A DNA stretch of 30,827 bases from a virus, in the IMG/VR virus record IMGVR_UViG_3300031603_000019, positions 1-30,827 of that record, one strand, 5' to 3'. Under the pieces are notes generated by a model. The model was not told where the DNA came from, ran no database searches, and saw only the letters and a program-made list of their open reading frames with translations. This document shows, one piece after another, positions 1 through 30,827 of this stretch (positions within the stretch are counted from its first letter, which is position 1; every line of letters starts with the position of its first letter). A program made the position numbers and the translations under genes.

Positions 1-986
1 TTCATATCATTTAAATTCGTTTTAAGGAGCTTTCTTCCCATTGGGGTTGTTATATACCCATTACGTGTGAACTCCATCCACAACCTATCTATTTTGTGTG
101 ATACATTCTTAAATAAAGGTATATGTAGGTACTCTTCTTGCACCCCACCATATAATTGTCGGAACGTTATGGGTTTTGATTCCGAATAGGATACCCCATA
201 CATATCGGCTAAAGCTTGATGACCGGAAATATCTAATGGAATTGGTTCATCGACCATTTTTCCAATGATACGTGGGTGATAAGCATCGTAATCGAATTGA
301 ACTAATTTTCCATCATCAAATCTACTCACAAATCTATCTCTACTACCATTCTCTTTATTAAGTGCGGCATAGTTGATACCCCCAAAGTTGTTTGATGGTC
401 TTGATGTAAGTGTAAACGGGTGATATTGAGTCCACTCCATCCCACTCTCTGTCCAAATCCCACTCTTTTCCACTTTGGATAATGGCTCGATATAGAAATT
501 GTCAAATTTCTTTACACACTTTTCGATTTCCCCACCTACATCGTAATATCGTAGGAAGTCATCTCTTGTTTGTCTGATAGATTCTATATGTTTAGTTATT
601 GGTACGAGATTATTTGCCCATTTCATCTTATTGAACTTCCTTTGAAAAAAGGTATGTGCTGATGTTGGGTATTCTTTTAGGTTTTCATTAACTTGTAAGT
701 ATTTGTATAAACCCGCCTCAAACATATTCGGAATGTTAATTAAGTGTGATAGTGATTTCTTATCAAACACATTTACTTCACCGATATTAAATGAAACATC
801 ATCCAATTCGGATTTATGATAATCACAATTTCCTATATTTAATATAAGTTCTCGCTTTTCTTCGATATCATAGATGTATAATAGTGATAATTTGTTTTGC
901 GCAGGGTGAAGATGTACATCCGCCCATATTGGGTGCATATACACTTTATTTAATTCAATAGAGCCTGTGTTTATAAATTCAATCAT
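1..986 (-). CDS. Family A DNA polymerase, 3'-truncated by window edge
   Basis: The reading frame opens at the ATG at 986 and is still open at base 1, giving 328 residues with no stop; the C-terminal palm (motif C) lies outside the window. Seen in the translation: a TSRPSNNFGG segment (about residues 194-203) matching the TGRxSS...PNLQN region of Pol I; motif A as FDYDAYHPR with the metal-binding Asp at 232; motif B as K271-x3-F275-x3-Y279-G280, the O-helix pattern; then GYITTPMGRK (about 310-319), matching GYxxTxxGRR. The position of the Pol I motif A Glu is His237 here. No 3'-5' exonuclease motifs are evident in the N-terminal 190 residues, so proofreading may be encoded elsewhere, as reported for Rhodothermus phage RM378. 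It should replicate phage DNA. It starts 23 bases after the preceding gene and is probably co-transcribed with the small genes from 2083 down. Confidence 0.9.
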   Translation of the reverse strand, partial: MIEFINTGSIELNKVYMHPIWADVHLHPAQNKLSLLYIYDIEEKRELILNIGNCDYHKSELDDVSFNIGEVNVFDKKSLSHLINIPNMFEAGLYKYLQVNENLKEYPTSAHTFFQRKFNKMKWANNLVPITKHIESIRQTRDDFLRYYDVGGEIEKCVKKFDNFYIEPLSKVEKSGIWTESGMEWTQYHPFTLTSRPSNNFGGINYAALNKENGSRDRFVSRFDDGKLVQFDYDAYHPRIIGKMVDEPIPLDISGHQALADMYGVSYSESKPITFRQLYGGVQEEYLHIPLFKNVSHKIDRLWMEFTRNGYITTPMGRKLLKTNLNDM

Positions 987-998
987 TGGTTTGCATTT

Positions 999-1009
999 CC
1001 ACTTAGTGG
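999..1009 (-). promoter_or_regulatory. Short inverted repeat before the polymerase start
   Basis: CCACTTAGTGG (5 bp arms, one central base) fills most of the 23-base gap between the upstream stop codon and the polymerase ATG. It occupies the place where a ribosome binding site would be expected, and no Shine-Dalgarno sequence is visible. It could modulate polymerase translation, but five base pairs with almost no loop is weak evidence. Confidence 0.2.
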
Positions 1010-1306
1010 TTACTCCATATTTATTAATGAATACAATAATTCTGAATCTAATTTAGATGGTTTAGCTAATTCCAACTCATACCCAATGTACTCAAACTTT
1101 TCGAAATTGTTACATTGATTTGCTACTACCATTTGGAGATGTGATTCCAAATTTGTTGAATACAGTATTACATCCGAATCTACTTCGATTTCAAATGTAT
1201 GTCCTCCTTTTGATTTCCAACTATGTGGACAATCACCTTCACCATCCCAATCATGGGCTGCGTAATTCTCTTTGTACTGAGAATGAATTAATAATTTACT
1301 TTTCAT
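1010..1306 (-). CDS. Small phage protein of unknown function
   Basis: 98 residues, not assigned to a family. The N-terminal part is rich in aromatic residues, His and Cys (YKENYAAHDWDGEGDCPHSW, about residues 11-30), followed by a mixed alpha/beta-type stretch and a helical C-terminus. One further Cys is present (in NQCNNF), so two in all, and no classical zinc knuckle can be drawn. It is the last small gene before the polymerase and probably part of the operon starting at 2083. The ATG follows an A-rich leader (AAAAACTAACAGAT) without a Shine-Dalgarno sequence. A role linked to replication or host takeover is only suggested by position. Confidence 0.7.
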   Translation of the reverse strand: MKSKLLIHSQYKENYAAHDWDGEGDCPHSWKSKGGHTFEIEVDSDVILYSTNLESHLQMVVANQCNNFEKFEYIGYELELAKPSKLDSELLYSLINME

Positions 1307-1325
1307 ATCTGTTAGTTTTTATTTT

Positions 1326-1607
1326 TTAGTTATTACATTCATCACCATTATAATTATCTGCTTCAGAATAAACTCTCAAGTTTAAGTAAGCACCATACTT
1401 AGAATAATCCCCAATATAATCGGTATCCATTTTAATATCATTATCCCATTCCAAACAAAAATCGTATTCTTCTTGAGTAAGATATTCTTTAGTATTCATA
1501 ATTCTTTCAAATCTATCATACTTTAATTTTTCTGTATATTGAACAGAACCATTAGATGCTTCTGCATTCCAATTGGTAAATGGTGTTTCTTTTTTAGTTA
1601 AATTCAT
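1326..1607 (-). CDS. Small acidic protein of unknown function
   Basis: 93 residues, acidic, rich in Asp, Asn and Tyr, with a DFCLEWDNDIKMDTDY segment near the middle and two Cys (one in DFCLEW, one near the C-terminus). No membrane segment or known motif is seen. The start is preceded by AAATAAAAATT, an A/T-rich leader with no Shine-Dalgarno sequence, as in the neighbouring genes. It lies between two other small unknowns in the same direction with gaps of 19 and 5 bases, so it is probably in one transcript. Confidence 0.65.
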   Translation of the reverse strand: MNLTKKETPFTNWNAEASNGSVQYTEKLKYDRFERIMNTKEYLTQEEYDFCLEWDNDIKMDTDYIGDYSKYGAYLNLRVYSEADNYNGDECNN

Positions 1608-1612
1608 AATTT

Positions 1613-1822
1613 TTATTTATATAATGTTACAAAATCACCGAAGTGCTTATCAAATACTGAAATTAGATTATCATAATCTCCAGATGTCAATTCTTTTTTA
1701 ATCGGTAGAAATTCATATTCTAATTGTTTACATAGATTTTTGGCAGTTCCGATTAGGAAAAATGCATTCCCATTTGGGCCTGTTAAATCTATTTCGATTC
1801 CGTTTGTTTTATTCTTTATCAT
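1613..1822 (-). CDS. Small conserved-looking phage protein of unknown function
   Basis: 69 residues. The N-terminal half holds GIEIDLTGPNGNAFFLIGTA (about residues 8-27), a pattern I associate with small uncharacterised phage proteins; the C-terminal half is predicted helical and ends FGDFVTLYK. No catalytic motif is evident. It sits 3 bases after the stop of the gene starting at 2083 and 5 bases before the next gene, which fits one operon. Function unknown. Confidence 0.7.
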   Translation of the reverse strand: MIKNKTNGIEIDLTGPNGNAFFLIGTAKNLCKQLEYEFLPIKKELTSGDYDNLISVFDKHFGDFVTLYK

Positions 1823-1825
1823 AAT

Positions 1826-2083
1826 TTACGATTTTAAGGTTACCATACTCATTGGAACATTATATCTATCATTGATAACCACTTTGGTTCTGTTGATTTT
1901 TGTAATGGTACAAGTGTGATGTTTTAATTTGATGTGATTAACGATTACCTCTGCCCCAATATAAAGATTTTCTTTATTGATTATTGAAGTCATATTGTTT
2001 TTAATTTTTATAGTAGCAACAACATTTCGGTTTAAAATCCTTAACTCTTCTACTGATAACTTACTTAGTTCTTTTAAATTCAT
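1826..2083 (-). CDS. Small basic protein of unknown function, first gene of the operon leading to the polymerase
   Basis: 85 residues. An N-terminal helix (ELSKLSVEELRILNRNVVA) is followed by a beta-rich segment (about 40-83) with alternating hydrophobic residues (YIGAEVIVNHIKLKHHTCTI, TKVVINDRYNVPMSMVTL), which could be a small SH3-like barrel. That fold is a guess from the strand pattern. It is the first gene downstream of the host-type promoter at 2138-2169. The leader GAATAAAAGTT before the ATG has no Shine-Dalgarno sequence. Function unknown. Confidence 0.65.
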   Translation of the reverse strand: MNLKELSKLSVEELRILNRNVVATIKIKNNMTSIINKENLYIGAEVIVNHIKLKHHTCTITKINRTKVVINDRYNVPMSMVTLKS

Positions 2084-2137
2084 AACTTTTATTCTTTAAT
2101 TTTTATTGATTTGGGAAATCCCCCATCTCTTACATTA

Positions 2138-2169
2138 TAAAGATACAACATTTTATTGGATTTACCAAA
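2138..2169 (-). promoter_or_regulatory. Bacteroidota-type promoter for the operon 2083 to 1
   Basis: On the minus strand TTTG (2166-2169) and TATCTTTA (2138-2145) are separated by exactly 20 bases. This fits the Bacteroidota sigma consensus TTTG-N19-21-TAnnTTTG except for the last base. The downstream GTAAGAGAT is shared with the promoter at 2906-2937. It drives the gene starting at 2083 and probably all genes down to the polymerase. Confidence 0.7.
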
Positions 2170-2225
2170 TGTTTTTCATGTTATTTTCAAAAAGTTATCA
2201 ACAATTTATTAACAATGATGTTATG

Positions 2226-2405
2226 TTAGTTAGATTTCCACTTTCGGAGTGCATTAACAACTTCTAGCTCAGTTATACCCATCTTTGAGCTCATCCACTC
2301 ATTAAAATCCATATTTAGGTTTTTATAATTGCGAATGTACTGACTGTGGTATCTGATTAATTGGGATGTTATCGTATCTGTAGGGGGTGTAGGTGTGCCT
2401 ATCAT
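2226..2405 (-). CDS. 59-residue small protein of unknown function
   Basis: ATG at 2405, stop TAA at 2226-2228; 59 codons. The N-terminus is Pro/Thr-rich (MIGTPTPPTDTITSQL); the rest is basic with aromatic residues and likely helical (WMSSKMGITELEVVNALRKW). The only start with a sensible leader is the one used: an A/T-rich stretch with no Shine-Dalgarno sequence, like its neighbours. A perfect TATATTTG hexamer-like element lies 23 bases upstream. The gene fills an otherwise empty stretch between two same-strand genes, which supports it, but its shortness and lack of homology knowledge keep confidence moderate. Confidence 0.5.
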   Translation of the reverse strand: MIGTPTPPTDTITSQLIRYHSQYIRNYKNLNMDFNEWMSSKMGITELEVVNALRKWKSN

Positions 2406-2428
2406 AATGTTTTAATTTTTAATTGTTA

Positions 2429-2436
2429 CAAATATA
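2429..2436 (-). promoter_or_regulatory. Possible -7 element (TATATTTG)
   Basis: TATATTTG on the minus strand matches the Bacteroidota -7 consensus TAnnTTTG exactly and lies 23 bases upstream of the ATG at 2405. No TTTG is found at the expected -33 distance, so this is weaker than the promoters at 2138 and 2906. Confidence 0.35.
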
Positions 2437-2524
2437 ATACTATTTTTTGGATTTATCACTATAAACTCTTAACTATTTTTGAAAGTTAGAACTCTAATTG
2501 CTTTTCCATAATTCTTATTTTTTA

Positions 2525-2857
2525 TTAATAACCTATAAATTCTAATTCAATATCGTTTACTATACCACTTTCTACTCCATATGGGAATTCTTCTTTTAAC
2601 CAATAGTTCTGAATATATTCTAATTCATCAATAGTTGCTTTATAGATACTATCGAAATTATAACCAACACCGAATCCATTACCACAAATCAATTTTGAGA
2701 TATCTCTCAGTTTAGGTTCATCATTAAGGGTTTTGGCGTTTTTCAACTGAATTAGAAGTTCAACTTTCATTTGTTGAGCTACGTTATCGTTATGTTCATA
2801 CATTTCTGCTGACCATGGTTTAGTAATTTGGATTCCGTACTTAGTTATGCTTTTCAT
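2525..2857 (-). CDS. 110-residue protein of unknown function
   Basis: Soluble, acidic in its C-terminal half, with a helical middle (NVAQQMKVELLIQLKNAK) and an aromatic-rich segment (YNFDSIYKATIDELEYIQNY, about residues 67-86). No recognised motif, signal peptide or membrane segment. It is the first gene after the host-type promoter at 2906-2937 and has an A/T-rich leader (TAAAAAATAAGAATT) without a Shine-Dalgarno sequence. The promoter class suggests early or middle expression, separate from the structural genes to its right. Confidence 0.65.
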   Translation of the reverse strand: MKSITKYGIQITKPWSAEMYEHNDNVAQQMKVELLIQLKNAKTLNDEPKLRDISKLICGNGFGVGYNFDSIYKATIDELEYIQNYWLKEEFPYGVESGIVNDIELEFIGY

Positions 2858-2905
2858 AATTCTTATTTTTTAATAATTTAACTGTTATTTATATCTCTTA
2901 CTATA

Positions 2906-2937
2906 TAAAGATACGGAAAAGACATGGAACTACCAAA
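2906..2937 (-). promoter_or_regulatory. Bacteroidota-type promoter for the gene starting at 2857
   Basis: Minus-strand TTTG (2934-2937), 20-base spacer, TATCTTTA (2906-2913). Downstream comes TATAGTAAGAGAT, nearly the same as in the promoter at 2138-2169 (TAATGTAAGAGAT). The start codon is 49 bases below the -7 element. It marks the boundary between the structural block and the left module. Confidence 0.7.
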
Positions 2938-2941
2938 TCTT

Positions 2942-2976
2942 AAATGTTAAAATATGTTAAAAAATGTTAAATGTGT
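2942..2976. repeat. Short iterated TGTTAAA motif between modules
   Basis: The plus strand carries ATGTTAAA-like units three times in a row plus a fourth partial TGTGTTA, immediately after the stop of the last structural gene (2979) and before the promoter at 2906-2937. It could be a protein-binding site or just AT-rich sequence. Confidence 0.35.
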
Positions 2977-2978
2977 TA

Positions 2979-3611
2979 CTAAGCGGTAATAGCTTGGTAA
3001 TCGGTGATGTACCGTTTTAGGGTTGGGTATGTTTCTGATGTGATATCAATTGTACGTTTATTTGTATCAATAATACCTGCTTCTTTGATATCACCACTAC
3101 TATCAATAATATCATAGTCCACACCTGATATCTTCCATCTAATTGAGAATGGTTTCCAAATATATTTAGCTAACCCATCTTTAGTCCCCACATTTCCGAA
3201 ATCATCTTTATTTAATTCAGTAATGTTACCATCATTTACTTTATATGCGAAATAACGCAACATATACCCAGCTTTCATATCAGCGATGGTTGGTTTTTGA
3301 GTATATGGGTTTGAGAATTTGCTTGGTGTTACCGTAATATGTTTAACTGCATTGTATTCTAAAATATGTACTACGTTAATTCCTCTTTCGATAAACTGAT
3401 TATTTAAATCTTCTTTATCAATGTATGGGATTAATATACGAGATACATCTTTAACGAATGATGGTTCTGAAAATACCTCATTAGTGGTGTATGTGTGGTA
3501 CTGACCTATATATTCGGATGCATCGGTAAACATCCACTCACCACCCTTAGTATCTAACCCATTGGTGATTTGCCCTTTAGTATAATATATTCTTTTTCTT
3601 TTATCAGCCAT
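2979..3611 (-). CDS. Probable baseplate- or tail-associated structural protein
   Basis: 210 residues. N-terminus MADKRKRIYYTKGQITNGL, followed by a beta-rich soluble sequence with many aromatic residues (KYIWKPFSIRWKISGVDYDI around 150-169). No signal peptide or membrane segment. I associate this kind of small protein, beginning with a KRIYYTKGQI-type segment, with tail clusters of marine T4-like phages, but cannot name a T4 homologue. It starts 4 bases after the hub gene with a GGAT ribosome site (CAAGGATAAAAAC), so it is translated with the baseplate genes and is their last member. Confidence 0.6.
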   Translation of the reverse strand: MADKRKRIYYTKGQITNGLDTKGGEWMFTDASEYIGQYHTYTTNEVFSEPSFVKDVSRILIPYIDKEDLNNQFIERGINVVHILEYNAVKHITVTPSKFSNPYTQKPTIADMKAGYMLRYFAYKVNDGNITELNKDDFGNVGTKDGLAKYIWKPFSIRWKISGVDYDIIDSSGDIKEAGIIDTNKRTIDITSETYPTLKRYITDYQAITA

Positions 3612-3615
3612 GTTT

Positions 3616-5976
3616 TTATCCTTGAATTCTCATTACAGTATCTAATGCAGTTTCCCAACCACCTTGCCCATCAAATGAATGCTCTATTGATGTAATTGAG
3701 AAATAAGCTTTTGCAGCTTTATCCTTTTCAGTTCTATATACTTTAGGTAATCTATCTACAGTAATGGGTGTTAAATACTTTATACCAAATATACCATCAA
3801 TTGTTACTGATAATTTTAACATCCAAACTACCTCAGTGAATTGAGATCCTGCTAACCTATCATCTCCCCTTTCTACTTGTTGGGCTAAGTAACTTCTGAA
3901 TAAATCCTGTGTTGATGCAATCATTTGACTTGAATAACCTTTTATATATTTTCCTTTGGCTGCCATACAATCATAGTATGTTATCCTACCATCACCACCA
4001 AATACTGCTTGTGTTGCTGCTGTTTCTATCTGTAAATCTACTCGCTCCTGTTCGTAATGTTGTAATTGACCATCCATTTCATTTACATATACCGATCCAC
4101 CATTTGTGTTAGCTACTATTGGTGGATTGGGATCTATATATGGATCTGTAGTTTGGTTTACTGCTGCAGCAACATCGAAAGGTGCATCTAAATCAGCTGA
4201 ATCTCCTTCATTGTCAGTACCAGTAGTTGAATTAGTTGTTTTAGCTTCACCACCTTTATCTAATTCCTCTACTTCGGAACAATCTTCACCGTCTGAACAC
4301 TCATCTACTTCTTCTTCTTTAGGTGTTCCACCCACTCCTGTACATTCGGGGTATAAGTTTACTAATGCTCCGAAATTAGATTTACCATAACTTAGTGAAC
4401 TCTTACTAGCATGCATTAACGTTTCTGCCTCAAAATCAGAGGCCAATGAAACACTTTTGGTGATACTTCTTTTCGAAAGCGTTTCAAATTCGTATGGTTT
4501 AATGGGTACGTTCGTATCAACAGCTTTTCTCTTATTAGCTACTATAATAGTAGATGGGTTGTTTGGATTTATAGTCGATTTTGTATCTTGGTTTGCGTTT
4601 TCTGGCATTGTCATAATACTAACAAGACCACCAGTCATCTGGTCGATATCATTAAATACCTTTTGTAGGAAATCCTGTATATTCGGTGGTGCTTTTTGTC
4701 CCCCAGATTTTCTCGTTGATGCATCTGATAATTTGAGGTAAACATCATTCATATAATCAATACTTATTAATATGTTTTTGATTAGATTTGTACCCGCAAC
4801 TGTGCCGATGGCTGATGAGGCTCTCCAATCAAAATCACGGATAGCATCAGGTGCACCTGTAGCAGTATCATATCCAGCTTTTATAATTGTTCCAAATAGT
4901 ATTGGTGCTATTAGTAATGAGAATTTACCATCTGCATCCATTGCTGAATCTGCTTGTGTATATTGGGAATATTCACCCGGAAGAATTATTTTTGTAGGAT
5001 CAGCCGATGCTAGCTCATATATTGGGTGGATTTTACCACCCTCATTCGCTGCAATCTTATATCTAAATGATGATTTGCTATATTTTAGCTTTGCATTGAT
5101 ATACTGTATTAAGGTATCTAAATTTGTATATGCCTCATATTGCTCAGTATCATTCATAAACGCCCAACCATGCTTTGCTACTATTTGAGCTGACCAAAAT
5201 TGTGCTGTAAATGTAGTGCCACCAACCGTAAGTTCTCCTTCGGCGTGTTCCAATACGTTTTGTGCCGCATCAATCGATTCAGCTGTAGTTGCATTATTGT
5301 CGACACCAAATGCTCTAGCTAATGAGGTTTTAAGTGCATCTAAATAACTTGCGAATTTTGGTTCTTCGGTATCTGTCAAATCTTTCAGTTTTTCAACATC
5401 ACCCATTGATTCCTTTGGCCATAATCCTTCTGGGGACATACATTTTACGGTACAATTAAAACCACCATCATCTGTTTGAGAAAATGAGAAATTATAAACG
5501 TTAGCTAACATTGGTTTATTAGATGGGGTATTATTCACACCATCTTTGATTTCAGTCCCCATCCATCCAAAATCAAATGCAACTTCAGCTCCTACTATGA
5601 AAAATGAGGCCTCTGCTAAATCTAAATCATCGATAGTGAATACTTTAAATGCGAATTCAATGGTCCATATATATGAATCGGTATAACTCTGACCACCATC
5701 ATTAACCATTTTTACTGATGTAATGGTTGGTTTCATTTTCCTAACACCACTTTCTGTAGAATATAAGTTAGTGTGTTTACCAGCTGGTGCTGAACCTAAG
5801 CTCCACTGCTTTGGGCAAAGTGCTGTTTGTGTCTTACCGGTTGTACTGATATTGATATATGCATATCGCTGATACATCCAAGCGGTTTCTTTTGATGCGA
5901 CTGCTGCTGCACGTCTATCAAGTTCTTTAATAACTACATCCGACATTACCGGATTTAAATTTATTTCTTCTGCCAT
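3616..5976 (-). CDS. Baseplate hub protein (gp27/gpD-like)
   Basis: 786 residues. The N-terminal third holds a beta-rich domain with a FDFGWMG motif (about 134-140) and a C-terminal domain ends SITSIEHSFDGQGGWETALD, the typical closing strands of gp27/gpD-type hub proteins, which sit at the tube tip under the tape measure. T4 gp27 is 391 residues, so this protein is about twice as long. Between the two parts lies a strongly acidic, low-complexity linker (about 545-610) with EEEVDECSDGEDCSEVEELD, including two Cys. It lies directly after the LysM protein (3-base gap) and before another structural protein. No lysozyme domain is visible, so any gp5-like cell-puncturing function must be elsewhere. 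Confidence 0.75.
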   Translation of the reverse strand: MAEEINLNPVMSDVVIKELDRRAAAVASKETAWMYQRYAYINISTTGKTQTALCPKQWSLGSAPAGKHTNLYSTESGVRKMKPTITSVKMVNDGGQSYTDSYIWTIEFAFKVFTIDDLDLAEASFFIVGAEVAFDFGWMGTEIKDGVNNTPSNKPMLANVYNFSFSQTDDGGFNCTVKCMSPEGLWPKESMGDVEKLKDLTDTEEPKFASYLDALKTSLARAFGVDNNATTAESIDAAQNVLEHAEGELTVGGTTFTAQFWSAQIVAKHGWAFMNDTEQYEAYTNLDTLIQYINAKLKYSKSSFRYKIAANEGGKIHPIYELASADPTKIILPGEYSQYTQADSAMDADGKFSLLIAPILFGTIIKAGYDTATGAPDAIRDFDWRASSAIGTVAGTNLIKNILISIDYMNDVYLKLSDASTRKSGGQKAPPNIQDFLQKVFNDIDQMTGGLVSIMTMPENANQDTKSTINPNNPSTIIVANKRKAVDTNVPIKPYEFETLSKRSITKSVSLASDFEAETLMHASKSSLSYGKSNFGALVNLYPECTGVGGTPKEEEVDECSDGEDCSEVEELDKGGEAKTTNSTTGTDNEGDSADLDAPFDVAAAVNQTTDPYIDPNPPIVANTNGGSVYVNEMDGQLQHYEQERVDLQIETAATQAVFGGDGRITYYDCMAAKGKYIKGYSSQMIASTQDLFRSYLAQQVERGDDRLAGSQFTEVVWMLKLSVTIDGIFGIKYLTPITVDRLPKVYRTEKDKAAKAYFSITSIEHSFDGQGGWETALDTVMRIQG

Positions 5977-5979
5977 AAC

Positions 5980-6276
5980 TTATTGATTTAATCGTTGATA
6001 TTGTAATACTATATCTATGTGATTTGATGGTATTCTTAATTGCAATCCGATTGGTACATTTAGATGACCGTGTCCGATGTTGTTAGCTCTTGCTATAATC
6101 CACCATAAACGAGAATCCTTATAATACTTTGCTGCAAGATTATCTAATCTATCGTGCTGCATACCTATAATATAGATATCATCGATATGTCTATCCATAA
6201 GTGGGTATTTGACTGTTTTTTTATAACGTCTACCACTTTCTGTCCTTAATATTCTTATATTTTCGTATCTATTCAT
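5980..6276 (-). CDS. LysM-domain baseplate wedge protein (gp53-like)
   Basis: 98 residues. Residues about 35-83 form a LysM-type domain: YIIGMQHDRLDNLAAKYY, then a WW pair and ARAN, closing with VPIGLQLRIP. This is the pattern of the LysM part of T4 gp53 (196 residues) and of P2-type tail protein X. In such baseplates it attaches to the hub or wedge and helps close the sheath-proximal ring. It lies between the 1025-residue protein (2-base gap) and the hub (3-base gap), which fits a baseplate role. It is shorter than gp53, so the extra gp53 domain is absent. Confidence 0.8.
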   Translation of the reverse strand: MNRYENIRILRTESGRRYKKTVKYPLMDRHIDDIYIIGMQHDRLDNLAAKYYKDSRLWWIIARANNIGHGHLNVPIGLQLRIPSNHIDIVLQYQRLNQ

Positions 6277-6278
6277 AA

Positions 6279-9200
6279 TTAATATCCGTTATATACAGGT
6301 TTCCCATATTCTGGTTGTGCTTTACCTAATATTTTTAAAGTAATTGATACATCAACTCCCATTGGTAATTCACCGATAAAGTCAGTAGAACCTAATAGTG
6401 AGATATCCCAAGGAACATTATCTGACATTGTGTATGATAATGCATCTATGTATGCGAGTTCATTATTAAAGAGACTACCTAATCTAAATTTGATTATAGA
6501 ACCTTGGTAACCAGCAGAACCACTATCAGCAGTACCGTAAGTTGGCATTGTCATTGATGCCAATCTTCCTAATTTTGCATATATTGGTTTCATTTCGACA
6601 CGAGATGTCGCATATACCTGTATGTTGAATCCTAGATTCCGGTCGAACGAGTTATATTGCCATGCTTTATCAGCTCTACCATTATATTTATACCCAGACC
6701 AACTTGGAGTAAATGTATCGGTAATCCCTTTGACTGCCCCTCTGAATTGAATCTTACTACCGCCATCTATATCCGTAAACCATAGATGAACTAAATCGTT
6801 ACCATTATCATATATGTCATCTATATCTGATGCTTGTATTTTATCCCATCTAGATTCATTTCCAGCAAATGTTTTGTCAACATTGTGCCACGTATATCTA
6901 TCCTCATCCTGTTTTACTAAACCAGGACTTGGGAAGTGAACCCGATTCTCTATCTTATATTTGCTGTAATTTTCATTGTTGCCTCTTGTGTTATTATCAG
7001 TTACATCATCGAAAAGTAAATCTCTGAAATCTATTGTTCTACCGTTACCAGTACCACGATCTGGGATTTTACCATATGCAATTGTTTGATAATCTTGTAT
7101 TACTTCTTTCTTATCCTGGTAGTTGTTCCCCTTCTCCACACCACCCGTTGGGTTATTGGATTCGGAAATATGTGTAGCTACACCGAAGAATTTAAGTTTT
7201 TCTTCGTCTTTTATTCCTTCTTCTATAGCTTTAGCTGCTACCTCTGTATAAGTTTTATCCTTTTCAAAGGTATATGGGTTTATGGGTTTTTGGTATTTAG
7301 ATACGAGCGTTTGTGTTTTTAGGAGAGCTTTTTCGTTCGCATACCGCTGTCCTGGTCCATCAAATGTATTTACATACCGACGAGTTCCACCCCAACCAAT
7401 ACCATATAGTGAATTAAATCCACCGGGATGTTCTTCTGATGGGAATCGTTGAGTAATACCTGTAAACTTTTTTAATATGCCCAGATCCCCCTCATACATA
7501 TTTTGTAATTTGTCTTTATAATCACCCAGTAAGATTCGTGTTGCAAATGAGTTCTCATATTGGAATGTATCATCAACTAATGGTATAAGACCAGGTCGTT
7601 GTGCGTGTAAACCGACGTGTTGGCCACCTACTGCTGCTAATAACCCAACAGGTGTCCATACTTTACCGTACTTCTGACTCGATTGCATCCCAGCTTGTCT
7701 AATTCCCCAAAGAAGTCCTTTAACAGACAACATCCAAGCTCCGATTCTAGCAACATCTACCAATGCCCTTACTGTTGATGTTATTACACCACCACGTATC
7801 ATACCATCATCGAATGTTACACCACCGATACCCCAATTTTGAGGTTCTCCTTTTTTAATACCCTTTCGTTGGATTCCTCTAAGGATTAGTGGGTGTCTGA
7901 ATAGTGTTAATCCGGTATTGTATGCATCCTCCCTTAAATTGTACTTAGCGTACATCAAATCTAAAAATGATGGGGAGTTTCTTTGCTCCATTGTAGTACC
8001 AATACTCTTATACGATGCTTCATAGTTTGTACTATCAGGTGTATATTGTTGTACATTACCACTCTTCGTTTTGGATTTAAATTCTTTATACCCAGTACTG
8101 AATGATAATGCTTCATCCGGAAGTTTATAATTACTAAATTTGGATATTGAACTAATCCAATGTTCCCCATTTTGACCTACACCAAAGAATTTTGATGGTG
8201 CTCTATGGAATAAGTTTGGAGTAAATCCAGCAGCCGTTAAACCATCAGGAAAGAAGTTAGTGCTACCTAACTCACCAAATAATGAGGTAGAACCATTAAA
8301 TACCGTATTATCAGGATTAACACCTACATATTTACTTGCATCAACCCCACCAAACGGTGAAGTAAACCCAGTTGAGTGAATATCTGAAAAATAGTTAACT
8401 GATGATGGTGTTGTTTCACCTAAAAAGTTTGGTGAACTACCAAATGTGTTTGGAGTGGTTTCTCCTAAGAAATTAGAACTGTTGTTAGCTGGGTTAGGTG
8501 TTGTTTCTCCTAAAAAGTTAGAACTGTTGTTTGCTGGAGTTGGTGTTGTTTCTCCTAAAAAGTTAGAACTGTTGTTTGCTGGAGTTGGTGTTGTTTCTCC
8601 TAAAAACTGAGAAGTGTTGTCAGCTGGGTTTGGGGTTGTTTCTCCTAAGAAGTGAGATGAGTTGTCAGCCGGATTCGGTGTTGTTTCTCCTAAAAACTGA
8701 GAAGTGTTGTCAGCTGGGTTTGGGGTTGTTTCTCCTAAGAAGTGAGATGAGTTGTCAGCCGGATTCGGTGTTGTTTCTCCTAAAAACTGAGAAGTGTTGT
8801 TTGCCGGATTCGGTGTTGTTTCTCCTAAAAACTGAGAAGTGTTGTCAGCCGGATTCGGTGTTGTTTCTCCTAAGAAATTAGAACTGTTGTCAGATGGGGC
8901 TGGTGTTGTTTCCCCTAAGAACTTCTCTGATGTATCTGGTTTAGTTGGGTTAGTTTCACCTAAGAACTTTTCTGATGTATCTGATTTAGTTGGGTTAGTT
9001 TCACCTAAATAACGTTCTTCCAAGCTCATTGGCTTAGTATTAGTTTCACCTAAGAACTTCGTTGAGTTATCCATTGGTGTAGGGTTAGTTTCACCTAAGA
9101 ACTTCGTTGAGTTATCCATTGGTGTAGGGTTAGTTTCCCCTTTGAATTTATCACCTTGCTTTATTGGAGTAGTATCTGCACCATTTTTGTTAGGTGTAGT

Positions 9201-9356
9201 TTTTGCTATAGCTACTTTTGGAGTAGATTCTAGCATACCACCAAGTGGTGTTTGATTACCACCCTTATTAATTGTACCTGTATCCCTATCAGCCAAAGGA
9301 GTTTTCTTTGGTATCCTAAAGTCAGATAATATTGATTTTAAATCTTTTAAAGCCAT
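6279..9356 (-). CDS. Large baseplate/tube-junction protein with N-terminal 15-aa repeats
   Basis: 1025 residues in three parts. Residues 1-70 are basic and Thr/Pro-rich. Residues about 71-326 are 17 tandem copies of a 15-residue unit, early copies with LGETNPTP and later ones with FLGETTPNPADNTSQ. Residues about 330-1025 are a large Gly/aromatic-rich region whose last 200 residues contain SWSGYKYNGRADKAWQY, YATSRVEMKPIYAKL and a closing LPMGVDVSITLKILG. The C-terminal pattern resembles the beta-barrel proteins that cap or start the tail tube (T4 gp48/gp54), and the position right after the tape measure matches the T4 order 29-48-54. That assignment is inference. The start has a SD-like AGGTGAC, and the gene begins 49 bases after the tape-measure stop. 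Confidence 0.65.
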   Translation of the reverse strand: MALKDLKSILSDFRIPKKTPLADRDTGTINKGGNQTPLGGMLESTPKVAIAKTTPNKNGADTTPIKQGDKFKGETNPTPMDNSTKFLGETNPTPMDNSTKFLGETNTKPMSLEERYLGETNPTKSDTSEKFLGETNPTKPDTSEKFLGETTPAPSDNSSNFLGETTPNPADNTSQFLGETTPNPANNTSQFLGETTPNPADNSSHFLGETTPNPADNTSQFLGETTPNPADNSSHFLGETTPNPADNTSQFLGETTPTPANNSSNFLGETTPTPANNSSNFLGETTPNPANNSSNFLGETTPNTFGSSPNFLGETTPSSVNYFSDIHSTGFTSPFGGVDASKYVGVNPDNTVFNGSTSLFGELGSTNFFPDGLTAAGFTPNLFHRAPSKFFGVGQNGEHWISSISKFSNYKLPDEALSFSTGYKEFKSKTKSGNVQQYTPDSTNYEASYKSIGTTMEQRNSPSFLDLMYAKYNLREDAYNTGLTLFRHPLILRGIQRKGIKKGEPQNWGIGGVTFDDGMIRGGVITSTVRALVDVARIGAWMLSVKGLLWGIRQAGMQSSQKYGKVWTPVGLLAAVGGQHVGLHAQRPGLIPLVDDTFQYENSFATRILLGDYKDKLQNMYEGDLGILKKFTGITQRFPSEEHPGGFNSLYGIGWGGTRRYVNTFDGPGQRYANEKALLKTQTLVSKYQKPINPYTFEKDKTYTEVAAKAIEEGIKDEEKLKFFGVATHISESNNPTGGVEKGNNYQDKKEVIQDYQTIAYGKIPDRGTGNGRTIDFRDLLFDDVTDNNTRGNNENYSKYKIENRVHFPSPGLVKQDEDRYTWHNVDKTFAGNESRWDKIQASDIDDIYDNGNDLVHLWFTDIDGGSKIQFRGAVKGITDTFTPSWSGYKYNGRADKAWQYNSFDRNLGFNIQVYATSRVEMKPIYAKLGRLASMTMPTYGTADSGSAGYQGSIIKFRLGSLFNNELAYIDALSYTMSDNVPWDISLLGSTDFIGELPMGVDVSITLKILGKAQPEYGKPVYNGY
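8385..9149 (-). repeat. 17 tandem 45-bp coding repeats
   Basis: In-frame repeats encoding the 15-aa units of the 1025-residue protein. The upstream five copies encode GETN-type units and the next twelve encode GETT-type units. Within them, 8587-8766 consists of two identical 90-bp copies (each one SQ-type plus one SH-type unit), and the identity runs on into the next copy to about 8801. This indicates recent duplication by slippage or unequal recombination. Confidence 0.9.
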
Positions 9357-9404
9357 GTTTTGTTGTCACCTAATTTAATTATTTTATATTATGGTAGTTT
9401 ACCG

Positions 9405-12122
9405 TTAGCTTGGTGGTCTCATACTACCCTGCTGTGCTGCCATTCTGGATATACGGGATACAACCTTACCATCTATAGTAATAAGTATTGGCTGTGATTG
9501 AATATCACCTCTTAATCCTTTTAATTCATTTAATAGTGCTTTTGAATCAGAATCACCATCCTTTGATGATGATTTTTCTGCACCACCGAATAACCCACTG
9601 ATACTGTCTGCTATACTAATTAAAGATGGTGCAAGTAGTACGGTTACTGCACCTAATCCGGTAAGAGCTAATAATCCAGGTAACCCTACTGTTCCGATAG
9701 CCGCTAAACCAAATGCAACTCCCATAAGTGCTGGACCTAATAAAGCCATCGCCCCTACATTATCGAAAGTTACTGCACCCATTAGAGTAACGAATCCACT
9801 TACGACTGCTGTAATGAGTGGTGGTATTTCTTTGAATACAGCTAAAAATATGTCACCGAATACTTTTAGATATGTTGATGCTAACTCCAAACTGTAACCG
9901 AGTGGTACCATGGCCAATGCTAAAGCCCCTATCAGTAAGATTCCAATTCCCGAAAATTCAACAGATGCACCAAGAGCGGATAACCCACCCGCAAGTCCGG
10001 TCAAACCTAAACCGGCAGCTTCTCCTAATAAAGCGACTCCTGCTAAGAATATTAATGATGGTATTGCTAATGCTCCTGCTACTGCAAATGCGGTGAGTGC
10101 GCCAGAACCTACGAATGTTGGCGCCATAAGCATGAGTCCACCTGCAAGTTTGGTAAAGTTCTTCAGTAATGCTGGTAAATTTATTCTACCAAATGTTAAT
10201 AAAAACATTAATGATGGTATTGCTAGTGTACCTGCTACTGCAAATACGGTGAGTGCTCCTGAGCCCGTAAATGTTGGCGCCATAAGCATGAGGCCGCTTG
10301 ATAATTTGGTGAAGTTCTTCAGTAATGTTGGTAAATTTACTTTACCAAATATTGATAAGAATATTAATGATGGTATTGCTAGTGTACCTGCTACTGCAAA
10401 TGCGGTGAGTGCGCCAGAACCTACGAATGTTGTTGCCATTTTTATTAACCCTCTAGCTAATTTAGAGAAGTTTAAGTAGAGTGATGTTAAGGCTGAATTA
10501 CCCATAAATAATATGAATGGTATTGCTGGTAATGCTATTATAAATGCAGGTCCGGCCAATGCAACTGCTGCGATTCCGGCAAATACCCTACCAGTACCCA
10601 TTTTTTTTAATCCCGATGCTAAATCTTTTAATCCAGCACCTGCACCTTGTCCTGCTGTTGCGGGAGATGTATCTACTTTTGGTAGTGCACCTTTTGCTTT
10701 ATCTGCTACGTTACCTTTACCTGTGAAAAGTTTACTGATTCCGAATTCACCAGTCTGCATTCTTGATATAATCATTTGTTGTGCTCCGAATGCCAACAAA
10801 CCTGTGGTTGCTTTTTTGATACCACCCGGTATAATAGCCCAACCATCAATCAAGAATTGAAGAGCTTTACCAGCAGAACCTGCATTTTCGAGTTTGGCCA
10901 TTTGTTCTTGCTTTTGGATTACATCTGCTAACTGATCGGCTGTTAATCCGATTCCTTTTGCGAATACCTCCTGCCCAACCGGCCCCATATCATTAAATGC
11001 TTCAGCTGATAGGTTTAGTGTTTTGAATTGTGCCAAAATCCCATCCATCTTACCAGTCTTTTGGAATTCAAGCCCCGCTGCAACCATACCCTGCATACCT
11101 CGGATTTGCTCTTTGGATAGTTGACCTTGTAAGATAACCCTAGCTTTTGCTTGAGCTTTCATTGTACCCTCAATATCCATCATACTCTCAGCCATTCCTT
11201 TAGCTAAAGAAAGGGTTAATCCTTGTTTGTTTAATTCTACGGTCTTTTTAGCTAGTAATTTGATTTCTTTTTCGGTTGCTCCAACTAACATTCTCTGTTG
11301 GCCTACTAAATCTTTGAATACTACTGATGATAATACACCGGCATCTTTTGACATAGTTTTTATACTATCAGTCATGTCCTGTGCGTTACCACTAGCCATT
11401 TCAAATGATTGAACTAATTTCGCTGAACCTGCACCATCGCCTGTAAGTTTGGTTAATTCTACAACATTATTTCTAATATCATTCGTTATACCGGCAGCTG
11501 TTCCAAATGTGGTAACCATATCCTTAGTAGCTTTGGTTAATTCTGTTATTTTGAATTTTGAAAATAATGCACCCGTGCCAATATTTTGCATACCTAATGC
11601 AAATGCCTCAGCTGAACCTACACCTAGTTCTTTATTTAAATCGTATGCTAGGCCTAATGTGTTTTGGAATGCTGCTGAAATTTGCTCTGTTAATCCCTTT
11701 AGGAGAGCCATTGATGCACCGATATTAGTACCGGCTTTAAGCATATCACCCATTGTACCAAGACTAGCATAAAGATCATCTTGTGCTTTTTTGGAGAATG
11801 TAGCCCGTTCATCTTCAACTTTTGCTACTTCTATATTTTGTTCTAGGACTTTCTTTGCCCCTGCTAACCGTTTTATGAGTTCTTTATTTAAATCTTTACC
11901 CGTTACGACTTGCTCTAATAACAAATCGCCAATAGCTTTATCTACATCTAATAATTTTAGAGATGCAGTCTTTTGAACCATTAAAGCATCAATTAGGTTA
12001 TTTTTTGTTTTTAGCCCCTCAACAGATAACCTGTTACCAGTTTCAGTAGCCTTTAGAAGTGTCTGAGTTAGATTGTATTCTTTTTGGAGTGCGTCTTTAC
12101 GTTTATTTAAATCATCGGCCAT
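9405..12122 (-). CDS. Tail tape measure protein
   Basis: 905 residues. The N-terminal 150 are charged and helical (coiled-coil-like), followed by a long Ala/Gly-rich helical middle. Residues about 480-850 contain many hydrophobic segments able to span a membrane, and the C-terminus is short and charged. Length, composition and place between the tail tube/chaperone genes and the baseplate genes identify a tape measure. It would fill the tail tube, set tail length and contribute to the DNA channel at ejection. T4 gp29 is 590 residues, so a longer tail is expected. Residues about 553-708 are three tandem 52-residue repeats. The start is preceded by AAGGATTGATAT and lies 10 bases after the stop of the 78-residue protein. 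Confidence 0.85.
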   Translation of the reverse strand: MADDLNKRKDALQKEYNLTQTLLKATETGNRLSVEGLKTKNNLIDALMVQKTASLKLLDVDKAIGDLLLEQVVTGKDLNKELIKRLAGAKKVLEQNIEVAKVEDERATFSKKAQDDLYASLGTMGDMLKAGTNIGASMALLKGLTEQISAAFQNTLGLAYDLNKELGVGSAEAFALGMQNIGTGALFSKFKITELTKATKDMVTTFGTAAGITNDIRNNVVELTKLTGDGAGSAKLVQSFEMASGNAQDMTDSIKTMSKDAGVLSSVVFKDLVGQQRMLVGATEKEIKLLAKKTVELNKQGLTLSLAKGMAESMMDIEGTMKAQAKARVILQGQLSKEQIRGMQGMVAAGLEFQKTGKMDGILAQFKTLNLSAEAFNDMGPVGQEVFAKGIGLTADQLADVIQKQEQMAKLENAGSAGKALQFLIDGWAIIPGGIKKATTGLLAFGAQQMIISRMQTGEFGISKLFTGKGNVADKAKGALPKVDTSPATAGQGAGAGLKDLASGLKKMGTGRVFAGIAAVALAGPAFIIALPAIPFILFMGNSALTSLYLNFSKLARGLIKMATTFVGSGALTAFAVAGTLAIPSLIFLSIFGKVNLPTLLKNFTKLSSGLMLMAPTFTGSGALTVFAVAGTLAIPSLMFLLTFGRINLPALLKNFTKLAGGLMLMAPTFVGSGALTAFAVAGALAIPSLIFLAGVALLGEAAGLGLTGLAGGLSALGASVEFSGIGILLIGALALAMVPLGYSLELASTYLKVFGDIFLAVFKEIPPLITAVVSGFVTLMGAVTFDNVGAMALLGPALMGVAFGLAAIGTVGLPGLLALTGLGAVTVLLAPSLISIADSISGLFGGAEKSSSKDGDSDSKALLNELKGLRGDIQSQPILITIDGKVVSRISRMAAQQGSMRPPS
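10000..10470 (-). repeat. Three tandem 156-bp coding repeats in the tape measure gene
   Basis: The same segment (for example the bases encoding AIPSLI/M) recurs at 10363, 10207 and 10051 with an exact spacing of 156 bases. Each unit encodes 52 residues of the type LLKNFTKLxxGLMLMAPTF followed by a hydrophobic GALTAFAVAGxLAIPS stretch. Boundaries are approximate; the last unit diverges at its C-terminal end. Confidence 0.85.
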
Positions 12123-12132
12123 ATATCAATCC

Positions 12133-12369
12133 TTAGTATAGTTTAACACCTGCTTTTTTCATTGCTATAATTGCATTATTCAAATCCCGTAAATACTCAC
12201 GTTCCTTATCGTTTGGAGCTGATTCTATAGTATCCTCAATGGATTTTTTTAAATCTGTTATCTTTTTATCAAGTCGTTTTCGTTTTCTGTTAAAGATATC
12301 AAATATCCCATCAGAAAGATTGTTCTCTTTAAAAAGTTCTTTCAACTTAGATTTTGTTATTGTTGCCAT
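12133..12369 (-). CDS. 78-residue coiled-coil protein of unknown function
   Basis: Highly charged and helical, with a basic centre (FNRKRKRLDKKITDLKKSIE, about residues 26-45) followed by acidic helices. No recognised family. It lies between the tail chaperone and the tape measure, so a role in tape-measure folding or tail initiation is possible but only positional. It has a good ribosome site (GAGGAACATCAT) and its own ATATTTATA element 22 bases upstream of the start. Confidence 0.7.
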   Translation of the reverse strand: MATITKSKLKELFKENNLSDGIFDIFNRKRKRLDKKITDLKKSIEDTIESAPNDKEREYLRDLNNAIIAMKKAGVKLY

Positions 12370-12391
12370 ATGATGTTCCTCTGTTTATATG

Positions 12392-12400
12392 TATAAATAT
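12392..12400 (-). promoter_or_regulatory. ATATTTATA candidate late promoter element for the gene at 12369
   Basis: Exact nine-base match on the coding strand, 22 bases upstream of the ATG, just downstream of the hairpin at 12405-12427. Confidence 0.5.
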
Positions 12401-12404
12401 GTAA

Positions 12405-12427
12405 ATACCCAACATTTCGTTGGGTAT
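12405..12427 (-). terminator. Perfect 9-bp hairpin after the frameshift extension
   Basis: ATACCCAAC and GTTGGGTAT pair perfectly around a 5-base loop, starting 14 bases after the stop codon of the +1-frame extension (12441-12443). No long T-run follows, so it may stop polymerase inefficiently or protect the 3' end of the RNA. Its position right after 12441 supports that frame being the true end of the chaperone gene. Confidence 0.5.
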
Positions 12428-12440
12428 CTCATTATCTTTT

Positions 12441-12635
12441 TTATTTAGCGTTTTTCATAGCCTTATCATGTTGCTTCTGTTCTTCAGTTTTGAATTCAAT
12501 TATCTTACCGATATAGAATATTCTAGACCAAATTGGTAGATTATATACATCAGTAAATGTGAATCCACCGTTGCCATGATAGATTAAATCGAAGATTTGG
12601 GAATGTAATATTTTTCGGTAGTTAGGACTTAGGCC
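12441..12635 (-). CDS. +1-frame extension of the tail-assembly chaperone (no start codon of its own)
   Basis: 64 sense codons from GGC (12635) to TAA (12441-12443) in the +1 frame relative to the 294-residue gene. No ATG, GTG or TTG occurs in frame until codon 60 (an ATG five codons before the stop), so it can only be made by frameshifting (or by a 6-T version of the homopolymer). The product has a folded-protein composition: SPNYRKILHSQIFDLIYHG, then TFTDVYNLPIWSRIFYIGK and a charged helical tail. The expected fusion is about 354 residues (290 + 64). Tail-assembly chaperones of many long-tailed phages (lambda G/GT) are made as such a short and extended pair from the gene between tube and tape measure. 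Confidence 0.75.
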   Translation of the reverse strand, partial: GLSPNYRKILHSQIFDLIYHGNGGFTFTDVYNLPIWSRIFYIGKIIEFKTEEQKQHDKAMKNAK

Positions 12636-13506
12636 AAAAAAACCCCACTTCCATCGGTAGAAGCATATCCCTCCTTTCCCCAGTTTCCTCAGATATAAAT
12701 TCGTAAATTAAGTCAATATCCGGAACAACTGAATTCATATGTGCTCTTAGAGCTTTAGAATCTACTGCGAATAACTCATTGTCTACAAACCGATTAATTT
12801 CAGTCTGTTCATAATCACCATCAACCGATAAAATCATATTTTTAAGTCTGATAGTTAAATCTTTAGAAGTTAAATCCTTTAATTTTCTACCAGCTTTTTC
12901 AGCTGCTTCAATTTGATGTTTAACCTTACGTTCTTTCGATTCAGTCATTGCGATAAACGTAACTTCCCTTTTCGAATTAGGTAATGTAAATTTAAACTCA
13001 TTCCTATTAAGTTCTATTTGATTAGCCCCATCATAATCAGCGTTTTCAAATTGAGTTAAATCAATTGTTTCTTTCTGTTTAAGGCCTGGTGATGTTGGAT
13101 CATCAATCTCCACATCATAATCTTTACCGTATCCTAAAACACGCGCTGCAATCATAATTGCGTTCTTATCACCCTGCACTAAATCCGAATATTTGATAGC
13201 TACACCATCACCATTACTAATGATTAATGCTTGGAATAATCTATCCAATACACTACCATCTTTAATGAATGATTGAGTAGTAAGGATATCCTCCTCTTTA
13301 GCTGTCATATATTTCATCTCTACCTTACCCGTTGAAAGTGGATTATCTTTTGGATAAATCAACCCATTTGATGGTAAGTCGATTATTTCCGTTGGGAATT
13401 TATAATCGGATACTTGTTTCTGCTCATATTGCTTTTTAGCGAGCTCAACCATATCTTCATTGGATATGTTTGGAGTATAATCGTCTTGTAATTTCTTTTG
13501 ACTCAT
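12622..13506 (-). CDS. Tail-assembly chaperone / gp26-like protein, short form
   Basis: 294 residues in the zero frame. A disordered N-terminus is followed by IIDLPSNGLIYP (41-52) and KVEMKYMTAKEED (61-73), a signature I associate with T4-like proteins annotated as baseplate hub subunit gp26. The rest is helical and charged. The position between tail tube and tape measure is the classical position of the G/GT-type tail chaperones that hold the tape measure before tube assembly. The gene ends ...GFFWPKS-stop across a T7 run that allows entry into the +1 frame (see 12634-12646). An internal AAAGGAGGG followed by an in-frame ATG (12666) lies near the end, so a very short internal product is also conceivable. 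The precise T4 equivalent is uncertain. Confidence 0.7.
   Translation of the reverse strand: MSQKKLQDDYTPNISNEDMVELAKKQYEQKQVSDYKFPTEIIDLPSNGLIYPKDNPLSTGKVEMKYMTAKEEDILTTQSFIKDGSVLDRLFQALIISNGDGVAIKYSDLVQGDKNAIMIAARVLGYGKDYDVEIDDPTSPGLKQKETIDLTQFENADYDGANQIELNRNEFKFTLPNSKREVTFIAMTESKERKVKHQIEAAEKAGRKLKDLTSKDLTIRLKNMILSVDGDYEQTEINRFVDNELFAVDSKALRAHMNSVVPDIDLIYEFISEETGERRDMLLPMEVGFFWPKS
12634..12646 (-). other. Probable +1 programmed frameshift site
   Basis: Zero-frame codons read GTG GGG TTT TTT TGG. With the second TTT in the P site, a one-base forward slip re-pairs on TTT and brings GGC into the A site, opening the 64-codon extension. The G-rich GTGGGG ends three bases before the slipping TTT, like the internal Shine-Dalgarno element three bases before the +1 slip codon of bacterial prfB. 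The -1 frame is closed at once by TAA at 12629-12631, so +1 (or -2) is the only productive shift. Confidence 0.65.
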
Positions 13507-13551
13507 AACTTTCTCATGTTTGTTTTATTAAAACTATTTGTGGTTAACATA

Positions 13552-13560
13552 TATAAATAT
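13552..13560 (-). promoter_or_regulatory. ATATTTATA candidate late promoter element for the chaperone gene
   Basis: Exact match on the coding strand, 45 bases upstream of the ATG at 13506, directly below the terminator of the tube gene. This makes chaperone expression separable from the tube. Confidence 0.5.
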
Positions 13561-13576
13561 GAAAATATTATTATTA

Positions 13577-13610
13577 AAACCAAAAAACCCCAACATTTCT
13601 GTTGAGGTTT
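13577..13610 (-). terminator. Intrinsic terminator of the tail tube gene
   Basis: On the minus strand AAACCTCAACA pairs with TGTTGGGGTTT (one mismatch) around a GAAA loop, followed by a TTTTTTGGTTTT tract. It lies 26 bases after the tube stop codon. Confidence 0.75.
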
Positions 13611-13636
13611 GGAATTTTTCTGTTTGTAATTATTTC

Positions 13637-14125
13637 TTAGTACTGTAAGATTGCGTAATCATATACAAGTGTTAACTTTACTTCTGCAACTGCTTCTCCA
13701 GTATAATCCATATCTGAGAATGCGGCTGTTTTGATGTATGCACCTTTAAGTGTCCATTCTTCTACCTTATCTCCAACAGGACCCAAACTGTTAAATGTGA
13801 TATCTTTTTTGTAGAAATCAGAATAACCATCTCTTCCAGTTACAGATTCGTGATGTAATCTTACCCATTCCATACACGCTTGTGCTGCTGATGGTACTAC
13901 TGGGTCGTATAATGTAACTGATAATTCACTCCACTCACTTCTACCTTTTACATAACGTTTAACGTTAATATGATCGATAGTTACTTTACCATTTGTTATT
14001 TCAGGTCTACCTGCTGCTTTAATTAAGTATGCTGGGATTCCCTCTATATACATAATGAATCTGTTCGACATTTTCGGTTCGAACGATGTGAACATTATTT
14101 CTGTTGGGTCTATTAGTTGTGCCAT
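13637..14125 (-). CDS. Tail tube protein (gp19-like)
   Basis: 162 residues, almost the length of T4 gp19 (163). The sequence opens EIMFTSFEPKMSNRFIMYIE, then IPAYLIKAAGRPEI, and ends in beta-strands (AVAEVKLTLVYDYAIL) typical of the tube-fold proteins that stack as hexameric rings around the tape measure. It lies directly after the sheath gene, as in T4. It has its own candidate promoter, an A-rich leader with a GGAG ribosome site, and its own terminator, which fits the high level needed for a tube subunit. Confidence 0.9.
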   Translation of the reverse strand: MAQLIDPTEIMFTSFEPKMSNRFIMYIEGIPAYLIKAAGRPEITNGKVTIDHINVKRYVKGRSEWSELSVTLYDPVVPSAAQACMEWVRLHHESVTGRDGYSDFYKKDITFNSLGPVGDKVEEWTLKGAYIKTAAFSDMDYTGEAVAEVKLTLVYDYAILQY

Positions 14126-14152
14126 TTAGTTTTCTCCGTTGTTTATCAACTT

Positions 14153-14182
14153 TATTTTCTTTACTTTCTTTACTTTCTTTAT
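14153..14182 (-). repeat. AAAGAAAGT repeats in the tube-gene leader
   Basis: The leader RNA of the tube gene carries three to four tandem nine-base AAAGAAAGT-like units between the promoter element (14183-14191) and the GGAG ribosome site. Unstructured A/G-rich leaders can increase ribosome loading; whether that applies here is inference. Confidence 0.5.
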
Positions 14183-14191
14183 TATAAATAT
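14183..14191 (-). promoter_or_regulatory. ATATTTATA candidate late promoter element for the tail tube gene
   Basis: Exact match, 57 bases upstream of the ATG at 14125, immediately before the AAAGAAAGT repeats. Confidence 0.5.
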
Positions 14192-14217
14192 GTTCTTTTT
14201 TAAAAAGAAGTTAGCCC

Positions 14218-14256
14218 CCACCGAAATGGGGAATAACATGCCCTCCATTTCGGTGG
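14218..14256 (-). terminator. 12-bp perfect hairpin after the tail sheath gene
   Basis: CCACCGAAATGG and CCATTTCGGTGG pair perfectly around a 15-base loop, starting 56 bases after the sheath stop codon. A TTCTTTTT tract follows about ten bases after the stem. It could be a terminator or an RNA-stability element for the abundant sheath transcript. Confidence 0.55.
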
Positions 14257-14312
14257 AGAACAACCTCTTACAAGTCATCACTAACCGAAGTTAGAAATAA
14301 CTCATTTCTTTA

Positions 14313-16694
14313 TTACTCTGGAAATGCTGCCCCAGTCGGTAATACATTAAAGTCAAGAACTATGAACTCTGCTGTTTTAGCCGGTTGTAAAAATATTTCA
14401 CCTACCATAATGTTTCTATCAATTATATCAGGAGTGTTGTTTGTTTCATCCATAATAACTCTAAATGCGTATAAACCTTGTCTTTGTTGGATTGATTCCA
14501 AATAAGGGTTTACAATTGATAAGAATCGATTTCTAGTTGCTGCTGTATTGTTTTCAAATATTAAGTAACGAGTAGAAGATGCGATGAACTTCTTAACTGC
14601 GATTAACATACGTCTTACATTAATTCTATCCAATGCTGATGGTTTAGCCTGTAATGTTTTTTGTCCGAATACTGTAACTCCTTGCCCAGGGAATGTAGCG
14701 ATTGGATTTATTCTACCTTCGTAAAGTTTATCTCTTTCTACTCTAGTCAATCTCGTTTTAGCTTCGATAACGTTTGTTAAACCACCACGATTTAAACCAG
14801 CGGGTGCGAACCATTCTGCTGCTACTGAATCATTGAATGCAATAACTCCAGGTAGAACTACGGATGGTGGGACCCAAACAGGTTTGTTTTTATCTGAATT
14901 AAGTATTTTAACCCATGGGTGATATGATGCTACGTAATTTGAATCAAATGGTTGAACTGTGTTTACTATTGCTGATATTGAATCATCCAATAAACCAGCA
15001 TCCATTATAAAGAATGTATCTTGTCTATCTTCACACATATCTTTAGCGAATGTTGTAACAGCCGAGTGAACTTTATGAATTAACCCAGGAATTACTACCA
15101 TATTGATATCAAATTCATCAGGATTAGATACTGAGTTGATAGCTTTTCTAAATGCTACTGTACCCAATGCCGTATTTGATGAACAATCATACCCCTGTGT
15201 GTTTCCTGCTTCTATATCAGTTCCCATTGAAACAACTCTGTTCGGTTTGTAACCATCAAATCCACCTTGGAATGGGATTAAGAACTTACGAGAGTTAATT
15301 GATGTTGTTGTATCACTAATTGATATTGAACCACTATATTGGTCATCTGCTGCCGGATAATTTGCTCCAGCTTCTTGATTATTATCACCTAAGTAAAATG
15401 CCGTTCCAGAAGCTTCCTTATTTGAATCAGGATACCCTGCTAAATAAGCTAAGTTATCAGTTGTAGCTAAATCATAATTAAATCCAAAAAACTTTCTAGA
15501 GTTATATGAACTATTGATTTGTTGGTTTGTTATATACGTTGGAGATGGTATTGTCCACGCAGTTCCGAATGGATTTTGCAATGCTGCGAATCCGAATGGT
15601 ACTAATGATACATCAACTGCTCCGTTATTAACTGAAGGAGTTACTTCAACTCTAATATTTGCTGAAATGTTTTTGTAATCACCATTTGTTGATAGTTTCC
15701 CATTTGCATCTACTGTAATGTACTTATCTCCAATTACTCTAACTATATAGTTAGGTGAATCTGGGTTTAAGTTACATCCCTGAAATTGTTCAACTAAGTT
15801 TGGTCTGATATCAGAATCAACTATTCCCACAAATGGTGAATTATTGATTTTGTCCTGGTCAACTCTTCTTACAAGTACTGTAAATGACCCGTATTCAGAA
15901 CCAGGAACCGTTCCTGCTGCTTTAATATCTTGTATTCCAATTTTGAATTCATAGTTCGTTGCATTACCATGTGATAATGTATGGAACTTAAACAAATTAC
16001 TAGTGTTTCCACCAACTTTTTGAGATGTTATCCATGGAGTAGATGCTTCAGTATATGCTTTTGAATAATCAATATCAGAACCGGTTATAATCGATACTGT
16101 TACAACTTCTCCAGTTGCAAATGATGCTGATTGGAATGTACTAAAGTTTGAATGAACATATGCATCTTCATCACCCTTTGGTGAAAATCCAAATGCCTTA
16201 GTTAGGTAATCTGCGTTTGTTGGATTCATTGAAGAAGAATAATTAGCTTCAGATGAATTTGAACCTGATATTTGTAGTACAAATCCAGATGCGGTTACCC
16301 CAGTTAGTACCGATGAAACAAATACATCTTCATCTTTTATTATATTTGTTGTTGGGTGTAATACTGCAGCAACCATTTCACCAGCTGATGATGATAGATG
16401 TAATGCTATTGGATTTTCAAGTGTGTATCCATCTTGCCCTAATACCCTAACGATTGTTGCAGTACCTGCATCTTCCAAATAAGCTTGTGCAGTATAAGGT
16501 AGGTATGAATCTTCAGTCAATCCTCCAAATACTTGTTGAAACTCTTGGTATGATTGTACTGTTGTTGGTACAAATGCAGGTCCCTTTACAGTTGCCCCGA
16601 TTAATGCTGCGCCAATTTCTCCAATTCCTTGAGGTAGAAATGACAAGTCTTTTTCCTTCGTAAAAACGCCGGGACTTACTATTCTTTCTGCCAT
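14313..16694 (-). CDS. Contractile tail sheath protein (gp18-like)
   Basis: 793 residues versus 659 in T4 gp18. The N-terminus has SPGVFTKEKDLSFLP and GAALIGATVKGPAFVPTTVQ, the usual sheath opening. The C-terminal core carries GRINPIATFPGQGVTVFGQK, INVRRMLIAVKKFI and a closing AEFIVLDFNVLPTG, the conserved sheath domain that forms inter-subunit strands. The middle (about 90-480) is an expanded variable region that probably faces outward. It drives tail contraction. It is transcribed before the tube gene, has its own candidate promoter, and has a strong ribosome site (AGGAGAATTAT) identical to that of the homing endonuclease gene. Confidence 0.95.
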   Translation of the reverse strand: MAERIVSPGVFTKEKDLSFLPQGIGEIGAALIGATVKGPAFVPTTVQSYQEFQQVFGGLTEDSYLPYTAQAYLEDAGTATIVRVLGQDGYTLENPIALHLSSSAGEMVAAVLHPTTNIIKDEDVFVSSVLTGVTASGFVLQISGSNSSEANYSSSMNPTNADYLTKAFGFSPKGDEDAYVHSNFSTFQSASFATGEVVTVSIITGSDIDYSKAYTEASTPWITSQKVGGNTSNLFKFHTLSHGNATNYEFKIGIQDIKAAGTVPGSEYGSFTVLVRRVDQDKINNSPFVGIVDSDIRPNLVEQFQGCNLNPDSPNYIVRVIGDKYITVDANGKLSTNGDYKNISANIRVEVTPSVNNGAVDVSLVPFGFAALQNPFGTAWTIPSPTYITNQQINSSYNSRKFFGFNYDLATTDNLAYLAGYPDSNKEASGTAFYLGDNNQEAGANYPAADDQYSGSISISDTTTSINSRKFLIPFQGGFDGYKPNRVVSMGTDIEAGNTQGYDCSSNTALGTVAFRKAINSVSNPDEFDINMVVIPGLIHKVHSAVTTFAKDMCEDRQDTFFIMDAGLLDDSISAIVNTVQPFDSNYVASYHPWVKILNSDKNKPVWVPPSVVLPGVIAFNDSVAAEWFAPAGLNRGGLTNVIEAKTRLTRVERDKLYEGRINPIATFPGQGVTVFGQKTLQAKPSALDRINVRRMLIAVKKFIASSTRYLIFENNTAATRNRFLSIVNPYLESIQQRQGLYAFRVIMDETNNTPDIIDRNIMVGEIFLQPAKTAEFIVLDFNVLPTGAAFPE

Positions 16695-16730
16695 ATAATT
16701 CTCCTATTAATTTTGTTGATTGTGTATATC

Positions 16731-16739
16731 TATAAATAC
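16731..16739 (-). promoter_or_regulatory. Late-promoter-like element for the tail sheath gene
   Basis: GTATTTATA on the coding strand, one mismatch at the first base from the ATATTTATA form, 36 bases upstream of the ATG at 16694. Confidence 0.45.
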
Positions 16740-16764
16740 ATTAAAAAATTGGAAACGTTGGTAT

Positions 16765-17064
16765 TTATTGCTTAGGAGTAAAAATGCCTGTTGTGGTATC
16801 AAATTCACCATCACCATACTTATCTTTTAACTCATTTGCTAACTTAACTTCGTTCTCTCTTAATTCAATGTATTTTGCTTTTAATGTTTCTTTGTATTGT
16901 TCAATTTGTGCTTTCTGATTCTCTATTATAATCATTTCGATTTCAATTTCACCTAATCTAGCCGTTAAATCACCAAAATCGGATTTAAATGCTTCTACTT
17001 TTTCTATTTCTTCGGTTGAAAATTTGATACCTGCTGATTCCTTTACTTGGTCAATATTTGCCAT
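16765..17064 (-). CDS. 99-residue coiled-coil protein of unknown function
   Basis: Residues about 18-80 form a long, charged, heptad-like helix (for example IEQYKETLKAKYIELRENEV), with a short Gly/Thr-rich C-terminus. There is no signal peptide or membrane segment. It lies between the tail-completion protein and the sheath and has its own promoter-like element, so it is likely a late tail-associated or assembly protein. I do not recognise a T4 counterpart. Confidence 0.7.
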   Translation of the reverse strand: MANIDQVKESAGIKFSTEEIEKVEAFKSDFGDLTARLGEIEIEMIIIENQKAQIEQYKETLKAKYIELRENEVKLANELKDKYGDGEFDTTTGIFTPKQ

Positions 17065-17093
17065 AACTTTATTTGTGTTTTATTATCGTTGTA

Positions 17094-17102
17094 TATAAAT
17101 AT
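17094..17102 (-). promoter_or_regulatory. ATATTTATA candidate late promoter element for the gene at 17064
   Basis: Exact match, 29 bases upstream of the ATG. Confidence 0.5.
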
Positions 17103-17127
17103 GAAAAAGAAATTCCAAAAGGAAGTT

Positions 17128-17931
17128 TTAAGAGGATAGTTTCACATTCCAAGCTATTTTTGATGTTCCGAATGCTTTTTGAGCGTTTACTGTATGCCCT
17201 TTATGTTCAGGTACTAAATATGCGTTAGTTGTAAGAGTCATACTACTACGTACAATACGTTCAGCTCCTACACCATTTTCAGTTTCGAATGTATATGATT
17301 CTCCTTTTATTTGGAATTTATATCGTTCTCCAAATGAACCACCCTGGAAGTATATGATTTGCTCAACTACTTTATTTAAATCTTCCATATAATCACACCA
17401 TATAATTACATCATATGCTATAGTTACAAAGTCAGGAGTATCTACTATGTGGTATTCACTAAAATTACGTTCTCCAACTAATTGAGAGAATGCATCATAT
17501 CTGTTTTTTGGAGTATAAGTCTTAGTAAAGGTTCTTGATGTATCTTCATCAGTTAATACTTTTAATTTAGATAATTCTGTGTTAATATTCAGCATACTGC
17601 GTTTGAATGTAATTAATGGTGTTTGAATCTTACCATTACTATCTCGCATATACCCATCTCGTTGTGCTGATGACCAGTTTTCTGGAGTTGAATATGTTAC
17701 TGGGACTGGTATGAACTTATCATCTTCTACTATGGTTGGTTTTACATCATTTTCTAAGAAAGATTTAAATGCTAAGTCAATATCATAGATACCAATCTTA
17801 GGTGCATTTACATTATCATCTTTACGAGATACTTGCTTAGCTTTATTCAATATAGGGTCATCTGAAAATGAACTTTGTGTTTTTTTCAAGTCTACCTTAT
17901 CATCTCTATTAATTCTATACTTTCTTGCCAT
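17128..17931 (-). CDS. Tail completion / sheath stabiliser protein (gp15-like)
   Basis: 267 residues; T4 gp15 has 272. Conserved-looking landmarks are FIPVPVTYSTPENW (about 78-91), the counterpart of FIRVPITYASKEHF in gp15, and DFVTIAYDVIIWCDYMEDLN-type sequence followed by VVEQIIYFQG, the counterpart of the gp15 IFTRYEDDMFQIVEQI region. gp15 forms the hexameric ring that ends the tail and binds the neck. It follows the gp14-like gene with a 1-base gap, repeating the T4 order 13-14-15. Confidence 0.85.
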   Translation of the reverse strand: MARKYRINRDDKVDLKKTQSSFSDDPILNKAKQVSRKDDNVNAPKIGIYDIDLAFKSFLENDVKPTIVEDDKFIPVPVTYSTPENWSSAQRDGYMRDSNGKIQTPLITFKRSMLNINTELSKLKVLTDEDTSRTFTKTYTPKNRYDAFSQLVGERNFSEYHIVDTPDFVTIAYDVIIWCDYMEDLNKVVEQIIYFQGGSFGERYKFQIKGESYTFETENGVGAERIVRSSMTLTTNAYLVPEHKGHTVNAQKAFGTSKIAWNVKLSS

Positions 17932-17932
17932 T

Positions 17933-18460
17933 TTATATTCCTATTGGTAAATCATTATTACTATTATCATTTCCAACTCTATAATCATCTTTAATTTTAA
18001 GTTGGGATTTTCTAACAACGGTAGTTTCTAATAGTATTGATAGATTATAACCTTGCTCTGTACCACCATCCCATGTCTCTGGATTCTTTCCTGCTATATA
18101 CTGATTATTAATAACAACATCTACTATATGCTGTTCATCATTCCACTCAATTACATCACCAACTTGGGGAAATATGTTTTTATCTACCAATGTATCTCTT
18201 AAAAAGAAGAATTTTACCGCTCTAGTGTAATCTGAACCGAATTCATCAAATACTTGCGATACTTCTGACCGTTCTATGATTGTGGGGACTTTTACAGGGT
18301 TAAAATATGATTTATCTTTTCCTTCTCCGTAAATATTCTTCCTAGTCTCATCCAAACTGATTTTGTAATAGTAAACTTCAGTATCAATTATATCATTGAT
18401 AAGTTCCTTATTAACCGTTCTGAAAAGTGATGCATCTCTGCTCCCGCCAAATAGTGCCAT
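17933..18460 (-). CDS. Neck protein (gp14-like)
   Basis: 175 residues, shorter than T4 gp14 (256). It carries NDIIDTEVYYYKI, an IYGE segment matching the FGED position of gp14, a DEFGSDYTRAVKFFF stretch, GDVIEWNDEQHIVDVV and a GKNPETWDGGTEQGYNLSIL region. In T4 this protein sits in the neck between portal and tail. It lies 4 bases after the gp13-like gene and 1 base before the gp15-like gene, so the three are translated together. Its start has an AGGAT ribosome site. Confidence 0.75.
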   Translation of the reverse strand: MALFGGSRDASLFRTVNKELINDIIDTEVYYYKISLDETRKNIYGEGKDKSYFNPVKVPTIIERSEVSQVFDEFGSDYTRAVKFFFLRDTLVDKNIFPQVGDVIEWNDEQHIVDVVINNQYIAGKNPETWDGGTEQGYNLSILLETTVVRKSQLKIKDDYRVGNDNSNNDLPIGI

Positions 18461-18464
18461 AGTG

Positions 18465-19628
18465 TTATCCTATATAAATTGTTCTTGGAATTCTACTAAG
18501 TGTTGATTCCATAAATTCCGATTCATCTTTTTGTGCTTCTAATAATGATTTACGAGAAGTTGCTTCTAAATTCTCTCTTAATTCCGTTATTAGTATTTCT
18601 TTTTCGTTTGCTGCTTCACTTCTTAAATCTGAACCATCTAATGTAATCTCTGAATTAGGAATTGGTACTGATGAGAATTTAGCTCTTACTGCGCCTAACA
18701 TTTCTTTAGCTAATGCTAATGCGTATTTGTGAATCCATCGTTTTCCAACGTGATTTACTAAACTGTATGTGATTCTATCGTATGGTACATTAGAAAAATC
18801 CGAAACACCTGCTGTAGAGTTATCACCGCCAGAACCACCACTACTTCTTTCTTTTTCTAATATATAATGAAAGTGTATTTTATATCCAGTTTCAGGTCTA
18901 GGGAATATTCTAATTCTATTATTCTGAATACTGAATCCATATTGTGATTTACGAATCATTGCATTAAATTCAATTGCTTGACTTCTAAGTAAATCTTCAA
19001 ATACAGGTTGCATCATAAATGACATCCCTGCAGCCTGGCTACCCCAACCGAATGAATCTAATGTGTTACCAATACTTACACCATGTGATGGGTTGAATGA
19101 GTTTACCATTGTAGGTGGTACATTATGTAACATCTTTTTAATTTCAAATGCATCTACACCTGCTGAACCACTTTCTAATGATGCAACGGTTGGATCTGTT
19201 AAATCATATACTTGCTGATTAGCTACTACATCAAATGAACCTGTATAGTATGTTAATCTACCACCACTACCTACTTCTGAACCATAATCTTTTGCAATAG
19301 ATATTATACCACCTAAACTTGCATTGACATGAGTTTGTGAAAGATTCGTACTAGTCGATGCACCTGTTAAGTTTAAAAGATTCTGCCGAATGTTGAATTG
19401 ATTTACTTGCGTTGAATATTCAGATACTGCTTCTTCAAAACATGCAAAAAAGTTGATATCTTGTAATTCAATATCAACGATGGGGTATCCCATTCTCTTT
19501 GCACTCCAAGATGCTATTTTAGGTGCATCTGTTTGGAAGTCCGTATCTGTATCGTAATACCCAAACGGTGTTGATGATCCTGGTGTGAATGTTGATGTTC
19601 CGGTCCATATTGGAATATTTACTGCCAT
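18465..19628 (-). CDS. Neck / head-completion protein (gp13-like)
   Basis: 387 residues; T4 gp13 has 309. Landmarks are KIASWSAKRMGYPIVDIEL and DINFFACFEEAVSEYSTQ (about 40-75), helical segments typical of head-tail connector proteins, a Gly/Ser-rich middle, and a helical C-terminus (SRKSLLEAQKDESEF). The name rests mainly on place: it is the first of a 13-14-15-like trio. It has a Shine-Dalgarno sequence (AAGGAGAAACACT) and a candidate late promoter element 22 bases upstream. Confidence 0.7.
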   Translation of the reverse strand: MAVNIPIWTGTSTFTPGSSTPFGYYDTDTDFQTDAPKIASWSAKRMGYPIVDIELQDINFFACFEEAVSEYSTQVNQFNIRQNLLNLTGASTSTNLSQTHVNASLGGIISIAKDYGSEVGSGGRLTYYTGSFDVVANQQVYDLTDPTVASLESGSAGVDAFEIKKMLHNVPPTMVNSFNPSHGVSIGNTLDSFGWGSQAAGMSFMMQPVFEDLLRSQAIEFNAMIRKSQYGFSIQNNRIRIFPRPETGYKIHFHYILEKERSSGGSGGDNSTAGVSDFSNVPYDRITYSLVNHVGKRWIHKYALALAKEMLGAVRAKFSSVPIPNSEITLDGSDLRSEAANEKEILITELRENLEATSRKSLLEAQKDESEFMESTLSRIPRTIYIG

Positions 19629-19650
19629 AGTGTTTCTCCTTATTGTTATA

Positions 19651-19659
19651 TATAAATAT
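19651..19659 (-). promoter_or_regulatory. ATATTTATA candidate late promoter element for the neck operon
   Basis: Exact match, 22 bases upstream of the ATG at 19628; part of a dispersed repeat shared with 27312-27366. Confidence 0.5.
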
Positions 19660-19705
19660 AGAGTTTATTATAATACAATCAATTATGAATGCGGTATGTT
19701 ATTAT
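19651..19705 (-). repeat. Dispersed intergenic repeat, copy 1
   Basis: The first 30 bases (19651-19680) are identical to 27312-27341, and the next 25 match at 20 positions. Both copies hold the promoter element and the AT-rich sequence upstream of it, and both sit between the end of one minus-strand gene and the start of the next. Confidence 0.85.
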
Positions 19706-19714
19706 TGTTGTTAA

Positions 19715-20392
19715 TTATAATCCAAATCTGGATTTAATTGCGTTATAATTCTGAGTTATATCAGATTGCGTTAATGCGATATCATATATGGATACATTTG
19801 TTATATTACCATCAAAGTAATACCCATCACCTCTATTAGCTATTTTTGTACTGACACCATTCCCTACATATTGTGCTGCTGGTATTGATGTTGTGTTTTC
19901 TGCTAACGAATTACCGTTTACATATAATGTAATTGATGTTGATGGGATATATACACCTACAATGTTATACCAACGTGATTCATCGATAGTTAGTGTGCCT
20001 GCTGCTAACTTTAGAGTTGATGCATTCTCTGCAATATAAAATTTCCAAGAATTACTATTATTAACACCCATTAGATACCCTCTATCTGCTGCTAAAGCAC
20101 CTACTCCGGATATGCTGGTTGATGCTGATTTTCCTTTAAACCAAAATGATATAGTCATTGCCCCAGTTGGTTTTATTATTCCACAATCTACGTAATCATT
20201 TACACCATCAAACACAATACTACCATTATTAGCTGAATTAAACGTTGGTCCATTTGTTAATGTTCCGTGATTTGAATTACCACTTAGGTCAGTCCATACA
20301 GTTCCGGAACCCGGATACGATTTATGGTTTCCGGCATCTAATGCGAATATTAAACCATCTGTTACTATTTTTGGGGAATAATGAAATGCCAT
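19715..20392 (-). CDS. LamG/concanavalin-fold virion protein, paralogue 3
   Basis: 225 residues. The N-terminus GLIFALDAGNHKSYPGSGT, followed by WTDLSGNSNHGTLTNGPTF and IVFDGVNDYVDCG, is the signature of LamG_3-type jelly-roll domains, which bind glycans. The C-terminal half holds WYNIVGVYIPSTSITLYVNG. It is the third of three tandem paralogues, with a 3-base gap after the second. Such proteins in tail clusters are probably fibre tips or decorations that bind host-surface sugar; the ligand is unknown. Confidence 0.8.
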   Translation of the reverse strand: MAFHYSPKIVTDGLIFALDAGNHKSYPGSGTVWTDLSGNSNHGTLTNGPTFNSANNGSIVFDGVNDYVDCGIIKPTGAMTISFWFKGKSASTSISGVGALAADRGYLMGVNNSNSWKFYIAENASTLKLAAGTLTIDESRWYNIVGVYIPSTSITLYVNGNSLAENTTSIPAAQYVGNGVSTKIANRGDGYYFDGNITNVSIYDIALTQSDITQNYNAIKSRFGL

Positions 20393-20395
20393 AAC

Positions 20396-21079
20396 TTATA
20401 TAAACCTGTGTTTTGTTGCGTTGAAATTTTGAGTGATTTCTGCTTGCGTTAATGCGATGTTATACATAGAAACCTCAGCTACACTTCCATCTTCATAGTT
20501 AGTAGATCCATCTACATTAATTCGTGTGGGTGATGGATTCCCAACGTATTGTGCTGCTGGGATGTCATCTGTGTGCTCAAATAGATTAGTACCATTTAGG
20601 TATATTGTGATTGATGTTGATGGGATAAATACCCCAACAACATTGTACCATAGTGATGTATCTGTGGTGTGCCATCCGGATATATAAACTGTTGTTGCAG
20701 ATGCGACTGGTATGGTAAAGTTGAGAGATATTCTACCGTTTGGTGTATCAGTTTGAGATCTCAATGCGTAACCGGCAATTGCACCCCTACCGGCTGTGTG
20801 AGTATTTATATGCACATTACCCTTATACCAAGTTGATATAGTCATTGCTCCGGTAGGTTTTATTGCCCCACAATCCACCCAATCATTTGTTCCATCAAAT
20901 ACAAGGTTTCCAATTTTATCGGTACTGAATGTAGGTCCGCTTCTTAATGTTCCATGATTTGAATTACCACTTAGGTCAGTCCATGTAGTTCCACTACCTG
21001 GATATGATTTTTTGTTTGCTGCATCTAATTTAAGTATTAAACCATTGGTTACTATTTGTGGTCCACCGTATGTTCCCAT
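20396..21079 (-). CDS. LamG/concanavalin-fold virion protein, paralogue 2
   Basis: 227 residues with GLILKLDAANKKSYPGSGTT, WTDLSGNSNHGTLRSGPTF, LVFDGTNDWVDCGAIKPTGA and WYNVVGVFIPSTSITIYLNG. It is closest to paralogue 3: both share the CG-x-IKPTGAMTIS segment and the IPAAQYVGN segment. Its ATG overlaps the stop of paralogue 1 (TAATG). It probably acts in host-surface binding like its neighbours; distinct variable loops may give distinct ligands. Confidence 0.8.
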   Translation of the reverse strand: MGTYGGPQIVTNGLILKLDAANKKSYPGSGTTWTDLSGNSNHGTLRSGPTFSTDKIGNLVFDGTNDWVDCGAIKPTGAMTISTWYKGNVHINTHTAGRGAIAGYALRSQTDTPNGRISLNFTIPVASATTVYISGWHTTDTSLWYNVVGVFIPSTSITIYLNGTNLFEHTDDIPAAQYVGNPSPTRINVDGSTNYEDGSVAEVSMYNIALTQAEITQNFNATKHRFI

Positions 21080-21771
21080 TATATAAACCTATTTTTTGTT
21101 GCGTTATAATTTTGAGTTATTTCTGCTGATGTTAATGCTTTGGAGTAATGTTTAACTGATGCAATATCACCATTAAAATAACTAGATGCATAATTAGCTC
21201 TACCAACCCAAACTTCTTGAGCGTAATAAGTTATAGTCCCCACCACTGTCGATGATGTTATAAGATTACCATTTATATAAAGTTCTTGCCTACCACTTTC
21301 ATAAACACCAACTACATTATACCAAGTATTTGTAGTGAATTGCCCGATATCTGTTGCCAATGAGGTGTACTCACCATTACTATTCCACCCAATGGAAAGT
21401 TTGTTAGATGCTGATGTTCTCATATGAGTACTGTAGTATGGTGCTGAATGAACTGTGTTATCATAACTGAATATTACGTTATCTGCTGCTAGTGATGATA
21501 ATCTAATCCACGCATCAACTGCCCACGTTTGAATATCGAACTTATTCTGACCATTTGTTACTACGGCCACAAAATCATTAGAACCATCAATTCTAATATT
21601 ACCACTATTATTTGAATTAAATGTAGGTCCGTTCTTTAATTCGCTATCATAACCATTACCACTCAGGTCATTCCACACAGTTCCACTACCTGGATATGAT
21701 TTACGGTTTGCTGCATCTAACATTAATGTTAAACCATCGGTTACTATATCAGGACCTGAAGTACCTGCCAT
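21079..21771 (-). CDS. LamG/concanavalin-fold virion protein, paralogue 1
   Basis: 230 residues with GLTLMLDAANRKSYPGSGTV, WNDLSGNGYDSELKNGPTF and WYNVVGVYESGRQELYINGN. It keeps the same fold signature but is the most diverged of the three in the central strands (DIQTWAVDAWIRLSSLAADN instead of the IKPTGAMTIS segment). Its C-terminus ALTSAEITQNYNATKNRFI is shared with paralogue 2. It overlaps the stop of the preceding gene by one base (TAATG), so the four genes from 22022 are translationally coupled. Confidence 0.8.
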   Translation of the reverse strand: MAGTSGPDIVTDGLTLMLDAANRKSYPGSGTVWNDLSGNGYDSELKNGPTFNSNNSGNIRIDGSNDFVAVVTNGQNKFDIQTWAVDAWIRLSSLAADNVIFSYDNTVHSAPYYSTHMRTSASNKLSIGWNSNGEYTSLATDIGQFTTNTWYNVVGVYESGRQELYINGNLITSSTVVGTITYYAQEVWVGRANYASSYFNGDIASVKHYSKALTSAEITQNYNATKNRFI

Positions 21772-22022
21772 TATAGTATCTCATTTTCATCAGTCCAATC
21801 TGAACCGTTTAGTAGTGTTCCAATTTCAGTATAAGTATATGGTCCTTCCTTTGTTGTTAGTGAGGAAATGCATGATGGTATAGTACCATCCCATTTAACG
21901 AATGATTTTGTACCTGCTACATTCAATCTAAGTGTTGATGTTGATGTTTCTAATACTGTATTAAAATCTATTGATGCTGCTTCAGTCATACTGAATACCA
22001 TAAAGTTTCTACTATCGTACAT
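21771..22022 (-). CDS. 83-residue protein of unknown function, linked to the LamG genes
   Basis: I place the start at the ATG at 22022 (MYDSRNFMV...), because GGAGAAT lies at the right distance before it; an upstream in-frame TTG at 22034 falls on that ribosome site. The product is beta-rich and acidic at its C-terminus (LLNGSDWTDENEIL). No known family. It sits between a small helical protein and the three LamG genes and is joined to them by a TAATG overlap, so it may be a fibre adaptor or assembly partner. Confidence 0.65.
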   Translation of the reverse strand: MYDSRNFMVFSMTEAASIDFNTVLETSTSTLRLNVAGTKSFVKWDGTIPSCISSLTTKEGPYTYTEIGTLLNGSDWTDENEIL

Positions 22023-22063
22023 ATTATTCTCCAATTTTATTATCTGCTCTAATTATACTTATG

Positions 22064-22279
22064 TTACCAAGGACGTATTTCTGTTAATATTGATTCAAGT
22101 TCTGGTGCAACGACAAATGATGTCGCACCTGCTGCTAATTGTTCTCTATAAGCATCACGTAATAGTTGTAATACTAATAGTACATATTCCTTATGCTCAC
22201 CTGTTAAGGATGCATTACGTTGTGTTTCTTCATTTACATAATTGTATATTGCATCTCTGCATTCTGTTTTTAAACTCAT
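22064..22279 (-). CDS. 71-residue helical protein of unknown function
   Basis: Helical throughout (for example EYVLLVLQLLRDAYREQLAA) and ending ESILTEIRPW. No motif is recognised. It lies directly after the S74 tail-fibre gene (5-base gap) with GGGATAATAATT as ribosome site. The place just after a long fibre gene is often that of fibre-assembly helpers, but nothing in the sequence proves this. Confidence 0.65.
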   Translation of the reverse strand: MSLKTECRDAIYNYVNEETQRNASLTGEHKEYVLLVLQLLRDAYREQLAAGATSFVVAPELESILTEIRPW

Positions 22280-22284
22280 AATTA

Positions 22285-24573
22285 TTATCCCATATTTGTT
22301 ACTGTGTTTGATACATTTGCAATTCCAGTTTCAGTATGAATGAATACCTCTTCGCCATTAAAAGCACCCGTAGAACTTGCATATATCGTAAATCCCGTTG
22401 CTAGGTATGATACGCTCGGTCCTGATTTGACAGTCATACTTTTTACATTAATTGCCGAACCAAGATCTATATCCAATGTAACATCAGGCCCTGCGTTTGA
22501 ACCAATCGCCCAATAATAACTACTAGTATTGCTATCAAATACTTTCCATGCGGTGTATGTTGAATTATATAAATAACTAACATCTACAACATACGGTGAT
22601 GGTGCTGTATCACTTGTCATTGATGCGGGGTATGATGTTCCACTTTGCCCAGCACCTGTAAACATTCTCCAATTTGATACCTGCCACCAGTTACCATTAG
22701 TACCACATGTAACACCAGTCATTCTCCAATATCTATACGTCCCACCAAACGGTGTTGTTGTTAATGCGGTGGTAGCAATCTCAGATTGTAAGTCACCAAA
22801 GTCTTGACAACGGACTCTTAGTTCATACGTTCCTGGTACCGGCGCTTGGAATGTTAATGTCCCATCTAGGTTATCAGTTATAGCACTACCAGTTACTACT
22901 GCGACACTCCCACTATACGCTTCTAAAAGATAAGCTGGGTCATCATAAACTGCATGATTTGATACTGTCAATGTATATGATATCCCTGCGGTTACTGAAC
23001 TAGAACCTGTGATTGTTGGTGTAACACTTATACCTAAGTTAGTGTTCTGCCATTTAGATGCTACACTATTGTACATTAATAAATCATTGTTTTGAACACT
23101 TGAAATGGTAACATCTGATAATCCCGTTAGGTTAGATGCACCACCGCCACCTCCTGAAGAACCACCAGGATTTCCAGTTAGGCTTGTACCATCATATATG
23201 AAAGTAAATATATCCACTGCATTTGCTGTAGTTGTTAGAGTTGGTGCTGTACCTCCACTCCATTTGTAAACATTCCCATACGTTAAGGTTCGGTTACCAG
23301 TCGCATCTTGCTTTACAATTAAAGTATAAGTATGCCCATTTATTAAATTAGTAGGGTTGTCTAAAACACGATTACCACCTAAAGTTACTACTGCTGCTTT
23401 GTTTAATGAATCCCAACTAATATTCGTTGTATCGGAAAGAGTACTGACTGCTGGTAACATATCTAATAATTCTTTTTCTAATTCAGCAACTCTCTTTACT
23501 AATAAATCAATATAGTTAACGCCCTTTACCCCATCCGGTCCGGTAAATACTAATTCAGGATAATCATTTTCTATATCCTCTGCTAATACACCATATCGTT
23601 TTCGACCGCCACCACCAACTTTAAATTGGTATTCTTTAAATTCAATTACCTTAGCTTTTACTTTATTAATACTTGCAATTTGCTCTTTTAATGCCGTTGC
23701 TGATGTGTAAACTGTGGTGTTAACGGTTAGTGTATCTGTTATTCTAGCTGAACCCGAAACATCAAATCTGTATGTTGGTGCGTGTCCAACTCCTACTGAA
23801 CTACCACTTATTGCATCACCAATGAATAGAGCCTCTGCTCCGAACGTTCCCATCTTAATTGTATTATCCGAAAATACTTCTAATACAGGTAGGCCTGATA
23901 TATCATTTACCGAAAATAGAGATCCTGATAGTTCATCTGTTATTGAAAATAGATTGCCGAGCCCACCCTCAATTGATAATACATCTGTATCACCAACTGA
24001 ACCAGATCGATATAGTGTTGTTGAACCGGTTACAATTAACGAACTACCATCGAATGTTAAACTTGCTTCTGCATTTCCATTAGAACTATCTACTGATGTA
24101 ATAATTCGATTGTTTGCTGAATTTGCTACTGATAACCCACCAGCAGAAATCCCAGTTAGATTAGAACCATCTCCATAGTAAGAACCTGAAAAGTTTGATG
24201 CTGATACTGTGGTTGCGTACATAGTACCACTTGCACTAATATTACCCTCTACAGATAATCTTTCTGTTGGATTTTCATTAGATAATCCTACATACCCATT
24301 TGAAGAGGTAATGTATATTGCATTTGCGCTATAAGCACCACCAACATAAAGACCTAAATGTGATTGTTGTGCTTCATCGTCTAAATTACCAATTTCAAGA
24401 TTCCCGTTTGCATATCTTTGTAAAGTTTTAACTCCATTCGTATATATTTCTGTGCCAATTAGTAAATTTCCACTTGCACTAATGTGGCCTGATGCGGTTA
24501 TATCGGTAGATACGTTTAATGTGTTAAGATGTGCATTACTACCCGATGCAACGAGTTTTTTCCAATTTGGCAT
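22285..24573 (-). CDS. Tail fibre with internal S74 chaperone/autoprotease and discoidin-like C-terminus
   Basis: 762 residues. The N-terminus NWKKLVASGSNAHLNTLNVS matches that of the 443-residue fibre protein. A beta-rich shaft follows, with GDGSNLTGIS (about 134-143). Residues about 288-372 form an S74 intramolecular chaperone: SATALK places Ser291 and Lys296 five apart, as in the Ser-Lys dyad of endosialidase; then KRYGVLAEDIENDYPELV and VNYIDLLVKRVAELEKEL. Unusually, 390 more residues follow: a beta domain (about 375-470), a Gly-rich hinge (about 470-479), NLTGLSDVTISSVQNNDLLM, an Ig-like stretch, and a discoidin (F5/8 C)-like domain (about 612-740; RYWRM, TAWKVFDSNTSSYYW, VTLDIDLGSAINVKSM). 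The Asp that normally follows the catalytic Ser is Ala. Confidence 0.8.
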   Translation of the reverse strand: MPNWKKLVASGSNAHLNTLNVSTDITASGHISASGNLLIGTEIYTNGVKTLQRYANGNLEIGNLDDEAQQSHLGLYVGGAYSANAIYITSSNGYVGLSNENPTERLSVEGNISASGTMYATTVSASNFSGSYYGDGSNLTGISAGGLSVANSANNRIITSVDSSNGNAEASLTFDGSSLIVTGSTTLYRSGSVGDTDVLSIEGGLGNLFSITDELSGSLFSVNDISGLPVLEVFSDNTIKMGTFGAEALFIGDAISGSSVGVGHAPTYRFDVSGSARITDTLTVNTTVYTSATALKEQIASINKVKAKVIEFKEYQFKVGGGGRKRYGVLAEDIENDYPELVFTGPDGVKGVNYIDLLVKRVAELEKELLDMLPAVSTLSDTTNISWDSLNKAAVVTLGGNRVLDNPTNLINGHTYTLIVKQDATGNRTLTYGNVYKWSGGTAPTLTTTANAVDIFTFIYDGTSLTGNPGGSSGGGGGASNLTGLSDVTISSVQNNDLLMYNSVASKWQNTNLGISVTPTITGSSSVTAGISYTLTVSNHAVYDDPAYLLEAYSGSVAVVTGSAITDNLDGTLTFQAPVPGTYELRVRCQDFGDLQSEIATTALTTTPFGGTYRYWRMTGVTCGTNGNWWQVSNWRMFTGAGQSGTSYPASMTSDTAPSPYVVDVSYLYNSTYTAWKVFDSNTSSYYWAIGSNAGPDVTLDIDLGSAINVKSMTVKSGPSVSYLATGFTIYASSTGAFNGEEVFIHTETGIANVSNTVTNMG

Positions 24574-24658
24574 ATATTATTTCCTTTATTGCGGTTGGTT
24601 ACTAGATTTTAAAAGCCCACTTCCCCCTTAATTGGCGGCCAACATAAAGCTGTTCCTA

Positions 24659-24667
24659 TATAAATAT
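24659..24667 (-). promoter_or_regulatory. ATATTTATA candidate late promoter element for the S74 tail fibre gene
   Basis: Exact match, 85 bases upstream of the ATG at 24573, the longest leader of the set. The leader includes a GC-rich patch with TTGGCGGCCAA (24632-24642). Confidence 0.45.
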
Positions 24668-24688
24668 GAGATATTTTAGTATTAAACT

Positions 24689-24718
24689 AAAAAACCCCCA
24701 TCATTACGGTGGGGGTTT
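24689..24718 (-). terminator. Intrinsic terminator after the small gene at 24727
   Basis: On the minus strand AAACCCCCA pairs perfectly with TGGGGGTTT (plus a G-T and a G-C pair inside), followed by a TTTTTT run. It lies 9 bases after the stop codon and separates this transcript from the tail fibre. Confidence 0.85.
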
Positions 24719-24726
24719 ATATTAAT

Positions 24727-24909
24727 TTATAATGATATCAAGTATGTTTGTAGCTTTACGGCCGTTTCATACACTAACTGAACATCTCTTCCCTCAAATT
24801 TAGATTCTGCGATTGTCTTTAATAGGAATTCAACCTCAACCTTTTCTAATTCTAAACTTTCAGGTTTAACCTCAACAGCTTTCTTCTTTAAATTGCTTAA
24901 TGTACTCAT
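24727..24909 (-). CDS. 60-residue charged protein of unknown function
   Basis: The frame allows a start at 24936 (69 residues) or at 24909 (60 residues). I prefer 24909 because AAATAAAGTT precedes it, the same leader as before the gene at 17064. The product is helical and charged (SNLKKKAVEVKPESLELEK; FEGRDVQLVYETAVKLQTYL). Similar small proteins occur in phage tail-fibre blocks, but I cannot name a function. It lies between the two large fibre genes and ends in a strong terminator. Confidence 0.6.
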   Translation of the reverse strand: MSTLSNLKKKAVEVKPESLELEKVEVEFLLKTIAESKFEGRDVQLVYETAVKLQTYLISL

Positions 24910-24942
24910 AACTTTATTTCTAATTGTTTTAAACATTTCATT

Positions 24943-26274
24943 TTAGCTATAGATATAAATATCATCACCTGTTACTTTAATTGAACCACGCTCTGCGATT
25001 ACCGATTGACCTGCCGTTGTATCAAATACTCTAGGAATAAATGAAGTTGGTGTTACTGCGGTAGCGTTGTATGCTACATCAGTAGTTGACCAAGCCGGTC
25101 TAGTTGTTCCAGCATCAAAGAAAAATGATTCACCTGAACCGTTTGTGTTACTTTGGAATATAATACCAGCATCTACATTTCCAGTAGAACCCGATGCTAA
25201 TAGGATAAACTTATCTTCAATGTTTAAATTTGCTGTATTAAGAGTTACCGTTGTTCCTTGTACTTCTAAATCACCAGTCAATGTTAAATTTGAGTGAGTA
25301 ACATTCGAATTAGTTTTTACATCCTGATCCAATCCACCTAAATAACCCCATTGTCCTGCTGAGATTGTAGTTGAACCAATTGCTGCTATTTGAGTTGCTT
25401 CTCCTGATGTGATTGCTACACCTTGTATTTTTACTACTGAGTTACCCGAACTAACTCCGGTTACATCACCAGCTAATGTTGGAGCTTGTGTTGCAACAAC
25501 AAAATCCATATCACCAGTACTATCCTGATACGTAATGGTTATACCAGTCTTAGTTCCACCAGAAGCAACCATTGCTCCAGCGAAATCTTCAACTTGCTCT
25601 TGTGTTAATGTAGTAGATGATCCCGATATATCTGCAGCGGTTAATGATTTAATCAATGCTAATGAAGTTACTTCAGAATCCATTAATGCCCCTGCGGCAG
25701 TTACATTGGTTGCATCTGTTACATCTGCAGAAGATTCAACTGAATCTAATTTAGTTTCCTGTGCATCAGTCATAAGACGTTTGTTAGTCGCGTCTGTAAA
25801 GTTAGTTGTTGTGAATGTTGGTGTTGCCCCACTAATTACTGATTGGTTTAGTGCTTTTACATCTGCAATGGAAGTTAATTCCGAATCCATTAATGCACCT
25901 GCTGCGGTTACGTTAGTTGCATCTGTTACATCTGCGGATGCTTCAATTGCATCTAATTTGGAATGGTCTGTATTTGTAAAGTTATTTTGAGATAGCTCAC
26001 CATCTGTTACTGAGTAGGTTGTGTTATTGAATGGTAGTTGAGATACTGTAATGTATTTCTCAGTTCCTGCATCCGATAATAATAACTTATCTGATGTTAA
26101 TACGGTTATACCAGTCCCATCAGTAAATCCTTCGATGTCTAAGCCCGATGCTGCTACTCCAGTTAATGCCGAACCATCACCTTTGAAGTATGATGCTGTA
26201 ACTGCGTTTGTTACGTTTATATTTAGTAATTCTGCGGCTGACCCGGATACAATTACTTTTTTCCAATTTGCCAT
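24943..26274 (-). CDS. Tail fibre-like structural protein
   Basis: 443 residues. The N-terminus NWKKVIVSGSAAELLNINVT is homologous to that of the 762-residue fibre, followed by YFKGDGSALTGVA. Residues about 107-130 and 178-201 hold near-identical copies of SADVTDATNVTAAGALMDSE, an internal duplication. The rest is Thr/Ser/Gly-rich and beta-repetitive, as in fibre shafts, and ends GSIKVTGDDIYIYS. No S74 domain. It probably attaches to the virion through the same socket as the larger fibre. It has an AAGGAATC ribosome site. Confidence 0.75.
   Translation of the reverse strand: MANWKKVIVSGSAAELLNINVTNAVTASYFKGDGSALTGVAASGLDIEGFTDGTGITVLTSDKLLLSDAGTEKYITVSQLPFNNTTYSVTDGELSQNNFTNTDHSKLDAIEASADVTDATNVTAAGALMDSELTSIADVKALNQSVISGATPTFTTTNFTDATNKRLMTDAQETKLDSVESSADVTDATNVTAAGALMDSEVTSLALIKSLTAADISGSSTTLTQEQVEDFAGAMVASGGTKTGITITYQDSTGDMDFVVATQAPTLAGDVTGVSSGNSVVKIQGVAITSGEATQIAAIGSTTISAGQWGYLGGLDQDVKTNSNVTHSNLTLTGDLEVQGTTVTLNTANLNIEDKFILLASGSTGNVDAGIIFQSNTNGSGESFFFDAGTTRPAWSTTDVAYNATAVTPTSFIPRVFDTTAGQSVIAERGSIKVTGDDIYIYS
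24954..24962 (-). promoter_or_regulatory. ATATTTATA element for the small gene, inside the end of the fibre gene
   Basis: Exact match overlapping the last codons of the 443-residue gene, 44 bases upstream of the preferred ATG at 24909 (17 from the 24936 start). Confidence 0.45.
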
Positions 26275-26334
26275 AATAGATTCCTTTTTTTATTTTTGTT
26301 TTATATTTGTTTTATGTTTGCTGTGTGGTTGTTA

Positions 26335-26727
26335 TTATAAATATATAAATAAATTACTTCCACTAACTGCTAGTCCACCAGATGCTCCGGCTGGTAACGT
26401 TTGTGATTCTTTTATTATCAATGTACCATCTGAATTAATAGATATCTTCTCAACACCTGCTATTTTAATTAGAAAGACATCCGATGTATTTGTATTTGTA
26501 TTTTCTATTAGAGATAGTGATGATGATACTGCCCCAGTCATATTTATAGAACCTGTTATCTGTACATTAGTGGTTACTATACTTTGTAAAGATGCCACGC
26601 CATTATCCCGTTTAAAGAATAATTTACCATCAAACGTGTTAATTGCAAGTTCACCCAATGTTAAATCGGATATACCTGGAATTCTAGCTCCTACACTACT
26701 ATTTTTTAATTTTATTTGTCCAGCCAT
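26335..26727 (-). CDS. Small fibre-like/adaptor structural protein
   Basis: 130 residues. The N-terminus KLKNSSVGARIPGISDLTLG, followed by ELAINTFDGKLFFKRDNG, is the typical opening of phage fibre and head-fibre proteins that dock on the virion. A short beta-repetitive part (SINMTGAVSSSLSLIENTNT) follows, ending GSNLFIYL. It lies 12 bases after an adaptor gene and just before the 443-residue fibre gene, consistent with a baseplate or head fibre component. The exact site of attachment is unknown. Confidence 0.7.
   Translation of the reverse strand: MAGQIKLKNSSVGARIPGISDLTLGELAINTFDGKLFFKRDNGVASLQSIVTTNVQITGSINMTGAVSSSLSLIENTNTNTSDVFLIKIAGVEKISINSDGTLIIKESQTLPAGASGGLAVSGSNLFIYL
26336..26344 (-). 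promoter_or_regulatory. ATATTTATA candidate late promoter element for the 443-residue fibre gene
   Basis: Exact match, 61 bases upstream of the ATG at 26274, overlapping the stop of the preceding gene. Confidence 0.5.
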
Positions 26728-26739
26728 TAATTATCCGTT

Positions 26740-27279
26740 TTAAAAGCTCCCACCATCGATGAGAATAAAGTTTATAGAACCCGTTATAGATAGTGAGCCT
26801 GTTATTTGATGCGTATCATCTAACGAATCACCAAAGATTGTTGAACCACTACTAAAAGAAGTAGTCATATGTGTTATTGATGAACTTACTATATACCGTT
26901 CTGCTGTTATACTTGCAACTACTAAATCAGAACCTACTAAGCTTTCAACTGAACTACTTACTATACCACTTGGTAAGTTTATTATACGACTCCAAAGAAG
27001 TGGTTGTGCATCATCTGCTCTCCCAAACCCCTCTAATACCATTGATGCTGACATCTGTGCTGATGATGATACTACGGTTTCGGCATTTAATCGAGTCTTT
27101 ACATGTGTTGTAAAGTTATCCTTGAACGCTGAATTCGCAGTTATGGAATTTTTGTTGAAGTTTGATATTGTTTGGGGTAAGTTTTGTAATGTATAATAAT
27201 CGATATTAACCAATTGACTACCATTACCTATATATGACCCACTAAACGATCCACTAAAAGAGCCACTATATGCTGGCAT
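26740..27279 (-). CDS. Fibre adaptor-like protein, paralogue B
   Basis: 179 residues. The N-terminus has repeated SGSF units (AYSGSFSGSFSGSYIGNGSQ), then LVNIDYYTLQNLPQTISNF and a helical TARVKAQLNVE-like segment (here THVKTRLNAETVVSSSAQ). The C-terminal half is longer than in paralogue A and ends in fibre-like ITGSLSITGSINFI. It is clearly homologous to the next gene upstream (27380-27733). The shared GNGSQL motif resembles the GDGSxLTG motif of the two large fibres. Its ribosome site is CGGAGATG. Confidence 0.7.
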   Translation of the reverse strand: MPAYSGSFSGSFSGSYIGNGSQLVNIDYYTLQNLPQTISNFNKNSITANSAFKDNFTTHVKTRLNAETVVSSSAQMSASMVLEGFGRADDAQPLLWSRIINLPSGIVSSSVESLVGSDLVVASITAERYIVSSSITHMTTSFSSGSTIFGDSLDDTHQITGSLSITGSINFILIDGGSF

Positions 27280-27311
27280 TACACATCTCCGATTTTGTTT
27301 TCTATTCTAAG

Positions 27312-27320
27312 TATAAATAT
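27312..27320 (-). promoter_or_regulatory. ATATTTATA candidate late promoter element for paralogue B
   Basis: Exact match, 32 bases upstream of the ATG at 27279. The 20 bases 27302-27321 are identical to 27756-27775 upstream of paralogue A, with the same 32-base distance. Confidence 0.55.
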
Positions 27321-27366
27321 AGAGTTTATTATAATACAATCGTTTATGATTACGATATGTTATTAT
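27312..27366 (-). repeat. Dispersed intergenic repeat, copy 2
   Basis: Matches 19651-19705: 30 identical bases, then 20 of 25. It lies between the stop of the 117-residue gene and the start of paralogue B. Confidence 0.85.
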
Positions 27367-27379
27367 ATCAATTATAAGA

Positions 27380-27733
27380 TTACCAACTATGTGTTTTTAC
27401 TACACTCCATTCGTAAGTAGATACTGCAATTTGCATACATATCTCTACCCATGAATTATTTGAATCTGCTCTATATCTTAATGTACCAACATTATCTGCA
27501 GTAGCGATTGATTCAGTTGAACTATCGTTTGGTGCGATTGATGATGATACTACACCCTCTACATTTAACTGAGCCTTTACACGTGCTGTAAAGTTATTTC
27601 GTAAATGTGAGTTAGCTACTATTGAGTTTAATTCAAAATTTGATATTGTTTTGGGAAGTGTTGACAGTGAAAAGTAATCAATATCTGTTAATTGACTACC
27701 ATTACCCTCAAATGAACCACTATATGCTGACAT
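27380..27733 (-). CDS. Fibre adaptor-like protein, paralogue A
   Basis: 117 residues. It shares with paralogue B the segments AYSGSFEGNGSQLTDIDYFS, LPKTISNFELNSIVANS and FTARVKAQLNVEGVVSSS. The C-terminal third differs (GTLRYRADSNNSWVEICMQI, ending VVKTHSW) and looks like a short beta domain found at the end of small phage fibre proteins. It probably arose with paralogue B by tandem duplication that included the promoter. Its ribosome site is TGGAGATAAAG. Confidence 0.7.
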   Translation of the reverse strand: MSAYSGSFEGNGSQLTDIDYFSLSTLPKTISNFELNSIVANSHLRNNFTARVKAQLNVEGVVSSSIAPNDSSTESIATADNVGTLRYRADSNNSWVEICMQIAVSTYEWSVVKTHSW

Positions 27734-27765
27734 TCTTTATCTCCATGTTTATTATCTATTCTAAG

Positions 27766-27774
27766 TATAAATAT
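27766..27774 (-). promoter_or_regulatory. ATATTTATA candidate late promoter element for paralogue A
   Basis: Exact match, 32 bases upstream of the ATG at 27733, near the end of phoH. Confidence 0.55.
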
Positions 27775-27792
27775 ACCATTTATTATGTTTCG

Positions 27793-28452
27793 TTAATACT
27801 GAGTTAATAATCTCAATATTTCATCTAATGATTCGTGTCTGTGATTATCTGTTAGTGTAACATCATAAACCCATTTGGAATCTTTTAGCTTTGGAACATC
27901 GTGTATTGCTGAATCATTTCTAAACTTTAAATCTATTTGATGAGGGTCTCCACATAATATCATAGTAGAGCCTTTTCCAACTCTACCTAAAACCATCAGA
28001 AGCTGTTGTTTAGTGAGGTTTTGGAACTCATCCACTATAACTAAAGAGTTTTCAAAAGTCCTCCCTCTAAAGTGTGATAGTGATACCATTTCGATATCCT
28101 CATCTGCCATCATTTTATCTAATATAGTAGGTTTATTATATACCTTTCTCATATTGGATTTGATTGGTACTAACCAGGGTTCCATTTTCTCTTCTAAAGA
28201 ACCTGGAAGAAATCCATTATCCTCATTTGAAACTGTTGGTCTAGTAACTACTATCTTATTTACCAATCGTTTGAAAAACATATCTAAACCAATTTGACAT
28301 GCTAATAGAGTTTTACCACTACCGGCTTTTCCTATTACAAAATTGAATGGGTGAATTAGAATCTCTGCTTTTGTTAACTTCTGTTCTTCTGATAAGCTTA
28401 TTGAAAACTTAACATTTCCCTTTGGGGGATTTTTTACTTTGTTATCTGCCAT
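27793..28452 (-). CDS. phoH: PhoH-family ATPase
   Basis: 219 residues, a normal length for phage PhoH. Walker A is GKAGSGKT (41-48) after the FNFVIG strand; IVVTRP (67-72) and GFLPGSLEEKMEPW (80-93) are PhoH-specific; Walker B is LVIVDEFQN (137-145) with Asp141 and Glu142; ILCGDPHQID (165-174) is the sensor-like segment. PhoH proteins are ATP-binding enzymes related to superfamily 1 helicases and are common in marine and T4-like phages, where their role is not settled (RNA or phosphate metabolism). It lies between the homing endonuclease and the fibre block and has its own late-like promoter element. Confidence 0.95.
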   Translation of the reverse strand: MADNKVKNPPKGNVKFSISLSEEQKLTKAEILIHPFNFVIGKAGSGKTLLACQIGLDMFFKRLVNKIVVTRPTVSNEDNGFLPGSLEEKMEPWLVPIKSNMRKVYNKPTILDKMMADEDIEMVSLSHFRGRTFENSLVIVDEFQNLTKQQLLMVLGRVGKGSTMILCGDPHQIDLKFRNDSAIHDVPKLKDSKWVYDVTLTDNHRHESLDEILRLLTQY

Positions 28453-28479
28453 ATTGAATCTTATTTAAGTAACCTTTAG

Positions 28480-28488
28480 TATAAATAT
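28480..28488 (-). promoter_or_regulatory. ATATTTATA candidate late promoter element for phoH
   Basis: Exact match, 27 bases upstream of the ATG at 28452. Confidence 0.5.
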
Positions 28489-28524
28489 CAAAATTTAGAT
28501 TAATAACATAGAAAATGGGAGCTT

Positions 28525-29109
28525 TTAATCTTTCTTAATTATATTATTTGATTTGATGAACCGACCCTTACTATCTTTTTTAAGATTTCGATTCTTTAAC
28601 CAAACACCACGCTCTTCATATAACCTAATTCCATCAACTGAACCGTTCCTATCGATATACCATTCTAATGAGAATCTACCCTTAGCTTTTTGTTTTTGTT
28701 TTGCTCTAGCTTCATCCGAATGAGTTTTTCCGTACATACCATTACCTTTGCCTGATGTAGCGTTACTCATAGTTTTAAGGTATTGTTGATATTCAACCGA
28801 ATCTCGTCTATCTTTGTATGGAAATTCACCACCAGCGCCGGTTGGTACTGAGTTATATCCATTTTTATAAGAATCGTATGCAGTAATGAATTGTTCTTCT
28901 ATGATAGGTGCTGATTTATGTGATACGTTACATATAATTTCTTTAGTTAAAGTATCCCATCCATATTTTCTAATAGCTTGGTGGATTTTGTATGTACCTT
29001 TGCCAGATTCCGCAATGTTCTTATGTTCACTCATTCGTTTATTGTAGTTTTTAGTCCTACCAATATACACCTTACCACTTGGTGATGTTATTTTATATAT
29101 TACATCCAT
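28525..29109 (-). CDS. Free-standing GIY-YIG homing endonuclease
   Basis: 194 residues. The catalytic domain has VIYKI (3-7) and VYIGRT (14-19) with Arg18, followed by KRMSEHK (24-30) with His29 and the metal-binding Glu in IIEEQF (71/72). A NUMOD3-type DNA-binding motif follows (SGKGNGMYGKTHSDEARAK, about 119-137), then a basic C-terminal part. The order nuclease then NUMOD3 is that of T4 Seg-type enzymes. It probably cuts phage relatives lacking the gene near the capsid-phoH junction. It lies after the capsid terminator without an ATATTTATA element but with a strong ribosome site (AAAGGAGAATTAT). No intron is seen around it. Confidence 0.95.
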   Translation of the reverse strand: MDVIYKITSPSGKVYIGRTKNYNKRMSEHKNIAESGKGTYKIHQAIRKYGWDTLTKEIICNVSHKSAPIIEEQFITAYDSYKNGYNSVPTGAGGEFPYKDRRDSVEYQQYLKTMSNATSGKGNGMYGKTHSDEARAKQKQKAKGRFSLEWYIDRNGSVDGIRLYEERGVWLKNRNLKKDSKGRFIKSNNIIKKD

Positions 29110-29185
29110 ATAATTCTCCTTTATAATAGATATGGAGTTCTATGGTTAAACGTTAGAAATGTTTATAACTTTTTCGATTTTAGAC

Positions 29186-29215
29186 ATAAAAAAAGGGTAA
29201 CCGAAGCTACCCTTT
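29186..29215 (-). terminator. Intrinsic terminator of the major capsid gene
   Basis: On the minus strand AAAGGGTA and TACCCTTT pair around an 8-base loop and are followed by a TTTTTTT run. It lies 28 bases after the capsid stop codon and separates capsid transcription from the homing endonuclease gene. Confidence 0.85.
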
Positions 29216-29243
29216 GAATAAATATTACAATTCTAATAATTTC

Positions 29244-30827
29244 TTATTGAATTTTGTTTAATGAATCAACATAAACTTTTCCATAAAATTCGCCCCTAAG
29301 CATTTGCTTAGCGTATCTAGTCATGACACCTTTACGGGGTGTGAAAGTTTGTGGGTCATACACTAAAGGAGTCATAATCAATGGAATATATGGTGCGTAA
29401 ACTGCTCCAGTCTCAAGGAATTGATTTCCTCTGTATCCCATAAGGATTACATTCTCTTTCATATAAGGATTCTTATATACTGTGAATCTGCTATTCAAAG
29501 CACCAATCTTCTGTACACCAAATGCGAATTGTGCATCGCCATTATCTGCTGAACTAGCATATCCTGGGATAGATTCGATTATTGTTGCAACATCCGGAGA
29601 TACTACGATGAAGTTTGCTCCACCTCTCATTGTTTTTGAGTGAATTTTGTTAGATACACCAGCGATAACTGTTCCTAAAGTCTGGAACCATGCTCCTTGA
29701 TTGAAAGAAGATGCTTGTGCTGCTACAGTAGAATAGTTAGCAAATGCTGAACCATTCCATTCTCTACCAACTTGCGTTGACCAATAACCAGTAGTCTTAG
29801 CTTCAGTAATTAACATATCTAATATTTCGAAATCAATCTCTTGTGAGATGTATTCTGATAACATAGAAGTTAATTCAGCTTCTGCATCAATACTGTGGTA
29901 TGCGTTTAAATCTTGTGCGAATTCAGGAGTCCATTGTGCTCTTAACTTTCTAGTCTTAGCAACGATTGGAATTGATTTCATCTCAACATTTAATTCAGGA
30001 ACTGCTGTTGTAGTACCAGTCTCCTCAAAATCACCTCTAGTGATATCTGTTGGTTGTTTGTGATACTTAACAACTAAATGAGTGTTTGCACTAATACCTG
30101 ATGTAGCTTTTACTACGAATCTGATATCACCACCAACTAATTTAGTAAACTGTGGGAATTGGTCATCTACATCTACATCTACAATTCTAAATGCTCTAAC
30201 ACCGTCTAAATCTAAACCAGTCATAGAAGCAGTTGGTACTGCTACTGTAAATACTTCACTATCAGCGATTTCAGTTGCGTAAGATTGACTAAATGCAGTA
30301 TCATGATTATAAGTAGTAGCTGTAACTGATCCAGTTACAAATTTGTTAGTTCCAGCAGAACCTAATGTTTGTGCTACAGTTGATACATCATTGATTGAAT
30401 AACCAAATCTCCCTGCACCATATAATCCACCACTAGCATCTGATGTAGTATCAGTAATACCGAATACAGAATCTGCTTGAGAATCTTTACCAGAACCGGA
30501 AGTGAATCCAGGTTGAGCTGTACCATATTTAAAGTCTAAGTAAAATACTAATCCACTTGGTAAGTTCATAGGTTGAACTGAAACGAAATCTTTCGATACT
30601 ATTTCAGAAAATACTCTTCTTACTAAAGGAAGTGCTACTCCAGCCCATTCTTCTTGATTTGCTTGTGTTCCAGTAGAAGATGCTTCTTTTACTAATTGTT
30701 TTGCTTGGTTTTCTAAAAGTGTTGCTACGCCTGCTCTTTCGATATCGTTGTCAATTCCTTCTAATAAACCTGTCTTTTCCCATTTTCCAGCTAAAGCTCT
30801 TGTAGCTTCAGATAATCTAGCGGTATG
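29244..30827 (-). CDS. Major capsid protein (gp23-like), 5' end outside the window
   Basis: The frame is open to the right edge. The ATG at 30569 is internal: 86 further in-frame residues precede it (for example ARLSEATRALAGKWEKTG and EEWAGVALPLVRRVFSEI), joining into FVSVQPMNLPSGLVFYL, the conserved QPM-x-x-P-x-G-L-x-F segment of T4 gp23. The visible part is 527 residues; T4 gp23 has 521 including its cleaved propeptide. Later landmarks are VKYHKQPTDITRGDFEETGT, KSIPIVAKTRKLRAQWTPEF, AQDLNAYHSIDAEAELTSML, GANFIVVSPDVATIIESI and PYIPLIMTPLVYDPQTFTPR, ending RGEFYGKVYVDSLNKIQ. It builds the HK97-fold icosahedral shell. Propeptide and start lie beyond the edge. Confidence 0.95.
   Translation of the reverse strand, partial: HTARLSEATRALAGKWEKTGLLEGIDNDIERAGVATLLENQAKQLVKEASSTGTQANQEEWAGVALPLVRRVFSEIVSKDFVSVQPMNLPSGLVFYLDFKYGTAQPGFTSGSGKDSQADSVFGITDTTSDASGGLYGAGRFGYSINDVSTVAQTLGSAGTNKFVTGSVTATTYNHDTAFSQSYATEIADSEVFTVAVPTASMTGLDLDGVRAFRIVDVDVDDQFPQFTKLVGGDIRFVVKATSGISANTHLVVKYHKQPTDITRGDFEETGTTTAVPELNVEMKSIPIVAKTRKLRAQWTPEFAQDLNAYHSIDAEAELTSMLSEYISQEIDFEILDMLITEAKTTGYWSTQVGREWNGSAFANYSTVAAQASSFNQGAWFQTLGTVIAGVSNKIHSKTMRGGANFIVVSPDVATIIESIPGYASSADNGDAQFAFGVQKIGALNSRFTVYKNPYMKENVILMGYRGNQFLETGAVYAPYIPLIMTPLVYDPQTFTPRKGVMTRYAKQMLRGEFYGKVYVDSLNKIQ

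Follow-up and report, generated by a model that had tools for sequence, protein, structure and literature searches.

Known tail assembly chaperone systems

The frameshift that gives rise to the tail assembly chaperones G and G-T is conserved in long-tailed phages, with T4 as the exception, and in the haloarchaeal virus HSTV-2 it is very likely in the +1 direction (reviewed in PMC5009743). The actinobacteriophage annotations forming the PRFect training set contain 350 forward versus 2368 backward sites, and CCC and UUU rank as the next most slippery codons at the prfB-type position (PMC10885494); moreover, a UUU_CGN +1 motif was reported in influenza A and in plant amalgaviruses, and it was proposed for the HF1 haloviruses (PMC7230728).

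In T4, the short and the long form, gp26 and gp51, are produced by two separate paralogous genes, located on opposite strands. PMC10885494 credits Vladimirov, Gautam and Davidson (2022, Virology 566:9-15) with T4-like phages in which a short gene is accompanied by a long, fused one, and the Adele paper (PMC12846349) cites the same work for −1 signals of the poly-T kind in the chaperone genes of T4-like phages; the 2022 paper proposed that T4-like phages use a mechanism other than the conserved frameshift. The gp51 proteins of cyanophages and marine vibriophages are devoid of the first ~200 residues and resemble the C-terminus of gp51 only (Sullivan et al. 2010, PMC3037559); in S-PM2, gp51 begins 3 bases past gp26, and the long gene after it occupies the place of the tape measure.

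The window, that is, the whole stretch of 30,827 bases of viral DNA analyzed here, carries genes for a major capsid protein of the gp23 type and a tail tube protein of the gp19 type. On the evidence of sequence comparison, its gene at 12622-13506 encodes a tail assembly chaperone of the T4 gp26 type, the phage itself being T4-like, and this single gene very probably yields, through a net +1 shift, both a short gp26-like form and a rare gp51-like long form. A large T4-like group thus appears to frameshift, in the +1 direction and at a site lacking a recognised stimulator, whereas the 2016 review had T4 as the exception. The open-access literature searched contained no prior report of a +1 version in T4-like chaperones; the −1 shift of cyanophages, described below, is to be taken as probably known, since Vladimirov et al. 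2022 is cited for −1 poly-T signals. The original prediction considered a +1 shift unusual, which holds within the gp26/gp51 family; among tail chaperones generally, however, it is less so, given the forward sites counted above and the haloarchaeal myoviruses.

Organization of the locus

The features of the locus are the following:

12622..13506, minus strand: frame-0 gene of 294 amino acids, predicted short form of the tail assembly chaperone, T4 gp26-like (phrog_150, Foldseek)
12622..12624, minus strand: frame-0 stop codon TAA, closing the short form (sequence)
12631..12642, minus strand: putative shift site TTTTTTTGGCCT, read TTT TTT TGG CCT in frame 0 and TTT TTT GGC CT in the +1 frame
12441..12635, minus strand: +1-frame extension, 64 codons plus the stop (12441-12443), three predicted helices, putative gp51-like C-terminal domain of the long form
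12399..12432, minus strand: predicted terminator-like hairpin, directly past the extension (folding energy)
13637..14125, minus strand: tail tube protein, T4 gp19-like, upstream neighbour (phrog_4542, E=1.3e-22)
9405..12122, minus strand: probable tape measure protein of 905 amino acids, downstream neighbour (position, length, synteny)

The 3′-end of the gene reads GAA GTG GGG TTT TTT TGG CCT AAG TCC TAA on the minus strand, the run of seven T's (T7) occupying 12636-12642. The +1 frame extends for 64 codons, from GGC at 12635 to the TAA at 12441-12443; none of the 24 open codons that precede the site in this frame is ATG, GTG or TTG, and the first downstream start codon is found near the end of the 64 codons. 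The −1 frame shuts immediately (TTT TTT TTG GCC TAA), and the hairpin at 12399-12432 has a folding energy of −16.4 kcal/mol (z −6.4). The TAA at 12622, the 64-codon +1 extension without a usable start, the hairpin following it and the closure of the −1 frame within a few codons, all described in the original prediction, were thus found again.

The gene sits between the tail tube gene, identified by profile, and the probable tape measure gene, as originally proposed and as expected of a G/GT type chaperone; for the latter gene the family search gave no significant match, and the assignment relies on synteny with Flavobacterium phage immuto, where the tape measure gene is annotated. The annotations of immuto, SP-15 and LIS04 show the order tail tube, chaperone gene and tape measure. 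No second chaperone copy was seen in the 30,827-base fragment. The locus shares with lambda G/GT, and with further tail chaperones that involve a −1 shift, the position between tube and tape measure and the frameshifted C-terminal extension; it differs from them in the direction of the shift and in a core for which no similarity to solved structures was detected.

The extension is separated from the probable tape measure gene by a gene of 78 amino acids without a clear family (12133-12369, minus strand). Within the probable tape measure gene, a 156-base tandem repeat is present in 2.5 copies (10044-10439), and the number of repeats could affect tail length. A 48-base stretch at 24657-24705 shows 82% identity with the intergenic sequence just 5′ of the chaperone gene, and is perhaps a repeated regulatory or terminator element.

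Relationship to gp26 and gp51

The frame-0 product matches phrog_150, named "baseplate hub", with E=3.8e-8. Both phrog_150 and PF12322 contain T4 gp26 and gp51, which are related to each other in BLASTP (E 2e-6) and cover positions 14-235 and 13-280, respectively, of the 282 of phrog_150. The window protein itself did not reach PF12322; this family was reached by its relatives from LR756508, SP-15 and the Streptococcus phage. Thus, the window and T4 have in common the protein family (phrog_150, and PF12322 for the relatives), the short and long forms and a corresponding C-terminal domain, while differing in gene arrangement, T4 having two genes and the window one gene with a +1 shift.

Addition of the +1 extension stretches the phrog_150 match from 233 to 274 of the 282 positions in Mel-JY01 and from 233 to 273 in LR756508, with small gains in score (46 to 48.1 and 65.8 to 68.6 bits, respectively); for the window, the fused protein gains little over the core (34.1 to 34.8 bits). 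The extension alone had no family match in PHROG and Pfam. In hhalign, single comparisons linked the window extension to the cyanophage gp51 extension (E=1.7e-7) and the cyanophage extension to the C-terminus of T4 gp51 (E=4.7e-12), the direct comparison of the window extension with the T4 gp51 family, also a single one, being weak (E 0.046). Hence, the kinship of the extension with gp51, for which the original prediction suggested an HMM search, is found by way of cyanophage gp51 and only weakly in direct comparison, and through this link the long form of the window would carry a gp51-type C-terminal domain.

Core and extension were modelled separately with AF2, each in its own DNA frame. The core model (pLDDT 86, pTM 0.78) has among its best BFVD matches in Foldseek the SP-15 baseplate hub and T4-like baseplate hub assembly proteins; no similarity was detected to solved structures in the PDB, the HK97 chaperone included (HK97 gp13 fold, 2OB9: E 5.7, prob 0.08). 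The extension was modelled as three helices (pLDDT 90), and in BFVD it matched small phage proteins only, none below E 0.001; the accession of one of them, A0A343LED7 of Leptospira phage LE4, adjoins A0A343LED6, a match of the core from that same phage.

Conservation of the site and of the extension

A scan with the frame-0 protein found relatives encoded by at least 595 of the 600 candidate stretches listed; a second, profile-based scan found them in at least 598 of the 600 listed, the loci being 42-77% identical to the query. The sequence TTTTTTTGGCCT was present in 80/80 loci kept among the first-scan matches listed. Sequences with the site from both scans were tabulated together with two isolates and the window, giving at least 105, of which 79 remained after thinning by shared 4-mers; the presence of the site in 105/105 is partly by construction, the set having been filtered for TTT[TC]TTT preceding a Trp or Tyr codon and Pro.

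The alignment of the site across relatives, suggested in the original prediction, gave TTTTTTT in 76/79 sequences and TTTCTTT in three (L084, L234 and L249), each with a +1 extension. The complete TTTTTTTGGCCT occurs in 73/79 non-redundant sequences, and the remaining sites are TTTCTTTGG (two sequences), TTTTTTTGGCCA, TTTTTTTAC, TTTCTTTAC and TTTTTTTAT (one each). The frame-0 stop is the seventh codon counted from the first TTT in 51/79 and the ninth in 25/79. Among the readable loci of the unfiltered second scan (a few loci with a misplaced stretch start were unreadable), L252 is the sole exception; here TTC TTC TGG replaces T7 and the extension lies in the −1 frame, which reflects either a sequence error or a different shift site.

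The codon columns tested were the 99 with at least 75% amino acid conservation. Zero synonymous variation was found only at F289 and F290 (TTT in 79/79 and 76/76, respectively), a result that the filter of the set favours and with which the unfiltered second scan agrees, L252 apart; the next most constrained column has an entropy of 0.34, and TTT accounts for 76% of the Phe codons elsewhere in the gene.

A misread or misassembled T run had been regarded as the main alternative, homopolymers being error-prone. This explanation was rejected and its probability is practically nil, as the same site is shared by more than 100 divergent contigs from many samples, some of them with TTTCTTT and thus without a homopolymer, and by isolates, namely Mel-JY01 with T7 and immuto, which has no homopolymer.

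The extension is under purifying selection as protein. Its median pN/pS is 0.23 (median pS 0.69, pN 0.16) over 227 pairs with 70-98% identity, which share ancestry and hence are not independent; in the same pairs, the substitutions at codon positions 1, 2 and 3 are 2761, 2315 and 6525. These values and the codon-position pattern indicate that selection acts on the +1 frame as coding sequence.

Such a frame could also encode a separate small protein that has a start of its own, as cyanophage "gp51" and the extension of Mel-JY01 are annotated. Some ATG, GTG or TTG is indeed present upstream in the +1 frame in 52/79 sequences, so that the lack of a separate start, if extended from the window to its relatives, holds only for the window and 26 others (27/79). 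However, in most of these 27 the first downstream start falls at about codon 32 and would cut the domain; furthermore, an own start leaves unexplained both the invariant TTT TTT T and the FF joint shared with the −1 relatives, and this origin of the extension is extremely improbable.

Distant relatives and other reading frames

The +1 extension is found in cultivated phages as well. In Microcystis phage Mel-JY01, T7 is followed by a +1 extension that is annotated as a separate gene; in Flavobacterium phage immuto, the +1 extension comes after TTT CTT TGG, and the availability of this phage in culture makes the idea testable. The extension is in the +1 frame also in LR756508 (AAC TTT CTA), in Bacillus phage SP-15 (TTT TTT CAC) and in Streptococcus phage GXN1 (TTC TTT CGT), while Listeria phage LIS04 reads TTT TTT AGT. 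Among these distant relatives, the +1-type sites include CTT_TGG (immuto), TTT_CTA (LR756508) and TTT_CGT (Streptococcus phage). A +1 tail chaperone shift is likewise predicted for the haloarchaeal myoviruses (HF1 group and HSTV-2), at TTT_CGC in the HF1 group; unlike the window phage, these are archaeal viruses.

Other members of the family have the extension in the −1 frame. In Agrobacterium phage Atu_ph07, Pseudomonas phage PA5oct and LR756511 it follows T_TTT_TTC, and in the cyanophage-like loci (L094:10472-11364 and L095-L174) a nnT TTT TTC joint with a −1 extension was observed in all of the ~50 distinct sites; a GAGGG-like sequence is common upstream, and in one subgroup a stem-loop containing a single compensatory pair lies downstream. 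Cyanophage gp26-gp51, as in S-PM2, therefore resembles the window in having a core and a homologous downstream extension joined at FF codons, and differs in the −1 frame, the T_TTT_TTC site, the GAGGG-like element and the annotation of the short gp51 as a separate gene. These data suggest that the short cyanophage gp51 is a frameshift extension of gp26 and not a separate gene, which is of consequence for how numerous marine phage genomes are annotated; in cyanophages, the shift appears to be −1, at T_TTT_TTC. On balance, it is probable that a single T4-like chaperone family uses three interchangeable routes (+1 shift, −1 shift and gene duplication) around a fixed Phe-Phe joint, and that the +1 shift takes place at UUU_UGG, without Shine-Dalgarno or RNA structure, in a large and mostly uncultivated phage group.

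Proposed mechanism

From the conserved site, the reading frames, the selection on the extension, the homology and the gene order, we infer that shifting occurs in the +1 direction and with low efficiency. Most ribosomes would end at the TAA at 12622, producing the short gp26-like form, while a minority would slip +1 on UUU U, the P-site tRNA-Phe re-pairing while the A-site waits on UGG; the shifted ribosomes would then read 64 more codons, giving a long form with a C-terminal domain equivalent to the one in T4 gp51. If the roles are as in lambda G/GT, the short form would cover the tape measure, and the long form, the rarer of the two, would recruit tail tube subunits. The original prediction of a short and a long tail chaperone generated by a net +1 shift is well supported by the occurrence of site and extension in at least 105 sequences and by the low pN/pS; as judged from sequence, the +1 shift appears well ahead of the alternatives, short of proof.

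A −2 slippage, with the tRNA-Phe of the second UUU moving back by two bases to pair with U2-U4, would enter the same frame with one extra Phe. It has precedents in Mu and some RNA viruses (PMC5009743), allows perfect re-pairing at the window site and would account for the unvarying first TTT; however, it is unlikely, the re-pairing being impossible in the same-family distant relatives L085 (ACT) and L088 (TCT), in which the extension frame is unchanged. In a survey of re-pairing, +1 was possible at every site, and −2 was equally good at the window and other T7 sites and impossible in LR756508 and GXN1; in the CTT variants, slipping either way entails a mismatch at the first position. In the clade of the window, +1 and −2 are not told apart by pairing alone, while for some distant relatives only +1 is compatible. 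A +1 slip confined to the second codon does not account for the invariance of the first TTT; slipping on either codon may be possible, or there may be a contribution from −2 or polymerase slippage.

In the case of transcriptional slippage, RNA polymerase would drop one T or add two on T7, and the altered mRNA would be read in frame. The T7 run at 76/79 sites and the invariance of the first TTT are compatible with this event, although the +1 extension is kept where such a homopolymer is missing, i.e., in the three TTTCTTT sequences (L084, L234, L249), LR756508 and the Streptococcus phage; seven T's are short for efficient polymerase slippage, and this origin of the long form is highly unlikely.

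For the +1 shift on the ribosome, a known counterpart is the prfB site (CUU_UGA), with which the window shares (C/U)UU followed by U and an A-site codon beginning with UG; in prfB this codon is the stop UGA, whereas in the window it is the sense codon UGG, with no conserved Shine-Dalgarno. The GTGGGG three bases ahead of the slip codon, taken in the original prediction for a prfB-like Shine-Dalgarno, is present in the window but is not conserved; 13 different codons precede the site, SD-like 4-mers occur in 14/79 sequences, and no Shine-Dalgarno is conserved near the site across the 79. No RNA structure was found at the shift site (z about 0.1). An inverted repeat, GGCCT...AGGCC, was observed directly 3′ of T7 in some +1 lineages (L196, L201 and L202) and not in the window, and is possibly a lineage-specific stem. 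GGAGAGA..ATG, located ~27 nt upstream, was considered as a signal and rejected: it is kept in near relatives and lost in distant ones, and for this reason it is probably coding.

Window genes are generally weak in Shine-Dalgarno sequences (4-mer in 13/31), and one contig was binned with a Flavobacteriales genome, the only match to a cellular genome and a suggestive one only; on these grounds, a Bacteroidota host is possible.

Other genes of the window

A 1025-amino acid gene (6279-9356) contains 45-base tandem repeats at 8448-9141, which code for a repeated "FLGETTPNPADN"-like motif. Three adjoining similar genes are located at 19715-21771 on the minus strand; a Laminin_G_3 (concanavalin-like) domain was found in both of the two that were scanned, and their products possibly have a role in decoration or adhesion. 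Finally, a GIY-YIG homing endonuclease with a NUMOD3 motif is encoded at 28525-29109 on the minus strand, between the PhoH-like and the major capsid genes.
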